A stretch of 64,000 bases of DNA, taken from positions 4,539,501-4,603,500 of the forward strand of contig NZ_CP102263.1 in NCBI RefSeq assembly GCF_025147485.1. Reading direction: 5' to 3'. Both the position numbers and the translations under genes were made by a program. Of the stretch, positions 1 through 64,000 are shown piece after piece. Under the pieces are notes generated by a model. That model made no database searches. It had not been told where the DNA came from and saw nothing but the letters and a program-made list of their open reading frames with translations. Origin of the DNA: Bacteroides uniformis (GTDB taxonomy: Bacteria; Bacteroidota; Bacteroidia; Bacteroidales; Bacteroidaceae). The number at the start of each line of letters is the position of its first letter. The first letter of the stretch is position 1.

Positions 1-840
1 GCTGTCGGATTGGAGTTTGCCACTATGTATGCAGGCTTTGGAAGCCATGTCACACTGCTGGAAGCGGGAAACCGCTTTCTGCCTAAAGTGGACCGCGACA
101 TTGCCGCCTCCATGCTGGAAGCATTGAACCGAAAGCGTATCAATGTCCGGTTGAACGCCCGTGTCCAATCCGTGTACGACACAGCCGAAGGAATAACTCT
201 GACCTATACGGACAGTGCAAACGGCACTCCCTACTACCTGAAAGGAGATGCCTTGCTGGTAGCCATCGGCCGCAAGCCTATGACTGCAGAGCTGAATCTG
301 GAAAAAGCGGGTATACAAACAGACAAGCGGGGAGCCATCGTTGTCGACAACCAATTACGGACTACAGCCCCACACGTATGGGCCCTGGGGGACGTAAAAG
401 GAGACGAACAGTTCGACTACTTGTCCATCGATGATTTCCGTATCATCCGTAATCAACTCTTTGAAAACAAAAAAAGGAGTACAAAAGACCGGTATCCAAT
501 CCCCTTTGCCATTTTCACCGACCCACCGCTGGCACATATAGGACTGACGGAAGAGGAAGCGATGAAGAACGGTTATTCCATACATGTGGCACGTATCCCT
601 GCTGCCATGATTCCACGTGCCCGTACGCTACACAGCATAGACGGTATGCTCAAAGCTATTGTAGACATCCATACCGGACGGATTCTGGGTTGTACCCTAC
701 TTTGTGCCGATGCACCAGAAGTAATCAATACCGTAGCATCAATCATGAAAACGGGACAGCGTTACCATTTCCTGCGGGACTTCATTTTCACCCACCCCAG
801 CATGAATGAGGGATTGAATATGTTATTCAAACCTTTTTAG
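1..840 (+). CDS. Pyridine nucleotide-disulfide oxidoreductase, C-terminal part (RclA/Mer-like)
   Basis: The gene is open at the left window edge in frame 1, so the N-terminal FAD domain and any redox-active disulfide are not visible. The 279 visible residues begin in the NAD-binding domain (VGLEFATMYAGFG), continue through the second FAD-contacting stretch (VWALGDV) and end with the dimerisation domain (FTDPPLAHIGLTEEEA). The final FTHPSMNEGLN stretch is typical of RclA, mercuric reductase and dihydrolipoamide dehydrogenase relatives. I favour RclA-like because of that ending, and RclA of E. coli is reported to reduce copper(II). The neighbouring metal-efflux operon fits such a role, but this is inference. 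The stop codon is followed by a separate promoter, so the gene is not in the efflux operon. Confidence 0.8.
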   Translation, partial: AVGLEFATMYAGFGSHVTLLEAGNRFLPKVDRDIAASMLEALNRKRINVRLNARVQSVYDTAEGITLTYTDSANGTPYYLKGDALLVAIGRKPMTAELNLEKAGIQTDKRGAIVVDNQLRTTAPHVWALGDVKGDEQFDYLSIDDFRIIRNQLFENKKRSTKDRYPIPFAIFTDPPLAHIGLTEEEAMKNGYSIHVARIPAAMIPRARTLHSIDGMLKAIVDIHTGRILGCTLLCADAPEVINTVASIMKTGQRYHFLRDFIFTHPSMNEGLNMLFKPF

Positions 841-849
841 CATTTTCTA

Positions 850-881
850 TTTGGTAATTAAGTCCTTAACCTTTATCTTTG
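850..881 (+). promoter_or_regulatory. Bacteroides-type promoter for the small His/Cys-rich gene
   Basis: TTTG at 850-853 and TATCTTTG at 874-881 are separated by 20 bases, matching the Bacteroidota housekeeping consensus TTTG-N19/20-TAnnTTTG. An upstream in-frame TTG lies inside the -7 box and cannot be the start codon, which decides for the ATG at 903. Confidence 0.8.
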
Positions 882-902
882 CATCCGTCCAAAGATAGAG
901 GA

Positions 903-1313
903 ATGAAAAAGAAACAGTACATAACCTATATTCTTTTTTTCATCAGCTTGATAATGCTGGTGATACCCGTCATTCCCCACCATCATCATGCCGACGGAAT
1001 GATATGCATGAAGAATGATATCACCGCCGATTGCTGCGGACACCGTCATAGCCCGGGCAACGAGCACTGCTGTTGCGACACGGGATGCATGACAACCCAC
1101 TTTGTACAACAGACGCCCAGCTCTTCCAATGATGTGTGTTCACATCCGGATGCCTTGTGGGCAGTTACCCTACTCATTGAACCTTTTTCCAAGTTACTCA
1201 TCCTACCCGAGTTTGACATAAGCAGGCAGGAGTGTATCTATCTGGAATCTCTTCATAGCACATTTATCATATGTGCTACGGGACTTCGTGCCCCTCCGTC
1301 TCTTCTTGCTTAA
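903..1313 (+). CDS. Small His/Cys-rich membrane-anchored protein ending in an R-A-P-P motif (DUF6769-like)
   Basis: This 136-residue protein has one hydrophobic N-terminal segment (about residues 5-25). A putative metal-binding stretch follows, with HHHH directly after the membrane segment, several Cys pairs and a CCCD motif around residues 28-65. The C-terminus reads GLRAPPSLLA. The ATG at 903 is chosen because the -7 promoter box lies just upstream and AGAGGA precedes it. It lies 119 bases ahead of the RND adaptor gene, so a role in metal sensing or sequestration is likely. The R-A-P-P near the stop matches the arrest motif of bacterial regulatory arrest peptides and the C-terminus of DUF2946 proteins found upstream of copper-related TonB receptors in Proteobacteria. 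DUF6769 is recalled from Bacteroides annotation and unverified; function is inferred. Confidence 0.75.
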   Translation: MKKKQYITYILFFISLIMLVIPVIPHHHHADGMICMKNDITADCCGHRHSPGNEHCCCDTGCMTTHFVQQTPSSSNDVCSHPDALWAVTLLIEPFSKLLILPEFDISRQECIYLESLHSTFIICATGLRAPPSLLA

Positions 1314-1349
1314 CTGTTACCGGAACATCACCGGGACAGATTTCTATCC

Positions 1350-1389
1350 GGCATAAGGAACAATGCAATTTGGTTGCACGCCCTATGCC
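1350..1389 (+). promoter_or_regulatory. Stem-loop between the R-A-P-P gene and the efflux operon
   Basis: GGCATAAGG (1350-1358) pairs with CCCTATGCC (1381-1389) with one mismatch, and inside it TGCAA (1364-1368) pairs with TTGCA (1374-1378). It is not followed by a T-tract, so it is not an ordinary terminator. It overlaps the presumed -33 region of the next promoter, so it could act as an RNA switch or as a DNA operator. Confidence 0.55.
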
Positions 1390-1398
1390 CTAACTTTG
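1369..1398 (+). promoter_or_regulatory. Probable promoter of the RND efflux operon
   Basis: TTTG at 1369-1372 and TAACTTTG at 1391-1398 are 18 bases apart, about 30 bases before the adaptor ATG. The spacing is slightly short. If it is used, the efflux genes have their own start in addition to readthrough from the promoter at 850-881. Confidence 0.55.
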
Positions 1399-1432
1399 TA
1401 TTCAAAATCAAAAAGTAAGAACAAATATCATC

Positions 1433-2653
1433 ATGAAAAAAGTTATTTTCATGGGAGTCTTGGGATTATTCCTTTTAGGCTCCTGTAACAGCAAGTCCGG
1501 AGACAGCCACGAAGGACATAATCACGAAACAGAAGAGCACAATCATGACGGACATGACCACGAGGGACATGACCACGAACATGAGGAACACAACCATGAG
1601 CACGAAGAGCAGGAAAACCATGCCGGAGGAAGCGATGAAATCATCCTGCCACCAGCAAAGGCGCAAGCTGCCGGCGTAGCAGTCAGCACTGTTGAACCGG
1701 GTAGTTTCCATCAAGTCATCAAGACCAGCGGCCAGGTGATGGCAGCCCAGGGAGACGAGAGCGTAGCCGTAGCTACAGTAGCAGGCGTGGTTTCCTTCAA
1801 GGGAAAAGTTATCGAAGGAATGAGTGTCAGCAAAGGTACTCCTTTGGTGGTATTGTCATCCAAAAACATGGCCGACGGAGACCCGGTGCAGAAAGCCCGG
1901 ATAGCCTACGAGGTTTCCAAAAAAGAATACGAGCGTATGAAAGCGCTTGTAGGCAACAAAATCGTATCTGAAAAGGAATTCGCGCAAGCCGAACAGATTT
2001 ACGAAAATGCCCGTATCAGTTACGAGGCAGTCGCAAAGAACCATTCGGCAAGCGGCCAGGCTGTTGTTTCTCCCATCAGCGGTTATGTGAAGAATCTGTT
2101 GGTGAAAGAAGGGGACTACGTCAGCGTCGGCCAGCCGTTGGTAAGCGTCACCCAGAACCGCAAGCTTTTCCTGCGTGCGGATGTATCCGAAAAGTACTAT
2201 CCTTACCTAAACAGCATCGGTTCTGCCAACTTCTGTACTCCTTATAATAATAAGGTATATACATTGAAAGAACTGGGCGGGCGCATGCTTTCTTATGGAA
2301 AGGCTTCGGGTGAGAACGGATATTATGTACCCGTAACTTTTGAATTCGACAATAAGGGAGACGTTATTCCCGGCTCGTTTGTAGAAGTATTCCTATTATC
2401 CTCACCAATGGAGAACGTGTTGTCTCTTCCTCACAGTGCGCTGACCGAGGAACAAGGCAGCTTCTTTGTCTACCTGCAACTGGATGAAGAGGGCTACAAA
2501 AAACAGCTTGTCACCCTGGGTGCCGACAATGGCGAAAGTGTACAAATCCTTTCCGGCATAAAAGCAGGCGATCGCGTCGTAACCCAAGGAGCCTATCAAG
2601 TGAAGCTGGCATCGGCAACGAATGCTATTCCGGCACATAGCCATGAACACTAA
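1433..2653 (+). CDS. RND efflux periplasmic adaptor lipoprotein with His-rich N-terminus (CusB/CzcB type)
   Basis: This 406-residue membrane-fusion protein would link the inner-membrane RND pump to the TolC-type channel across the periplasm. A signal peptide ends in the lipobox LGSC (Cys18). It is followed by a strikingly His/Glu/Asp-rich segment (about residues 25-65, repeats of HDHE/HNHE type) likely to bind divalent metal. A barrel-sandwich and alpha-hairpin region follows (about 90-225, SPISGYVKNLLVKEGDYVSVGQP), then beta-barrel and membrane-proximal domains. It begins a gene trio with the pump and the outer-membrane protein. The metal is not fixed by sequence: His-rich adaptors occur with zinc, cobalt, nickel and copper systems. 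The system type is certain, the substrate is not. Confidence 0.9.
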   Translation: MKKVIFMGVLGLFLLGSCNSKSGDSHEGHNHETEEHNHDGHDHEGHDHEHEEHNHEHEEQENHAGGSDEIILPPAKAQAAGVAVSTVEPGSFHQVIKTSGQVMAAQGDESVAVATVAGVVSFKGKVIEGMSVSKGTPLVVLSSKNMADGDPVQKARIAYEVSKKEYERMKALVGNKIVSEKEFAQAEQIYENARISYEAVAKNHSASGQAVVSPISGYVKNLLVKEGDYVSVGQPLVSVTQNRKLFLRADVSEKYYPYLNSIGSANFCTPYNNKVYTLKELGGRMLSYGKASGENGYYVPVTFEFDNKGDVIPGSFVEVFLLSSPMENVLSLPHSALTEEQGSFFVYLQLDEEGYKKQLVTLGADNGESVQILSGIKAGDRVVTQGAYQVKLASATNAIPAHSHEH

Positions 2654-2821
2654 TCTCATGTACAATTTGACAATTTACAAAGTACCATTTCGCTATGCAG
2701 TATAAGGGCTACGTGACGAATGGGGAGTGTAAAGTCAGATAAACAAGAAATATTAGATAAAACAGCAAGTGCGGCTGACATTGCGCAGCCCAATTGTACA
2801 TTGTAAATAGTAAATAAAAAG

Positions 2822-5800
2822 ATGTTAAACAAAATAATTGGTTTTTCTCTTCAGAACCGCATCCTGGTGCTGGTAGCATCGGTGCTGTTGCTGATTGGCG
2901 GTACTTATACCGCCATGCATACGGAAGTGGATGTGTTCCCTGACCTCAATGCGCCGACCGTGGTCATCATGACCGAAGCAAATGGTATGGCAGCAGAGGA
3001 AGTGGAACAGCTGGTCACTTTTCCCGTAGAAACGGCTGTAAACGGTGCAACGGGTGTGCGCCGTGTACGCTCTTCCTCAACGAACGGTTTTTCTGTAGTC
3101 TGGGTAGAATTCGACTGGGATACAGATATCTATCTTGCCCGGCAGATTGTCAGTGAGAAGCTGGCAGTCGTCAGCGAATCCTTACCGGCCAACGTAGGCA
3201 AGCCGACACTAGGCCCACAATCGTCCATTTTGGGCGAGATGCTGATTGTAGGTCTGACAGCAGATTCGACCTCTATGCTGGATTTGCGTACCATTGCCGA
3301 CTGGACCATACGTCCCCGCCTGCTCTCTACGGGCGGTGTGGCACAAGTTGCCGTACTGGGTGGCGACATCAAGGAATATCAAGTGCAGCTGGACCCGGAA
3401 CGGATGCGCCATTACGGCGTGACATTGAGCGAAGTGATGAACATCACCCGCGAAATGAACCTGAATGCCAATGGTGGAGTACTCTATGAATATGGCAATG
3501 AATATATCGTACGCGGCGTACTTTCTACCGACAAGGTAGACCAGATAGCCAAGGCCGTGGTGCGGAGCAACGGAGTCTCCGGCGCCCCTATCCTGCTGGA
3601 AGATATTGCCGACGTTCAAATCGGAGCCAAACTTCCTAAACTGGGTACCGCCTCGGAACGCGGTAAGCATGCCGTACTGCTGACAGTCACCAAGCAACCC
3701 GCCACAAGCACGCTGGAGCTTACAGACAAACTGGAAGCTTCCCTGCAAGACCTGCAGAAGAATCTACCGGCGGACGTAAAGGTTTCCACAGACATCTTCC
3801 GTCAAAGCCGTTTCATCGAAAGTTCCATCGGAAACGTTCAGAAGTCGTTGTTGGAGGGAGGTATTTTCGTTGTCATCGTGCTTTTCCTGTTCCTTGCCAA
3901 CGTACGTACCACAGTCATCTCGCTGGTGACACTGCCGTTGTCACTGATTGCCTCCATCCTTGCCCTGCACTATATGGGCTTTACGATAAATACCATGAGC
4001 CTGGGAGGTATGGCTATCGCCATCGGTTCGCTGGTGGATGATGCCATCGTGGACGTGGAGAATGTCTACAAGCGTTTGCACGAAAACCGACTGAAACCTG
4101 CCGGCGAGCAACTTCCTATTCTGGAAGTGGTGTTCAATGCTTCGAAAGAAGTGCGTATGCCTATCCTCAATTCAACGCTGATCATCATTGTCAGCTTCGT
4201 ACCACTGTTCTTCCTTAGTGGTATGGAAGGTAGGATGTTGGTACCACTAGGCATTGCATTCATCGTGGCATTGGCGGCTTCAACCGTTGTGGCACTGACC
4301 GTAACGCCGGTACTTTGCTCCTATCTATTGGGAAAAGAGAAAACGAAAAAACAAAATAACGAAAACAGCGATTCTGCCGTAGCACGCAAGATGAAGCAAT
4401 GGTATGGTTCAGCACTGACTTTTGTATTGGGGCATAAGAAAGGGGTACTTGGAGGTATTATCGGACTATTTGTAGTGGCACTCGGCTGTTTCTTCACCCT
4501 GGGCCGCTCGTTCCTGCCGCCTTTCAATGAAGGTTCGTTCACCATCAATATCTCCTCGCTTCCGGGTATCTCCCTGGAAGAAAGCGACAAGATGGGGCAC
4601 CGTGCCGAGGAGCTGCTGCTCTCCATCCCCGAAATACAGACCGTGGCCCGTAAAACGGGACGTGCAGAGCTGGACGAACACGCTCTGGGAGTAAACGTCT
4701 CTGAGATCGAGGCACCGTTTGAGTTGAAAGACCGCTCACGCAGCGAGCTCGTGGCAGAAGTCCGCGAAAAACTGGGTACCATTGTAGGGGCAAACGTGGA
4801 AATAGGCCAGCCTATCAGCCACCGTATAGACGCCATGCTATCCGGTACAAAGGCGAACATCGCCATCAAACTGTTCGGCGACGATCTGAACCGCATGTTC
4901 ACTCTGGGCAATGAAATCAAGAGTGCCATCCAGGGTATTCCCGGTATTGCTGACCTGAACGTGGAACAGCAGATTGAGCGTCCGCAACTTGTCATTTCAC
5001 CCAAACGGGAAATGCTTGCCAAATACGGCATTTCACTGCCCGAATTTTCGGAGTTTGTCAATGTCTGCCTGGCCGGTGAAGCCGTTTCCCAAGTTTACGA
5101 AAAGGGAAAGAGCTTCGACCTGACCGTACGCGTGAAAGACAACCTACGCGACGAAATGGAAAAAATACGCAACTTGATGATTGATACGGGCGACGGACAG
5201 AAAATTCCACTGAACTATGTAGCGGAAATCCGCTCGGCCATGGGTCCGAACACCATCAGCCGCGAGAATGTAAAGCGTAAAATCGTCATCTCCGCCAACG
5301 TGGCCGACCGCGACCTGCGAAGTGTAGTCAATGATATACAAGCCCAGGTAGACGCACAAATCAAACTGCCGGAAGGATACCACATCGAATACGGCGGACA
5401 ATTCGAAAGCGAGCAGGCAGCAAGCCGCACGCTGGCACTTACTTCGTTCATGTCCATCGTGGTGATATTCCTGCTCCTCTACCATGAATTCCGCAGTGTG
5501 AAGGAGAGTGCCATCATCCTTATCAATCTGCCGCTGGCATTGATAGGCGGTGTATTCGCCCTGCTCATCACAACGGGAGAAGTGAGTATCCCCGCCATCA
5601 TCGGTTTCATCTCACTGTTCGGTATCGCCACCCGAAACGGAATGCTGCTCATCAGCCATTACAACCACTTGCAGCAGGAAGAAGGCTATGGCGTCTACGA
5701 CAGCGTTATCCGCGGTTCGCTCGACCGTCTGAATCCAATCCTGATGACCGCCCTATCCAGTGCACTGGCACTTATCCCGCTGGCTCTCAGTGGCGACCTG

Positions 5801-5944
5801 CCGGGCAACGAGATACAAAGCCCGATGGCAAAGGTTATCTTGGGCGGCCTTTTAACATCCACGTTCCTGAACGGTTTCATCATTCCGATTGTTTACCTGA
5901 TGATGCACCATAACCAACAACCTAAAACGTCAGACAATGAATAA
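2822..5944 (+). CDS. Heavy-metal RND efflux pump, inner membrane (CusA/CzcA family)
   Basis: This 1040-residue protein has the full RND architecture: a first membrane helix, two large periplasmic loops and two six-helix bundles. The proton-relay motif of transmembrane helix 4 is visible as GSLVDDAIVDVEN starting at residue 402. An internal duplication is evident, with HEFRSVKESAIILINLPLALIG repeating the first-half pattern. The N-terminus (FSLQNRILVLVASVLLLIGG) and the conserved DVFPDLNAPTVVIMTEA stretch are typical of the heavy-metal (HME) branch. The gene follows the adaptor after a 168-base AT-rich spacer and overlaps the start of the TolC-type gene by eight bases. Metal specificity (copper/silver versus zinc/cobalt/nickel) cannot be decided by eye. 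Confidence 0.93.
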   Translation: MLNKIIGFSLQNRILVLVASVLLLIGGTYTAMHTEVDVFPDLNAPTVVIMTEANGMAAEEVEQLVTFPVETAVNGATGVRRVRSSSTNGFSVVWVEFDWDTDIYLARQIVSEKLAVVSESLPANVGKPTLGPQSSILGEMLIVGLTADSTSMLDLRTIADWTIRPRLLSTGGVAQVAVLGGDIKEYQVQLDPERMRHYGVTLSEVMNITREMNLNANGGVLYEYGNEYIVRGVLSTDKVDQIAKAVVRSNGVSGAPILLEDIADVQIGAKLPKLGTASERGKHAVLLTVTKQPATSTLELTDKLEASLQDLQKNLPADVKVSTDIFRQSRFIESSIGNVQKSLLEGGIFVVIVLFLFLANVRTTVISLVTLPLSLIASILALHYMGFTINTMSLGGMAIAIGSLVDDAIVDVENVYKRLHENRLKPAGEQLPILEVVFNASKEVRMPILNSTLIIIVSFVPLFFLSGMEGRMLVPLGIAFIVALAASTVVALTVTPVLCSYLLGKEKTKKQNNENSDSAVARKMKQWYGSALTFVLGHKKGVLGGIIGLFVVALGCFFTLGRSFLPPFNEGSFTINISSLPGISLEESDKMGHRAEELLLSIPEIQTVARKTGRAELDEHALGVNVSEIEAPFELKDRSRSELVAEVREKLGTIVGANVEIGQPISHRIDAMLSGTKANIAIKLFGDDLNRMFTLGNEIKSAIQGIPGIADLNVEQQIERPQLVISPKREMLAKYGISLPEFSEFVNVCLAGEAVSQVYEKGKSFDLTVRVKDNLRDEMEKIRNLMIDTGDGQKIPLNYVAEIRSAMGPNTISRENVKRKIVISANVADRDLRSVVNDIQAQVDAQIKLPEGYHIEYGGQFESEQAASRTLALTSFMSIVVIFLLLYHEFRSVKESAIILINLPLALIGGVFALLITTGEVSIPAIIGFISLFGIATRNGMLLISHYNHLQQEEGYGVYDSVIRGSLDRLNPILMTALSSALALIPLALSGDLPGNEIQSPMAKVILGGLLTSTFLNGFIIPIVYLMMHHNQQPKTSDNE

Positions 5945-7163
5945 AAGATTTTTCATATTCAGCGCCGCCATCCTCGCTTTTGCGGGGATGAGCGCACAAA
6001 CGTCCGGCATTGATGCCGTGCTCCAGCAGATAGAGGCCAACAACAAGGAATTGCAGGCTAACTCCCACCTCATTTCCTCACAAAAACTGGAGAACAAGAC
6101 AAACAACAACCTCCCCGACCCTACACTGTCATACGCCCACCTTTGGGACTCCAAGAACAGTGACGAGACAGTCGGCGAAATGGTCATCTCGCAAAGCTTC
6201 GACTTCCCCACGCTTTACGCCACCCGAGGGAAGATGAACCGACTCAAGACAAATGCACTGGATGCACAAGCCACCGCCTTCCGCCAGCAGATATTGTTGC
6301 AAGCGAAGGAAGTATGCTTGGACATCATCATGCTGCAACGCCAGCAAGCCCTGCTCGACGAACGGTTGAAGAATGCGGAGGAACTGTCGGCCATGTACAC
6401 CCGGCGTTTGGAAACGGGAGATGCCAATGCACTGGAAACCAACAAGATTAATCTGGAGTTGCTGAATGTACGCACGGAAGCCCGCATGAACCAGACGGCA
6501 CTTAACAATAAACTGAAAGAGCTGCTTGTCCTCAACGGAAACCAGCCGCTCACACCGGGACGTCCCAGACCCGATACCACACCCGACGCCCAAACACTCG
6601 GATTGACAGAATACCCGGCAGTGCCGTTGCCGGCCGACTTCCACCCGCTGGCCGACGAACTGCTGGCTTCAGACCCCACCCTGCAATCCTTGCAGGGTGA
6701 AAGTTCTGCCGCCCGGAAACAGATTTCGGCAAGCAAGCAAGGCTGGCTGCCCAAACTGGAACTGGGTTACCGTAGAAATACCGAATCGGGGCATCCGCTA
6801 AACGGTGTAGTAGTAGGCTTCTCTTTCCCGCTTTTCGAAAACCGCAATAAGGTCAAGATAGCCAAGACACAAGCGCTCAACATTGACTACCAAAAGGAGA
6901 ACGCCGCACTGCAAGCCAGCTCTGCCTTGTGGCAACTCTATGAAGAGGCCAAGAACCTGCACGCTTCCATGGAGGAATACGAGCGCACCTTCCATCAACA
7001 GCAAGACCTTTCTTTACTGAAACAAGCACTTATGGGAGGACAAATCAGTATGATTGAATACTTCGTTGAAATATCGGTTGTCTATCAAAGCAAGACAAAC
7101 CTCCTGCAACTGGAAAACCAGTATCAGAAGGCAATGGCACAGATATACAAGAGCCGGTTATAA
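5937..7163 (+). CDS. TolC-family outer-membrane efflux protein
   Basis: This 408-residue protein has a signal peptide (MKRFFIFSAAILAF-type, ending near GMSAQ) and the two coiled-coil repeats of the OEP family. Long Ala/Leu/Glu-rich helices lie at about residues 85-180 and 290-400, and NLPDPTLSYAHLWDS near residue 60 is typical. It is the third gene of the efflux trio and overlaps the pump gene by eight bases, indicating translational coupling. It would form the outer-membrane exit duct. It is somewhat shorter than E. coli TolC or CusC. A strong terminator follows immediately. Confidence 0.9.
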   Translation: MNKRFFIFSAAILAFAGMSAQTSGIDAVLQQIEANNKELQANSHLISSQKLENKTNNNLPDPTLSYAHLWDSKNSDETVGEMVISQSFDFPTLYATRGKMNRLKTNALDAQATAFRQQILLQAKEVCLDIIMLQRQQALLDERLKNAEELSAMYTRRLETGDANALETNKINLELLNVRTEARMNQTALNNKLKELLVLNGNQPLTPGRPRPDTTPDAQTLGLTEYPAVPLPADFHPLADELLASDPTLQSLQGESSAARKQISASKQGWLPKLELGYRRNTESGHPLNGVVVGFSFPLFENRNKVKIAKTQALNIDYQKENAALQASSALWQLYEEAKNLHASMEEYERTFHQQQDLSLLKQALMGGQISMIEYFVEISVVYQSKTNLLQLENQYQKAMAQIYKSRL

Positions 7164-7206
7164 ATAGAAAGAGCTGTCTGCGGTTGACAGACAGCTCTTT
7201 CTATTT
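7162..7206. terminator. Bidirectional terminator between efflux operon and serpin gene
   Basis: A perfect 19-base stem (AAATAGAAAGAGCTGTCTG and its complement) with a 7-base loop overlaps the last base of the efflux operon stop and lies just past the end of the convergent serpin gene. A/T-rich flanks on both sides suit both directions. Confidence 0.9.
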
Positions 7207-7219
7207 CAATATATTGTAG

Positions 7220-8452
7220 TTATAGTTTTGTGACTTTACCCATAAACAGAATAACTCCCGTACTCTTCTCCTTTATCAGAAAGATGAAAGGACGGTCCAC
7301 ATAGAACGGAATTACCGTACTTGGTCCGGGAGCGGCCACGTCCATTCCTCCGACAGTTACAGCCGCAGCTTCCGTCCCCTCTTCATTCACTTTCACATAA
7401 GTGAACTGTTGCAGCAAACTGATAAACAAATCCTCATCCGCCATTCCGGAAAAATCGGCCGATGGAGTAAAAGCCTCCTGCATTCCCATTGCCATCATAT
7501 CGTCAATGAGTTCTTTATCATATTCCATTTCAAACCGGGGTAACTTAAGGTTCAAGGCAGAGCTTGATAAACTACTGTTCCATTCCCCCCAGCGCTCGTC
7601 ATTCAGCTGCGGCAGGCACTCATCCAACGATTTTCCCTCTGCCGGCAAGAGCACCACCATACTGAAAGCCTCATTGCCGTAAGGCAACTCTGCCATTGAG
7701 AAATACTCATTCTCGGCATAGTTGAATCTCTCGTCACGAAGATTCATCATGTGTACAGTCGATTTGCTTCCGTCAGCATTCGTAAAAGCCTCTTCTGCCG
7801 TATCCGATTTTTTGAATTGATTCTTCCAAATCCCCTTGAAATAAAGCGCATTCAACAGATAAAGACGCGCCGTCTCCGGAATCTCATTCAAGACTTTGGG
7901 GATGCAATTATTCGTTTTCCCGGCACACCAGCCGTTTATAATGTCCGGAGCCTTGGGAGAGGCAAAATCCAGCTCCTGCACTTGCGCGTCATACATCTTT
8001 TTGTTTACGCTTACAAAGTCGTCATGAACACCGAACCCTTTCTTTATCCAGATGGAATTGGCAATTCCCAACTGTGTGGTATTGTCCAAATCGAGCAACG
8101 CCTCCACCAGCTTCTTATTATAGTTGTTCATTTCTTCCAACGAATAGCCCGAAAAGCCCAGGACATCTGTCATCTCAGATAGTGTGTTTCCCAACGCTCC
8201 ATTGGCAATCATAGACAGACAGAGCGAAGCGCTCAAAGGAGAGATGAACAGATTGGGCTTTTCCACCTCAGTTTTACAAACCTGATTAAAGAAACGGAAA
8301 GCGAAATCCGTTCCTAAATCCATCATCTCCTGCTCGGCACGGGTCAAGGCAATGTCTTTGCGAGGCTTGGGTTGTGGTGAAGAGTTGTCGTCACTCTGGC
8401 AGGCTGCAAGGATACAAAGTAGGCTTAAGGCAGTAATCGTTTTTTTAAGCAT
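7220..8452 (-). CDS. Serpin-family lipoprotein, likely inhibitory
   Basis: This 410-residue protein starts at the ATG at 8452; an in-frame TTG lies two codons earlier. A lipoprotein signal ends at LAAC. The serpin fold runs to the C-terminus, with the LFISPLSASLCLSMIANGA breach region and the closing PFIFLIKEKSTGVILFMGKV. The reactive-centre hinge EEGTEAAAVTVGG (about residues 357-369) keeps the small residues required for loop insertion, so it should be a true protease inhibitor. Counting from the hinge places small residues (Val/Ala) near P1, suggesting an elastase-type target, which is inference. As a surface or periplasmic lipoprotein it could protect against host or microbial serine proteases. 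It stands alone, with an unusual palindrome array upstream. Confidence 0.92.
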   Translation of the reverse strand: MLKKTITALSLLCILAACQSDDNSSPQPKPRKDIALTRAEQEMMDLGTDFAFRFFNQVCKTEVEKPNLFISPLSASLCLSMIANGALGNTLSEMTDVLGFSGYSLEEMNNYNKKLVEALLDLDNTTQLGIANSIWIKKGFGVHDDFVSVNKKMYDAQVQELDFASPKAPDIINGWCAGKTNNCIPKVLNEIPETARLYLLNALYFKGIWKNQFKKSDTAEEAFTNADGSKSTVHMMNLRDERFNYAENEYFSMAELPYGNEAFSMVVLLPAEGKSLDECLPQLNDERWGEWNSSLSSSALNLKLPRFEMEYDKELIDDMMAMGMQEAFTPSADFSGMADEDLFISLLQQFTYVKVNEEGTEAAAVTVGGMDVAAPGPSTVIPFYVDRPFIFLIKEKSTGVILFMGKVTKL

Positions 8453-8588
8453 AAGCAAATAGTATTAGTTTTAAAACAGTTATCTATATATAGAAAATGC
8501 TTGAACAAACAAAATACTGCATTGAAGAAACAATAAAAAATAGTACATTCCTACTCTATTATCATACTGCAAAGTTCTGCATATTTTT

Positions 8589-8715
8589 TGCAGTCGCACT
8601 GCATATGTGTTGCAGCACCACTGCATATGTGTTGCAGTCGCGCTGCATATATATTTGCAGTGTCACTGCAACAGCTCTGCAGTGCTACTGCAAAATATAT
8701 ACAGCAGCTTTGCAG
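8589..8715. repeat. Phased array of TGCAG-N5-CTGCA palindromes
   Basis: Five interrupted palindromes TGCAG-N5-CTGCA start at 8589, 8611, 8633, 8656 and 8678, giving a 22/22/23/22-base period. A degenerate sixth unit lies near 8711, and TGCA-containing flank occurs from about 8567. The spacer between palindromes is often TATGTGT. The array lies in the 277-base gap upstream of the serpin gene and downstream of the rRNA methyltransferase gene. It is too short in unit to be a CRISPR. Operator array or hairpin array are both possible. Confidence 0.85.
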
Positions 8716-8729
8716 TAACGTGATTGATT

Positions 8730-10187
8730 TCACCCGGTTATTGTTGCCAATTCCAGCACCCCTTCCGGCAAATATCCGCTGCGTATGCGCCATTCCTGGG
8801 GATAAAGATTATTGGCACGGTTACCTATATTCTTGACAAATCCTAGAGGTATCTGTTTGTAGGTGAGCAAGACAATGCCGCGCGGAGCAGTCTCCGAAAG
8901 GACAACAGCCTCCTTGCGCAGATAGCTGATGGCCTGCTCGCGGCCTATCTCTTCATGGGCAAAGGCATCCGGATTCAGTGCTATACTCATGGCGAGCCCA
9001 TGAGCAGGCATCCAGTCTTTTCCTTTCAACTCGGCAACATCTACCCCAGCCTGCACGATACGGAGTGACGAACGCAAAGCCGACAGTTCGGAGAGATACG
9101 CTTTAGGGAAAGCGCTGACGTTGTTGCCATTGACGATAAATTCGTAATTATCCGGAACCGCAAACCACTCATGCAGTGCCGAAAGCTGTTCTTTGGAAAC
9201 ACCCGGAGTTTTCGCTCCTTTTCCTTGAGGTTTTCTTCCTTTTTCCCAGGATTTCACCTGCCCGGCCCAGGTATTCCCATCGCTCACGCCCGGTTTGCGG
9301 AGAACTGCCAAAAAGAATCCTTCCCCCTTCGTCCGATGGGGCAGGAAACGATAGGCGGGAAAGTCCTCTCCCGACAATAGATTACCCGTAATATTCCAGT
9401 CAGTAGAAATTTCCAACGGCAATACCTCCGCCCCGAATTCATCCCGTATCCAACGGATGTTCTCTTCGTTTTCCTTTGTATTATAGGTACAAGTACTGTA
9501 GATGAGAATGCCTCCGGACTTCAAGCAAGGCCAGATATCCGTAACGATGCGACGCTGGCGCTGCCAGCAGATTTCCACATTCTCCCCACTCCACTCACTT
9601 ACCGCAACGGGGTCTTTACGGAACATCCCCTCGCCAGAGCAGGGGACATCCGTCAATATGACGTCGAAGAAGTCCGTCAAGGAAGAAAAATCTGCCGGGT
9701 CATTATTAGTGACCACCACACCGGAATGCCCCCACTTCGTAAGATTCTCCGCCAATACCTGCGAGCGGTTGCGGATTACCTCATTGGCCACCAGCAGACT
9801 GCCTGCGGGCAACACGCTACGGGCATGCGTGGATTTCCCGCCGGGAGCCGCACAGAGGTCAAGCATCACCACCGGTCCTTCGCCCACATACCGCCTCAAA
9901 GCCTGCTCCACAAACATAGACGAAGCCTCCTGCACATAGTAGCAGCCTGCATGAAACAGCGGGTCAAAAGTGAATGTCAGCCGCTTGTCCAGATAGTATC
10001 CGGCAGTAGACCAAGGGACATGCCTAAAAGAGGAACGAAAAAGACTGAATGAAGATTCCGGTAATTTATCTTCATTCAGTCGGATACTGACCGGCTGCTC
10101 CCCTTCCAGGGCGGCAGCCAGCTTTTCATATTCTTCCACACCCAAGAGGGCGCGTGTATAATCGGTGAAAGATGAGGGTAGCTTCAT
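8730..10187 (-). CDS. 16S rRNA m5C methyltransferase (RsmF/NOL1/NOP2/Sun family)
   Basis: This 485-residue SAM-dependent methyltransferase acts on ribosomal RNA in the cytoplasm. The SAM-binding motif LDLCAAPGGKS lies at about 108-119. DVPCSGEGMFRK (Cys183) and STCTYNTKENEEN (Cys233) carry the two cysteines of the m5C mechanism. The C-terminal extension of about 190 residues is of the RsmF type, with a PUA-like end (LGFVKNIGNRANNLYPQEWRI). The ATG at 10187 (MKLPSSF) is chosen because the -7 box lies at 10210-10217; a longer reading would start upstream of it. The exact target cytosine is not predictable by eye. It is a single gene, unrelated to its neighbours. Confidence 0.88.
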   Translation of the reverse strand: MKLPSSFTDYTRALLGVEEYEKLAAALEGEQPVSIRLNEDKLPESSFSLFRSSFRHVPWSTAGYYLDKRLTFTFDPLFHAGCYYVQEASSMFVEQALRRYVGEGPVVMLDLCAAPGGKSTHARSVLPAGSLLVANEVIRNRSQVLAENLTKWGHSGVVVTNNDPADFSSLTDFFDVILTDVPCSGEGMFRKDPVAVSEWSGENVEICWQRQRRIVTDIWPCLKSGGILIYSTCTYNTKENEENIRWIRDEFGAEVLPLEISTDWNITGNLLSGEDFPAYRFLPHRTKGEGFFLAVLRKPGVSDGNTWAGQVKSWEKGRKPQGKGAKTPGVSKEQLSALHEWFAVPDNYEFIVNGNNVSAFPKAYLSELSALRSSLRIVQAGVDVAELKGKDWMPAHGLAMSIALNPDAFAHEEIGREQAISYLRKEAVVLSETAPRGIVLLTYKQIPLGFVKNIGNRANNLYPQEWRIRSGYLPEGVLELATITG

Positions 10188-10209
10188 GCTTTGAACTGTT
10201 TTATGGCAG

Positions 10210-10217
10210 CAAAGATA
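10210..10217 (-). promoter_or_regulatory. -7 promoter box for the rRNA methyltransferase gene
   Basis: TATCTTTG on the minus strand, 22 bases upstream of the ATG. The -33 element is only weakly matched (TTGG). Confidence 0.6.
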
Positions 10218-10277
10218 GTGCAAAATACGTTTCACCAATCTACGGGGCTAAACAAAAAGCACGGTTCAATACTCTTT

Positions 10278-12701
10278 TTAAAAACTGAGTTTCACCCCTG
10301 CAAAATAGGAACGCGGTGCACCCGGTCCGTAGATATAACCGGAATCGCGGCTCGCTCCTTTATCAAAATCTTTCTGATAAGAATTGAATATATTCTGTAC
10401 ACCGGCATTGAGCTGCAAACAGAACCCTTGAAAATCAAAGTCGTAAGCTATCTTTGTTCCAAGCTCAAAGAAGTCCGGACTCTTTACCAATACATCCGCC
10501 TCACCGTTCACCTCCGAAAGCAAATGGGGAACGTACATCCGCCCGGTATAATTGCCGTTCAAAGCTATTGAGAAGGCTTTAACCGGCATATAGGTAGCTG
10601 TAAAGTAGCCGTAGACGTCGGGAGTACGCAGTATCTTGTCGCTGTAACGTTCTTTCTCCGACAAGTGCTCCTCATCCGCACTCCATTCTTCGGGAGAGTC
10701 ATAGATACTTCGTTGAAGCGTCAGCCCTGCCTGCAACTGAACCTTATCCTTATAGGCAACCTTTCCTTCCAATGTGCCGCCATACACTTTAGCTCCCGAA
10801 CCATTGATACGGGTCTGTATCAGATAAGCGCTACCATCCGGGTCTTTCACCGGAGGCGTCAGGACAAACGGGTCGGAAAGTTTCGTGTAGAAGCCTTCCA
10901 CCAGTAGGTTTGCCTGGAAATCTCCGAAATAGTGGTACCAATCTACCGAAGCATTGAAGCTGCGCGAACGCTCTTCCTTCAATCCTTTGGCGCGGACAAT
11001 GGAAACCAACTCTCCACCCACATTACTGATATGCAGATCTTCATCAAACGCTTGTGGAGCACGGAATCCCTCAGCATAACTGAAACGGATATTCACATCC
11101 TGAGTAGGATTGTAACGGATATTGGCACGGGGACTGAAAACAGCCTTGTCCATGATGCTGTTTTTATCTACGCGCCCGCCAATCAGGAAACTCCACTGTT
11201 CGTTCTTCCACTCATTCTGGGCATAGACGCTTGCTATATTCACCACTTGGTTCAACGGGGCGGGGGTATATTTCTCAATCAGTTGTTGCAAGCGGTCACC
11301 CGTTGCCGTAGGATCTTCGGCCAAAGCAGCATCACGATACTTCTGTACGTCCGTTGCCTTGTCATGCAGATTGTCGTGATTGAACTCAATGCCTCCGGTC
11401 AAATCGGCAGGCATAAACAGACACTTGTCAAAATGATAAATATACTGGGCACCCAGCACACCGGTAAAGTCCGTAGTCATTCCATAAGCGCTGTAATAAC
11501 TATTGCGCACGATGTGCTGAGCCGAAGCATAGGTACTGAACGTATGTTTCTGGTTTTTGGAGAAAGCCGTGAACTTGAGTCCACCCGTGTTGATGGAATG
11601 TTTCAGCTGTTCCACCAGTCCGGGCGCCCCGGTACCGTTCAATCCGGCATCCTCGGCTATATGAGGGGGAAGGCTGAAGCCACTTCCACCACGGCGGAAT
11701 TCCTCCATATGATGGTATTCAAGGCTCAGCTTGGAATAGGCACTTGTCCGGTAGTAAGCATTCAGACCGACAGTCTGGTTCTTCAGCTTCGGTAATTCGG
11801 AAAAACCGTCTCCGTTGGAGTCCCATGCCGAACGATGCCTGCTCTGGCCGTACACATAAGCCCCCATCTTACTGTCCGAAGAAACCAAGGAAAGATTCAG
11901 GGTCGTGTTGTTGTCGAACGAGCCGGAACCGTCGAAATTGGAAATGGTATGCGAGAAAGAACCGGAATTGCGAATCGGTTCCTTCGTAATGATATTCACC
12001 GTCCCGGCAATGGCCGAAGAACCGAACAAGGCTGAACCACCTCCACGCACCACTTCCACACGCTCTATCATGTTGGCGGGAATCTGTTCCAACCCATACA
12101 CACCGGCCAGAGAGGAAAAGATGGGACGTGAGTCTATCAATATTTGGGTATATTTCCCATCCAGCCCGTTGATGCGCACTTGTGAATAACCGCAATTCTG
12201 GCAATCGGTCTCCACCCGCACACCTGGCTGAAAGGCCAGTCCTTGCGACAAAGTATGCGAGTTTGTCTGCTCAAACAGTTTAGGAGTGACCACTTTGACC
12301 AAAGTGGGTGCCAAGCGCCGGGCAGTCTCATTGCGGTTGGCTGTGACTACCACCCCGTCCAGTGCCACCATGTCTTCTTCCAACTCAAAGTTCTCTTCCA
12401 AGGTCTTACCACGTTTCAGAACGACTTTGCGCTCCTGCGACTTATAACCTACGGCACTGACGGACAACGTGAACTCACCTTCAGGCAGATTCTTTAGGAA
12501 ATAGTGACCGGTGGCATCGGTCATGGTCCCGATGGTGGTGCCTTTCAGCGAAACTGTCATATAAGGCAAATGTTCCCTTGTACTTTTTTCTATTACATGA
12601 CCGACAATATTGGCATCGGTACTCTTCAAATCTTCGGCATAAACGGTTGATGAGAGTAACAGACATACTGCTCCCACCACAAAAAATATATATTTTTTCA
12701 T
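10278..12701 (-). CDS. TonB-dependent outer-membrane receptor (probable metal or metallophore uptake)
   Basis: This 807-residue protein has a signal peptide (ending near VYAEDL). A carboxypeptidase-regulatory-like domain lies at about 30-110 (GHVIEKSTREHLPYMTVSLK). A plug domain follows at about 125-235 (VRINGLDGKYTQILIDSRP, VEVVRGGGSALFGSSAIAG), then a 22-strand barrel ending in the aromatic terminus YFAGVKLSF. The plug has a CQNCGYSQVRINGLDG stretch, a Cys pair uncommon in polysaccharide-type SusC proteins and compatible with metal binding. There is no SusD partner, which argues against glycan uptake. It lies 64 bases downstream of a small His-rich gene without an intervening promoter, so the two are almost certainly co-transcribed. 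The substrate is inferred, not shown. Confidence 0.9.
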   Translation of the reverse strand: MKKYIFFVVGAVCLLLSSTVYAEDLKSTDANIVGHVIEKSTREHLPYMTVSLKGTTIGTMTDATGHYFLKNLPEGEFTLSVSAVGYKSQERKVVLKRGKTLEENFELEEDMVALDGVVVTANRNETARRLAPTLVKVVTPKLFEQTNSHTLSQGLAFQPGVRVETDCQNCGYSQVRINGLDGKYTQILIDSRPIFSSLAGVYGLEQIPANMIERVEVVRGGGSALFGSSAIAGTVNIITKEPIRNSGSFSHTISNFDGSGSFDNNTTLNLSLVSSDSKMGAYVYGQSRHRSAWDSNGDGFSELPKLKNQTVGLNAYYRTSAYSKLSLEYHHMEEFRRGGSGFSLPPHIAEDAGLNGTGAPGLVEQLKHSINTGGLKFTAFSKNQKHTFSTYASAQHIVRNSYYSAYGMTTDFTGVLGAQYIYHFDKCLFMPADLTGGIEFNHDNLHDKATDVQKYRDAALAEDPTATGDRLQQLIEKYTPAPLNQVVNIASVYAQNEWKNEQWSFLIGGRVDKNSIMDKAVFSPRANIRYNPTQDVNIRFSYAEGFRAPQAFDEDLHISNVGGELVSIVRAKGLKEERSRSFNASVDWYHYFGDFQANLLVEGFYTKLSDPFVLTPPVKDPDGSAYLIQTRINGSGAKVYGGTLEGKVAYKDKVQLQAGLTLQRSIYDSPEEWSADEEHLSEKERYSDKILRTPDVYGYFTATYMPVKAFSIALNGNYTGRMYVPHLLSEVNGEADVLVKSPDFFELGTKIAYDFDFQGFCLQLNAGVQNIFNSYQKDFDKGASRDSGYIYGPGAPRSYFAGVKLSF

Positions 12702-12738
12702 GTACTTCTAAAATAATATGTTAATCAATGAGGTTGAC

Positions 12739-12759
12739 GCAATCCCACAACGGAATTGC
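12739..12759 (-). promoter_or_regulatory. Stem-loop between the second R-A-P-P gene and the TonB receptor
   Basis: On the minus strand GCAATTCC pairs with GGGATTGC (eight pairs, one G-U) around a GTTGT loop. It starts seven bases after the stop codon of the small His-rich gene and ends 37 bases before the receptor ATG. No T-tract follows. Its placement suits a translation-coupled switch. Confidence 0.6.
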
Positions 12760-12765
12760 CTTAAT

Positions 12766-13107
12766 CTATCGGATTTGAAAAAAAGAAGGGGGAGCACGCA
12801 GGCAAATACCGCCACGAAGCTTTACACACTTGATGCATTCCGTGGTAAGAATGCTCAGTACACACAACAAAACAAGGAAAACCGTCGCGGCAACCGGAAG
12901 CAACGGAAGGGAAGAAGAGACGAAAGAGGCTAGATAGAAAATGGTTTCCAACTGCACCTCTGTATGCTCATGCTGGCCCTTGAATGGATGGGAATGCACA
13001 ATGATAACACCATTCACCACATGCGAGTGGGTAAACAGCGTAATTCCTCCCAGATAGGCAATGAACAGCAGAGGGAGGAAACACTTCATTATATTCCTCA
13101 ACTTCAT
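12766..13107 (-). CDS. Small His-rich membrane protein ending in an R-A-P-P motif
   Basis: This 113-residue protein starts at the ATG at 13107, preceded by GGGAAG. The longer in-frame TTG lies within the -7 promoter box and is excluded. It has an N-terminal membrane segment (about 9-25) and a short His-containing loop (HSHVVNGVIIVHSHPFKGQHEH, about 27-48; it exceeds an ordinary spacer in His content). A second hydrophobic helix pair follows (about 60-95), then CIKC and the ending CLRAPPSFFQIR. The arrangement is the same as the gene at 903-1313: hydrophobic anchor, His cluster, terminal R-A-P-P, stem-loop, metal-type transporter gene. I infer a sensor/leader role for the TonB receptor; no enzymatic motif is seen. 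Confidence 0.72.
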   Translation of the reverse strand: MKLRNIMKCFLPLLFIAYLGGITLFTHSHVVNGVIIVHSHPFKGQHEHTEVQLETIFYLASFVSSSLPLLPVAATVFLVLLCVLSILTTECIKCVKLRGGICLRAPPSFFQIR

Positions 13108-13134
13108 CAAGACTTCCCAATAAAAACAGATGCG

Positions 13135-13166
13135 CAAAGATAACAGTATTTACAATAAGAAACAAC
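13135..13166 (-). promoter_or_regulatory. Promoter of the His-rich gene and TonB receptor
   Basis: Minus-strand TATCTTTG at 13135-13142 with GTTG 20 bases upstream (13163-13166). It is the only consensus-like start seen upstream of the receptor, so both genes should share one transcript. Confidence 0.65.
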
Positions 13167-13362
13167 CCGGTTTGTATATTTACCTCTATTTACAGTCGCA
13201 AATACCTACTTCTTGTTATTCCGGAAAAAAGACAATAAGACATTTTCACGGAAAAATATCGCCTTATTTCCGGTTTTCTAAAAAAAATATCTTCTCTTTG
13301 CAACTTTATAAAGGTGACGACACGTCTAACCAACAAAGAAACAAATTAAAAGACCATAGATT

Positions 13363-13986
13363 ATGAAACGTATCATTTTTGGATTAATGCTCGCCATGAT
13401 GTTCTGCACACTGGTGCAAGGCGCAAACAGAACCGTAACAGAGAACGACGGTCAGGGGAACAAGAAAAGAGTCATCGAATTGAGAGACACTGTCATCAAT
13501 GGAGAAACCGTAACAGACACACTTAGTGTCATGACTTATGAAAACGGTGCCGGCAGTAGCAATGCTCCGGAAAAATGGAGAACCCACCACAGCAGTATGG
13601 ACTGGAACGGGTTCGACCTCGGGAGCAAGACCTCGGAGACCGTGATTGCCGTAACAGCCATCGTCTTTGTATTCGGACTGCCGCTACTCATCATATTCGT
13701 AGTATTCTTCTTCCGCTATAAAAACCGGAAAGCCAAGTACCGCCTGGCGGAACAGGCCCTGGCCAGCGGACAGCAACTGCCTGAAAACTTCTTCAAAGAA
13801 GCCGCAGCAACGGATATCCGCAGCAAAGGCATCAACAACATATTCGTCGGCATCGGCCTGTTCATCTTCCTTTGGGCCATTACCGGAGAATTCGGTCTCG
13901 GATGTATCGGCTTACTCGTCATGTTCACCGGCTTCGGACAATTGGTGATTTTCTACAGCCAACAGAAGAAGAACGAAGAAAAATGA
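13363..13986 (+). CDS. Membrane protein of the DUF6249 type, in a sigma-factor operon
   Basis: This 207-residue protein has a signal peptide (LAMMFCTLVQGA) and a short periplasmic region (about 21-85). One transmembrane helix lies at about 86-112 (VIAVTAIVFVFGLPLLIIFVVFFF), followed by a cytoplasmic segment with KNRKAKYRLAEQALASGQQLPENFF. Two further hydrophobic segments lie at about 150-197. The RLAEQALASGQ motif is what I associate with DUF6249. Its stop overlaps the sigma-factor start (ATGA), so the two are translationally coupled. Possibly it helps control the sigma factor at the membrane; no experimental function is known to me. Confidence 0.75.
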   Translation: MKRIIFGLMLAMMFCTLVQGANRTVTENDGQGNKKRVIELRDTVINGETVTDTLSVMTYENGAGSSNAPEKWRTHHSSMDWNGFDLGSKTSETVIAVTAIVFVFGLPLLIIFVVFFFRYKNRKAKYRLAEQALASGQQLPENFFKEAAATDIRSKGINNIFVGIGLFIFLWAITGEFGLGCIGLLVMFTGFGQLVIFYSQQKKNEEK

Positions 13987-14528
13987 GTCAGATGGGTGAC
14001 ATATCGTTAGTCGCACAGGTCGTGGTGTTTCACAACACCAGGGCCTTCGACCAGTTGGTAAAGAAGTACCAGTCGCCCGTGCGGCGGTTCTTCCTGCACC
14101 AGACCTGCGGCGACAGCGAGTTGAGTGACGACCTGGCACAAGATACGTTTATCAAGGCCTATACAAACATCGCTTCGTTCAAGAATCTGTCCAGCTTCTC
14201 AACCTGGCTCTACCGTATTGCCTATAACGTTTTTTATGATTATATTCGCAGCCGGAAAGAAACGGACGATTTGGATACGTACCGAGTGGACGCTCAATGC
14301 AGCACACTGCAGCAGGACGTGGGACAGCACATGGACATTTACCGTGCCCTGGCCACACTGAAGGAAATGGAACGCACCTGCATCACGCTCTTCTACATGG
14401 AAGACCAAAGCATCGAAAAGATTACAGGTATCACCGGATGTCCGGCGGGAACGGTAAAAAGCCACCTCTCGCGGGCGAAAGACAAAATGGCTTCCTACTT
14501 AAAACAAAATGGTTATGATGGAAAATGA
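13983..14528 (+). CDS. RNA polymerase sigma factor, ECF-like sigma-70 family
   Basis: This 181-residue protein has the region 2 signature (DDLAQDTFIKAYTNIASFKNLSS, about 48-70, and FSTWLYRIAYNVFYDYIRSRK) and region 4 helix-turn-helix (IEKITGITGCPAGTVKSHLSRAKDKM, about 145-170). The start at 13983 overlaps the stop of the preceding membrane-protein gene. The stop overlaps the next gene by about 15-20 bases. It should redirect RNA polymerase to a regulon not visible here. The flanking membrane proteins are candidates for its control. A longer upstream reading frame inside the DUF6249 gene is excluded. Confidence 0.92.
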   Translation: MSQMGDISLVAQVVVFHNTRAFDQLVKKYQSPVRRFFLHQTCGDSELSDDLAQDTFIKAYTNIASFKNLSSFSTWLYRIAYNVFYDYIRSRKETDDLDTYRVDAQCSTLQQDVGQHMDIYRALATLKEMERTCITLFYMEDQSIEKITGITGCPAGTVKSHLSRAKDKMASYLKQNGYDGK

Positions 14529-14841
14529 TGATAAACTCCTGACTTCATTCTTTGCCGAACACCGGCAGGAAATAGCCGATAACGGGTTCAGCCGCCGCGT
14601 ACTGCGACATCTGCCCGACCGTAGCCGCCACTTGGCGCAGATATGGACAGCATTCTGCTTTACTCTGGCCCTCGTACTGTTCGTCTCCCTCGACGGAGTG
14701 CAGCTGATACTGGACACCTTGCGCGAAACCTTCGATACTGCCATCCGGAGCGGAGCTTCGGAGCTTGACCCCAAGTCGTTAATCATTGCCGGAGTGGTAT
14801 TGCTCTATTTCGGTTACCGCAAGATTTCATCTATGGCATAG
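14509..14841 (+). CDS. Small membrane protein downstream of the sigma factor (DUF5056 type)
   Basis: This protein of about 110 residues begins at 14509, 14515 or 14518 (three Met codons). The last gives MENDDKLLTSFF, the usual family start. A soluble N-terminal part (FFAEHRQEIADNGFSRRVLRHLP) precedes two hydrophobic helices (about 43-62 and 88-104). It overlaps the sigma-factor gene and probably acts as a membrane-bound partner or anti-sigma-like factor. That is inference from the gene order; no zinc anti-sigma motif is present. Confidence 0.75.
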   Translation: MVMMENDDKLLTSFFAEHRQEIADNGFSRRVLRHLPDRSRHLAQIWTAFCFTLALVLFVSLDGVQLILDTLRETFDTAIRSGASELDPKSLIIAGVVLLYFGYRKISSMA

Positions 14842-14870
14842 TTGTTTTTCAATGATAAATCGTATCTTTG
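14841..14870 (+). promoter_or_regulatory. Promoter of the phospholipase D-type gene
   Basis: GTTG at 14841-14844 and TATCTTTG at 14863-14870, 18 bases apart, start directly after the upstream stop codon. Confidence 0.6.
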
Positions 14871-14903
14871 TCCCCTCATAAAACTAACTAAGAGGAGAAA
14901 GTT

Positions 14904-16133
14904 TTGAGAAAGATTCTATTCATCATATTATTCGTTTTTTCTATTGGGAATGCCGGGGCGCAAGCAACAAGCGATTCCATCGTCATGAATTACTTGAAGG
15001 AAATGGGCGCCCCCGTCACTTATAACAATGAAGTGAAATTGCTGATGACCGGCCATGACAAGTTCGTCGATCTCTTCGAGAATATCCGCCATGCCCGGCA
15101 TCATATCCATTTGGAATACTTCAACTTCCGCAACGACTCCATAGCCAATGCCTTGTTCAGCCTTCTGGCAGAGAAAGTCAAGGAGGGAGTTGAAGTCCGC
15201 GCCATGTTCGATGCCTTCGGCAACTGGTCCAACAACCAACCATTGAAAGAACGCCATCTGAAATCCATCCGCGCCCAAGGCATCGAAATCGTTAAGTTCG
15301 ATCCTATCACTTTTCCCTGGGTGAATCATGCCATACACCGCGACCATCGGAAAATAGTAGTGATTGACGGCAAGATAGGTTATACCGGCGGCATGAACAT
15401 TGCCGACTACTACATCAACGGATTGCCTAAAATCGGTAAATGGCACGATATGCACATACATCTTGAAGGAGATGCCGTGCGCTATCTGCAGGGCATCTTC
15501 CTGACCATGTGGAACCGGGAAACGGGACAACACGTAGGTGGACCTGCCTACTTCCCGGATACTCAGCAACTGCCCGACAGTATTGCCGAAGAAATAGCCA
15601 TCGTGGACCGCACGCCACGCGAAACACCACGCTCCATCAGCCATGCCTATGCAGCTTCCATACAAGCCGCACAGAAGAGCATCCGAATCGTGAATCCTTA
15701 TTTCGTTCCGACCAAATCAATCCGCAAGGCAATCAAGAACGCACTGAAAAAAGGTACTGAAGTGGAAATCATGATACCTGCCGTGTCGGACATAGCCTTT
15801 ACTCCGGATGCCTCATTCTACATAGCACACAAGCTGATGAAGAAAGGAGCCAAGATATATCTCTTCAACGGCGGCTTCCACCATTCCAAGATAATGATGG
15901 TAGACAGCACTTTCTGCACGGTGGGTACTGCCAATCTCAACAGCCGCAGCCTGCGCTATGACTACGAGACAAACGCTTTCATCTTCGACCCCAAGACCAC
16001 CAATGAGCTGAATGCCATGTTCGAACGGGACGTGCAAAACAGTACGCTACTCACTCCCGAAGTCTGGAAAAAGCGTTCCGGATGGAAGAAATTCGTAGGC
16101 TGGGTGGGAAACCTGATGACCCCCTTCCTCTAA
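14904..16133 (+). CDS. Secreted/membrane phospholipase D-type protein (cardiolipin synthase-like)
   Basis: This 409-residue protein contains both HxKxxxxD motifs of the phospholipase D superfamily: HRKIVVID at residue 148 and HSKIMMVD at residue 327, each followed by the conserved GG/GT-N pattern (GGMN, GTANLN). The first 20 residues look like a cleavable signal peptide (ILFIILFVFSIGNAGA). This differs from the two-helix anchor of classical cardiolipin synthases. The start is a TTG at 14904, because AGAGGAGAAA precedes it and the next Met (residue 27) would remove the signal. It could make or turn over cardiolipin or cleave phosphodiesters outside the cytoplasm; which one is not decidable. 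Confidence 0.85.
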   Translation: MRKILFIILFVFSIGNAGAQATSDSIVMNYLKEMGAPVTYNNEVKLLMTGHDKFVDLFENIRHARHHIHLEYFNFRNDSIANALFSLLAEKVKEGVEVRAMFDAFGNWSNNQPLKERHLKSIRAQGIEIVKFDPITFPWVNHAIHRDHRKIVVIDGKIGYTGGMNIADYYINGLPKIGKWHDMHIHLEGDAVRYLQGIFLTMWNRETGQHVGGPAYFPDTQQLPDSIAEEIAIVDRTPRETPRSISHAYAASIQAAQKSIRIVNPYFVPTKSIRKAIKNALKKGTEVEIMIPAVSDIAFTPDASFYIAHKLMKKGAKIYLFNGGFHHSKIMMVDSTFCTVGTANLNSRSLRYDYETNAFIFDPKTTNELNAMFERDVQNSTLLTPEVWKKRSGWKKFVGWVGNLMTPFL

Positions 16134-16165
16134 TTATTAATTATTAATTATTAATTATTAATTAA
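16131..16165. repeat. AT-only tandem repeat, 7-base unit
   Basis: Four copies of TAATTAT and a partial fifth start on the stop codon of the phospholipase D-type gene and lie just upstream of the thyA promoter. The stretch may act as an AT-rich upstream promoter element, and its copy number could vary. Confidence 0.8.
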
Positions 16166-16171
16166 TTCTCC

Positions 16172-16179
16172 TACCTTTG
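16172..16179 (+). promoter_or_regulatory. -7 promoter box for thyA
   Basis: TACCTTTG, 28 bases before the thyA ATG. No clear TTTG lies at -33, but the AT-only repeat lies upstream. Confidence 0.6.
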
Positions 16180-16207
16180 CGTTCGGATAAAAACAGAGCA
16201 TTACATC

Positions 16208-17002
16208 ATGAAACAATATTTAGACCTGCTGAACCGCGTACTGACCGAAGGCGTAGAGAAAAGCGACCGTACGGGTACCGGCACCATCAGCGTATTCGGC
16301 CACCAGATGCGTTTCAACATGGATGAAGGCTTCCCCTGCCTTACTACCAAGAAGCTACATCTGAAATCAATCATATACGAACTGCTATGGTTCCTCCAAG
16401 GAGACACCAATGTGAAATATCTTCAGGACAACGGTGTACGTATCTGGAACGAATGGGCGGACGAAAACGGTGACCTGGGACATATTTACGGGTATCAATG
16501 GCGCTCCTGGCCGAACTATAAAGGTGGATTCATCGACCAAATCAGCGAAGCTGTAGAAACCATCAAGCACAATCCCGACTCACGCCGGATTATAGTCAGC
16601 GCATGGAATGTAGGTGATTTGGACAACATGAACCTCCCTCCCTGCCACGCCTTCTTCCAGTTCTATGTCGCCAACGGACGGCTGAGCCTACAACTGTATC
16701 AGCGTAGTGCGGACATTTTTTTAGGAGTGCCCTTCAACATTGCTTCCTATGCCCTGCTCCTGCAGATGATGGCGCAAGTCACCGGACTGAAAGCCGGAGA
16801 TTTCATCCATACCTTAGGAGATGCTCACATCTATCTGAACCATTTGGAGCAGGTAAAACTCCAACTATCTCGTGAACCGCGGGATTTGCCGCAGATGAGA
16901 ATCAATCCGGATGTGAAAAACATCTTCGACTTCAAGTTCGAGGATTTTGAGTTGGTCAACTATAACCCGCATCCGCATATTGCAGGAAAAGTGTCAGTAT
17001 AA
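16208..17002 (+). CDS. thyA: Thymidylate synthase
   Basis: This 264-residue protein matches the length of E. coli ThyA. It converts dUMP to dTMP using methylene-tetrahydrofolate. Conserved stretches are the N-terminal [17 protein letters not shown], the catalytic [13 protein letters not shown] (Cys nucleophile), [22 protein letters not shown], and the terminal [13 protein letters not shown]. The dihydrofolate reductase gene follows after 45 bases, giving the usual pair that regenerates the oxidised folate product. Confidence 0.97.
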
Positions 17003-17047
17003 ATCCTACAATAAAAAGATAGAAAGAGAAAAGAATTTTACACACAT

Positions 17048-17536
17048 ATGATTAGTATTATTGCTGCAGTAGACAGAAAGAGAGGTATCGGCTATCAGAA
17101 CCGGTTGTTATTCTGGCTTCCCAATGATTTGAAGCGTTTCAAAGCCCTCACCACGGGAAATACCATCATCATGGGCCGAAAGACTTTTGAATCTCTCCCC
17201 AAAGGTGCGCTTCCCAACCGCCGCAACGTTGTTCTGTCCACTCAAAAAGATTTGATCTGTCCCGGTACAGAAGTTTTTCCCTCATTGGAAGAAGCACTAA
17301 GCAGTTGCCAGCCCGACGAACACGTCTACATCATCGGCGGTGCAAGCGTTTATCGCCAGGCACTCCCCTTTGCAGATACCCTCTGCCTGACCGAAGTGGA
17401 TGCAGAAGCCCCTCAGGTGGACGCCTACTTTCCCGAAGTCGCTCCGACTGTATGGCAAGAAAAAAGCAGGGAGTCCCATCCCGCAGATGAGAAGCATCCC
17501 TGCCCTTATGCATTCGTCGATTATATCCGTCGGTAG
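17048..17536 (+). CDS. folA: Dihydrofolate reductase
   Basis: This 162-residue enzyme reduces dihydrofolate with NADPH. Family landmarks are IAAVDRKRGIGYQNRLLFWLPNDLKRFKALT, with the acidic/Asn active-site region, then TIIMGRKTFESLP, NRRNVVLS, and VYIIGGASVYRQALPFADTLCLTEV. It follows thyA in the same direction and probably shares its transcript. It ends two bases from the convergent Lrp-type gene, with no obvious terminator between them. Confidence 0.96.
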   Translation: MISIIAAVDRKRGIGYQNRLLFWLPNDLKRFKALTTGNTIIMGRKTFESLPKGALPNRRNVVLSTQKDLICPGTEVFPSLEEALSSCQPDEHVYIIGGASVYRQALPFADTLCLTEVDAEAPQVDAYFPEVAPTVWQEKSRESHPADEKHPCPYAFVDYIRR

Positions 17537-17538
17537 AA

Positions 17539-18015
17539 TCAATCTTCCTCTTCTTCTACCGTTATAGGCATCTGCCGCTTGATGGCTTCATGGAAAGATA
17601 TCAAGGTTTCCGTACGCGCCAGTCCCAGCGGTTGCAACTTATCATGTATGATGCTCAGCAAATGATGGTTGTTGCGGGCATAAAGCTTTATGAACATATC
17701 ATACTTGCCCGTTGTAAAATGGCATTCCACAATCTCGGGAATAGCTTCCAATGCTCTCGTTACAGCATCGAAGGAAGCAGGATCCTTTAGGTAGATACCG
17801 ATATAGGCGCATGTTTCATATCCTATCTTCTCCGGATCAATCACATATTCAGAACCTTTCAATATACCTAAGTTTGTCAGCTTTTGAATGCGCTGATGAA
17901 TGGCTGCTCCCGATACATTACAAGCTCTGGCCACTTCAAGGAAAGGAATGCGTGCATTATCGGCTATAAGTTTTAAAATCTGTTCGTCTAAAGTATCCAA
18001 CTGATGATGTCCCAT
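17539..18015 (-). CDS. Lrp/AsnC-family transcriptional regulator
   Basis: This 158-residue protein has an N-terminal winged helix-turn-helix (LDTLDEQILKLIADNARIPFLEVARACNVSGAAIHQRIQKL, about 6-46) and a C-terminal RAM/ACT-like ligand domain (about 70-145, ETCAYIGIYLKDPASFDAV). Such regulators form octamers that sense amino acids or related metabolites. A -7 box (TAACTTTG) lies at 18074-18081 on the same strand. The target is unknown. The divergently transcribed M64 peptidase gene shares the 239-base upstream region and could be a target. Confidence 0.93.
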   Translation of the reverse strand: MGHHQLDTLDEQILKLIADNARIPFLEVARACNVSGAAIHQRIQKLTNLGILKGSEYVIDPEKIGYETCAYIGIYLKDPASFDAVTRALEAIPEIVECHFTTGKYDMFIKLYARNNHHLLSIIHDKLQPLGLARTETLISFHEAIKRQMPITVEEEED

Positions 18016-18073
18016 TTCAAATTCTAATGATTAATAAATTACTATATCTCCCGCATATCTATACGGCAACATG

Positions 18074-18081
18074 CAAAGTTA
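18074..18081 (-). promoter_or_regulatory. -7 promoter box for the Lrp-type gene
   Basis: TAACTTTG on the minus strand, about 58 bases before the ATG. The -33 element is not clear. Confidence 0.5.
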
Positions 18082-18199
18082 GCTATTTTTTCGCCAATAA
18101 AAATACGGTTTATAACTTTTCTTACAAAAAAAAGAATAATACCGCATATCAGGCATTTCAAAGTGCATATGCAAAATTCCATCTCGCACGACCGGAAAA

Positions 18200-18230
18200 T
18201 TGCAGATGAGCTTTAAAGATATTATCTTTG
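18200..18230 (+). promoter_or_regulatory. Promoter of the M64 peptidase gene
   Basis: TTG at 18200-18202 and TATCTTTG at 18223-18230, 20 bases apart, 25 bases before the ATG. Confidence 0.6.
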
Positions 18231-18254
18231 TAGTAGCAATAATAATGAACCGTT

Positions 18255-19532
18255 ATGAAAAAGTATTCCTTATTCCTATTATGCCTGATGGCAGCAATAT
18301 CCTTGCATGCCCAAAGTTTTGCCGATTATTTTGCAGATAAAACCCTGCGTGTCGACTATATCTTTACCGGAAATGCAGCCAAACAAGAGATATGCCTGGA
18401 CGGATTGTCTTGTCTCCCCTCTTGGGCAGGAAGGAAGCATCATTTATCTGAGTTACCCCTGCAAGGAAACGGACAAATCATTATGCGAGATGCAGCCAAT
18501 GGCAGCGTAATCTACAAAACATCCTTTTCTTCGCTCTTCCAGGAGTGGCTGGAAACGGATGAAGCCAAAGCGGTGACCAAAGGATTCGAAAACACCTTTC
18601 TCCTTCCCTATCCCCTCCGTCCTGCAGAAATAGAAATAACACTTCTCGACCCGCGTAGAAATGTACGGGCAAGCATGAAACATACGGTCAGTCCCGACGA
18701 CATCCTGATACATCAGAAAGGTACTGCCCACATCACACCACATAAATATCTGCTGCAAAGCGGCAATACGGCCAAATGCATCGACGTAGCCATCCTTGCA
18801 GAAGGATATACTCCCGAAGAGATGCCGGTATTCTACGAAGACGCAGCCATTGCCTGCGAAAGTCTGTTTGCCCACGAACCCTTCCGGTCCATGAAAAAGC
18901 ACTTCAACATTGTAGCAGTGGCCAGCCCCTCCGAAGACAGCGGAGTAAGCGTACCACGCCTCGGAGAATGGAAACGGACAGCATTCAGCTCTCATTTCAG
19001 CACATTCTATTCAGACCGGTATCTGACAACCTCCCGTGTCAAATCCATACACGATGCGCTGGCGGGAATACCGTATGAACACATCATCATCCTTGCCAAT
19101 ACGGAAGAATACGGAGGCGGTGGAATCTATAATTCCTATACCCTTACTACCGCCCACCATTCCATGTTCCGCCCCGTTGTGGTACATGAGTTCGGGCATA
19201 GCTTTGGCGGACTGGCCGATGAATACTTCTACGACAATGACGTGATGACAGATACCTATCCACTAGATGTGGAACCCTGGGAACAGAACATCAGCACAAG
19301 AATCGATTTCACTTCCAAATGGAAAGATATGCTTGCTCAAGGAACTCCCGTTCCTACTCCCTCTTCTGAAAGTGGAACATATCCCGTAGGCGTATATGAA
19401 GGAGCTGGCTATTCTGCCAAAGGCATCTACCGTCCGGCAGACAATTGCCGCATGCGCACCAATGAATACCCTACTTTCTGCCCGGTCTGCCAACGGGCCA
19501 TCTGCCGCGTCATTGAATTTTATACTGAATAA
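18255..19532 (+). CDS. Secreted M64-family zinc metallopeptidase
   Basis: This 425-residue protein has a signal peptide (LFLLCLMAAISLHAQ), an N-terminal M64 domain (about 25-150) and the catalytic domain with HEFGHSFGGLADE beginning at residue 311 (His311, Glu312, His315, and a downstream Asp as third ligand, as in the M64 family). Near the end, Cys-containing NCRMRTNEYPTFCPVCQRA is typical. The M64 family is named for an IgA-cleaving peptidase of Clostridium ramosum. Bacteroides homologues are common and their substrates mostly unknown, so an IgA target is only a possibility. Confidence 0.92.
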   Translation: MKKYSLFLLCLMAAISLHAQSFADYFADKTLRVDYIFTGNAAKQEICLDGLSCLPSWAGRKHHLSELPLQGNGQIIMRDAANGSVIYKTSFSSLFQEWLETDEAKAVTKGFENTFLLPYPLRPAEIEITLLDPRRNVRASMKHTVSPDDILIHQKGTAHITPHKYLLQSGNTAKCIDVAILAEGYTPEEMPVFYEDAAIACESLFAHEPFRSMKKHFNIVAVASPSEDSGVSVPRLGEWKRTAFSSHFSTFYSDRYLTTSRVKSIHDALAGIPYEHIIILANTEEYGGGGIYNSYTLTTAHHSMFRPVVVHEFGHSFGGLADEYFYDNDVMTDTYPLDVEPWEQNISTRIDFTSKWKDMLAQGTPVPTPSSESGTYPVGVYEGAGYSAKGIYRPADNCRMRTNEYPTFCPVCQRAICRVIEFYTE

Positions 19533-19556
19533 AAACAAACTAAACTAAAAGAACTT

Positions 19557-20093
19557 ATGATCAGACTTCAACGTATTACAACAGCTGACACAGACTTGTA
19601 CAGCTACATGGAGAAATTAATGACTCAATCGTTCCCTTCAGAGGAGTACCGGGAACTGGAGGAATTGCGCAAGTATACAGATACCAAAACGCACTTCTAT
19701 AACAATATCATCTTCCATAACAACACCCCGGTAGGTCTCATCACTTACTGGGATTTCGGACATTTTTACTATATAGAGCATTTTGCCATTGACCCCGCAC
19801 AGCGTAACGGCGGATATGGAAAGAGCGTACTGAACCATTTATGCCAACTCTTAAAACATCCCATCGTCTTGGAAGTGGAAATACCCGAAGAAGAAATGGC
19901 TAAACGCCGCATTAACTTCTATCAACGGCAAGGATTCTCCTTATGGGAAAAGCCCTACCAACAACCACCCTATAAAACAGGCGACAACTACCTGCCTATG
20001 CTCATCATGGCCTATGGAGATATAGAATGTGGAAAGGATTTTGACTCTGTAAAGGAACACATCTACCGCGAAGTATATAATGTGAAATCTTAA
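19557..20093 (+). CDS. GNAT-family N-acetyltransferase
   Basis: This 178-residue protein has the acetyl-CoA binding motif A (HFAIDPAQRNGGYGKSVLNHL, about residues 80-100) and the following motif B (KRRINFYQRQGFSLWEKPY). The acceptor substrate is unknown. It lies 24 bases after the M64 peptidase gene in the same direction, so they may be co-transcribed. It ends at a bidirectional terminator. Confidence 0.88.
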   Translation: MIRLQRITTADTDLYSYMEKLMTQSFPSEEYRELEELRKYTDTKTHFYNNIIFHNNTPVGLITYWDFGHFYYIEHFAIDPAQRNGGYGKSVLNHLCQLLKHPIVLEVEIPEEEMAKRRINFYQRQGFSLWEKPYQQPPYKTGDNYLPMLIMAYGDIECGKDFDSVKEHIYREVYNVKS

Positions 20094-20113
20094 AAAAACA
20101 ATATACTTAAAAC

Positions 20114-20150
20114 AATAAAGGTCGTTTCAACAAATGAAACGACCTTTATT
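20114..20150. terminator. Bidirectional terminator between GNAT and ExbD genes
   Basis: A perfect 15-base stem (AATAAAGGTCGTTTC) with a 7-base loop lies between two convergent genes, with A-tract and T-rich flanks. Confidence 0.9.
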
Positions 20151-20168
20151 ATATCATTAAACTAACTT

Positions 20169-20633
20169 TTACTGACGCGGTTGCGCAGAATAGTTAATCT
20201 TCAAAGCATAAGCCTTACGAAGCGCTTCTTTGATATCTGTTACGATACCCATTTTCGTATCTTGGTCAACTTTCAAAGACACTGTCATCTGCGGCTGATC
20301 TTCTTCCTTCATACTGGCACGTTCACCAATAATGTAATCTTGAATTTCAGCAACTTCAGCATAGCTGTCGTTCAACTGGATACGGCTCTCATTACCTAAC
20401 TTCTTACGAAATTCGGCAGTAGGTTTTCCTACATAGATAAACGTAACCAAAGACTTCTTTTCAAGTTTCTCCAATTCTGTAGCTTGCGGAACCTTAAACT
20501 CAACCTTCAATGTTACCTCACGCATCGTTGTTACAATCATGAAGAAGAACAACAAGGTGAAGATAAGGTCAGGCAGAGAAGAAGTGTTCAACGCCGGCAT
20601 TCCACGTTTACCAGTCTTATTAAATTTTCCCAT
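20169..20633 (-). CDS. ExbD/TolR-family energy-transduction protein, second copy
   Basis: This 154-residue protein has one N-terminal transmembrane helix carrying the essential acidic residue (SSLPDLIFTLLFFFM, Asp22), then a periplasmic domain of about 110 residues. It works with ExbB-type proton channels to drive TonB. Its start overlaps the stop of the preceding exbD by one base (TAATG), so the two are coupled. Two different ExbD proteins per operon are usual in Bacteroidota and may form mixed dimers. Confidence 0.93.
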   Translation of the reverse strand: MGKFNKTGKRGMPALNTSSLPDLIFTLLFFFMIVTTMREVTLKVEFKVPQATELEKLEKKSLVTFIYVGKPTAEFRKKLGNESRIQLNDSYAEVAEIQDYIIGERASMKEEDQPQMTVSLKVDQDTKMGIVTDIKEALRKAYALKINYSAQPRQ

Positions 20634-21223
20634 TACTTCTTTTCTCCGTACTTTTTAGGTTCTGCCTCAGAAATCTTCTGAGAATAAATTTCACGAATTG
20701 CATCTTGTTGTTCTTGATCCAACTCCATATAATTCTTCTGCCACTTTTCCTGAGCCAATTCATCACGCAACTCGTTATAAGCTGCTACCAACTCATTCTG
20801 TACAGACATATATGCTTTGTATGAAGAACCACGGTCACAACGCAAAGAAATCACATGGCCTTCCGTCACTTGTACTGTACCGAAGAAAGGAACATTCTTA
20901 GAAATCTTTTCCGGTTTTGTATCTTCGTTATACGGATTGGCAATAAATTCTTTTGCTTTTGCACGCAATTGGTCAACAGTAATATAATCATTCCCGCACA
21001 TTAACTGGTCCTGCATGTTCAAGAAGACTTGCAATACGTTGCGTTCCTTCTTCTTTGCATCGTCCAACTTCTGGTCCTTTTCCGGTGGAGGCGGCAAACG
21101 TCTTGCCAAACCACGGTCGGTATCCATAGATGTTGTAATCAAGAAGAAAATCAGCAACAAGAAAGCGATGTCCGCAGTAGAACTTGAGTTAATTTCAGGA
21201 ACTTCTCTTTTCTTTTTAGCCAT
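20633..21223 (-). CDS. ExbD/TolR-family energy-transduction protein, first copy
   Basis: This 196-residue protein has the ExbD helix STADIAFLLLIFFLITTSM with Asp18, a proline stretch (RRLPPPPE), and a longer periplasmic domain than the next gene's product. It ends in a Lys/Glu-rich tail. It is the third gene of the ExbB-unknown-ExbD-ExbD operon. It couples proton flow through the ExbB-type channel to the TonB protein encoded nearby at 25445-26131. Confidence 0.93.
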   Translation of the reverse strand: MAKKKREVPEINSSSTADIAFLLLIFFLITTSMDTDRGLARRLPPPPEKDQKLDDAKKKERNVLQVFLNMQDQLMCGNDYITVDQLRAKAKEFIANPYNEDTKPEKISKNVPFFGTVQVTEGHVISLRCDRGSSYKAYMSVQNELVAAYNELRDELAQEKWQKNYMELDQEQQDAIREIYSQKISEAEPKKYGEKK

Positions 21224-21259
21224 TGTAATTATATCTTTAAATTGAGTTACCTCAATTGA

Positions 21260-21745
21260 TTATGATAATTTTTTCTTAATGCTACTAAAAATGATTGCCA
21301 AGACTGTACCAGCAAACAAGATATAGATAGAATAAAGGAACATGTCAGTAAGCTTCAACCAGAAAGGTACGTTCTCAGTTCCGCTATAACCCGGAATAAC
21401 AAGTGGTTCTTCACTACCCATAGTCCAAGAAATAACAACAACTGCAACCAATATAACCAAACCAATCAAAGATTTCAACGCTGCTCCCGGATTGTCTTTC
21501 AGTGCAGCTCCAAATTGGAACAAAACACCAACCACGGTAGCAATAATAGCTACAAAGAACAGAATGTACATCAAATAAATCAATGCGTCTGTATGAGCCG
21601 GTTGCCACATTTCTGCGTCAACGCTTGCCAACACTGCATCGCCCTGAGCATCTCCACCGAAGAAGAACATGCCCAACACTACCAAGATGATAGCGAACAT
21701 GACATACAGTGCATAGTATGATACTTTATATGATAACTTAGCCAT
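21260..21745 (-). CDS. Conserved inner-membrane protein of the ExbB-ExbD operon, function unknown
   Basis: This 161-residue protein is predicted to have four hydrophobic helices (about 12-30, 52-75, 85-105 and 135-155) and no recognised domain. It sits five bases after the ExbB-type gene and before the two exbD genes, a position conserved in my memory of Bacteroides genomes. I infer an accessory subunit of the proton-channel complex. The sequence shows no catalytic motif. Confidence 0.8.
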   Translation of the reverse strand: MAKLSYKVSYYALYVMFAIILVVLGMFFFGGDAQGDAVLASVDAEMWQPAHTDALIYLMYILFFVAIIATVVGVLFQFGAALKDNPGAALKSLIGLVILVAVVVISWTMGSEEPLVIPGYSGTENVPFWLKLTDMFLYSIYILFAGTVLAIIFSSIKKKLS

Positions 21746-21750
21746 CTTAA

Positions 21751-22554
21751 TTATTTTTTGTATTTCAAGTCATATTTGATAACCATATCCAACAGAGAGA
21801 TAGAAGAATCTTCCATTTCGCTGGTCAAAGCTTCAATCTTAGCCAGGATGTAGTTATAGAATACCTGCAGAATCAAGGCAACGATCAAACCGAAGATAGT
21901 TGTAATCAAGGCAACCTTCATACCACCTGCTACAACCGTCGGAGAGATATCACCTACCTGCTGGATCTTATCAAATGCCTGCACCATACCGATTACAGTA
22001 CCCAAGAATCCCAAAGACGGAGCCATAGCGATGAACAGTGTAATCCAAGAGCAACCTTTTTCCAGGTAACCAGCTTGTACACCACCGTAAGAAACTACTG
22101 ACTTTTCTACTACGTCGATACCTTGGTCAATTCTCATCAGACCTTGATAGTAGATAGAAGCGATAGGACCTCTAGTGTTACGTGCGATGTCTTTAGCAGC
22201 TTCAACGTCACCTTTTTCCAAAGCAGCTTCAATAGCAGCCAAGAACTTCTTTGTGTTGATTTCAGCCAAGCTCAAATAAATGATACGTTCAATACAGAAT
22301 GCAAGACCGATAACCAATGCGATAGCTACCAAACTCATGAAAGATGCAGTACCTTCAATAAACTTAGTTTTGAGTTCTTTGTGGATACCACCTTCTGTAG
22401 CTTCCATAGCGGCAGGAGCAGCAGCGTCAGCAGCAGGTGCTACAGCTGCTTGTTCAGTTTGTTCAGCTGCAGGAGCATCTTGAGCCTGAGCAAGTTGAGT
22501 TGAGCCAAATGTTAAGACTCCCATCACAGCAACAATTGCAAATAACTTTTTCAT
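21751..22554 (-). CDS. MotA/TolQ/ExbB-family proton channel protein
   Basis: This 267-residue protein has a cleavable signal and an Ala/Pro/Glu-rich exported stretch (about 25-55) before the first ExbB helix (about 70-92). The conserved core follows (SKLRT-type helix pair: ITLFIAMAPSLGFLGTVIGMVQAFDKI and GGMKVALITTIFGLIVALILQVFYNYI). It forms the proton channel that powers TonB. It is the first gene of a four-gene operon; tRNA-Ser lies upstream in the same direction. Confidence 0.93.
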   Translation of the reverse strand: MKKLFAIVAVMGVLTFGSTQLAQAQDAPAAEQTEQAAVAPAADAAAPAAMEATEGGIHKELKTKFIEGTASFMSLVAIALVIGLAFCIERIIYLSLAEINTKKFLAAIEAALEKGDVEAAKDIARNTRGPIASIYYQGLMRIDQGIDVVEKSVVSYGGVQAGYLEKGCSWITLFIAMAPSLGFLGTVIGMVQAFDKIQQVGDISPTVVAGGMKVALITTIFGLIVALILQVFYNYILAKIEALTSEMEDSSISLLDMVIKYDLKYKK

Positions 22555-22631
22555 TGTGTGTCTAATTTTTAAGATTAATTAATTAATTTATTTATTATAA
22601 TTTGTTGTTTTATCTCCATTTTATCACACTG

Positions 22632-22719
22632 CGGAGAGACGGGGATTCGAACCCCGGATACCCTTTAGGGGTATACACGCTTTCCAGGCGTGCCTCTTCA
22701 ACCACTCGAGCATCTCTCC
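22632..22719 (-). tRNA. tRNA-Ser (anticodon GGA)
   Basis: This 88-nt cloverleaf is on the minus strand. The acceptor stem is GGAGAGA paired with TCTCTCC, with discriminator G. The anticodon stem is CACGC/GCGTG with loop CTGGAAA, giving anticodon GGA. There is a long class II variable arm (TACCC/GGGTA) and a T arm CGGGG-TTCGAAT-CCCCG. CCA is not encoded. It lies between the ExbB operon and tatD; no intron is seen. Confidence 0.97.
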
Positions 22720-22881
22720 AATAGACGCCTTTTCTGAAATCGGGTGCAAATTACAAAAAAAATGCGAACCACCAGCGTTTTCAGCTACAAATGTATTCTT
22801 TTTTTTGTTGTTCTGCCTCATTCTCCCCGTTTTATATTAAATAAAATCTCAAAATTAATAAACTTTAAAATCTTAAAGAGC

Positions 22882-23661
22882 TTATTTGAGCATTCCGAAC
22901 ACTTTTAAAGCGTTATCAGAAGTAACCTGGGCCACCTTTTCAGGAGAGTTCCCATAGATTCCGGCCACCTTTACCAAAGTATCCTTAACATATGCGCTTT
23001 CGTTCCTCTTGCCTCGATTGGGAACCGGAGTCAGATAAGGGGAATCGGTTTCCAGCACGATGCGTTCCAAAGGAATATTCTTCAAGACTTCGGGCAAAGT
23101 TGATTTCTTGAAAGTCACCACACCATTTATTCCTATCATGAAATCCGCAAATTCCATAATCCTGCAGGCCTCTTCCGAGGTTCCCGTAAAACTATGGAAA
23201 ATTCCTTTCAAAGGAGTCTGCTGATAGGGTTTCAACACATTATATATATGGTCAAACGCTTCCCTACAATGCAGCACTACCGGCAAACCGTATTCCAAAG
23301 CCCACTCAATCTGCTTGTCCAACACCCTTTGCTGCTCTCTAAGAAAAGTCTTATCCCAATACAAGTCCATACCAATCTCGCCAACCGCAACAAATTCATT
23401 CGGTGAAGCCAGCTCCCGGGCCACTATTTCCAACTCCTTTTCATAATCCGCACCCACAGAGGTAGGGTGCAATCCAATCATCGGATAGCAATACCCTTTA
23501 TATTCACGGCACACCCGAAGCATAGGTCCTATGGTGGTACTATCGATATTGGGCATAAAAATATGCGTGACTCCTGCCTCACGGGCACGAGCCATCACTT
23601 GAGGCAAATCCTCTGCAAACTCTTCTAAAAAAAGATGGGAATGTGAATCAATCAATCTCAT
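22882..23661 (-). CDS. tatD: TatD-family metal-dependent hydrolase
   Basis: This 259-residue amidohydrolase-fold protein, probably a 3'-5' deoxyribonuclease, has the metal-binding residues in order: HSH near residue 7, GEIGMDLYW (Glu), VVLHCREAF (His), FHSFTG (His) and LETDSPYLTP (Asp). It is the last gene of the tonB-polyprenyl synthase-unknown-tatD run. It follows the unknown gene by eight bases. Confidence 0.93.
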   Translation of the reverse strand: MRLIDSHSHLFLEEFAEDLPQVMARAREAGVTHIFMPNIDSTTIGPMLRVCREYKGYCYPMIGLHPTSVGADYEKELEIVARELASPNEFVAVGEIGMDLYWDKTFLREQQRVLDKQIEWALEYGLPVVLHCREAFDHIYNVLKPYQQTPLKGIFHSFTGTSEEACRIMEFADFMIGINGVVTFKKSTLPEVLKNIPLERIVLETDSPYLTPVPNRGKRNESAYVKDTLVKVAGIYGNSPEKVAQVTSDNALKVFGMLK

Positions 23662-23669
23662 TCTTCAAC

Positions 23670-24371
23670 TTACTCTTTGCGTTTCTCACCGGTACGGTAA
23701 TAATAGATTATTCCATAATCACGGCATAAATCCAAACGTTTCTCATTGGGAGTGACCTCCTCGAATTTCTTTTCAACCTGGTTCCATATATCCAAAATCA
23801 AACCATCCGCCTCTGCACGCATCGAAGCCAAGGTGTCCAAACTGCGGGCTGTCAAAGATTGAAGATTCTTTTGCTTCTCATAACTATCCATGAAAATATC
23901 ATAATGCACCCTCACTTTTGCAATCGTAGGGTTATAAATGGGAATTCCTCCCTGGGATATACGTTTGTTTTCCCCATCCACGATTTTACGCCCCCACTCT
24001 GCCAAGGCAGGCTCTGTCGATAAATCAGGCACATTATTGTTGCTTGTGTCCAAACCGTAATATTCCTTATGAGCAATACGCACTTCAGAACGGATGACAG
24101 CTAAATTCAACACCTGGATAAAATGAGAAATATACAGACGGGCAGTCTTTACATTAGCCTGATGCTTACGTCCCGCCCGAGCCTGCCGCTCAAAACAGTC
24201 GGCATAATAAGCTTGCGCAGCTTCAAACTTTGTAAGAAAATTCCGCGCATCAGTCAACGCCTTCAAAGATACGGCCAAATCATACACATTACATATATCA
24301 CCCTTGACGACCACTGCTTTCAGCGCCCGTATTCTCGCTTGATCTGTATTAGGCAATCTTCTATAAGGCAT
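23670..24371 (-). CDS. Conserved hypothetical protein
   Basis: This 233-residue soluble protein has no signal peptide, is rich in helices and contains repeated aromatic and basic residues. Recognisable stretches are MPYRRLPNTDQARIRAL at the start and a C-terminal CRDYGIIYYYRTGEK. I do not recognise a domain. It is the third gene of a four-gene run between polyprenyl synthase and tatD, with short spacers (18 and 8 bases), so co-transcription is likely. A cytoplasmic Bacteroidota-specific protein is the best description. Confidence 0.75.
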   Translation of the reverse strand: MPYRRLPNTDQARIRALKAVVVKGDICNVYDLAVSLKALTDARNFLTKFEAAQAYYADCFERQARAGRKHQANVKTARLYISHFIQVLNLAVIRSEVRIAHKEYYGLDTSNNNVPDLSTEPALAEWGRKIVDGENKRISQGGIPIYNPTIAKVRVHYDIFMDSYEKQKNLQSLTARSLDTLASMRAEADGLILDIWNQVEKKFEEVTPNEKRLDLCRDYGIIYYYRTGEKRKE

Positions 24372-24389
24372 TTTCTCCCGGATTTAAAG

Positions 24390-25364
24390 TTATACTTCCC
24401 GATGCATCAGGTTAGCCATCAGGTTCTTCAATTCCTCTTTCTTTTCATCTGCCACCTTCACCGCCAACAGACTTTCCATTGCGCGTTCACAATACTCTTC
24501 CATCTTTTTCTCACACAGTTCCTTGACGCCAATCCGGTTATACAGTTCCGTCACCGCAGCAACTTTCTCCTCCGGGTTGAATGCAACAGCATCCACCCAA
24601 GCATTCAAGCGGGTCAACTGCTCCTCATCCGCATGTTCAAAAGCCTTTATCAGCATGTAGGTCTTTTTATTGCACAGAATATCACCTCCAATATTCTTTC
24701 CAAAGACGGCAGCATCGCCATAAACATCCAGGAAATCATCTTTCAACTGAAAAGCGACACCCAAGTTCATGCCAAAATCATACAACTGCTCCGCATCTTC
24801 AGAAGAAGCCCCTCCCAAAAGAGCGCCAATCTTCAAGCTTGCAGCCAACAATACCGAAGTTTTCAGACGAATCATTTCCAGATACTCCTCTGCCTTCACA
24901 TCCTTCCGATGTTCAAACTCCATATCCAGCTGCTGTCCTTCACAGATTTCCAGTGCAGTCAGGCTAAATATATCCATCACCTCTTTCAGGTGTTCAACCG
25001 GGCATTGAGCCATAAACTGATAAGCTAATACAAGCATTGCATCCCCCGAAAGGATGGCAGCATTGTCATCCCAAACTTTATGTACCGTCTCCTTACCACG
25101 GCGACGGTCTGCACGGTCCATCAAGTCGTCATGCAAAAGAGTATAATTATGATACACTTCAATCCCCGTTGCAGGGTTAAAAATACGGGTAATATCCTCC
25201 TGATACAGATTGTAGGCCATCAACATCAATACCGGACGGATTCTTTTTCCGCCCATGGACAACACATAGGTAACGGGAGCATATAAACCTTGAGGAGTAC
25301 GGGTAAACTGCAATTCTGCAATATGAGAATTTATTCTTTCTAAAAGCTCGGAAGCTGTAAACAT
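24390..25364 (-). CDS. Polyprenyl diphosphate synthase (isoprenyl chain elongation)
   Basis: This 324-residue trans-prenyltransferase has the first aspartate-rich motif LLHDDLMDRADRRRG and the second FQLKDDFLDVYGD. The start at 25364 (MFTASELLERI) is preferred; the longer frame would run through the upstream hairpin. It makes farnesyl, geranylgeranyl or longer prenyl diphosphates from IPP. Chain length is not fixed here, though small residues before the first motif (NYTLL) suggest a product longer than farnesyl. ispH at 27097 belongs to the same isoprenoid supply but is on the other strand. Confidence 0.9.
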   Translation of the reverse strand: MFTASELLERINSHIAELQFTRTPQGLYAPVTYVLSMGGKRIRPVLMLMAYNLYQEDITRIFNPATGIEVYHNYTLLHDDLMDRADRRRGKETVHKVWDDNAAILSGDAMLVLAYQFMAQCPVEHLKEVMDIFSLTALEICEGQQLDMEFEHRKDVKAEEYLEMIRLKTSVLLAASLKIGALLGGASSEDAEQLYDFGMNLGVAFQLKDDFLDVYGDAAVFGKNIGGDILCNKKTYMLIKAFEHADEEQLTRLNAWVDAVAFNPEEKVAAVTELYNRIGVKELCEKKMEEYCERAMESLLAVKVADEKKEELKNLMANLMHREV

Positions 25365-25401
25365 GGCATTTTCAGAATTTAGGGAATAGCGGATAATGAA
25401 A

Positions 25402-25425
25402 AGAGGCTGCATTCCGGCAGCCTCT
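25402..25425 (-). terminator. Hairpin between tonB and polyprenyl synthase genes
   Basis: Nine-base stem AGAGGCTGC/GCAGCCTCT with a 6-base loop, followed on the minus strand by TTTTC. It could end the tonB transcript or reduce readthrough into the next gene. Confidence 0.65.
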
Positions 25426-25444
25426 CCCACTTATAGATATTTTA

Positions 25445-26131
25445 TTACTGCAATCTAAACATTACAGGCACGGTATACTTAACACGAACGGGTTTACCAC
25501 GCTGCATACCGGGTTTCCACTTCGGCATGCCCATAATCACGCGGACAGCTTCTTTGTCCAAATACGGGTCAACGCCTCTCAGAACTTTAGCATCTACGAT
25601 ACTACCGTCCTTATTAACCACGAACTGTACAGTTACACGGCCTTGAGTTCCGTTTTCCTGTGCAATAGTAGGATATTTAATATTCTTGCTCAAATACTGC
25701 ATCAAACCAGCCATACCACCATTCGGGAACTCAGGCATCTGTTCTACCACCTCGAAGATAGTCTGTTCTTCCGGTTCTTCCTCTTCCACTGCTACGGGAA
25801 CATATTTGATTTCCACAGCCTGGTTCAATTCTTCAGAAGATACAATGGCCGTTTCTTCCACGTCAGCATCGTCTTCAACGATAGTCAACGTCTCTGCAAT
25901 TGAAGGGGCTTCGGGAGGCGGAGGAGTAACCTGCTCCGGCTGTTCTGTAATAGGGATGATTTCCTCTTCAAAAAATACGTCGGTAATAGCCTGGCTCGTG
26001 TCAATCTTGATGTCACGCTTTGTCCACTCGAACGCAACAAACATGAAAGCGAGCACGATTACATAACCGACAAGCAGCCAAGTCGACTTCTTACTCTCCA
26101 GGTCTGCCTTAGGTGATTTCTTAATTTCCAT
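25445..26131 (-). CDS. tonB: TonB energy transducer
   Basis: This 228-residue protein has a cytoplasmic start and one membrane helix (about 18-35, STWLLVGYVIVLAFMFVAFEW). A Pro/Glu-rich periplasmic linker follows (QVTPPPPEAPS near residue 63). The C-terminal TonB domain (about 145-228) contains GRVTVQFVVNKDGSIVDAKVLRG and ends YTVPVMFRLQ. It transmits proton-motive energy from ExbB/ExbD to outer-membrane receptors such as the one at 10278. A TATATTTG box lies at 26168-26175. Confidence 0.95.
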   Translation of the reverse strand: MEIKKSPKADLESKKSTWLLVGYVIVLAFMFVAFEWTKRDIKIDTSQAITDVFFEEEIIPITEQPEQVTPPPPEAPSIAETLTIVEDDADVEETAIVSSEELNQAVEIKYVPVAVEEEEPEEQTIFEVVEQMPEFPNGGMAGLMQYLSKNIKYPTIAQENGTQGRVTVQFVVNKDGSIVDAKVLRGVDPYLDKEAVRVIMGMPKWKPGMQRGKPVRVKYTVPVMFRLQ

Positions 26132-26167
26132 AATTTATAATATAATTTTAGTGTTTCTCATTTGGGG

Positions 26168-26175
26168 CAAATATA
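26168..26175 (-). promoter_or_regulatory. -7 promoter box for tonB
   Basis: TATATTTG on the minus strand, 37 bases before the ATG. No matching -33 element was found. Confidence 0.5.
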
Positions 26176-26310
26176 GCACTTTTCCCAAGAATGTTCACGC
26201 TCTGCTGTTTTTTTTTACACAATAGGCGCTCCATTTTCATTTTTTTAATCCTTCAAAAACCTCCATGTGCTTTTGTGCCACAAATGTAACGAGATATTTT
26301 AAAAATACCG

Positions 26311-26318
26311 TATCTTTG
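26311..26318 (+). promoter_or_regulatory. -7 promoter box for cmk-ispH
   Basis: TATCTTTG, 76 bases before the cmk ATG at 26394. A longer in-frame reading from 26265 would start upstream of this box and is rejected. Confidence 0.6.
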
Positions 26319-26393
26319 GCAAGAATTTTAAATGAAATATTGAAATTTTCTGTTTTGCAGGTGTTATACCTATATAACTATAGCATAAAAGTC

Positions 26394-27089
26394 ATGAAAA
26401 AGATAACAATAGCAATCGACGGTTTTTCCTCTTGCGGGAAAAGCACTATGGCCAAAGACCTCGCCCGCGAAATCGGTTACATATATATAGATAGTGGTGC
26501 CATGTATCGGGCAGTAACATTATATAGTATAGAGAATGGTATTTTCCAGGGTGACCGCATAGATGCCGAAAAACTGAAAAGTCTAATAAAGGATATACAT
26601 ATTTCTTTCCGCCTGAACCCCGAAACCGGACGCCCGGATACCTACCTGAACGGAGTAAATGTAGAAAACAAAATCCGTACCATGGAAGTATCTTCACGTG
26701 TCAGCCCCATTGCAACATTGGATTTCGTACGCGAAGCTATGGTGGCACAGCAACAAGAGATGGGCAAGGCCAAGGGTATCGTTATGGATGGGCGCGACAT
26801 CGGCACTACCGTTTTTCCGGATGCCGAGCTGAAAATTTTTGTAACCGCCACCCCCGAGATACGGGCACAACGCCGCTATGACGAACTAAAGGCCAAAGGG
26901 GAAGAAGCCAGCTTTGACGAAATTCTGGAAAATGTGAAACAACGGGACTATATTGACCAAAACCGGGATGTAAGTCCGCTGCGCAAAGCTTCTGACGCTT
27001 TATTGTTGGACAACAGCCACCTGAGCATTTCCCAACAAAAGGAATGGCTGGCGGAACAATTCGAACGGGTTATAAAGGAGAAGAACTGA
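26394..27089 (+). CDS. cmk: Cytidylate kinase
   Basis: This 231-residue kinase phosphorylates CMP and dCMP. Landmarks are the P-loop [17 protein letters not shown] (residues 6-22), [12 protein letters not shown], and [32 protein letters not shown]. ispH starts seven bases after its stop, so they form an operon. A second, divergent cytidylate-kinase-like protein is encoded at 61852. Confidence 0.96.
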
Positions 27090-27096
27090 ACCGGAT

Positions 27097-27963
27097 ATGG
27101 CAAAAGTAGAAATAGACGAAGGCTCCGGCTTCTGTTTCGGAGTTGTCACCGCAATAAACAAGGCAGAAGAGGAACTGGCGAAAGGAGGAACCCTCTATTG
27201 TCTGGGAGACATCGTGCACAACAGCCGTGAAGTGGAACGCCTGAAGGCAATGGGGCTGATTACCATCAACCATGAGGAATTCAACCACCTCCACAACGCC
27301 AAAGTGCTGCTGCGTGCTCATGGAGAGCCCCCTGAAACTTATGACATTGCCCGCCGCAACAATATAGAAATCATTGACGCAACCTGCCCGGTCGTACTCC
27401 GCCTGCAAAAGAAGATTAAGCAAGAGTACGTCCAGGAAGACAACCGCGACAAGCAAATTGTCATCTATGGCAAAAATGGACACGCCGAAGTACTGGGTCT
27501 GGTAGGACAAACCACCGGAAAGGCCATCGTCATCGAAAAGCAGGAAGAGGCAAGGAAACTGGATTTCAGCAAAGACATCCGTCTCTACTCCCAGACCACA
27601 AAGTCTCTGGACGGATTTCAAAACATTGTGAAATACATAGAGGGACATATCTCACCGAAAGTCACTTTCGAGTCCTATGACACTATCTGCCGACAAGTAG
27701 CAAACCGGATACCTAATATCCGGAAATTTGCAGCTTCCCATGATTTAATATTCTTTGTCAGCGGCAAAAAAAGCTCTAACGGCAAGATGCTGTTCAGTGA
27801 GTGTAAAAAAGTCAATGCCAATTCACATTTGATAGACAGTGCCGAAGAAATAGATAGTTCTCTGTTAGCCGGTGCCAATTCCATCGGTGTCTGCGGAGCC
27901 ACTTCCACCCCCAAATGGCTGATGGAAGAAATTTCAGAAGCCATAAAGTCAAAACTTAAATAA
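27097..27963 (+). CDS. ispH: 4-hydroxy-3-methylbut-2-enyl diphosphate reductase
   Basis: This 288-residue iron-sulfur enzyme catalyses the last step of the MEP isoprenoid pathway, yielding IPP and DMAPP. The three cluster cysteines are in GFCFGV (Cys13), ATCPVV (near 97) and GVCGATSTP (near 265). RAHGEPPE and SQTT are also present. It follows cmk by seven bases. Confidence 0.97.
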   Translation: MAKVEIDEGSGFCFGVVTAINKAEEELAKGGTLYCLGDIVHNSREVERLKAMGLITINHEEFNHLHNAKVLLRAHGEPPETYDIARRNNIEIIDATCPVVLRLQKKIKQEYVQEDNRDKQIVIYGKNGHAEVLGLVGQTTGKAIVIEKQEEARKLDFSKDIRLYSQTTKSLDGFQNIVKYIEGHISPKVTFESYDTICRQVANRIPNIRKFAASHDLIFFVSGKKSSNGKMLFSECKKVNANSHLIDSAEEIDSSLLAGANSIGVCGATSTPKWLMEEISEAIKSKLK

Positions 27964-28007
27964 CAGTTTGTCATCCTTTTGGAACAGCAAATTAACGTAA
28001 TTTATTA

Positions 28008-28036
28008 GTCACCGCCTCAGCTTTTTACTATCTTTG
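28008..28036 (+). promoter_or_regulatory. Promoter region of pfkA
   Basis: TATCTTTG at 28029-28036, with only a weak TTAG match about 20 bases upstream. The leader to the ATG is about 60 bases and A-rich. Confidence 0.55.
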
Positions 28037-28102
28037 CGGCATGAAAAAATAGTCCAAATCTATTTTTCATCATGATTATTAATACTAAACAAAAAGATTG
28101 TT

Positions 28103-29083
28103 ATGGGAACAGTTAAGTGCATTGGTATCTTGACATCAGGAGGTGATGCTCCGGGAATGAACGCAGCCATACGTGCCGTGACACGTTCGGCTATTTACAA
28201 CGGACTTTCAGTTAAAGGTATATATAGAGGTTACAAAGGTCTGGTAACCGGCGAAATCAAAGAATTCAAAAGCCAAAATGTCAGCAACATCATCCAGCTG
28301 GGTGGTACAATCCTGAAGACAGCCCGCTGCAAAGAGTTCACGACTCCCGAGGGCCGCCAGATTGCTTACGACAACATGAAGAAAGAAGGCATTGACGCCT
28401 TAGTGATTATCGGAGGCGACGGTTCGCTGACCGGTGCTCGTATCTTTGCACAAGAGTTTGACGTGCCTTGTATCGGGCTGCCGGGAACTATCGACAATGA
28501 CCTTTATGGAACAGATACCACTATCGGCTACGACACCGCGCTGAACACGATCCTGGATGCTGTGGACAAAATCCGTGATACAGCCACTTCCCATGAGCGC
28601 TTGTTTTTCGTAGAAGTCATGGGACGCGATGCCGGTTTCCTCGCTCTGAACGGCGCCATCGCCTCCGGAGCAGAAGCAGCCATTATCCCGGAATTCAGTA
28701 CGGAAGTGGACCAACTGGAAGAATTCATCAAGAACGGTTTCCGGAAATCCAAGAACAGCAGTATCGTACTGGTAGCCGAGAGTGAACTGACCGGCGGTGC
28801 AATGCACTATGCAGAGCGTGTAAAGAACGAATACCCCCAATATGACGTACGCGTAACCATCCTCGGTCACTTGCAACGCGGCGGTAGCCCTACGGCACAC
28901 GACCGTATCCTTGCCAGCCGTCTGGGCGCAGCCGCCATCGACGCCATCATGGAAGGACAGCGCAATGTCATGATAGGCATTGACCACGATGAAGTGGTAT
29001 ACGTTCCCTTCACGAAGGCCATCAAGAATGACAAACCCATCAAGAAAGACCTTGTAAATGTATTGAGAGAACTGTCTATCTAA
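28103..29083 (+). CDS. pfkA: 6-phosphofructokinase
   Basis: This 326-residue enzyme catalyses the committed step of glycolysis. Motifs are [55 protein letters not shown] (catalytic Asp) and [18 protein letters not shown] with Gly after GGD is the ATP-type signature, while pyrophosphate-dependent forms carry Asp there. A clean intrinsic terminator follows. Confidence 0.96.
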
Positions 29084-29109
29084 TGACAGACAGTTCAGAT
29101 ACCCCATAA

Positions 29110-29145
29110 ACAGAGAAGGCGACATATGCGCCTTCTCTGTTTTTT
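29110..29145 (+). terminator. Intrinsic terminator of pfkA
   Basis: Twelve-base stem ACAGAGAAGGCG/CGCCTTCTCTGT with a 7-base loop followed by six T. Its T-tract overlaps the last codons of the convergent SDR gene. Confidence 0.92.
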
Positions 29146-29983
29146 ACAACCATTTTTTCACTATACTTTCCGTCCTCTCCCACAGTTCTTCCATCTGTAC
29201 ATGCCGGGTGTACTTCTCCGAAAGAGACTTGGGACGGCAACTGGCATTCAATGTCCCCGTACGTTTACCGGCATCCTCATCCAGCAATAAGCCGACAGCT
29301 GTTGCAGCTCCCTTACGGGGAGTACGGATAAAAGGCCTGAAAAGTATATCTGTCAGCGGGTCAAACCACATATGCATGGTGATGATATTGGTAGACACAA
29401 TCCCCGGGTCGGCCGCATTCACAACAATACCTTTGTGTTTGACGCGACTGGCCAAGTCGATGGTGAACAGAGTCAATGCCAGCTTCGTGTTGCTATATAT
29501 AGGAATGCGCCAAAAGCCACCCTTCCTTCCCCGGAGGAAAAAATCCGGAAAGTCAAGATGACCGATGGCATACGTACAAGATACCATATTCACAATACGG
29601 CTCCCCTCTCCCATCAATGGTAGCAGCTTGCGGGTCAGCAGGTAAGGCCCTACATAATTGACACTCACCGTCCGTTCCAGTCCGTCTTCGGTAATGCGGC
29701 GTTCCGTTTCCATGGTTCCGGCATTGTTCATCAGCAACGCCAACGGCTCTCCCCGCTTCAACAGATGCTCTGCAAATGCGGCCACTGAAGCCAGAGATGC
29801 CAAATCAATGGGAGCAGTCTCAATACGCGGATTACCGGTTTCACGCATCAGTAGTTGCCGCTTGGGTTCGGCAGCTTGGGGGTCACGGCATGCCATGATG
29901 ACCTGATAGCCGGCAGTTGCCACTGCGCGGGTAATTTCCATGCCCATGCCACCGTCTGCCCCAGTTATAACAGCTAAATTCAC
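29144..29983 (-). CDS. Short-chain dehydrogenase/reductase, probable 3-hydroxysteroid dehydrogenase
   Basis: This 279-residue SDR has the nucleotide-binding motif TGADGGMG (residues 7-14), NNAGT, and the catalytic Tyr-Lys pair in YSNTKLALT. The start is GTG at 29983; the next Met would cut the nucleotide fold. It is the third gene of an operon with an Old Yellow Enzyme-type reductase and a steroid 5-alpha-reductase-type membrane enzyme. That trio resembles the Bacteroidales cluster reported to convert bile acids to iso- and allo-forms, where the SDR acts as 3-beta-hydroxysteroid dehydrogenase. Family is certain, substrate is inferred from context. Confidence 0.85.
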   Translation of the reverse strand: MNLAVITGADGGMGMEITRAVATAGYQVIMACRDPQAAEPKRQLLMRETGNPRIETAPIDLASLASVAAFAEHLLKRGEPLALLMNNAGTMETERRITEDGLERTVSVNYVGPYLLTRKLLPLMGEGSRIVNMVSCTYAIGHLDFPDFFLRGRKGGFWRIPIYSNTKLALTLFTIDLASRVKHKGIVVNAADPGIVSTNIITMHMWFDPLTDILFRPFIRTPRKGAATAVGLLLDEDAGKRTGTLNASCRPKSLSEKYTRHVQMEELWERTESIVKKWL

Positions 29984-30019
29984 TTTAATAATTAAAAATT
30001 GAAAATTAAAAACTAAAAA

Positions 30020-31243
30020 TCAGCCTTTCGCTTCGATTTTCTCTATCTCCTTTTTCAGACAAGGTGGAAGCTCCTCCTTCAAATGCTGATGGCATACCAT
30101 CTCGATGGAATACATCCGGGCAATGCAATAATTACTATGCCGGCAGTTGCAACGTGCATTCTCTTCGGCACGCATGCGGTTGACGAACCCCGGCTCATTG
30201 AGCAGAGCACGTGCCATTTGCACAGCCTCGAAACCGTCATCCAGCACCTCATCTATCTTGTCCCTGGAAACCAGGCCACCCACATAAACCAACGGTATCT
30301 TCAAGGCGGCACGGAATTTCAAGGCATCTTCCAGGAAATAGGCTTCCTTAAACGGTACGCTCGGTATCATCCATTTGCCTACCATGCGTACACCGTATTT
30401 CAACCACCAGCAGGTCATGTAATGCGTCATGCTGCGGATAGGCATTTCGCCCCGCATGACATACATCGGCGCCTTACTGACGAACCCACCGCTCAAGACC
30501 AGCGCATGTGCTCCCGACTGCTCCAGCCTCCGGGCCACCTGCATCGTCTCATCCAGTTCCATCCCTCCACGGAAACCGTCACGCATGTTCATCTTCACCA
30601 GCACAGCCATATCACTGCCGGCAGCCTTCATCACTTCTTCCATCACCATATCCATAAAACGCATACGGTTCTGCAACGAGCCTCCGAACTCGTCTTTCCG
30701 ATGGTTGGTGGACGGGGACAAGAACTGGCTGATGAGATAGCCATGCCCTGCATGAATCTCTACAGAATCAAATCCGGCCTCCCGTGCCAGATTCACCGAA
30801 CGTCCATAAGCGCGCGCCATCTCCGGCAGCTCATCGGCACGAAGTCCGCGCACAAAAGTAGGAGAATAAAGATTGAAACCGGAAGATGCGCCGACAGGCA
30901 TACAACCGCAAATACTCTTATGGGACATATTGCCACAGTGTCCCAACTGGATGCCTGCCGCAGCCCCCTCCGCATGTATGGCATCAGTCAGCCTACGGAG
31001 TCCGGGGATAATCTCAGGACGCATCCACAACTGGCGGTCAAAAGACAAGCCGCTCTGAGTAACTGCCGCATAAGCAACAGTAGTCATACCTATACCGCCC
31101 GCCGCTACCGACCGATGATAGTCGAGCAACATGTCCGACGGAGCGTTTCCGGGACACATGCTCTCGAAAGCAGCCGAACGGATGGTACGGTTACGCAAAG
31201 TCAACGGTCCGAAAGTGACGGGGGTGAATAACTTGGATTCCAT
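30020..31243 (-). CDS. Old Yellow Enzyme-type NADH:flavin oxidoreductase, probable 5-beta-steroid reductase
   Basis: This 407-residue protein is an FMN-binding TIM barrel of the OYE family, with the usual N-terminus (LFTPVTFGPLTLRNRTIRSA) and active-site HAGHGYLISQFLSP. A C-terminal Cys-rich segment (CNCRHSNYC) suggests an iron-sulfur cluster remnant as in the BaiCD/BaiH branch, although the large C-terminal flavodoxin-type domains are absent. It reduces activated double bonds such as those of 3-oxo-delta4 steroids. It lies between the 5-alpha-reductase-type gene and the SDR in one operon. Confidence 0.85.
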   Translation of the reverse strand: MESKLFTPVTFGPLTLRNRTIRSAAFESMCPGNAPSDMLLDYHRSVAAGGIGMTTVAYAAVTQSGLSFDRQLWMRPEIIPGLRRLTDAIHAEGAAAGIQLGHCGNMSHKSICGCMPVGASSGFNLYSPTFVRGLRADELPEMARAYGRSVNLAREAGFDSVEIHAGHGYLISQFLSPSTNHRKDEFGGSLQNRMRFMDMVMEEVMKAAGSDMAVLVKMNMRDGFRGGMELDETMQVARRLEQSGAHALVLSGGFVSKAPMYVMRGEMPIRSMTHYMTCWWLKYGVRMVGKWMIPSVPFKEAYFLEDALKFRAALKIPLVYVGGLVSRDKIDEVLDDGFEAVQMARALLNEPGFVNRMRAEENARCNCRHSNYCIARMYSIEMVCHQHLKEELPPCLKKEIEKIEAKG

Positions 31244-31244
31244 C

Positions 31245-31279
31245 GTTATGAGTTATGAGTTATAAGTTATAAGTTATGA
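31245..31279. repeat. Tandem repeat of a 7-base AT-rich unit in an operon spacer
   Basis: Five copies of GTTATGA/GTTATAA fill the 72-base spacer between the 5-alpha-reductase-type gene and the OYE gene, right up to the OYE start codon. Similar AT-rich repetitive spacers occur at 16131, 29984 and 57902. Slippage could change the distance to the start codon. Confidence 0.75.
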
Positions 31280-31315
31280 ATTATTCATTTTCCATTTTCA
31301 ACTCTCCATTTTCCA

Positions 31316-32086
31316 TTAATAAAGAAATGGAATGATGCGTTTGCGCTTTCCTACCGCCTCATCACCAAACTCCTCCCGATAACGGCGGTGAATGGCATCG
31401 GCACGGGGAACAAGGTTGGCAAACGTCCACCAGACGAACACCCAGGCGGCGGGAGAAGCTGTGAGTATGGCAAACCCCGTCCATTCCACCAGTTCACCGA
31501 AGTAATTGGCAGAAGTGACGTATCGGTAAAGCCCTTTTCCGGGAAGATAATGCTTCGTATCACCTGGCCTGCGCAGATGACGTATCACATAGTCGGAATG
31601 CAAATTGACGAACATACCTGCAAAAAACAGAATGATTCCCAACAAGGCATGAGGTTTCAGCAAATAGGCCCAGCCATCGGCATACAAGCCTTCGGGAGCG
31701 AAATAGAACAAACCGCCCGCCTGCATCATCCCGTTCAAAAGGTTGAAGACGATACCCATCGCCATAATAGCTACCGGCATCCGGCTTTTACCTTTCAGCA
31801 GGAACGGAAAAATAAAGGCCCGCTGAAGATAGTGCAACTGAAACAGCAGGAAGAAGAAATATACCGGCACGGCAAATCCCGCTCCACTCTTCCCCCACAA
31901 CCCAAACATGACGATGAATACCGGCGCTTCCATAAGCACCCACGCCAGTTTATTATTGATGGAGATTCCCCACGAGGCAGTACGGAACATGCCATAACCC
32001 GCTTTGACAAAATAGAGTGCAATAAAGACAACCAATGCCACAGCACTCATTACCCACAGAAATATCTGAAAAGTTTCCTGATTCAT
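31316..32086 (-). CDS. Steroid 5-alpha-reductase-type membrane enzyme (DUF1295 fold)
   Basis: This 256-residue protein has six to seven membrane helices. The C-terminal NADPH-binding region is typical of 3-oxo-5-alpha-steroid 4-dehydrogenases: NLHSDYVIRHLRRPGDTKHYLPGKG-type, YVTSANYFGELVEWTGFA, and the ending YREEFGDEAVGKRKRIIPFLY. It should reduce the 4,5 double bond of a 3-oxo steroid to the 5-alpha (allo) form. It is first in an operon with OYE-type and SDR genes, which would give bile-acid or steroid stereoisomer conversion. A consensus-like promoter lies directly upstream. Confidence 0.87.
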   Translation of the reverse strand: MNQETFQIFLWVMSAVALVVFIALYFVKAGYGMFRTASWGISINNKLAWVLMEAPVFIVMFGLWGKSGAGFAVPVYFFFLLFQLHYLQRAFIFPFLLKGKSRMPVAIMAMGIVFNLLNGMMQAGGLFYFAPEGLYADGWAYLLKPHALLGIILFFAGMFVNLHSDYVIRHLRRPGDTKHYLPGKGLYRYVTSANYFGELVEWTGFAILTASPAAWVFVWWTFANLVPRADAIHRRYREEFGDEAVGKRKRIIPFLY

Positions 32087-32106
32087 AGTTCTTTATTTAT
32101 GCGAAG

Positions 32107-32136
32107 CAAAGATAAAGAAAACTCACAACAAACAAA
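32107..32136 (-). promoter_or_regulatory. Promoter of the steroid-reductase operon
   Basis: Minus-strand TATCTTTG at 32107-32114 and TTTG at 32133-32136, spaced 18 bases, about 20 bases before the ATG. A palindrome array begins about 85 bases upstream. Confidence 0.65.
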
Positions 32137-32220
32137 TCGTTTTCCCCGGATAATTGTTTTTTCATGCAAAAACCAGTGTTTTTTACTGAGAAGATTAAGC
32201 AGTAGAGATACGAAAATCTA

Positions 32221-32310
32221 ATCGTTCCATCATGGAGTAAATTTCATTCCACCATGGAGAAAAAACCGTTCCACCATGGTGGAACGATTTTTTCCCCGTG
32301 ATGGAACGAT
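32221..32310. repeat. Nested array of GTTCCAYCATGG repeats including a perfect 20-base palindrome
   Basis: The core element GTTCCACCATGG or a close variant occurs as ATCGTTCCATCATGG at 32221, CATTCCACCATGG at 32245 and the perfect palindrome CGTTCCACCATGGTGGAACG at 32267-32286, and inverted as TGATGGAACGAT at 32299-32310. The outer arms (32221-32232 and 32299-32310) are exact inverted repeats. The central palindrome has A6 on one side and T6 on the other, so it can serve as a terminator for gltA. The extra copies are not explained by that. Confidence 0.85.
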
Positions 32311-32332
32311 TTAAAAGATACAAGTCTAATCC

Positions 32333-33676
32333 TTACCGTTTCTTAATGGGCACATAAGCCACCTCATCCAAAACATTCTTATAGGCAGGACGGATAATAC
32401 GCTTGCCTTCGAAATTCAATTCTTCATTGCGATGTGCACACCAACCGACAATACGTGCCATGGCAAACAAAGGCGTGAAGATTTCCTGCGGCAGCCCAAT
32501 CATCTCGTAGACAAAGCCCGAATAGAAATCCACATTACTCGAAACCGTCTTGCCATTATTCTTCACACGGCCAAACACATCAATGGCGCGCTCCTCGAGC
32601 AGTTCAAGGAAAGCGAACTCGCGTTCTTTCCCTTTTTCGCGGGCAAGGTCGCGGGCAAGCTCTTTCAGCAGAATGGCGCGCGGGTCGGAAATGGTATAGA
32701 CGGCATGTCCGATACCATATATCAAGCCGGTCTTGTTATAGGCTTCCTTGTTGAGCATGCGGGTGAAGTAAGTATCAATCTCATCCACATTCGTCCAGTC
32801 CTGAATGTTTTCCTGCAGATGGTGGAACATATCGGCAACCTGGATATTGGCACCTCCATGAAGCGGCCCTTTCAAGGAACCGATACCTGCCGCTATCGAA
32901 GAGTAAGTATCCGTCCCGGTAGAAGAAGTGACACGTACGGTAAAAGTGGAGTTGTTACCACCACCGTGCTCGGCCTGAAGAACCAGCAGCAGGTCGAGCG
33001 TGCGGGCATCCAGCTCCGTGTAGTCCTTCTTCAGCATATAGAGGAAATTCTCGGCAATGGAAAGGTTTTCCTGCGGATGGCGGATATGCAGTGAACGGCC
33101 ATGGGTGGCATGGCGAAGCATGTTATAGGCATACGCAATGATGGTCGGGAATTTCGAAATAAGCTCAATGCTCTGCCGCATCAGATTATCGCGGGAAGTG
33201 TCATCTGCATCAGGGTCAAAACGATACATCTCGAGCACGCTGCGCGCCAGGATGTTCATAATGTTGTTTCCTTCGAGTTCAATGATATTCATCTTGGTCT
33301 TCTGCTCCAGCGGCATGTTGTCGTTGATGAGTTCACGGAAAGAAGAGAGTTCTTCCTTGTCGGGCAGGCGACCGGAAAGCAACAAGTAGGCAATTTCCTC
33401 AAAACCGAAACGCTTCTCTTTGATGATGGCGTGTGCCAAGTCATCCACATCATAACCGCGGTAGAACAATTTGCCGGGAATAGGCTTCAGCCCTCCACCG
33501 GGGATGCGTTCATAGCCGACCACATTGCCTATTTGGGTCAACCCCACCAAGACTCCCGTGCCGTCCTCATTACGCAAACCGCGCTTCACATCAAACTTCC
33601 TGAACAGTTCATTCTCAATCCGGGTAGCTTCCTTCAAATCTTCGGAAAGCTTGTAAATCAGATACTCCTTCTTCAT
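32333..33676 (-). CDS. gltA: Citrate synthase
   Basis: This 447-residue enzyme condenses oxaloacetate and acetyl-CoA. Conserved stretches include FYRGYDVDDLA, EHGGGNNSTFTVRVTSSTGTDTYSSIAAGIGSLKGPLHGGAN, GIGHAVYTISDPRA, and VDFYSGFVYEMIGLP. These hold the catalytic His and Asp. It is the last gene of the acn-icd-gltA operon, 12 bases after icd. The three enzymes supply 2-oxoglutarate for glutamate synthesis in an organism lacking a complete oxidative cycle. Confidence 0.95.
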   Translation of the reverse strand: MKKEYLIYKLSEDLKEATRIENELFRKFDVKRGLRNEDGTGVLVGLTQIGNVVGYERIPGGGLKPIPGKLFYRGYDVDDLAHAIIKEKRFGFEEIAYLLLSGRLPDKEELSSFRELINDNMPLEQKTKMNIIELEGNNIMNILARSVLEMYRFDPDADDTSRDNLMRQSIELISKFPTIIAYAYNMLRHATHGRSLHIRHPQENLSIAENFLYMLKKDYTELDARTLDLLLVLQAEHGGGNNSTFTVRVTSSTGTDTYSSIAAGIGSLKGPLHGGANIQVADMFHHLQENIQDWTNVDEIDTYFTRMLNKEAYNKTGLIYGIGHAVYTISDPRAILLKELARDLAREKGKEREFAFLELLEERAIDVFGRVKNNGKTVSSNVDFYSGFVYEMIGLPQEIFTPLFAMARIVGWCAHRNEELNFEGKRIIRPAYKNVLDEVAYVPIKKR

Positions 33677-33688
33677 AATCGTTTCGTT

Positions 33689-34849
33689 TTATTCGTTATT
33701 CCCATTTTCTATTCTCCTTACAATCTCCCGGGTGAAAGTCGAAGTGGACAGCGAGACGCCACCCGGCATAAAACGGGCCAAGTCGGCAGTAGCACGGGCT
33801 TCTGTGAAACTTTCCTCCAAGGCGTTCTCTATAAGAGAGGCTGCTTCCTTCCAACCCAGATATTCAAGCATCATCACAGCGGAAAGGATGATGGAACAGG
33901 GATTCACAATGTCTTTCCCGGCAATGTTCGGAGCCGTCCCGTGAGTAGCCTCAAAAATGGCATGCCCCGTTTTATAGTTGATATTCGCACCCGGTGCAAT
34001 GCCGATGCCGCCTACCATGGCAGCCAGTTGGTCGGACACATAATCACCGTTCAGATTCAACGTGGCAATCACGGAATATTCTTCGGGGATAAGCAACGTG
34101 TTCTGCAAGAATGCATCGGCAATGCAGTCCTTGATGACCAGACGCCCTTCTGCCAGCTCTTTACCAAACTCACATTCTGCCAGCTCGTACCCCCACTTCT
34201 TGAAACCGCCTTCCGTAAATTTCATGATGTTTCCTTTGTGTACCAAGGTCACGGAAGGCAGATGATGCTCAAGCGCGTATTGGCAGGCGGCACGCACCAA
34301 GCGCTCTGTTCCTTCTCTTGAAACGGGCTTCACGCCAAACGAGGAGGTTTCGGGAAAACGGACTTTTGTCACCCCCATGTCATCATGGAGAAAACGATAG
34401 AACTTTTCAGCCTCCGGAGTTCCGGCTTCCCATTCGATGCCTGCATAAATATCCTCGGTATTCTCACGGAATACGCACATATCCACCTTCTGCGGCTCTT
34501 TGAGTGGAGAAACAATACCCTTATACCAACGTACCGGACGTTGGCAGACATACAAATCAAGCGTCTGACGCAATGCCACGTTCAACGAACGGATACCTCC
34601 GCCGACAGGTGTTGTCAAAGGACCTTTGATGCCCACCTTATAAGTGCGGAAGGCTTCCATCGTTTCATCCGGCAGCCAGGAGCCGGTTTCGTGGAAAGCA
34701 CGTTCTCCTGCCAGCACTTCTTTCCATTCAATGCCACGCCGGTCACCATAGGATTTCCTGACAGCGGCATTCACGACAGCCTGCATGGATGGGGTCACTT
34801 CTGCTCCCACTCCATCGCCGGAAATAAAAGGTACAGTAATTTTTTCCAT
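33689..34849 (-). CDS. icd: Isocitrate dehydrogenase (cofactor type uncertain)
   Basis: This 386-residue enzyme oxidatively decarboxylates isocitrate to 2-oxoglutarate. Family landmarks are [45 protein letters not shown] and [17 protein letters not shown]. At the positions that fix coenzyme use in E. coli Icd (Lys344 and Tyr345 of HGTAPKY), this protein has Asn and Ile. Ile is the residue found in NAD-dependent forms. The Tyr391 equivalent looks like Ala, while an Arg at the 395 position remains. The cofactor is therefore uncertain. It lies three bases after the aconitase gene. Confidence 0.93.
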
Positions 34850-34852
34850 ATT

Positions 34853-37096
34853 CTATCTTGCATTAAGTGCAGAACCGGCCCGGAACCAGGCTATCTGCTG
34901 TTCGTTATACGTATGTTGTACTTCAAAACTTTCTTTACTCCCGTCCTCGTGATGAAGAACCACCTTCAACGTACGTCCCGAAGCAAAATCTTTCAACCCC
35001 ATGACAGAAATCAGGTCGCGTTCCCGAATCTTGTCATAATCGGCCTTATCCGTAAAGGTCAGTGCCAACATGCCTTGTTTCTTTAAATTCGTCTCATGGA
35101 TACGGGCAAAGCTTTTCGCCAAAATGACGCGTACATTCAAGAAGCGTGGTTCCATGGCAGCATGCTCACGGCTGGACCCTTCACCATAATTCTCTTCGGC
35201 AACGACAATGGAAGGGATACCTTCGGCCTTATACAGCTTCGCAGTGCCTGACACTGTTCCATAGGTATTGGTGGAGCGGTTCCAAACCTTGTTCGTCTCT
35301 CCATTGAAAGCATTGACAGCCCCCATCAGCATATTGTCCGAAATATTCTCCAAATGTCCCCGGAAACGGAGCCATGGCCCCGCCATAGAGATGTGGTCGG
35401 TGGTACATTTCCCTTGCACTTTAATCAATAAGGGCATATTCAGCAAGTCCATGCCATCCCAGGCAGGGAAGGGAGTCAGCAGTTGCAAGCGCTGTGAATG
35501 AGGATTGACCGTAATTTCCGTCTGTCCTTTGCCTGGAGCAATGTATCCTTCCTTTCCTCCTATAAACCCGTGTGCCGGCAGTTCTTCACCGACCGGTTCG
35601 GACAGTTTCACAACCTCTCCTTTGGCATTGACCAGCGTATCCCTCAACGGGTCGAAACAAAGGTCACCGGCAATGGTCAGCGCCATCGTTATCTCCGGGG
35701 AAGCGACGTAAGCAAAAGTGTTGGGATTTCCATCGGCACGTTTGGCAAAATTACGGTTAAAAGAGGTGACGATGGAATTTTTTCGTTCAGGGTCATCAGT
35801 ATGGCGCTTCCACTGGCCAATACAAGGTCCGCAGGCATTCGCCATTATCGTTGCGCCAATATCTTCGAAAGCGGCAATCATGCCGTCGCGTTCAGCAGTG
35901 GCACGTATCTGCTCCGAACCGGGGTTGACAATCAGCGGAGAAGCAACCTTCAAATTCTTTTCCTTTACCTGCCGGGCAAGGGAGGCTGCGCGGCTCAAAT
36001 CCTGATAGGACGAATTGGTACACGACCCTATCAGGCCGACTTCCATCCGGCGGGGATAGTTATTGGTTATCACTACCTCGGCAAATTTCGATATCGGTGT
36101 TGCTGCATCCGGCGTAAAGGGCCCATTGATATACGGTTCCAACAGCGAGAGGTCTATTTCAATGATGCGGTCGTAATATTTTTCCGGATTTGCCAGCACT
36201 TCGTCGTCGGCGCGAAGGTCGGCAGCTACGGAAGCAGCCATTTTTGCCACTTCTTCACGTCCGGTAGCCTTCAAATAAGTACCCATGCGCTCATCGTAAG
36301 GGAAAAGGGAGGTAGTCGCCCCCACCTCTGCCCCCATATTGCAGATGGTAGCCTTTCCAGTGGCAGACAATGAAGCGGTTCCCGGTCCAAAATATTCAAT
36401 GATGGCATTGGTTCCCCCTTTTACAGTAAGAATACCCGCCAACTTCAGAATAACATCTTTGGGAGCTACCCAGCCACTCAATTTACCCTTCAAGTGTACG
36501 CCTATCAGACGCGGCATTTTCAATTCCCATTCCATGCCAGTCATCACATCCACCGCATCGGCACCACCCACACCAATGGCCACCATGCCCAAACCTCCGG
36601 CATTGGGCGTATGAGAGTCCGTGCCTACCATCATTCCACCCGGAAATGCGTAGTTCTCCAATACCACCTGGTGAATAATGCCTGCTCCCAGCTGCCAAAA
36701 ACCTATGCCATAGCGGGAAGAAACATCACGGAGAAAATTATAGACCTCCTCGTTGGTCTTCGTAGCAGTCGCGATATCTTCTTTTGCACCTTTATATGCT
36801 TGAATCAAATGGTCACAGTGCACAGTGGAAGGCACGGCAACCTGCTCACGGCCTGCATTCATAAATTGCAATAAGGCCATTTGGGCCGTTGCATCCTGCA
36901 TGGCCACACGGTCGGGACGGAAATTCACATAGTCTTCTCCCCGTCTGTAGTTCTTCACTTTATCCCCATCATACAAATGAGCATACAAAATTTTCTCCGC
37001 TAAAGTCATCGGACGCTGTAGTACATTCCGTACGCGTTCTATCTTCTCCGAATAAGCGGCATAAAACGTTTTGAGCATCGTTAAATCATATACCAT
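34853..37096 (-). CDS. acn: Aconitate hydratase
   Basis: This 747-residue iron-sulfur enzyme interconverts citrate and isocitrate. The cluster cysteines are in [10 protein letters not shown] and ACGPCIGQW. The swivel domain carries [18 protein letters not shown]. It has the mitochondrial-type aconitase size. ATG at 37096 is chosen over an upstream GTG. It is first in the operon with icd and gltA. Confidence 0.95.
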
Positions 37097-37215
37097 AACC
37101 ACTATTTTTTAGTTTTTCATTATTGTAAAGATTACAAATTAATATCATAAACAAATAAAAAGGCTGAATAGTTTAACAAAATAAAGCATTTTTTCCGTCG
37201 GAAGTGAAGAATGAT

Positions 37216-37223
37216 TACCTTTG
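37216..37223 (+). promoter_or_regulatory. -7 box overlapping the helicase gene start region
   Basis: TACCTTTG ends five bases before the first plausible ATG (37229), so transcription would start on or within a few bases of that codon. Confidence 0.5.
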
Positions 37224-37228
37224 CAACC

Positions 37229-39124
37229 ATGAAGGAACAAGATTCAAATAGTCCTATTATTCACCTCCAGCAGCAACAACTTTTGCTGCGCATGGAATAC
37301 GAATACGAAAAAGAGGAATTCAAACGCCAAACCGAAAACATGGGGATTGCCCGGAAAGTGAAACGGGGACTTTGCTGGTATCCTGCCACTCCGGGACGAA
37401 GTTACTATAATTCACTGAATCAATTAGTAATAGAAATTACACACACAGAAAATACCGATATAGAACATAATTTTGAGTTCGGCCGTCCCGTATGTTTTTT
37501 CCGCCAGTCTGCCGATGGAAAAATAACCTATATGAACTTCACCGCTACCGTAAGCTATGCCGACGAGACACGGATGGTAGCGATAATGCCCGGAGCCGGT
37601 GCCGTTATGGAAGTGCAGGAAACGGACAACCTCGGCGTGCAACTTTATTTCGACGAAACATCCTATCGGACCATGTTCGAAGCCTTGGAAGATACGTTAC
37701 GCTCCAAAGGCAACCGCCTGGCCGAATTGCGGGACATATTGCTGGGAACCTCGAAAGCCGGTTTCCGAGAGCTCTACCCCGTACGGTTTCCCTGGCTGAA
37801 CTCCACGCAGGAGACAGCTGTAAACAAAGTGCTGTGTGCCCGCGACGTGGCCATTGTACATGGTCCTCCGGGAACCGGAAAAACGACCACCTTAGTGGAA
37901 GCCATCTATGAAACCCTGCATCGGGAACCGCAGGTACTGGTATGTGCCCAAAGCAATACTGCCGTCGACTGGATTTCGGAAAAACTTGTGGACCGTGGCG
38001 TCAATGTCCTGCGTATCGGCAATCCGACCCGTGTCAACGACAAGATGCTTTCCTTTACCTACGAGCGTCGTTTCGAGAACCATCCGCTTTATCCGGAACT
38101 GTGGAGCATCCGGAAAAATCTCCGTGAACTGGGCAGCCGTGCCCGCCGTGGCAGCTATGACGAACGCGAAGGAGTACGCAGCCGTATGAGCCGCCTGCGC
38201 GACCGCGCCACCGCATTGGAAATACAAATCAATTCAGAGCTTTTTGATGGGGCACATGTCATAGCCTCCACGCTGGTAAGCAGCAATCACCGGCTACTGA
38301 ACGGACGCCGTTTCGGCACCCTTTTCATTGATGAAGCAGCCCAGGCCTTAGAGGCTGCCTGCTGGATAGCTATCCGAAAAGCAGACCGCGTGGTATTGGC
38401 GGGTGACCACTGCCAACTTCCGCCCACCATAAAATGCTACGAAGCCGCCCGTGGAGGTCTGGAACGAACATTGATGGAGAAAGTGGTGTCCAACAAACCT
38501 GCCGTTGTCTCTTTGCTGAAAGTACAATACCGCATGCACGAGGAAATCATGAAATTTCCTTCCCAATGGTTTTATAATGGCGAGTTGGAAGCCGCTTCCG
38601 AAGTGCGTTACCGGGGCATCCTGGACTGGGATACCCCCATCCACTGGATTGACACCTCCGAAATGGATTTCAAAGAAGAATTTGTGGGAGAGACTTTCGG
38701 GCGCATTAATAAGGCGGAAGCGGACCTGCTCCTATCAGAACTGAAAATCTACATCAACCGTATCAGTGGCAACCGCATTCTGGAAGAAAAAATAGACTTC
38801 GGCATCATCTCCCCTTACAAGGCACAAGTGCAATATCTCCGCAACAAGATAAAGGCAGACGCTTCACTCAAGCCTTATCGCAGCTTGTTCACTGTAAATA
38901 CGGTGGATGGCTTCCAAGGGCAAGAGCGCGATGTTATCTTCATCAGCCTTGTCCGTGCCAACGAAGAAGGGCAGATAGGATTCCTGAATGATTTAAGGAG
39001 AATGAATGTAGCCATCACCCGGGCACGTATGAAGCTGGTGATATTGGGAGAGGCAGAGACGCTGAAACATCACGGTTTTTACCGGAAGCTATTGGAGTTT
39101 ATTCAAAATATAGGGAATCAATAA
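37229..39124 (+). CDS. Superfamily 1 helicase of the UPF1/IGHMBP2 type
   Basis: This protein of about 631 residues has an N-terminal beta-barrel region (about 25-130) and SF1B helicase motifs. These are VHGPPGTGKTTTLVEAI (Walker A, about 210-226), LFIDEAAQALEAACW (motif II, DEAA type), VVLAGDHCQLPPT (III), VQYRMHEEIMKFPS (IV), and VDGFQGQERDVIFISLVRAN with MNVAITRARMKLVILG (V/VI). It probably unwinds DNA or RNA in 5'-3' direction. The start is uncertain: ATG 37229 sits directly behind the -7 box, and the next Met is about 21 residues further. It is a single gene ending at a terminator. Confidence 0.9.
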   Translation: MKEQDSNSPIIHLQQQQLLLRMEYEYEKEEFKRQTENMGIARKVKRGLCWYPATPGRSYYNSLNQLVIEITHTENTDIEHNFEFGRPVCFFRQSADGKITYMNFTATVSYADETRMVAIMPGAGAVMEVQETDNLGVQLYFDETSYRTMFEALEDTLRSKGNRLAELRDILLGTSKAGFRELYPVRFPWLNSTQETAVNKVLCARDVAIVHGPPGTGKTTTLVEAIYETLHREPQVLVCAQSNTAVDWISEKLVDRGVNVLRIGNPTRVNDKMLSFTYERRFENHPLYPELWSIRKNLRELGSRARRGSYDEREGVRSRMSRLRDRATALEIQINSELFDGAHVIASTLVSSNHRLLNGRRFGTLFIDEAAQALEAACWIAIRKADRVVLAGDHCQLPPTIKCYEAARGGLERTLMEKVVSNKPAVVSLLKVQYRMHEEIMKFPSQWFYNGELEAASEVRYRGILDWDTPIHWIDTSEMDFKEEFVGETFGRINKAEADLLLSELKIYINRISGNRILEEKIDFGIISPYKAQVQYLRNKIKADASLKPYRSLFTVNTVDGFQGQERDVIFISLVRANEEGQIGFLNDLRRMNVAITRARMKLVILGEAETLKHHGFYRKLLEFIQNIGNQ

Positions 39125-39128
39125 TAAA

Positions 39129-39165
39129 GAAATACCCCCTCCGGTAACACCGAAGAGGGTATTTC
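39129..39165. terminator. Bidirectional terminator between helicase gene and ilvC
   Basis: GAAATACCC/GGGTATTTC stem with further partial pairing inside (CCTC-CGG with CCG-GAGG). It lies between convergent genes. Confidence 0.85.
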
Positions 39166-39185
39166 ACCTATTTATATAAAGCTGA

Positions 39186-40229
39186 TTAATTGTTTTCCGG
39201 ACGAAGTTTACGAACTGTAACAGCTGTCTGCCACATTTCGCTTTCACGCAAGGCTTTCAATTCTGCATTCAGCTTCTCACGATAATCGGGTTTGGAGTTA
39301 CTGTCGATAGAAATCTGAGCTTCGTTACCCGACTTCACACTTGCATACAATTTCTGTACAACCGGCTTGATGGCATCATGGAACGGGGTCATCCAATCCA
39401 GCGCACCACGCTGTGCCGTAGTAGAACAGTTGGCATACATCCAGTCCATACCATTCTTGGCAAACAATGGCATCAAAGATTGAGTCAACTCTTCCACTGT
39501 TTCATTGAATGCTTCAGAAGGAGTATGGCCGTTTTCGCGCAATACCTCATACTGAGCCAACAGTAATCCCTGGATAGCACCCATCAAGGAACCACGTTCA
39601 CCGGTCAAGTCGGAAGTGGCTTCACGGATGAAAGTTGTCTCGAACAAATATCCCGAACCGATGCCGATACCCAGTGCAATCGTCTTGTCAAAAGCCTTAC
39701 CCGTAGCATCCTGATAGACGGCATATGATGAGTTCAAGCCACGACCCTCGAGGAACATGGTACGAAGTGAAGTACCGGAACCTTTGGGAGCAACCATAAT
39801 AACATCAATATCTTTAGGAGGAACCACGCCGGTACGGTCGTTCCAGGTAATAGCAAAACCATGAGAGAAGTAAAGAGCCTTTCCGGGAGTCAAATAAGGT
39901 TTGATAGTCGGCCATACAGACATTACAGCTGCGTCAGACAACAGACACATGATGATAGTACCTTTCTGACAAGCCTCTTCGATGCCGAACAAAGTCTCAC
40001 CCGGTACCCATCCGTCAGCCACAGCCTTTTCGTATGTCTTGCCCGGACGTTGTCCTACAATCACATTGAAACCGTTATCACGCAAGTTGCAAGCCTGGCC
40101 CGGGCCTTGTACGCCATAACCGATTACTGCAATTGTTTCATCTTTCAAAATCTCACGTGCTTTTTCCAAAGGAAATTCTTCGCGGGTCATTACATTCTCA
40201 ATAACACCGCCAAAATTCAATTGTGCCAT
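39186..40229 (-). CDS. ilvC: Ketol-acid reductoisomerase
   Basis: This 347-residue enzyme converts acetolactate or acetohydroxybutyrate to the dihydroxy acid in valine and isoleucine synthesis. GYGVQGPGQACNLRDNG is the nucleotide-binding loop, and GQRPGKTYEKA carries the Arg of NADPH-preferring forms. The knotted C-terminal domain includes DLTGERGSLMGAIQGL and the EALYE-type acidic metal ligands. It is the last gene of the ilv operon, 50 bases after the thioesterase gene. Confidence 0.95.
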   Translation of the reverse strand: MAQLNFGGVIENVMTREEFPLEKAREILKDETIAVIGYGVQGPGQACNLRDNGFNVIVGQRPGKTYEKAVADGWVPGETLFGIEEACQKGTIIMCLLSDAAVMSVWPTIKPYLTPGKALYFSHGFAITWNDRTGVVPPKDIDVIMVAPKGSGTSLRTMFLEGRGLNSSYAVYQDATGKAFDKTIALGIGIGSGYLFETTFIREATSDLTGERGSLMGAIQGLLLAQYEVLRENGHTPSEAFNETVEELTQSLMPLFAKNGMDWMYANCSTTAQRGALDWMTPFHDAIKPVVQKLYASVKSGNEAQISIDSNSKPDYREKLNAELKALRESEMWQTAVTVRKLRPENN

Positions 40230-40279
40230 TTTTTGTTTTAATTTTTATTTGTGGCTTACGCCAACGTTGATAAATTTAT

Positions 40280-41032
40280 TTATTTCTCTGTAAACATCAC
40301 TTTAGAGCGACAGACCACTTCGCTGCCATTCTTTTTCACCTCCACATCGTAAACGCCCTCACCGGCATCATCCATGAACAAAGTCAACTCATCCCCATAA
40401 TAGCTTTCGGCTACATATGCCATTTCAAAACGACGGATGCGCTTCTCCTTATACATCTCTATCGGGAACAAATCAAGGATATGCTCAATGTAACGGATGC
40501 TGTTCACATGCCCGTTAATGTCAATATCACTGTATTTGGCTACCAAAGCAGCAACCGGTTCCTTTGAGGCCACCTTTATCCGCGAAGGTTTTTCTATCGG
40601 GCAAGGCTCATCGCAAACATAATCTACAATGCTGCCACTATGAAGAGCCAGCAAATCTGCCGGCTTACGGGTATTCATGCTAATCATCGCCCAAACGGAA
40701 CGTGCATACCCAATCTTCTTGCCCTCCTTATCGATGATAGCGAAATTACGGTCTGTAAAAAGGCGATAGACATTCTCCACCCAAGTCTGAATGGAGAAAT
40801 CTTCGTACTGATAAGGCATTTCATCCAGTTCGACAGCCAGACGGGACAATACCCAAGTATAATTGTCCTCGTTTAGAGTCGCGATGCCAAAACCGCGGTC
40901 GCTGGCATGGAAACCCGCACAATTCAACAAATGGTTGCCCAATACTCCCATTGTCAGCCGTCCGGTAAAGTCGACATGAAACGGTTCGGCAACAAACTTG
41001 TAGGTACCTATTTTATTGTTCTCGCTCATCAT
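40280..41032 (-). CDS. Acyl-ACP thioesterase inside the ilv operon
   Basis: This 250-residue double hot-dog protein of the FatA/FatB type. The N-terminal half carries FHVDFTGRLTMGVLGNHLLNCAG; the second half has the conserved YSDIDINGHVNSIRYIEHIL with the Asn-His catalytic pair. It hydrolyses acyl-ACP to free fatty acid. Its ATG overlaps the ilvN stop (ATGA), so it is translated with the valine/isoleucine enzymes. In Bacteroides the branched-chain keto acids also prime iso- and anteiso-fatty acids, which may explain the placement; this is inference. Confidence 0.88.
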   Translation of the reverse strand: MMSENNKIGTYKFVAEPFHVDFTGRLTMGVLGNHLLNCAGFHASDRGFGIATLNEDNYTWVLSRLAVELDEMPYQYEDFSIQTWVENVYRLFTDRNFAIIDKEGKKIGYARSVWAMISMNTRKPADLLALHSGSIVDYVCDEPCPIEKPSRIKVASKEPVAALVAKYSDIDINGHVNSIRYIEHILDLFPIEMYKEKRIRRFEMAYVAESYYGDELTLFMDDAGEGVYDVEVKKNGSEVVCRSKVMFTEK

Positions 41033-41589
41033 GATTCCTGGTGTTTACTTTGACGATATTTTGCTTCACGGTCCGCCAGATATTCATTGACACGCTCAAA
41101 GCAGCTGGTCGTAATGGCTACGCGACCCGAACGGACGAACTGAAGTACGCAATCCAACTGGCGCAACTCCTCATAAAGATTGGTTATTTCCTCACTCATG
41201 CCATTCTTCTCAACAATGGCAAATACAGCATTCACCTCCACAATACGGGCATTGTACTTACGGATTACTTTGGACACCTCCGGTTTTTCTTCCAGCGTAG
41301 GGGTCGTTATTTTATAAAGGGCAATCTCGTGCTGATAGATTTCATCATCCGTGAAATAATGGGCTTGCAGCACATCTATTTTCTTGGTAATCTGCTTGGT
41401 CACCTTTTCAATGGTATCCTTATCCGTCCAAGCGGTAATGGTATATTTATGTACCCCCTTGATGGAGGAGGCCGATACATTCAAACTCTCGATGTTTATC
41501 TGCCGGCGGGTAAACACAGCCGTCACCTGATTCAGCAAACCGGCAAAGTTTTCCGAATGAACAATGATTGTATATAGTTTTTTATCCAT
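41029..41589 (-). CDS. ilvN: Acetolactate synthase small (regulatory) subunit
   Basis: This 186-residue protein starts at MDKKLYTIIVHSENFAGLLNQVTAVF, the first ACT domain (about 1-75) that binds valine for feedback inhibition. A second ACT-like half follows. The longer reading frame overlaps the end of ilvB and is not used. It stabilises and regulates the catalytic subunit encoded 32 bases upstream. The stop overlaps the thioesterase start. Confidence 0.94.
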   Translation of the reverse strand: MDKKLYTIIVHSENFAGLLNQVTAVFTRRQINIESLNVSASSIKGVHKYTITAWTDKDTIEKVTKQITKKIDVLQAHYFTDDEIYQHEIALYKITTPTLEEKPEVSKVIRKYNARIVEVNAVFAIVEKNGMSEEITNLYEELRQLDCVLQFVRSGRVAITTSCFERVNEYLADREAKYRQSKHQES

Positions 41590-41621
41590 AGATAGAGTAA
41601 ATTCTTTAATTTCGCATGACT

Positions 41622-43373
41622 TCAGCATTCCAACAACATCTGATTGACCGAACCGCCCGGAGGTGTCATCGGCATTACATTTCCTTCTTCCTCCACACAA
41701 GCTTCGAGCAGGAATGGTCCGTCAGTCGCTATCATCTCGTCAATCGCTTTTGCCAGCTCCTCGCGGGTCATTACCCTGCGTGCAGGAATATCATATGCCG
41801 AAGCAATCTTCATATAATCCGGATTCATCATCGGAGTAAACGAATAACGACGATTGAAGAACATCGCCTGCCATTGACGAACATTGCCCAGGAAGTTATT
41901 GTTCAACAGAATCATCTTCACCGGAGCCTTTTGTTCCATGATGGTACCCAGTTCCTGCAGGTTCATCTGCAAGCCGCCGTCTCCCATGAATACGCATACC
42001 GTGCGGTCCGGACGTCCAAAAGTGGCACCGATAGCTGCCGGAAGGCCGAAGCCCATAGTACCCAGGCCACCGGAAGTAACAATGCTACGTTCCTTGCTGT
42101 ATTTGAAATAACGGGCGGACATCATCTGATTCTGGCCGACATCAGTCACCAATATCGCCTCGTTATGGGTAGCCTCACTCACAGCACGCACCACCTCACC
42201 CATGCTTAGCGCTTTTCCTGCCGGATGTAATTCCGGACGGATTACCTTTTCCTCTTCCACTTCCTCGTATTGCCGGAAACTGTCAATCCATTCCTGATGG
42301 TTGGCGGGTTCCAGCAATTGGGTAACGGCAGCCAGTGTCTCTTTGCAATCTCCCAGGACAGCAACATCAGTCTTTACATTCTTATCTATTTCGGCAGGGT
42401 CAATATCAAAGTGGATAATCTTCGCCTGCTTGGCATATGTTTCCAATTTACCCGTCACACGGTCATCAAAGCGCATGCCTACGGCGATAAGGACATCACA
42501 TTTATTGGTATTGATATTGGGCCCCAGGTTACCGTGCATACCAAGCATTCCTTTGTTCAACGGATGGTCCGTAGGCAATGCGGAAAGTCCCAATAAAGTG
42601 CATCCGGCAGGCATTCCGGCTTTCTCAATGAAAGCACGAAGCTCTTGCTGGGCTTCTCCCAGCTCCACGCCTTGTCCTACCAGCACCAAAGGCCGTTCCG
42701 CACCATTTATTAATTCAGCAGCCTGCCGTATGGCCTCCGGCTCCATTTCGGGAACTGGAAGATAGCTACGGACATAGTCCACCTTAGTAGGCGCATATTC
42801 TGTTTTCTCCACTTGGGCGTTTTTAGCAAAATCCAGCACGACCGGTCCCGGACGTCCGCTCTTTGCCACATAGAAAGCACGTGCCACTGCCCAGGCCACA
42901 TCTTCTGCACGACGAATCTGGTAACTCCATTTCGTGATAGGCTGAGTAATGCCTACCAAGTCCACTTCTTGAAATGCATCCGTACCCAAGAAGTTCGTCC
43001 CTACCTGGCCGGCAATGACAACGATAGGCGTACTGTCAATCATGGCATCTGCAATGCCCGTGATAGTATTGGTAGCACCCGGTCCACTGGTAACCAGACA
43101 AACGCCAACCTCGCCTGATACACGTGCAAAGCCTTGTGCCGCATGGGTTGCTCCTTGTTCATGGCGAACCAAGATGTGGTTCAATTCCTTCCGGTGGTCG
43201 TATAAGGCATCGAATACCGGCATGATGCTCCCTCCCGGATAACCGAAAATAGTCTTTACTCCCTGATGCTCCAGAGAGCGCATCAATGCTTCTGCGCCTG
43301 TTATTAGAGCCTCACCCCGACCCTCTCCTTGGGAGAGGGAGGAAAAGTTACTCTTTTTATTATTATCAGCCAT
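41622..43373 (-). CDS. ilvB: Acetolactate synthase large (catalytic) subunit
   Basis: This 583-residue thiamine-diphosphate enzyme forms acetolactate or acetohydroxybutyrate. GAEALMRSLEHQGVKTIFGYPGG begins the conserved part at residue 26, with the catalytic Glu in HEQGATHAAQG. GDGGLQMNLQELGT with NNNFLG is the ThDP-Mg motif. The first 25 residues are unusual: residues 12-22 (SSLSQGEGRGE) are the translation of a CCCTCTCC/GGAGAGGG palindromic repeat element inserted in the 5' coding end. The start ATG at 43373 is preceded by a 91-base spacer that also holds a GC-rich palindrome. Confidence 0.95.
   Translation of the reverse strand: MADNNKKSNFSSLSQGEGRGEALITGAEALMRSLEHQGVKTIFGYPGGSIMPVFDALYDHRKELNHILVRHEQGATHAAQGFARVSGEVGVCLVTSGPGATNTITGIADAMIDSTPIVVIAGQVGTNFLGTDAFQEVDLVGITQPITKWSYQIRRAEDVAWAVARAFYVAKSGRPGPVVLDFAKNAQVEKTEYAPTKVDYVRSYLPVPEMEPEAIRQAAELINGAERPLVLVGQGVELGEAQQELRAFIEKAGMPAGCTLLGLSALPTDHPLNKGMLGMHGNLGPNINTNKCDVLIAVGMRFDDRVTGKLETYAKQAKIIHFDIDPAEIDKNVKTDVAVLGDCKETLAAVTQLLEPANHQEWIDSFRQYEEVEEEKVIRPELHPAGKALSMGEVVRAVSEATHNEAILVTDVGQNQMMSARYFKYSKERSIVTSGGLGTMGFGLPAAIGATFGRPDRTVCVFMGDGGLQMNLQELGTIMEQKAPVKMILLNNNFLGNVRQWQAMFFNRRYSFTPMMNPDYMKIASAYDIPARRVMTREELAKAIDEMIATDGPFLLEACVEEEGNVMPMTPPGGSVNQMLLEC
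43309..43342. repeat. REP-like palindromic element inside the ilvB 5' coding end
   Basis: GCCTCACCCCGACCCTCTCC-TTG-GGAGAGGG on the plus strand has CCCTCTCC at 43321-43328 and GGAGAGGG at 43332-43339. Related elements lie at 43437-43463 and 62567-62599. This kind of CCTCACCCCGACCCTCTCC unit is a dispersed repeat in many genomes, from memory. It is in frame in ilvB. Confidence 0.7.
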
Positions 43374-43436
43374 ACTTTATCTATTCATTATATTTAAAAG
43401 CTCAATAGTAGCTTGAAAAATTTGTTTCATTCTCTC

Positions 43437-43463
43437 CTCCCCTCGCTTTCGGAAAGGGGGGCT
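43437..43463. repeat. GC-rich palindromic element between ilvD and ilvB
   Basis: CTCCCCTCGCTTTCGGAAAGGGGGG-like sequence lies directly after the ilvD stop codon (minus strand). It could act as a pause or stabilising hairpin in the operon RNA. It is similar in style to the element inside ilvB. Confidence 0.5.
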
Positions 43464-43464
43464 T

Positions 43465-45267
43465 TTAATCAATCAGCCTCACAGCCCCTTTGTCAGCGGA
43501 ACTCACCATACTGGCATATGCTTTCAATGCTTTGGAGACTTCACGGTTGCGGGTTACCGGAGTCATAGGGCGTGCTGCAAGCTCTTCATCCGTCAACTTC
43601 ACATTGATAGAACGGTTCGGTATATCAATTTCGATAATGTCCCCATCCTTAATCTTGCCGATATTACCACCGGCAGCCGCTTCGGGAGAAACATGTCCGA
43701 TACTTAGTCCGGAAGTACCACCACTGAAACGCCCGTCGGTAATCAATGCACACTCCTTACCCAGATGGCGGGATTTGATATAAGAAGTAGGATAAAGCAT
43801 CTCTTGCATACCCGGTCCACCTTTCGGCCCTTCGTGAGTGATGACGACGACGTCTCCACTGACCACCTTTCCACCCAGAATACCGTCACAAGCCGCATCT
43901 TGTGAGTCGAAGACTTTCGCTGGCCCCGTAAATTTCCAGATACTCTCGTCTACACCGGCAGTCTTGACAACGCAACCGTCCTGAGCTATATTTCCCTTCA
44001 AAACCGCCAGACCGCCATCCTTGCTGTATGCATGTTCCAAATCACGGATACAACCGGTCGCACGGTCCGTATCGAGTTCCTTATAAGACGCATTTTGTGA
44101 GCCGAGTACCAGATTGAACTTTCCGGCTGCCGCACTGGAGTATTTCTTGATTGCCTCTTTACATACATTAGAGCTGGTAATACTATACCGGTCGATTGCC
44201 TCTGCCAACGTCATTCCATCCACACGGCGGACATTCGTATCGACCAATCCGCCCTTGGCAAGCTCATCCATGATGGCAATGATGCCACCGGCACGGTTAA
44301 CGTCTTGTACATGATACTTTTGGGTATTGGGAGCTACCTTGCATAAGCAGGGGGTCTTGCGAGAGAGCATGTCAATGTCGTCCATCTTAAAATCCGCTCC
44401 GGCTTCGTGAGCCACAGCCAACAAATGAAGTACTGTATTAGTGGAACCGCCCATCGCAATATCCAGCGTCATGGCATTCAAAAATGCCTCGCGAGTAGCA
44501 ATACTGCGCGGGAGTACACTCTCATCCCCTTCTTCATAATATCTAAAGGCATTCGCTACAATCAACTTAGCTGCATCCTCAAACAGTCTCTTGCGATTTT
44601 CGTGAGTGGCTACAATCGTGCCGTTACCGGGCAGTGCCAATCCAATCGCTTCATTCAGGCAATTCATGGAATTAGCGGTAAACATGCCTGAGCAGCATCC
44701 GCAAGTGGGGCAGGCATGTTGCTCAATCTGTGCCACCTCTTTATCGCCCACACTTTCATCAGCAGATTTAATCATGGCATCAATCAAATCCAAATGCTGT
44801 CCGTTCCATTCCCCGGCTTCCATCGGACCGCCTGAAACAAACACAGTCGGTATATTCAGCCTCATAGCCGCCATCAACATCCCCGGAGTAATCTTGTCAC
44901 AGTTACTGATGCAAACCATAGCATCCGCCTTATGGGCATTTACCATATACTCCACACTATCGGCAATGATATCTCTTGAAGGCAGGGAATAAAGCATACC
45001 GTCGTGTCCCATAGCGATACCGTCGTCAATGGCAATCGTATTGAACTCCGCAGCAAAACACCCCAGCTTTTCAATCTCTTCCTTTACAAACTGGCCTATT
45101 TCGTGCAGGTGTACATGCCCGGGGACGAATTGTGTAAATGAATTGACTATAGCGATAATGGGCTTACCCATCTGTTCCTTCTTCATACCATTCGCCGTCC
45201 ACAATGCACGGGCTCCCGCCATGCGGCGACCTTGTGTGCTGAACGAGCTGCGTAACTGATGCTTCAT
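43465..45267 (-). CDS. ilvD: Dihydroxy-acid dehydratase
   Basis: This 600-residue iron-sulfur enzyme dehydrates the dihydroxy acids to 2-keto acids. It has [31 protein letters not shown] (cluster Cys), and [17 protein letters not shown] and [23 protein letters not shown] as conserved blocks. The start [10 protein letters not shown] at 45267 is preferred because AGGAGA precedes it and the attenuator terminator lies just upstream. It is the first structural gene of the ilv operon. Confidence 0.95.
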
Positions 45268-45287
45268 TTTCAAATCTCCTTTTAATG

Positions 45288-45319
45288 AAAAAGCCTCTCC
45301 CACTATAGTGAGAAAGGCT
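45288..45319 (-). terminator. Attenuator terminator of the ilv operon
   Basis: On the minus strand AGCCTTTCTCAC pairs with GTGGGAGAGGCT (12 pairs, two of them G-U) around a TATA loop, followed by TTTTT, 20 bases before ilvD. The 5' arm is also complementary to GTGAGAAAGGTT (45355-45366), which overlaps the leader-peptide stop codon, giving the competing antiterminator. Confidence 0.92.
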
Positions 45320-45354
45320 TAATAAATTATCTTCTAACGTACGAATACATACAT

Positions 45355-45366
45355 AACCTTTCTCAC
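45355..45366 (-). promoter_or_regulatory. Antiterminator arm of the ilv attenuator
   Basis: GTGAGAAAGGTT spans the TGA of the leader peptide and pairs over 12 bases (one G-U) with the 5' arm of the terminator hairpin. A ribosome at the stop codon would cover it and allow termination. A ribosome stalled on the upstream Ile/Val codons would leave it free to form the antiterminator. Confidence 0.9.
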
Positions 45367-45437
45367 GCTCTTGATGCCACCACCACGACGCGAATAATAT
45401 GCAGGACTGCCAGGTTAATAGATGTATGTAAATTCAT
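45363..45437 (-). CDS. ilv operon leader peptide
   Basis: This 24-residue reading frame starts at ATG 45437 behind AGAAG and ends at TGA 45363-45365. Its codons include Ile, Leu, Leu, Val, Leu and then Ile-Ile-Arg-Val-Val-Val-Val before Ala-Ser-Arg-Ala. Nine of 24 residues are valine or isoleucine-type regulated amino acids in the second half alone or nearby, as in enterobacterial IlvL leaders, although the sequence is not homologous. It lies between a consensus promoter and the attenuator and would sense charged tRNA-Val, tRNA-Ile and possibly tRNA-Leu. Confidence 0.9.
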   Translation of the reverse strand: MNLHTSINLAVLHIIRVVVVASRA

Positions 45438-45471
45438 AACTTAATTCTTCTTTTTTGTTTCAAACGTGCTG

Positions 45472-45502
45472 CAAAGGTAAGGGCTTTTTTATAATCTCCA
45501 AA
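45472..45502 (-). promoter_or_regulatory. Promoter of the ilv operon
   Basis: Minus-strand TTTG at 45499-45502 and TACCTTTG at 45472-45479, exactly 19 bases apart, 35 bases before the leader-peptide ATG. Confidence 0.88.
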
Positions 45503-45693
45503 CAAATTGAAGAAAAAAATAAGATAAATATGAATAATCGTAAGAAAATATCGCCCTAAAATCCTATTTTATCACTTAACAGTTCTAAATAGAACCATTC
45601 AGACAGCCAATGTAAATGTATTGCCAATCATTGAAACCATTTAATAATCTGAAAATTACCAAAGGCTCTCTACATCCCGAAACAAATAATTCG

Positions 45694-45701
45694 TATCTTT
45701 G
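45694..45701 (+). promoter_or_regulatory. -7 promoter box for the SlyD-type gene
   Basis: TATCTTTG about 57 bases before the ATG. The rest of the 320-base gap between the ilv leader peptide and this gene is AT-rich and shows no other feature. Confidence 0.6.
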
Positions 45702-45757
45702 TCTCTTCAAATACTCAAAAAAACAGTATTTACTAATTAAATAAAGATAGAAAATTA

Positions 45758-46330
45758 ATGGAAACAGTAGAAAACAAGTACATCACCGTAGCATATAAGC
45801 TGTACTCAATCGAAAACGGAGAAAAAGATTTCGAAGAAGAAGCACCCGTAGAGCATCCTTTTCAGTTTATCTCAGGTCTGGGAATGACACTCGAACCCTT
45901 TGAAGCCCAGATAAAAGACTTGCAAATAGGCGATAAATTCGACTTTACCATTCCGGCATCAGAAGCTTATGGTGAATATGACGACGACCATGTTATTGAC
46001 CTCCCCAAAGAAATCTTCATGATAGAAGGAGAATTCGACAGCGATCGTGTAGTAGAAGGTGCCGTTATCCCCTTGATGACTTCTGAAGGTCAACGCATCA
46101 ACGGAAGTGTGGTAGAAGTGAAGGAAGATATCGTCGTAATGGATATGAACCATCCGCTCGCAGGTTGTGACTTGAACTTCACTGGAGAAGTAGTGGAAAG
46201 CCGCCTGGCTACAAACGAAGAACTTGCCGAAGTCGCCCGTATGATGGGTGGCGGTTGCGGCAGCTGCGGTTGTGGTGACTGTGGCGACGGATGCGGCGAC
46301 CATGAATGTGGAGGCGGATGCTGCCACTAG
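45758..46330 (+). CDS. slyD: FKBP-type peptidyl-prolyl isomerase, SlyD type with Cys/Gly/His metal tail
   Basis: This 190-residue protein has an N-terminal FKBP half (about 1-70) with an inserted IF domain (ASEAYGEYDDDHVIDLPKEIF, about 68-125). The C-terminal tail (about 165-190) is extremely rich in Gly and Cys, with CGSCGCGDCGDGCGDHEC then GGGCCH, which should bind nickel, zinc or copper. SlyD proteins fold proteins and deliver metal in E. coli. The tail here is Cys-rich rather than His-rich. It is a single gene. Confidence 0.9.
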   Translation: METVENKYITVAYKLYSIENGEKDFEEEAPVEHPFQFISGLGMTLEPFEAQIKDLQIGDKFDFTIPASEAYGEYDDDHVIDLPKEIFMIEGEFDSDRVVEGAVIPLMTSEGQRINGSVVEVKEDIVVMDMNHPLAGCDLNFTGEVVESRLATNEELAEVARMMGGGCGSCGCGDCGDGCGDHECGGGCCH

Positions 46331-46337
46331 AAGAATT

Positions 46338-46425
46338 AAAAATGAAGAATTAAAAATGAAAGAATCAAACTACGCAATATAAGTATGCTGCATGATAATT
46401 CTTTCATTTTTAATTCTTCATTTTT
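46338..46425. terminator. Long AT-rich inverted repeat, bidirectional terminator
   Basis: A perfect 28-base inverted repeat (arms 46338-46365 and 46398-46425, built of two copies of AATTAAAAATGAAG-like units) with a 32-base loop lies between the convergent SlyD and UPF0597 genes. Confidence 0.8.
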
Positions 46426-46429
46426 TTAA

Positions 46430-47710
46430 TTATTTACTTGTCATTATCTCCAATACCAATTTATCCGTTTCATTCATTCCTTTAGAACCGATTTTTGTCA
46501 GATTACGGATACTCTGATCCACATCCTCATCAATAATACCTTCTACGGAAGTTACACAACGGTTTTCCATGGCCATGATGGCTGAAAGTACTGCGGTTGA
46601 AACTCCGGTAGTCACTTTCAATGCACAACTAGGTTTGGCACCATCACAAATCATTCCGGTAAGATTGGCAATCATGTTCTGTACAGCATATGCCACCTGC
46701 TCATAAGTACCCCCCATTAGCCAAGTTATACCGCAACTGGAACCAGTGGCAGCAACCACACAACCGCATAAGGCGGATAACCGTCCCAAACTCTGCTTGA
46801 TATAGATTACTGTCAAATGGCTCAACATCAAGGCACGAATCAATTCTTCTTCTGATTTCCCGTTTTCTTCGGCATAAATCAAAACCGGCAACGTAGCGGA
46901 TATACCTTGATTACCGCTTCCTGAATTACTCATGACCGGAATCATGGCTCCTGCCATACGGGCATCGCAAGCACCGGAAGTATAAGAAAGAATATGGGAA
47001 AAAACACTGTCCCCCATAACCTTATGCTCGTAAGTACCACGAAGGATTTTTCCCAAGCCATGTCCGTAATCACCCTCAAAAGAGCTTTCTGCGGCAGCCT
47101 TATTCAGACGGGCCGTTTCGAGGATAAAACGAATTTCGTCCAACGGAGCCGTCAAAGCAAAATCATAGACTTTCCGCAAGCTTAAATCCAGCGCACCTTC
47201 CTCCTTTTCTGTGCTTGCAACAGCCTGCTTGTTCAACAGCACTTCCCCATTGCGTGCCATGTATACAAAGGAAGTGTGTCCACCTGCAATGATAGCAGTG
47301 GACTTTTCATCCCCGACCTCACAACAAACTTCAACATAAAGCTTCTCTTTAATGCCATCTTTCAGTGCTATATGGATGCGCTTTTCATCTATAAAACGTC
47401 TTCCTTCTTCCACGGCATCGGGATTACAATCCTTCAATACCTCCAGTTGATATTCCGATTTACCGATTAAGGCACCAAGCGCTACTGCAATAGGCAGCCC
47501 AATCATTCCTGTACCGGGAATTCCTACGCCCATCGCGTTCTTCAAGATATTGGCACTTAAAAGAACCGTTATCTTTTCCGGATGTCTGCCCAATACTTCC
47601 GCAGCTTTTGCCACACACAATGCCACAGCTATAGGTTCTGTGCAACCTATAGCAGGAACGACCTCGGATTTAACCAAATCAATAATCTGTTGTCTTTCCG
47701 TTTTTGTCAT
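46430..47710 (-). CDS. L-cysteine desulfidase/serine dehydratase-like protein (UPF0597, CyuA type)
   Basis: This 426-residue protein is related to the iron-sulfur L-serine dehydratase alpha chain. Conserved cysteines are in IGCTEPIAVAL (near 23), TSGACDARMAGAMIPVMSNSGSGNQGI (near 260), CGCVVAATGSSCGITWLMGG (near 310) and GMICDGAKPSCALKV (near 355). The family includes CyuA, which breaks down cysteine to sulfide, ammonia and pyruvate; in Bacteroides this would be a hydrogen-sulfide source. Substrate (Cys versus Ser) is inferred. A TACCTTTG box lies at 47733-47740. Confidence 0.85.
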   Translation of the reverse strand: MTKTERQQIIDLVKSEVVPAIGCTEPIAVALCVAKAAEVLGRHPEKITVLLSANILKNAMGVGIPGTGMIGLPIAVALGALIGKSEYQLEVLKDCNPDAVEEGRRFIDEKRIHIALKDGIKEKLYVEVCCEVGDEKSTAIIAGGHTSFVYMARNGEVLLNKQAVASTEKEEGALDLSLRKVYDFALTAPLDEIRFILETARLNKAAAESSFEGDYGHGLGKILRGTYEHKVMGDSVFSHILSYTSGACDARMAGAMIPVMSNSGSGNQGISATLPVLIYAEENGKSEEELIRALMLSHLTVIYIKQSLGRLSALCGCVVAATGSSCGITWLMGGTYEQVAYAVQNMIANLTGMICDGAKPSCALKVTTGVSTAVLSAIMAMENRCVTSVEGIIDEDVDQSIRNLTKIGSKGMNETDKLVLEIMTSK

Positions 47711-47732
47711 ATTTATTCAATTTAGATGCAGA

Positions 47733-47740
47733 CAAAGGTA
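47733..47740 (-). promoter_or_regulatory. -7 promoter box for the UPF0597 gene
   Basis: TACCTTTG on the minus strand, 23 bases before the ATG. No convincing -33 element. Confidence 0.55.
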
Positions 47741-47783
47741 ATGTATTTTATTCTATAATAGAAGGAATAGAAGGAATAAAATA

Positions 47784-47819
47784 AATCCCACTATTAAGAC
47801 ATTGCTTAATAGTGGGATT
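47784..47819 (-). terminator. Terminator of the lipoprotein gene
   Basis: Perfect 15-base stem AATCCCACTATTAAG/CTTAATAGTGGGATT with a 6-base loop, followed on the minus strand by TTATTTTATT. Confidence 0.88.
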
Positions 47820-47856
47820 CCCTATCTTAAGTTGTTATCTTCCTGTCTAAATTAGA

Positions 47857-48609
47857 TTACTTTTTCAAATTCAAACCCAATTCAAACTTTGTAGTTTTTG
47901 ACATTGCAGTCGGAAGGTCTCCCAATATAGCTTTTATCATAGGACCAAAACTACCTAATGCATCCGGATCATCAGGAATCAATTCTGCAATTGCCGGTCC
48001 CATAGCAGCAATAGTAGTCATAAGTTCTTTATCAATAAAGATTTTCACTTCTTCATTATTATTAGACAACGCATAATTCACAGGGATTCCATTCTTCACA
48101 AGTTCCAACAATTGAGATATAACAGTAGTTATATCAGCTTTAGTATTAGCATCGGCTATTATTTTTTCCAGATTCAGGAAAAGCAACATTTTACCATTCC
48201 CCTGCAATTTAAAGGTTGCATAATCTGCCGGTGAAGTCTCCCATACCGGAGTTATTGGCTTCTCACCTGAAAGATCTATCCCTGCAGAAGAATAAGTGGC
48301 CACTATATTACCGTCAGCACTCAAAGTAACATCCTGCAATACCTGCGGCAATATCACAGACCCCATCTGTATAGCTAACGACGGAATAGCACTTACCGGC
48401 AAAAATAATAGATATGTGTCCTCAGGTGCCTCCCATGTCATAAAAACACTACCTCCGATCACCGAATTATTTTCATCCAATTCAACAGCCGGAACTTTCC
48501 AAGTACCAATAACCGGGTCTTTAATCTTATCATCGTCGTCATCACTACAAGCAGTGAACAAACTCATAGAGCAAATCAACGCAAATAAAAAAAACAAATT
48601 CTTTTTCAT
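47857..48609 (-). CDS. Lipoprotein with DUF4925-like features
   Basis: This 250-residue protein starts at MKKNLFFLFALIC with lipobox LFTAC, followed by DDDDD acidic residues. The latter often marks surface-exposed Bacteroides lipoproteins. IKDPVIGTWKVPAVELDENN begins a lipocalin-like or DUF4925-type fold; I recall that family from Bacteroides but cannot check it. It is a single gene without an operon partner. The 519-base region upstream (48610-49128) shows only a TTCCTTTG near-consensus box at 48682-48689. Confidence 0.75.
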   Translation of the reverse strand: MKKNLFFLFALICSMSLFTACSDDDDDKIKDPVIGTWKVPAVELDENNSVIGGSVFMTWEAPEDTYLLFLPVSAIPSLAIQMGSVILPQVLQDVTLSADGNIVATYSSAGIDLSGEKPITPVWETSPADYATFKLQGNGKMLLFLNLEKIIADANTKADITTVISQLLELVKNGIPVNYALSNNNEEVKIFIDKELMTTIAAMGPAIAELIPDDPDALGSFGPMIKAILGDLPTAMSKTTKFELGLNLKK

Positions 48610-48689
48610 ACTTAAAAAAACATATTTAGTTAATAAAAAAATCTCCCAAGAGATAATTGTCTCCATTTTAAAGAGAAAATGCAAAGGAA

Positions 48690-49128
48690 CACTTTTTAGA
48701 AATACTGAGCAAGGTCTTTTCTAAAAAAAGGATGTTCCATTTTTAAGATATCCCTTATTAATCCAAGTAGAAGGATTCCACAAAAAACAATTGTTCGCTT
48801 CTTATCAATCATAAGTTGATCTTATATCAATGTAGAGTTTTCAAGTATTGACACTGAAGGTACCAATACATTGAACTGCATTAGGACCGATATACAAATG
48901 ATATTCAACAACTTAACACAGCTCATCTTTAATATGATTAGTACCGAACCGCTTCTTTTGCCTCTCTACACTGCAAAATAGCCACCACAAGGAACCTATT
49001 GTTTGCAAAAAAATACATTCTATTCAAACGAATCCCAAAAAAAGTTGTTATCTTTATAAAGTCAAAAGCATTTCCTATAAAGCGTATTGGCACATTAACC
49101 TCATATATAAACCTTTAAAGCATTTGAT
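48690..49128. other. Gene-poor intergenic region upstream of aroC
   Basis: About 440 bases lack a plausible gene on either strand. The only signal is TATCTTTA at 49049-49056, a near match to the -7 box, 72 bases before aroC. AT-rich; no clear hairpin or repeat seen. Confidence 0.6.
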
Positions 49129-50205
49129 ATGTTCAACTCATTTGGAAATATTCTCCGTCTTACCAGTTTTGGGGAATCACACGGTAAGGGTGTGGGAGGA
49201 GTGATAGACGGATTCCCTGCAGGAATAGTCATTGATATGGATTTCGTCCAGGCAGAGCTCGACCGACGCCGCCCCGGACAGTCACGTATCACTACTGCCC
49301 GGAAAGAAGGTGATAAAGTGGAGTTTCTCTCCGGCATCTTCGAAGGAAAATCCACGGGCTGCCCCATAGGATTCATTGTATGGAACCAAAACCAGCATTC
49401 TGACGATTACAATAACCTGAAAGAGGTCTACCGCCCGTCACATGCCGACTATACTTATAAGGTAAAATACGGCATCCGAGACCATCGCGGAGGCGGACGT
49501 TCATCGGCCCGTGAAACAATCTCGCGTGTAGTGGCGGGCGCCTTGGCCAAATTGGCACTAAAGCAGTTGGGTATACACATCACGGCATACACTTCACAAG
49601 TAGGCTCTATCCGCCTTGAAGAGAACTATACCGCATACGACCTCGACCTGATAGAGACCAATCCGGTCCGCTGCCCCGACCCGGCGAAGGCGAAAGAAAT
49701 GGAAGAACTCATCTTCAAGATAAAGGGAGAAGGAGATACTATCGGAGGAGTGGTGACCTGTGTCATCAAAGGATGCCCCATCGGACTGGGACAACCCGTA
49801 TTCGGCAAGCTCCATGCGGCACTCGGAGCAGCCATGCTCAGCATCAATGCAGCAAAAGCATTCGAGTATGGAGACGGTTTCAAGGGATTAAAGCAAAAAG
49901 GCTCAGAGCAGAATGACGTGTTCTACAACAACAACGGACGTATCGAGACCCGCACCAATCATTCGGGCGGTATACAAGGTGGAATCAGCAACGGACAAGA
50001 CATCTATTTCCGTGTAGCCTTCAAACCCGTGGCAACCGTACTGATGGAGCAACACACCGTGAACATTGACGGTGTAGACACCACCCTGAAAGCCCGCGGA
50101 CGCCATGATCCGTGCGTATTGCCACGCGCAGTACCCATCGTGGAAGCAATGACAGCAATGACATTGCTGGATTATTACCTGATTGACAGAACAACTCAGC
50201 TATAA
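49129..50205 (+). CDS. aroC: Chorismate synthase
   Basis: This 358-residue FMN-dependent enzyme makes chorismate, the branch point to aromatic amino acids. [18 protein letters not shown] near the start, [32 protein letters not shown], and the terminal ADDP-type [17 protein letters not shown] are family blocks. It is followed after nine bases by an M20 dipeptidase, then anmK and a NUDIX gene in one direction. Confidence 0.97.
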
Positions 50206-50214
50206 TATTCACCT

Positions 50215-51570
50215 ATGGAAATAAAGAAATATATTACAGAGAACGAGTCTAAAATGCTGGAAGACTTGTTCAGCCTCATCCGTATTCCAAGCATCAGTGC
50301 CAAACCCGAGTATCACGACGATATGCTTGCCTGCGCCAAACGCTGGGCACAACTGTTGCTCGAAGCCGGAGCAGACGAAGCTCTGGTAATGCCTTCAAAA
50401 GGAAATCCAATTGTTTTTGGACAGAAAATCGTAGACCCGGACGCCAAGACCGTATTGGTATATGCCCACTACGACGTGATGCCGGCCGAGCCTCTCGAAC
50501 TTTGGAAAAGCGAACCCTTTGAGCCTGAAATACGCGACGGACATATCTGGGCACGTGGTGCTGATGATGACAAAGGGCAGTCTTTCATACAAGTGAAAGC
50601 ATTTGAATACCTCGTCAGAAACGGACTGCTGCAAACCAACGTGAAATTCATCTTTGAAGGAGAAGAAGAAATCGGCTCGCCCAGTCTGGAAAGCTTCTGC
50701 CAAGAGCACAAAGAACTGCTAAAAGCAGATGTCATACTGGTTTCGGACACCAGCATGCTTGGCGCCGACCTGCCTTCACTGACCACTGGATTGCGCGGAC
50801 TTGCCTATTGGGAAATAGAAGTGACCGGCCCTAATCGCGACCTGCACAGCGGACACTTCGGCGGTGCCGTCGCCAATCCCATCAACGTGCTTTGCCAGAT
50901 TATCAGCAAAGTAACGGATGCGGAGGAACGTATCACCGTACCGAGTTTCTATGACGATGTGGAAGAAGTTCCCCAAGCTGAGCGCGACATGATAGCCCGC
51001 ATTCCTTTCGACGAAGAGAAATACAAAAAGGCTATCAATGTAAAAGCGCTTTTCGGAGAGAAAGGTTACAGTACGCTGGAACGTAACAGTTGCCGTCCAT
51101 CTTTCGACGTATGCGGCATCTGGGGCGGATATACGGGTGAAGGGTCCAAGACCGTGCTCCCATCCAAGGCATACGCCAAGGTATCCTGCCGGTTAGTTCC
51201 CCACCAGGACCACCATAAAATATCCAAACTGTTTGCTGACTATATCTTAGACATAGCACCGGATTCGGTGCAGGTAAAAGTCACTCCGATGCACGGCGGA
51301 CAAGGATATGTATGCCCCATCAGCCTGCCCGCCTATCAAGCCGCCGAAAAAGGTTTTGAAAAAGCATTCGGAAAGAAACCGCTGGCAGTGCGTCGAGGTG
51401 GAAGTATCCCCATCATTTCCACCTTCGAGCAAGTGCTGGGTATCAAAACCGTATTGATGGGCTTCGGGCTCGAATCCAACGCCATCCACTCACCTAATGA
51501 GAATATACCATTGGACATCTTCCGTAAAGGAATAGAAGCCGTTGTCGAATTCTACCTCAATTATAAATAA
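50215..51570 (+). CDS. M20-family dipeptidase
   Basis: This 451-residue zinc peptidase has the metal ligands in VYAHYDVMPA (His), RGADDDKGQ (Asp), FEGEEEIGSPS (catalytic Glu pair) and DTSMLG. The dimerisation domain follows (about 190-330) with DLHSGHFGGAVANP. It cleaves dipeptides or related amides in the cytoplasm; there is no signal peptide. It follows aroC by nine bases and precedes anmK by 15. Confidence 0.92.
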   Translation: MEIKKYITENESKMLEDLFSLIRIPSISAKPEYHDDMLACAKRWAQLLLEAGADEALVMPSKGNPIVFGQKIVDPDAKTVLVYAHYDVMPAEPLELWKSEPFEPEIRDGHIWARGADDDKGQSFIQVKAFEYLVRNGLLQTNVKFIFEGEEEIGSPSLESFCQEHKELLKADVILVSDTSMLGADLPSLTTGLRGLAYWEIEVTGPNRDLHSGHFGGAVANPINVLCQIISKVTDAEERITVPSFYDDVEEVPQAERDMIARIPFDEEKYKKAINVKALFGEKGYSTLERNSCRPSFDVCGIWGGYTGEGSKTVLPSKAYAKVSCRLVPHQDHHKISKLFADYILDIAPDSVQVKVTPMHGGQGYVCPISLPAYQAAEKGFEKAFGKKPLAVRRGGSIPIISTFEQVLGIKTVLMGFGLESNAIHSPNENIPLDIFRKGIEAVVEFYLNYK

Positions 51571-51585
51571 AACAAGAAAATCAGG

Positions 51586-52665
51586 ATGAAAGACTTCCAA
51601 ATTCAAGCCATCGGCCTGATGTCCGGCACCTCTCTTGACGGACTGGACGTATGTTGTTGCACTTTCCGACGACAAGCTAGAAAATGGTCTTTCCACATAG
51701 ACTGTGCGAAAGGCTATAGCTACCCCGACGCCATGAAGCAGATATTGGGTACCGGTGCACAGACAATGAGTGCTTTGGAGTTCATCACTTTCCACAGCTC
51801 CTATGGAAAGTTTCTCGGTGAACGTGTCAACGAGTTCATGCAAGAATTTGGAGTCCACCCCGATATTATCGCCTCCCACGGGCATACTATCTTCCATGAG
51901 CCTCAAAAGAGAATCATGTACCAAATAGGTGATGGAGCCGCCATTGCCGCTGAAACCCATATACCTACCGTTTCGGATTTCCGGCGGCTGGACATCATGC
52001 TAGGTGGGCAGGGCGCTCCACTCGTACCTATTGGCGACCGGTTGCTTTTTGCTGACTACGACTTCTGTTTGAATATCGGCGGCTTCTCCAACATCTCATT
52101 CGAGCAGGACGGGCGGCGCATCGCTTTTGACATCAGTCCGGTGAATTACGTCATCAACCATTACTGCCGGCAAATAGGATTGGAATTTGACCGTGACGGC
52201 GAGATAGCACGGCAAGGCAACATTTGCCAAGAACTGCTGGACGAACTGAACGGAATGGATTTCTACCATCAGTCCGGACCGAAATCATTGGGACGGGAGT
52301 GGGTGGAAACGCTGGTATATCCCATGCTCGAGCGTTATGGCTTGAGTATGGAAAATATGCTACGTACCTTTTACGAGCATGCCGCCTGGCAAATATCACG
52401 CATCATCACCGCCCACCCCTTGCCCGATGGCAATGGAAAGCTGCTGATTACCGGTGGAGGTGCATTCAACAAGTTCCTCATAGAACGTATCGACGCCTTG
52501 TGTCCGTGTGAGATCGTGATTCCCAGCCGGCAAATCATAGAGTACAAGGAAGCCCTAATCTTTGCTTTCCTGGGTGCCCTCTATATGGCGGACACACCCG
52601 GATGCCTCGCCTCGGTAACGGGAGCCACGGCAGATAATATCGGAGGGATGCTGTTTAAAATATAG
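51586..52665 (+). CDS. anmK: Anhydro-N-acetylmuramic acid kinase
   Basis: This 359-residue kinase recycles cell-wall anhydroMurNAc to MurNAc-6-phosphate. The ATP-binding GLMSGTSLDGLDVC, SHGHTIFHEP, DFRRLDIMLGGQGAPLVPIGD and ITGGGAFNKFL are diagnostic. It lies 15 bases after the dipeptidase gene; a link with peptide recycling from the cell wall is plausible. Confidence 0.95.
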   Translation: MKDFQIQAIGLMSGTSLDGLDVCCCTFRRQARKWSFHIDCAKGYSYPDAMKQILGTGAQTMSALEFITFHSSYGKFLGERVNEFMQEFGVHPDIIASHGHTIFHEPQKRIMYQIGDGAAIAAETHIPTVSDFRRLDIMLGGQGAPLVPIGDRLLFADYDFCLNIGGFSNISFEQDGRRIAFDISPVNYVINHYCRQIGLEFDRDGEIARQGNICQELLDELNGMDFYHQSGPKSLGREWVETLVYPMLERYGLSMENMLRTFYEHAAWQISRIITAHPLPDGNGKLLITGGGAFNKFLIERIDALCPCEIVIPSRQIIEYKEALIFAFLGALYMADTPGCLASVTGATADNIGGMLFKI

Positions 52666-52679
52666 TCAATTCTACCATT

Positions 52680-53234
52680 ATGGAAAAATCAAAAGACACC
52701 TGGACCGTCTTATCCAGCGAATACCTTCATCGGGCCCCGTGGCTCACTGTGCGTAAGGACCATGTAGTGCTACCCAACGGCAACCATATCCCCTCCTATT
52801 ATATATTGGAATATCCCAACTGGGTGAATACCATTGCCATCACCCGTGATGGACAATTTGTCTTTATCCGCCAATACCGGCATGGCATACAAGAAACGTC
52901 CTATGAGCTCTGTGCAGGGGTATGCGAAGAAGAGGACGGCTCTCCGATGGTTTCCGCACAACGGGAACTTTTGGAAGAAACCGGCTATGGAAACGGAGTA
53001 TGGAAAGAGTTCATGCAAATCTCTCCCAATCCAAGTACCCACACCAACATTACCTACTGTTTCCTGGCTACGGACGTGGAGAAAATCTCCGAGCAACAGT
53101 TGGAAGATACGGAAAACCTGACCGTACACCTGCTTTCCTTGCAAGAGGTCAAGGAATTGCTGCAGCAAGGAAGCATCCGCCAGGCGCTGATGGCTGCTCC
53201 CCTCTGGAAATACATGGCGGAGAGAATTATTTAA
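52680..53234 (+). CDS. NUDIX hydrolase (ADP-sugar pyrophosphatase-like)
   Basis: This 184-residue protein has the NUDIX box helix with REL-x-EETGY intact, preceded by a slightly longer loop than the consensus (GVCEEEDGSPMVSAQ). The upstream FIRQYRHGIQETSYELCAG is typical of ADP-ribose/ADP-sugar pyrophosphatases. It would clear nucleoside-diphosphate derivatives. It follows anmK by 14 bases and converges on topB with an 11-base gap. Confidence 0.88.
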   Translation: MEKSKDTWTVLSSEYLHRAPWLTVRKDHVVLPNGNHIPSYYILEYPNWVNTIAITRDGQFVFIRQYRHGIQETSYELCAGVCEEEDGSPMVSAQRELLEETGYGNGVWKEFMQISPNPSTHTNITYCFLATDVEKISEQQLEDTENLTVHLLSLQEVKELLQQGSIRQALMAAPLWKYMAERII

Positions 53235-53245
53235 TGTGATTACCC

Positions 53246-55435
53246 TTATTCAAACGGCTTGCGGAATGTGCATCCGGATTTCCATTCGGAACAACCGTAA
53301 GCTGTTTTCCCCTTGATAACGGTACCTTTTCCGCAAAGCGGACAAGACTGACCGACGAAATCGTCAGCTTGTACGGGAACCCACACACTTGAAGCTGCCA
53401 CAGCGCCCAAAGCCTGTTCCGTCTTTTTACCTGCGGCGGCAGACTTTCTCGGTGATCTTTTCTTCGGCTCCTTTTTCGGCTTATCGGCATCCTCTGTCTT
53501 GACAGAAGCCTTACTGCCCTTTTCGGGAGCAGACGCTTGGATGGTGATGTGGCGGTTGCTGTTATCAGAAAGTACACTCATCACGATTTCCGATACCATC
53601 TGCTTCAATTCTTCCAAGAATTGTCCGGCATTATATGTCCGCCTTTCTATCTCACGTAGTTTTTTCTCCCAAATACCGGTCAGTTCCGCCGACTTCAACA
53701 GCTCCTCATGAATAATCTGTATCAGCTCCACACCGGTAGGAGTGGCTATCAGATTCTTCTTTTCCTTGCGGATATAATTCCGCTTGAACAGCGTCTCGAT
53801 GATGGCTGCACGGGTAGACGGACGACCGATACCGTTTTCCTTCAGCGCATCACGCAGTTCGTCGTTATCCACCAGCTTGCCCGCCGTTTCCATAGCACGC
53901 AGCAGGGTGGCTTCCGTATAAGGCCGGGGCGGTTGCGTCCACTTCTCATATAAATCAGGAACGTGCGGTCCGCTTTCTCCTTTCACAAAAGCCGGAAGCA
54001 CATTCTCCTCTTCTCCCTTTTCCTCTTTCTCCTCCTGCGATTGTACCGAGGGGGTGCCGAAGATAACACGCCAACCCTGTTCCAGAATCTGCTTGCCGGT
54101 GGCCTTGAACTCTATGCTCTCTACCTCGCCCAATACGGTGGTAGTGGCAAACTTACAATCGGGATAGAATACAGCAATGAAACGGCGTGCTATCAAATCG
54201 AATACGCGACGTTCCATATCCGTCAGATTCTGCGGATGCTGGCCGGTAGGAATAATGGCGTGGTGGTCTGTTACCTTCGAGTTATCGAAAACCTTTTTGG
54301 ACTTCAACAATGCAGTTCCTGTCAAAGGGGCTGTAAATGTCTCGTAATCACGCAGACCTTTCAAGATGCCGGGGCATTTGGGATAGATGTCATCACTCAA
54401 ATAGGTAGTGTCTACACGTGGATAGGTAGCCACTTTCTTCTCATACAAAGACTGGATGATTTTCAGCGTCTCATCAGCGGAATAGGCAAACTTCTTGTTA
54501 CATTCCACTTGCAAAGAAGTCAAGTCAAACAAGCGAAGTGGCGCCTCCCTCCCCTCTTTCTTGGTGACATCCGTCACAGTAAAAGGAAAATACTTAATCT
54601 GATCCAATAGAGCAAGCCCACGTTCGCGGTCGGTAATGGGGTCGATACCTCGATTCTCTTCTTCTTTTTTAGGTTTCTTCCCGGCAGCTATGGCCTCTTT
54701 CTGCTTCTCGGCTTCCAGTACCAGTTCCTCCTCACTTTTCCGGAGGATGGCGGAGAAAGTGGTATCACGATAGACGGTCTTCAGCTCCCAGTATTGCTTG
54801 GGAACAAAATTCTGTATTTCCAACTGACGGTTTACAATCAGCGCCAGTGTCGGCGTCTGCACACGGCCGATAGAAAGTACCTGCCGGTTCTGCCCATACT
54901 TCATGGTGTAGAGGCGGGTGGCATTCATCCCGAGCAGCCAGTCGCCAATGGCACGCGACAAGCCTGCTTCGTACAAAGGCTGGAAATCCGACGCATCACG
55001 CAGCTTGGCAAACCCCTCACGAATAGCTTCCTCTGTCAATGAAGATATCCAAAGACGTTTCACCGGACAACGTGCCCCGGCCTTCTGCATCACCCAACGC
55101 TGTATCAATTCTCCCTCCTGCCCGGCATCACCGCAGTTTATAATCATATCGGCATGTTGCATGAGGTTCTCTATCGTATGGAACTGGCGCTCGTATGTGG
55201 GATTACTAATCAGCTTAATGCCGAAACGGGGAGGTATCATGGGCAGGCTTCCCAAGCTCCATGACTTCCAATTAGGGGTATATTCATGCGGCTCTTTCAG
55301 CGTACAAAGATGACCGAATGTCCAGGTCACCTGGTATCCATTTCCTTCGATGTATCCGTCTTTCTTTTCTCTCGCTCCCAATACATCGGCTATGTCACGC
55401 GCCACAGAGGGCTTTTCGGCAATACAAACTATCAT
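53246..55435 (-). CDS. topB: DNA topoisomerase III (type IA)
   Basis: This 729-residue enzyme decatenates DNA. The TOPRIM domain (IVCIAEKPSVARDIA) carries Glu7. The acidic motif reads NCGDAGQEGELIQRW, so the second Asp of the usual DxDxE is Gly. The catalytic Tyr is in YPRVDTTYLSDD. The C-terminus has a Lys/Arg/Pro-rich linker (about 640-690) and a Cys4-type zinc finger (CPLCGKG...CSEWKSGC). It is chromosomal, with no mobile-element genes around it. A TACCTTTG box lies at 55457-55464. Confidence 0.92.
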   Translation of the reverse strand: MIVCIAEKPSVARDIADVLGAREKKDGYIEGNGYQVTWTFGHLCTLKEPHEYTPNWKSWSLGSLPMIPPRFGIKLISNPTYERQFHTIENLMQHADMIINCGDAGQEGELIQRWVMQKAGARCPVKRLWISSLTEEAIREGFAKLRDASDFQPLYEAGLSRAIGDWLLGMNATRLYTMKYGQNRQVLSIGRVQTPTLALIVNRQLEIQNFVPKQYWELKTVYRDTTFSAILRKSEEELVLEAEKQKEAIAAGKKPKKEEENRGIDPITDRERGLALLDQIKYFPFTVTDVTKKEGREAPLRLFDLTSLQVECNKKFAYSADETLKIIQSLYEKKVATYPRVDTTYLSDDIYPKCPGILKGLRDYETFTAPLTGTALLKSKKVFDNSKVTDHHAIIPTGQHPQNLTDMERRVFDLIARRFIAVFYPDCKFATTTVLGEVESIEFKATGKQILEQGWRVIFGTPSVQSQEEKEEKGEEENVLPAFVKGESGPHVPDLYEKWTQPPRPYTEATLLRAMETAGKLVDNDELRDALKENGIGRPSTRAAIIETLFKRNYIRKEKKNLIATPTGVELIQIIHEELLKSAELTGIWEKKLREIERRTYNAGQFLEELKQMVSEIVMSVLSDNSNRHITIQASAPEKGSKASVKTEDADKPKKEPKKRSPRKSAAAGKKTEQALGAVAASSVWVPVQADDFVGQSCPLCGKGTVIKGKTAYGCSEWKSGCTFRKPFE

Positions 55436-55456
55436 TCGCTATTTTATTTAGTGGGA

Positions 55457-55464
55457 CAAAGGTA
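55457..55464 (-). promoter_or_regulatory. -7 promoter box for topB
   Basis: TACCTTTG on the minus strand, 21 bases before the ATG. Confidence 0.55.
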
Positions 55465-55553
55465 ATAAAAAGGGGGCAAGAACGAAACGATAAGCAAGGA
55501 ACGATAACATAGACCTGGTAATTTTTTCTCTCCAAAAGCTGACATATGAACAT

Positions 55554-55616
55554 AAAAAAAGGAGTACCGCTGTACTCCAACCTTTGTTAACCTTAAATCT
55601 AATACTATGAAAAACA
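55554..55616 (-). ncRNA. Putative small RNA of about 60 nt
   Basis: A consensus promoter (TTTG at 55649-55652, 19 bases, TATCTTTG at 55622-55629) drives a short non-coding stretch ending in the hairpin GGAGTAC-AGCG-GTACTCC followed by seven T. The body contains TTTTCATAGTATTAG and TTTAAGGTTAAC, a string I recall seeing repeatedly in Bacteroides genomes, which would support a conserved RNA family. It lies in the 315-base gap between topB and mutB. It has no reading frame. Confidence 0.65.
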
Positions 55617-55621
55617 CATTG

Positions 55622-55652
55622 CAAAGATACGGACTTCTGATAAATCTGCAAA
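55622..55652 (-). promoter_or_regulatory. Promoter of the putative small RNA
   Basis: TTTG-N19-TATCTTTG on the minus strand, an exact match to the consensus, not placed in front of any gene start. Confidence 0.75.
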
Positions 55653-55697
55653 TTATCCAACTAAAAAAATATGTTCTATAACACAGATTAAGAAAAA

Positions 55698-55726
55698 GGG
55701 ACGGATATGTAAACATATGCCGTCCC
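55698..55726 (-). terminator. Terminator of the mutA-mutB operon
   Basis: GGGACGG-ATATGT/ACATAT-CCGTCCC stem with one bulged base and a two-base loop, followed by TTTTTC on the minus strand, 25 bases after mutB. Confidence 0.85.
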
Positions 55727-55750
55727 TCTTTTAACATTTAACGTGTCGGA

Positions 55751-57901
55751 TTATTCTTCATCCAACAAGATTTCCAATATCTGGCAAGCAGCCTTGGCAA
55801 CCGGAGTACCGGGGCCGAAGATGGCAGCTACGCCTGCCTTGTAAAGGAAGTCATAGTCTTGTGCGGGGATTACACCACCAGCAATCACTACGATGTCCTC
55901 ACGTCCCAACTTCTTGAGTTCTTCGATAATCTGCGGAACCAATGTCTTGTGTCCGGCAGCCAATGAAGAAACCCCCACTACATGAACGTCGTTCTCAACC
56001 GCTTCGCGGGCAGCCTCGGCCGGTGTCTGGAACAAGGGTCCCATATCCACGTCGAAGCCACAGTCGGCATATCCGGTTGCAACAACCTTGGCACCGCGGT
56101 CGTGACCGTCCTGGCCCATCTTGGCTACCATGATACGAGGCTGACGTCCCTCTTTCTTCGCAAACTTCTCTGCCAATTCACAAGCACGGTGGAAGTCGCT
56201 GTCATTCTTACTTTCTGATGAATACACGCCTGATATAGTTCTAATTACTGCTTTATAACGTCCTACAATCTTTTCGCAAGCATAAGAGATTTCCCCCAAA
56301 GTGGCACGGACACGGGCTGCCTCCACTGCCAGTTCCAGTAAGTTGCCCTTACCGGTCTTTACACATTCAGTAATAGCCTCCAATGCCTTGTCCACTTCTG
56401 CCTGGTTACGTCCTTCCTTCAGACGCTTCAGGTTCTCAATCTGTTCCTGACGAACAGCCGTATTGTCGATTTCAAGAATATCAATCGGAGCTTCTTTCTC
56501 CAGACGATACTTGTTCACACCGACAATGGTCTGCGAACCGCTATCGATACGGGCTTGTGTACGCGCAGCAGCCTCTTCGATACGCATCTTGGGGATACCG
56601 GTTTCGATGGCTTTTGCCATACCGCCCAGCTTCTCTACTTCCTGAATCAATTCCCAAGCCTTGTGAGCCAACTCATTAGTCAAACTTTCCACATAATAAG
56701 AGCCACCCCATGGGTCTACATTCTTGCAAATGTAAGTTTCTTCCTGAATATAAATCTGCGTATTACGTGCAATACGTGCAGAGAAATCCGTCGGCAAGGC
56801 AATAGCCTCGTCAAGAGCATTGGTATGCAGTGACTGGGTATGTCCCAATGCAGCAGCCATCGCCTCGATACAAGTACGGCCCACATTGTTGAACGGGTCT
56901 TGCTCTGTCAGCGACCAGCCGGAAGTCTGGGAGTGCGTACGCAAAGCCAGCGACTTCGGATTCTTAGGATTGAACTGCTTCACAATCTTTGCCCACAACA
57001 TACGTGCGGCACGCATTTTGGCAATTTCCATAAAGTGGTTCGTTCCGATGGCCCAGAAGAAAGAGAGACGCGGTGCGAAAGCATCGATGTCAATACCCGC
57101 AGCCGTTCCGGCACGCAGATATTCCAAACCGTCTGCCAGGGTGTAAGCCAACTCGATGTCTGCCGTAGCACCCGCTTCCTGCATGTGGTAGCCGGAGATG
57201 GAGATAGAATTAAACTTAGGCATTTTCTGGGAAGTATATTCAAAGATATCAGAGATAATCTTCATAGAGAATGCAGGCGGGTAGATATAGGTATTACGCA
57301 CCATGAATTCCTTCAAGATATCGTTCTGGATAGTACCAGCCATTTCTTCTAACTTGGCACCCTGCTCCAGACCTGCGTTGATGTAGAATGCCATAACAGG
57401 AAGTACGGCACCGTTCATGGTCATGGAGACGGACATCTTGTTCAAAGGAATTCCATCGAACAGCACCTTCATATTCTCCAAGGAACAGATAGACACACCT
57501 GCCTTACCTACGTCACCCACTACACGTTCGTGGTCGGGGTCGTAGCCACGGTGAGTGGCCAAGTCGAAAGCTACGGACAGACCTTTCTGTCCGGAAGCCA
57601 AATTACGACGGTAAAAGGCATTTGACTCTTCCGCTGTAGAAAAACCTGCATACTGACGGATAGTCCAGGGACGCAATGTATACATTACAGAGTACGGACC
57701 ACGCAAATAAGGAGGAAGTCCGGCAGCATAACCCAAATGTTCCATTCCCTCAAGGTCTTCTTTTGTATAAACAGGCTTCACCTCAATGTGTTCCGGCGTT
57801 TTCCAATCAGCATGGATGCCGTTAGCCTTTTGCCACTCAGCACCATTGACGGGTTGAAAAGCGGCATATATATCTAAGTTTTTAAAATCTTTTCGCATCA
57901 T
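55751..57901 (-). CDS. mutB: Methylmalonyl-CoA mutase large subunit
   Basis: This 716-residue B12-dependent mutase interconverts succinyl-CoA and methylmalonyl-CoA on the route to propionate. The catalytic TIM barrel (about 60-560) has [22 protein letters not shown] and the substrate-binding Tyr/His. The C-terminal cobalamin domain has the base-off motif MGQDGHDRG (His ligand) and [11 protein letters not shown]. It is the second gene of the mutA-mutB operon, with a 43-base spacer. Start is ATG 57901 or 57898. Confidence 0.96.
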
Positions 57902-57944
57902 GTTATTTACGATTTGACGATTTATGATTTACGATTGAAGTTGC
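57902..57944. repeat. Short ATTTACG-type tandem spacer between mutA and mutB
   Basis: The spacer repeats ACGATTT/ATGATTT in about four 7- to 8-base units. It resembles the repetitive AT-rich spacers at 16131 and 31245. Confidence 0.55.
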
Positions 57945-59843
57945 TTACTTCAAAAGTTTGGCGTTGAATTCTTTTAATGTCTCTAATACGTTGACACGGA
58001 CATGGATAAAGTTCTCGATACCGGCAGCCTTCAAGTCGTCCATGCAAGCAGGAGCACCGGCTACGATAAACATGGCACGGCCATTCAGAGCCTTGAAGGC
58101 AGGAACAGCATATTCTGCATATTCATCATCACTTGAACACAATACCACGATGTCGGCCTTGGCAGCCATAGCTGCTTCTATACCTTCTTCTACGGTGGGG
58201 AAACCGAGGTTATCCACAACTTCGTATCCGGCACAAGCCAGAAAGTTGCAAGAGTACTGTGCACGTGCCTGGCGCATGGCCAGATTACCGATAGTCAGCA
58301 TAAACGCTTTCGGGCGTTTGCCGGAAGCCTCTGTTTCGAGACGCAACGCTTCAAATTCACTGGCAGCACGGTCAAAGTTCAGTGTCGGAACATCTTTTTC
58401 GCAGGTATGTCCGCCGCCGCAACAGCAAGTAGCCTCAACCGGTTTCTTATCTCCCGCCTTTTCATTAAAGTTGGGGAACTGGTTAGTACCCAACAGCACT
58501 TCCTTGCGCTTGGCAACTGCGGCATGACGCGCCTTGTTGCTCTCGTTTACGGCAGCCTGCACTTTTCCGGCTTTCACGGAAGCATAGAAACCACCGTCTT
58601 CTTCTACAGCGAGGAAGAGGTCCCAAGCCTGCTTGGCAATAGAGACGGTCAAATTCTCAATATAGTAAGAACCTGCAGCTGGGTCAATAACTTTATCGAA
58701 GTGCGATTCTTCTTTCAACAGCAGTTGTTGGTTACGCGCCATACGCTCAGAGAATTCGTTAGGAGCATCATAAGTCTTGTCGAACGGAGTAACCGTCATT
58801 GAGTCAACGCCGGCAAGGGCGGCACTCATCGCCTCAGTCTGCGTACGCAACAAGTTTACGTGTGCATCAAACAAAGTCAAGTTGAATGAAGAAGTTTCCG
58901 CATGAATCTTCATCTTGGCTGCACAGCGGCATTCGTTATCTTTACCCTTGTTGTCGCAGTCGCGCAGACACTCGGGACTGTAAGAAGCCACAATATTAGC
59001 CCACAGCATACGTGCAGCGCGGAATTTGGCTATTTCAAGGAAGTAGTTGGAACTGATACCGAAATTGAACTTAATCTTCTTGGCTACCATTGCAGCCGGC
59101 AGACCGGCATCAACCAACTGATTCATATATTCATTACCCCAAGCCAAAGCATAACCCAGTTCCTGGAAAATATAAGAACCCGCATTGTTTAATGTCAACG
59201 CGTTCACATTCAATACACGGTATTTCGGAAGGGAAGCGGTAGCCTCGAGCAGCGCCTTGGCTGTTGACACCATATCACCTTTTTCTTTACCTTTGGCCAG
59301 CATCTTGTTGAAGTAGTCATAGTTGATGGAGCCCCGCAATTTCGTCAAGTCATAATCCTTTTTCTGGAAATAAGCGACAAGAAGTTCTGCAAGTTCCACC
59401 ACATGCCCCTGGCAGGTAGAGAAATTCAACTCGACACATTCCGCGCAGATATCTTTCAACAAAGTTTCAATATACTCTGCGTTCAATTCCTTGGCCTTTA
59501 CATGGAAAGAGAGTGAATCTACACCTTTATTCAAGATGTCCAACGCCTTGGCATTGGCCTCTTTGGGGCATTCCACTTTGATTTCCTGACGAACAAGCCA
59601 TTCATTGTTGTCTTTCTTGGTACCTCTGAGATAAGGAAACTCGCCGGGAAGAGCATCTGTTGTCTTCAAACCTTCCAAGTCCTCCATACGGTAGAAAGGT
59701 TTCACCTTAAATCCTTCGTTTGTCCTCCAAACGAGCTTCTTCTCGAAATCCGCCCCTTTCAGGTCTGCGGTAACTTTCTCCATCCACTGCTCAGTGGAAA
59801 CGGGAGGAAAGTCGGAGAAGAGTTTTTCTTTACTGTCTGCCAT
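57945..59843 (-). CDS. mutA: Methylmalonyl-CoA mutase small subunit
   Basis: This 632-residue partner of MutB shares its fold (YLRGTKKDNNEWLVRQEI, FGISSNYFLEIAKFRAARMLW) but lacks the B12 base-off His motif, as expected for the non-catalytic subunit. The C-terminal flavodoxin-like domain has LTIGNLAMRQARAQYSCNFLACAG. A linker (about 465-480) contains an odd Cys-Cys-Cys and His-Thr-Cys cluster (ATCCCGGGHTCEKD). Another Cys group lies near 300 (CLRDCDNKGKDNECRC). It is the first gene of the pair. Confidence 0.95.
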   Translation of the reverse strand: MADSKEKLFSDFPPVSTEQWMEKVTADLKGADFEKKLVWRTNEGFKVKPFYRMEDLEGLKTTDALPGEFPYLRGTKKDNNEWLVRQEIKVECPKEANAKALDILNKGVDSLSFHVKAKELNAEYIETLLKDICAECVELNFSTCQGHVVELAELLVAYFQKKDYDLTKLRGSINYDYFNKMLAKGKEKGDMVSTAKALLEATASLPKYRVLNVNALTLNNAGSYIFQELGYALAWGNEYMNQLVDAGLPAAMVAKKIKFNFGISSNYFLEIAKFRAARMLWANIVASYSPECLRDCDNKGKDNECRCAAKMKIHAETSSFNLTLFDAHVNLLRTQTEAMSAALAGVDSMTVTPFDKTYDAPNEFSERMARNQQLLLKEESHFDKVIDPAAGSYYIENLTVSIAKQAWDLFLAVEEDGGFYASVKAGKVQAAVNESNKARHAAVAKRKEVLLGTNQFPNFNEKAGDKKPVEATCCCGGGHTCEKDVPTLNFDRAASEFEALRLETEASGKRPKAFMLTIGNLAMRQARAQYSCNFLACAGYEVVDNLGFPTVEEGIEAAMAAKADIVVLCSSDDEYAEYAVPAFKALNGRAMFIVAGAPACMDDLKAAGIENFIHVRVNVLETLKEFNAKLLK

Positions 59844-60046
59844 AGTTTATTTAAAATTTAAATAGATGAATACTATTCATTTTTGTCATCAAGAGACTTG
59901 CAAATATAAGGAAATACTTAGAACAAAATCTTTTTTTAGAGAAAATTGCACTAACAGATGACTCCGTGCCCATACGGATTCAGCGTATTCACCGGAAGCA
60001 TACTCTACTTTTGCAAAGTTGATATAGCAAAAAGTACCACAAAGCC

Positions 60047-60077
60047 TTTGCCACCTCCTTTTTATTAAGTATTTTTG
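60047..60077 (+). promoter_or_regulatory. Promoter of the AspT-type transporter gene
   Basis: TTTG at 60047-60050, 19 bases, TATTTTTG at 60070-60077. The ATG follows at 60114; an earlier in-frame codon at 60075 overlaps the box and is excluded. Confidence 0.8.
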
Positions 60078-60113
60078 CGCGAAATTTTAAAAAACGACAT
60101 ATTAATAGGTACT

Positions 60114-61775
60114 ATGAATTGGTTAGAAAGCTTGCTATGGGACTCTTCATCTGTCGCTCACATCGTTTGTTTGTATGCATTCGTAATATCTGTGGGCGTA
60201 TTGCTGGGTAAGATTAAGATTTTCGGGGTATCGTTGGGGGTTACATTCGTCCTCTTTGCCGGTATCCTGATGGGCCATTTTGGCTTCACGGGCGAAACAC
60301 ACATTTTGCATTTCATCCGCGAATTCGGTTTGATTTTATTTGTATTCTGTATCGGTCTGCAAGTCGGGCCCTCCTTTTTTTCTTCCTTTAAGAAAGGGGG
60401 TATGCGGCTGAACATGCTTGCTGTCGGTATCGTGTTGCTGAATATCGCAGTAGCATTGAGCATCTACTTCATTGACGGAGGGATAGACCTGCCAATGATA
60501 GTAGGTATTCTCTATGGTGCCGTAACCAATACTCCGGGTCTGGGTGCCGCACAAGAAGCCCTGAACCAGATAAACTATACGGGAGACCCCATTGCATTGG
60601 GATATGCCTGCGCCTATCCGCTTGGTGTGGTAGGTATCATAGGTTCCATCATAGCCATCCGCTATATTTGCCGGGTGAACCTCAAGAAGGAGGAACAGGA
60701 ACTCAATACGCAGGAAGCAGATGTAAAGCATCAGCCGCACATGCTTCACCTCGAGGTACGCAATGAATCAATTTCCGGAAAGACCCTGCTCCAGATAAAG
60801 GATTTTCTGGGACGCCCGTTTGTATGTTCGCGCATACGCCACGAGGGGCACGTCAGTATCCCCAATCATGAAACAATATTCCACGTAGGAGACCAGCTCT
60901 TCATCGTATGTTCCGAAGAAGATGCCGAAGCGGTAACCGCCTTTATCGGAAAAGAAATACACGTAGACTGGGAAAAACAGGACACTCCGATGGTTTCCCG
61001 CCGTATCCTCGTCACTAAATCTGAAATCAATGGCAAGAAGCTGGGAAGCCTCCACTTCCGCAGCATGTACGGTGTAAATGTAACCCGTATCAACCGTTCG
61101 GGTATGGACTTGTTTGCCGATCCCAATCTGGTACTTCAGGTAGGTGACCGTGTAATGGTGGTAGGCCAGCAGGATGCCGTAGAACGTGTAGCCGGCGTAT
61201 TGGGTAATCAGTTGAAACGTTTGGACACTCCGAATATCGTAACTATTTTTGTGGGAATCTTTTTGGGAATCCTGCTGGGAAGCCTCCCTATTGCATTCCC
61301 GGGTATGCCGACACCGGTTAAGTTAGGTCTTGCTGGTGGTCCGCTGGTAGTTGCCATCCTCATCGGACGTTTCGGTCACAAAATGCATCTTGTGACGTAC
61401 ACCACCATGAGTGCCAACTTGATGTTGCGTGAAATCGGTATCGTGCTCTTCCTTGCCAGTGTCGGTATAGAAGCTGGTGAGCATTTTGTACAAACAGTAG
61501 TAGAAGGTAGCGGATTACTGTATGTAGGCTATGGATTCCTGATAACTGTTATCCCCTTGTTGATAATCGGTATGATAGCCCGTTTCTACTGCAAAGTGAA
61601 CTACTTCACCCTGATGGGTTTGATAGCAGGTAGCAACACAGACCCTCCCGCATTGGCATACGCCAATCAGACATCAGGCAATGATGCTCCGGCAGTAGGT
61701 TACTCCACGGTATATCCATTGACAATGTTCCTGCGTATTCTGGCGGGACAGATGATATTGCTGACAATGATGTAG
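60114..61775 (+). CDS. AspT/YidE-type transporter with two TrkA-C domains
   Basis: This protein of about 553 residues has two duplicated membrane halves (five to six helices each, with the repeat motif [10 protein letters not shown] and [15 protein letters not shown]). Two cytoplasmic TrkA-C regulatory domains lie between them (about 205-365, [14 protein letters not shown] and [16 protein letters not shown]). The AspT family exchanges aspartate for alanine or related acids; YidE and YbjL are putative. Substrate here is unknown. A terminator follows. Confidence 0.87.
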
Positions 61776-61783
61776 GAGGAATT

Positions 61784-61853
61784 AAGGAATTAAAATTAAA
61801 GGCTGCGTAGTTGGGTTAAACCAACATTGCGCAGCCTTTAATTTTAATTCCTT
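61784..61853. terminator. Bidirectional terminator between transporter and kinase genes
   Basis: A perfect 24-base inverted repeat (arms 61784-61807 and 61830-61853) with an inner TTGG/CCAA stem. Its right arm includes the stop codon of the convergent gene. Confidence 0.85.
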
Positions 61854-62493
61854 AAAGTTTCAGCTTCTTCTTGACGAACTCTTCTATAAAGTCCACCGTA
61901 GCTTCAATACCCAATACGGAAGAATCGATACACAAGTGGTATGTTTCGGCAGCTCCCCATTTTTTGTAGCTGTAGTAGTTATAGTATTCGGCACGCTTCT
62001 TGTCCGCTTTGTTCATCATCTCCTCCGCTTCACGCTCAGAAATGGAATACATTCGGCAAATACGCTTGATGCGCTCCTCATTGGAGCAGGAAATGAAGAC
62101 ATTGACACAGCGTGGATGTTCTCGCAGGATGTAATCGGCACAACGCCCCACAAACAAGCAGGACTTCTCCTCTGCCAATCTGCGTATCACGTCACTCTGC
62201 ACTTTGAACAGAGCATCATTACTCAAGCAATTCGTGGCTGGGATAGCCCCGTCACTGACAAAAGGGAAACGCATGCCGAAGAGCCCTCCAATAATACCTT
62301 GTGAAGCTTTCTCATCAGCTTTCTCAAAAAACTCACAACACAGTCCACTCTCTTCAGAAGCCAACCTAATCAGTTCCTTATCATAAAAGTCAATACCCAG
62401 ACGGGCAGCCAGTTTCTCGCCTATCTCCCGTCCGCCACTGCCCAGTTGACGGCCTATATTGATTATAAAATTATTGCCCATACGCTTGTTCAT
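61852..62493 (-). CDS. Cytidylate kinase-like protein
   Basis: This 213-residue P-loop-type NMP kinase-like protein begins with IINIGRQLGSGGREIGEKLAARLGIDFYDKELI. The P-loop reads GRQLGSGGREI rather than the canonical GxxGxGKS, so the usual P-loop lysine is Arg. A LID-like segment with ADYILREHPRCVNVFISCSNEERIKRI follows. It is not the housekeeping Cmk (26394). Family members are called cytidylate kinase-like; substrate is unknown. Start is 62493 or the Met at 62481. A TATATTTG box lies at 62512-62519. Confidence 0.82.
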   Translation of the reverse strand: MNKRMGNNFIINIGRQLGSGGREIGEKLAARLGIDFYDKELIRLASEESGLCCEFFEKADEKASQGIIGGLFGMRFPFVSDGAIPATNCLSNDALFKVQSDVIRRLAEEKSCLFVGRCADYILREHPRCVNVFISCSNEERIKRICRMYSISEREAEEMMNKADKKRAEYYNYYSYKKWGAAETYHLCIDSSVLGIEATVDFIEEFVKKKLKL

Positions 62494-62566
62494 CTATTGG
62501 TTTGCAGATAGCAAATATAAATATTCTTACGGAATATCTGCAGAAAGTAGGAAGAAAAATTCAAAG

Positions 62567-62599
62567 CCTCTCCCCCGACCCATCCCTACAAGGGAGAGG
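62567..62599. repeat. REP-like palindrome overlapping the 3' end of the MATE gene
   Basis: CCTCTCCC (62567-62574) and GGGAGAGG (62592-62599) enclose CCGACCCATCCCTACAA. The last codons of the MATE gene (Thr-Ser-Pro-Leu, stop) are read from it. Same style as the element inside ilvB. Confidence 0.65.
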
Positions 62600-63938
62600 T
62601 TCTGAATTTGCGGAATTGACAAACCAACATCACCAATGCTATCAAACTTGCAAGCAAATCGGATACCGGCATGCTGTACCACACTCCTGCCACTCCGAAA
62701 AACTGCGGCAGGACAAGCAGGCAAGGAAGCAGGATCAGCATCTGCCGGGTGAGGGAAAGGAATATCGCTTTGCCTGCCATGCCTATGCTCTGGAAAAAGT
62801 TGGAAGTCACCATCTGGAAACCAATAATCGGGAAGAACATTACCGTAATACGCAGTCCCGTGACCGAAAGCTCTGTCAGTTCCGCATCCGATGTAAAGAT
62901 GCCCACCACCAGGTCCGGCACCAGCATACCGACCAGAAAGCCGAAAGTGGTCACTGCCGTGGCATAGATTATCGTCAGTCTCAGCACCTTGTTCACCCGT
63001 CCGTACAGCTTCGCCCCAAAGTTATATCCGGCAATAGGCTGCATTCCCTGATTCAGCCCCATCACAATCATCACTACAATGAAAACCAGACGGTTCACGA
63101 TGCCGAAAGCCCCGATAGCCAAGTCGCCGCCATACTTCTTCAACCCCTGATTGATAATGATAACGATGAAGCAGGCTGCCAGGTTCATCAGGAAAGGAGA
63201 CATGCCGATAGCAAGCGAATCGAATACAATCTTACGTTTCAGACGGAATATCCCCCGGTGGAAATGCAACAGCTCGTCCTTATTGCTGAAAAGCTTGAAC
63301 TGCCACGTCAAAGAGATGACTTGCGCCACAATGGTAGCGACGGCAGCGCCACGTATGCCCCAGCCGAAACCATAGATAAACACCGGGTCGAGTATGGTAT
63401 TGATAACCACCGTGGCTATGGTGGCATACATCGCCTTCTGCGGATGCCCTGAAGAGCGTAGCACTGCATTCAGCCCCAGATAGAGGTGCGTAACGGCATT
63501 TCCCAAAAGGATAATCTGCATATAATCCCTGGCGTAGCCCACCGTCTGGTCACTGCCTCCGAAGAAATAGAGAATCGGGTCGAGAAAGAGCATGACAATG
63601 ATGGTAAAGGCCACTCCCAGCACCATGTTCAGCACAAAGACATTGCCCAGCACACGCTGTGCCGTGTCATAATCCCTCTGCCCCAGCTTGACGGAAATCA
63701 GTGTAGAGGCTCCCACACCCACCAGCGAGCCGAACGCCGCAGCCAGATTCATCAACGGGAAAGTCAACGCCAATCCCGAAATAGCCATCGTCCCAACGCC
63801 GTGACCGATGAAGATACTGTCTACCATATTATATAAAGAGGATGCCGTCATTGCGATGATTGCCGGAACGGCATATTGCATCAAGAGTTTACCTATACTT
63901 TCCGTCCCCAACGCCGAGGGAGTCTTTTGTCCTGCCAT
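62586..63938 (-). CDS. MATE-family multidrug/metabolite efflux transporter
   Basis: This 450-residue protein has 12 membrane helices in two six-helix halves of the MATE fold (SIFIGHGVGTMAISGLALTFPLMNL in helices 1-2, and the matching second half RLVFIVVMIVMGLNQGMQPIAGYNFGA). It exports drugs or organic cations by sodium or proton exchange. Substrate is unknown. A TACCTTTG box lies at 63968-63975. The C-terminus is coded within a palindromic repeat element. Confidence 0.92.
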   Translation of the reverse strand: MAGQKTPSALGTESIGKLLMQYAVPAIIAMTASSLYNMVDSIFIGHGVGTMAISGLALTFPLMNLAAAFGSLVGVGASTLISVKLGQRDYDTAQRVLGNVFVLNMVLGVAFTIIVMLFLDPILYFFGGSDQTVGYARDYMQIILLGNAVTHLYLGLNAVLRSSGHPQKAMYATIATVVINTILDPVFIYGFGWGIRGAAVATIVAQVISLTWQFKLFSNKDELLHFHRGIFRLKRKIVFDSLAIGMSPFLMNLAACFIVIIINQGLKKYGGDLAIGAFGIVNRLVFIVVMIVMGLNQGMQPIAGYNFGAKLYGRVNKVLRLTIIYATAVTTFGFLVGMLVPDLVVGIFTSDAELTELSVTGLRITVMFFPIIGFQMVTSNFFQSIGMAGKAIFLSLTRQMLILLPCLLVLPQFFGVAGVWYSMPVSDLLASLIALVMLVCQFRKFRTSPL

Positions 63939-63967
63939 ATTATATACCTATTTCTTTTTAGCGGGTG

Positions 63968-63975
63968 CAAAGGTA
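63968..63975 (-). promoter_or_regulatory. -7 promoter box for the MATE gene
   Basis: TACCTTTG on the minus strand, 29 bases before the ATG, near the right window edge. Confidence 0.55.
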
Positions 63976-64000
63976 CTCTTTTTTTAAAACAGAACAGCAG

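Follow-up and report, generated by a model that had tools for sequence, protein, structure and literature searches.

Leader 2, the small histidine-rich protein encoded directly upstream of a TonB-dependent receptor gene in the 64,000-nucleotide stretch of Bacteroides uniformis DNA analyzed here (the window), is probably a RAPP translation-arrest leader, a nascent-chain metal sensor that would gate its operon in the manner of CruR and CutF. Within this reading we infer the arrest itself, the metal and the sign of the response. The gene (12766..13107, minus strand) has its ATG at 13107, 113 codons and its stop codon at 12766-12768, and the product, a member of an unnamed Bacteroidota family with a terminal LRAPP, ends CLRAPPSFFQIR, the C-terminus being GICLRAPPSFFQIR. 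A gap of 64 nt separates the stop codon from the ATG (12701) of the co-directional receptor gene. The first-pass annotation of this DNA had described a His-rich protein of 113 residues, a stem-loop that starts at the seventh base after its stop codon and a receptor that starts 64 nt after the same stop, and this layout was recovered when the coordinates were re-read.

The leader gene and its transcript

The presumed metal-binding stretch of leader 2 comprises residues 27-48, HSHVVNGVIIVHSHPFKGQHEH, encoded at 12964..13029 on the minus strand, and the RAPP codons (12787..12798, minus strand; R104-P107), which lie six residues before the stop, form the presumed arrest site. Hydropathy places an N-terminal hydrophobic segment at about residues 6-27. 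The AlphaFold model of leader 2 is of low confidence (mean pLDDT 67, pTM 0.31), and nothing was used from it beyond its helices at residues 2-25, 49-65 and 69-96; the His stretch and the C-terminus are uncertain. A fold search with this low-confidence model gave no match, and a sequence search of solved structures with leader 2 gave no match of weight. Leader 2 likewise has no match in Pfam, NCBIfam or PADLOC. A TTG codon lies immediately 5' of the ATG, and a TTG start is possible at the equivalent place in several relatives, for example L001-L004 and L013, so the true start of leader 2 may be one codon earlier.

The presumed regulated gene (10278..12701, minus strand) encodes a TonB-dependent receptor with CarbopepD_reg_2, Plug and beta-barrel domains. 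TonB families are matched broadly, none of the 25 NCBIfam matches listed passes its curated cut-off, and relatives of the receptor include solved structures. On its other side leader 2 is adjoined by a divergent gene group (13363-14841, plus strand) that codes for an ECF-type sigma factor and two membrane proteins, one of them small; comparable frames for a membrane protein and a sigma factor adjoin, by eye, the decayed leader of locus L006 described below. Elsewhere in the window, 55551-55617 on the minus strand matches the Bacteroidetes sRNA family FopS in Rfam (RF04319, 78.2 bits).

Where does transcription of the receptor begin? A Bacteroides-type promoter, TTG-N20-TATCTTTG, lies at 13135..13165 on the minus strand, 58 to 28 nt ahead of the leader 2 ATG. 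The scan for such promoters used the Bacteroides consensus in a loosened pattern. Of 36 loci, 25 have the combined pattern in the 300 nt that precede the leader; in the 32 loci with a delimitable gap, the gap and the final 60 nt of the leader were scanned, and the pattern was absent from all of them. In the same region the -7 element TAnnTTTG alone turns up at seven of these 32 loci, three times at the same place, and a weak internal promoter is possible in those seven. The gap in the window contains one sigma-70-like match (9 of 12 positions), which straddles the receptor start, where shuffles give a mean of 2.1, and no intrinsic terminator was found in it. With a promoter before the leader and none found in the gap, leader and receptor are most likely carried on one transcript. 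The first-pass annotation had held that no promoter separates the two genes and that the receptor depends on the leader transcript; the first statement agrees with the gap, where no Bacteroides-type promoter was found, and the second is supported insofar as the scan found no internal promoter. Across 32 loci the C-over-G bias averages +4 points in the leader mRNA and -2.7 in the receptor. This leader excess would suit a Rho site, but it is weak and may just follow the codons for His, Pro and Leu.

Conserved features of the family and the genes behind it

What is conserved in these leaders? In alignment A1, which holds 22 leaders, 17 residues are invariant: F15, Y18, F25, T26, H27, H29, V31, N32, H38, S39, H40, P41, H46, H48, R104, P106 and P107. 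Thirteen of these columns belong to the motif or to residues 27-48; residues 49-102 contain none of them and only three near-invariant ones. The wider alignment A3 (21 rows, with L144 and L147 left out) keeps H27, H38, H40, R104, P106 and P107 invariant. The His stretch lies 77 to 56 residues before the motif Arg, and the HSHP-to-Arg distance equals 66 for 81 of 91 measurable proteins among those listed (57-79 for the other ten) and ranges from 63 to 76 over 83 distinct leaders. Leu precedes the Arg in 80 of 84 distinct leaders, and positions -6 to -15, with an entropy of 3.1-3.9 bits, belong to a linker that ranks with the most variable parts of the protein. The sets of 83-91 distinct leaders used for conservation and folding were chosen for R[AG]PP, so that the motif is fixed there by choice; within such a set the second motif residue is Ala in 81 and Gly in 10 of 91 leaders. 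RAPP and RGPP are encoded by 27 different codon quadruplets in 32 loci, with both CGN and AGR in use, which indicates that the peptide and not the nucleotide sequence is kept. The pattern is one of selection on a peptide whose distance from a His site hardly varies. Topology is not uniform, a second hydrophobic segment being present in 61 of 86 non-efflux leaders.

A protein search with leader 2 returned 308 relatives, 120 of which are listed. R[AG]PP lies within 12 residues of the end in 92 of the 120 listed relatives, and the 28 without it are mostly fragments, frameshifts and longer frames. P0074 (RAPR), P0002 (RASP) and P0017 (DPP), also among the listed relatives, may be true departures or errors; P0074 and P0002 are metagenome proteins, and the P0074 cluster counts 521 sequences.

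A genome scan gave 35 loci, 31 of which combine a leader with a terminal RAPP or RGPP and a TonB receptor frame behind it, the frame being called by its start motif in most loci and by Pfam for L022 and L033. The receptor frame is short or truncated behind L002, L017 and L020. The four loci without RAPP or RGPP are L006, L031, L034 and L035. L006, from Bacteroides gallinarum, lacks the receptor, and its leader is interrupted by a premature in-frame stop and has RAPF in the motif region, while the flanking genes resemble those of the window on both sides by eye; the same receptor loss and leader decay are seen at L205. L034 has an in-frame stop ahead of the motif and a receptor split in two pieces, L031 has SRPPP instead of the motif with a TonB receptor present, and L035, a Caecibacteroides leader paralogue, reads RAPW and has no receptor or other transporter directly behind it. 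Motif loss together with receptor loss is the pattern that a dedicated regulator would show, and it is represented by one event (L006) and perhaps by a second in L035. By eye, the L035 paralogue follows a PepSY-like gene.

Profile searches found the family in 39 of 60 genomes of the genus, in 36 of 40 of a second family in the same order and in 1 of 60 of a third group. From the matches listed, 30 of 58, 30 of 53 and 1 of 1 loci were read, 61 in total with the window included; this set shares species with the 35-locus scan, and the two counts are not additive. An in-frame stop is marked in four of the listed matches, two of which are among the loci read (L205 and L211), and 60 of the 61 leaders end in R[AG]PP. 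The next gene, called by BLAST against eight reference proteins, is a TonB receptor at 55 loci and an RND efflux adaptor at four (L238, L239, L245 and L249); of the remaining two, L236 has a receptor broken over several frames and L205 has no transporter. For eight leaders that are divergent or untypical (L022, L031, L033, L144, L145, L146, L148 and L149) Pfam identifies a TonB receptor downstream, and it identifies HlyD_D23 adaptors behind L143, which is the locus of L249, and L152. In NCBIfam both of these adaptors score above the RND_mfp cut-off and below the CzcB/NccB family cut-off, and a CusA/CzcA-like pump frame follows the L143 adaptor by eye. One genome, G347, has three family members, L141 (the same as L219, called by BLAST) and L151 (by eye) before TonB receptors and L152 before an adaptor. 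In a phylum-wide profile search, at least 11 of 395 genomes were positive, a lower bound with at most 12 candidates scored per genome, and 12 of the 14 matches carry the motif, the exceptions being L144 (RAPS) and L147. Three plasmid records also match, and the two examined, from B. finegoldii and P. distasonis, show a hypothetical protein followed by a TonB-dependent receptor, with leaders ending LRAPP.

The earlier suggestion that terminal-RAPP leaders serve both uptake and efflux is thus borne out within one family alone, which heads TonB receptors and RND adaptors at 55 and four of 61 loci, respectively. A distinct sensor-to-arrest spacing for uptake and for efflux was considered and rejected: the five efflux leaders measure 61, 67, 67, 67 and 67, and the other 86 measure 63-74. 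A single origin of the efflux leaders was also considered and is possible: three changes are needed on the best tree, but the well-supported branches force only one, the tree being built on few columns and having long branches.

How often does a terminal RAPP occur in the genome of the window itself? In this 4.63-Mb genome RAPP is encoded, in any frame, at 112 places (82 + 30), all of which were examined. When RAPP must be followed by a stop within 15 codons and preceded by 80 or more open codons, three gene-like frames pass, leader 1, leader 2 and L092:389-727; L107 and L135 also pass but oppose longer frames and look spurious. L092:389-727, near 2.928 Mb, is a paralogue of leader 2, HVHYVNGVMITHSHPFHGTHSHS...SLRAPPALFS, and sits 148-151 nt upstream of another TonB receptor, L137:6403-8730. 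All three gene-like leaders precede transport genes, two TonB receptors and one RND adaptor, and the layout is judged to go beyond chance.

Leader 1 (903..1313, plus strand) is a DUF6769 protein (PF20558, match 4.3e-50) with a terminal LRAPPSLLA. Behind it lie an RND efflux adaptor (1433..2653, plus strand; HlyD_D23, RND_mfp over cut-off) and a CusA/CzcA-family heavy-metal RND pump (2822..5944, plus strand; TIGR00914 over cut-off). DUF6769 is present in 46 of 60 genus genomes. Its leader ends in LRAPP at 29 of 30 loci read, the exception being L168 with an in-frame TGA, and an adaptor-like lipoprotein start comes next, by eye, in the 26 loci whose next frame was read. In 23 of 24 cases, 64-67 residues separate the last Cys of its CC..C motif, a landmark chosen post hoc, from the Arg. 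The two small proteins of the window had been called independent; leader 2 indeed has no PF20558 match, but a profile comparison of its family with DUF6769 gives 84.6%, which weakens the claim, and judged by that comparison a distant kinship is possible.

Proposed mechanism and alternatives

How might such a leader work? The first hydrophobic segment of the nascent leader would anchor the chain as it is threaded into the inner membrane, and the His stretch would reach the translocon or the periplasm at about the time when RAPP reaches the peptidyl-transferase center. In the arrest state the first Pro would occupy the P site and the second Pro the A site. At low metal the ribosome would stall at RAPP and the receptor would be expressed, whereas metal on the His stretch would fold or pull the chain and release the stall, and receptor expression would fall. 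The output step could be a block of Rho-dependent termination or the stem-loop after the stop codon. In the efflux operons of the leader 2 family and of DUF6769 the sign would be the opposite, with metal holding the stall; the sign of CruR is sensible for an uptake receptor and that of CutF for efflux leaders. We tentatively suggest, as a minority prospect, that one sensor family works with opposite signs, metal releasing the stall before uptake receptors and holding it before efflux pumps with the same His motifs, spacing and RAPP. If this is true, the sign would depend either on minor differences between the nascent chains or on the output step (Rho or stem-loop). RAPP arrest has been mapped in other peptides with the first Pro in the P site (PMC10987492), and RAPP and RGPP have been named as robust-arrest variants (PMC12992588). 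Counting against the arrest reading, most RAPP-like sequences of E. coli and B. subtilis that were tested are reported to have stalled inefficiently (PMC10987492), L031 and L144 keep a TonB receptor without the motif, and P0074 and P0002 also depart from it.

Leader-receptor gaps range from 38 to 346 nt across loci, several being only 38-47 nt, and no structure is predicted in the first 60 nt of L004 (45-nt gap) or L030 (44-nt gap) when compared with mononucleotide shuffles. We lean slightly to Rho because such short, unstructured gaps exist, although 38-47 nt is short for a Rho site in the gap itself. The same arrest leader could instead act through a stem-loop, the arrested or released ribosome opening, or leaving closed, a structure after the stop (here 12759..12739, minus strand, 21 nt with 8 bp) and so controlling translation or termination, as CutF is reported to do (PMC9973294); we regard this form of the output as possible but doubtful. 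Of 91 distinct leaders, 39 are followed by a 60-nt segment whose fold outscores 95% of its dinucleotide shuffles; segments taken from upstream of the leader reach this level in 14 of 89 cases (Fisher p 8e-5), and other junctions on the same strand in 9 of 37 (p 0.07). A z of -2 or lower is seen for 32 of 91 leaders against 6 of 37 other junctions (p 0.04), and all of these p values count related sequences as independent. The first helix of at least five pairs begins within 9 nt of the stop in 45 of 91 leaders, and terminator-like sites occur within 160 nt in 12 of 91, where 4.8 are expected. This excess of stem-loops and terminator-like sites speaks for an output step other than Rho. The window's own stem-loop is borderline, however, with a z of -0.9 in its 101-nt context, a level reached by 40 of 200 shuffles, and of -1.7 for the 60-nt post-stop segment, a level reached by 6% of shuffles. 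Six of the 91 leaders fold more weakly than -3 kcal/mol after the stop, no common element is evident by eye across the gaps, and the sequence of the stem-loop is not conserved. A ribosome with the first Pro in the P site would, by the footprint that we assume, end in the Gln codon, 17 nt before the stem in the window, and a terminating ribosome would presumably touch the base of that stem. Of the stem-loop noted in the first-pass annotation, what stands is that stem-loops soon after the stop recur; they are not universal, and they may matter in some species.

Two further readings dispense with arrest. The leader could be a working metal chaperone or membrane protein whose RAPP is a fold or degradation signal and whose operon position is incidental, and in its favor the strongly conserved His stretch has the look of a metal site and the protein may be made in full. 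We consider this improbable, since the spacing of RAPP hardly changes although the sequence ahead of it does, RGPP can take the place of RAPP, the motif is lost where the receptor is lost, and the invariant columns gather in the His stretch and the motif. Translational coupling, in which the leader simply delivers ribosomes to the receptor by reinitiation and senses nothing, would suit the short gaps of 38-64 nt in some species, but gaps reach 346 nt elsewhere and the conserved His stretch and RAPP would be left unexplained, so that we attach very little weight to it.

Comparison with known leader systems

In Bordetella pertussis, the stalling of CruR without copper is reported to keep the operon on by blocking Rho, copper on the CXXC motif releases the stall, and the arrest was mapped with the first Pro in the P site (PMC9426467). 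CruR (DUF2946, PF11162) resembles leader 2 in being a small exported-type leader with a metal-ligand motif, a terminal RAPP, conserved spacing and a TonB-dependent transporter next. Its CXXC lies 45 residues from RAPP and its gap is 162 bp, whereas the leader 2 family has His ligands 77-56 residues before the Arg and gaps down to 38 nt (PMC9426467 for CruR). Membership of leader 2 in DUF2946/CruR was considered and rejected: none of the 21 A3 members matches any Pfam family at E 0.01, and the conserved ligands are His, not CXXC. A profile comparison of the leader 2 family with five Bacteroidota DUF2946-type proteins, two of them over the Pfam cut-off, gave a probability of 2.1%, and kinship was not detected. 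These DUF2946-type proteins are rare in other Bacteroidota (5 of 198 genomes, two over the cut-off), and all five, L182-L186, carry a terminal RAPP or RGPP.

CutF is reported to work with the other sign, copper prolonging a stall-like state that turns cutO on through a stem-loop (PMC9973294). A survey of 5,334 CutF-like proteins in the same paper assigns 40% (normalized) or 19% (raw) to Bacteroidota and describes TonB-like and CusB/CzcB neighbors (PMC9973294). CutF-like proteins share with leader 2 their size, a terminal PP and a same-strand next gene, and their N-terminal export segment and metal-ligand motif may correspond to the hydrophobic segment and the His stretch of leader 2 (PMC9973294 for CutF), and by the rule for CutF-like proteins leader 2 is shorter than 150 residues, has PP within 15 residues of its C-terminus and is followed by a same-strand gene less than 1000 nt away. 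CutF itself carries CxxxC, where the conserved residues of leader 2 are His, and its stem-loop covers the Shine-Dalgarno sequence of cutO (PMC9973294). The His-only clusters of the survey (14 and 17) have HupE/UreJ neighbors according to its text, and not TonB or CzcB as in the leader 2 family (PMC9973294).

Small uORF proteins with RAPP or RGPP upstream of TonB receptors have been said to be universal in Gram-negatives (PMC12992588), and they are like leader 2 in being small, membrane-targeted and C-terminally RAPP or RGPP, with a TonB receptor downstream (PMC12992588; PMC10987492). Cu-related RAPP uORFs are reported as absent from groups such as Bacteroidota (PMC12992588). In contrast to that account, terminal-RAPP leaders of two kinds, DUF6769 and the leader 2 family, precede RND metal-type efflux genes in Bacteroidota, which we do not assign to copper. 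DUF6769 is like leader 2 in its N-terminal hydrophobic segment, His/Cys motif, terminal LRAPP, metal-type operon downstream and similar distance from motif to Arg, and differs in having His4 plus Cys ligands and an efflux adaptor downstream, with only moderate profile similarity.

A literature search found no publication on this Bacteroides leader. The general class, CruR, CutF-like proteins and RAPP/RGPP proteins before TonB receptors, is already in print, and the leader 2 family may already stand in the published CutF-like or RAPP/RGPP lists. What is new is a His-only leader family that serves both uptake and efflux, which makes the question of sign testable. RAPP-type metal leaders are thereby extended to a His-only family that is frequent in Bacteroides and in a second family of the order, with named gene pairs to test. 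The same sensor family before uptake and before efflux genes offers a natural comparison of how metal binding to a nascent chain releases or holds an arrested ribosome.
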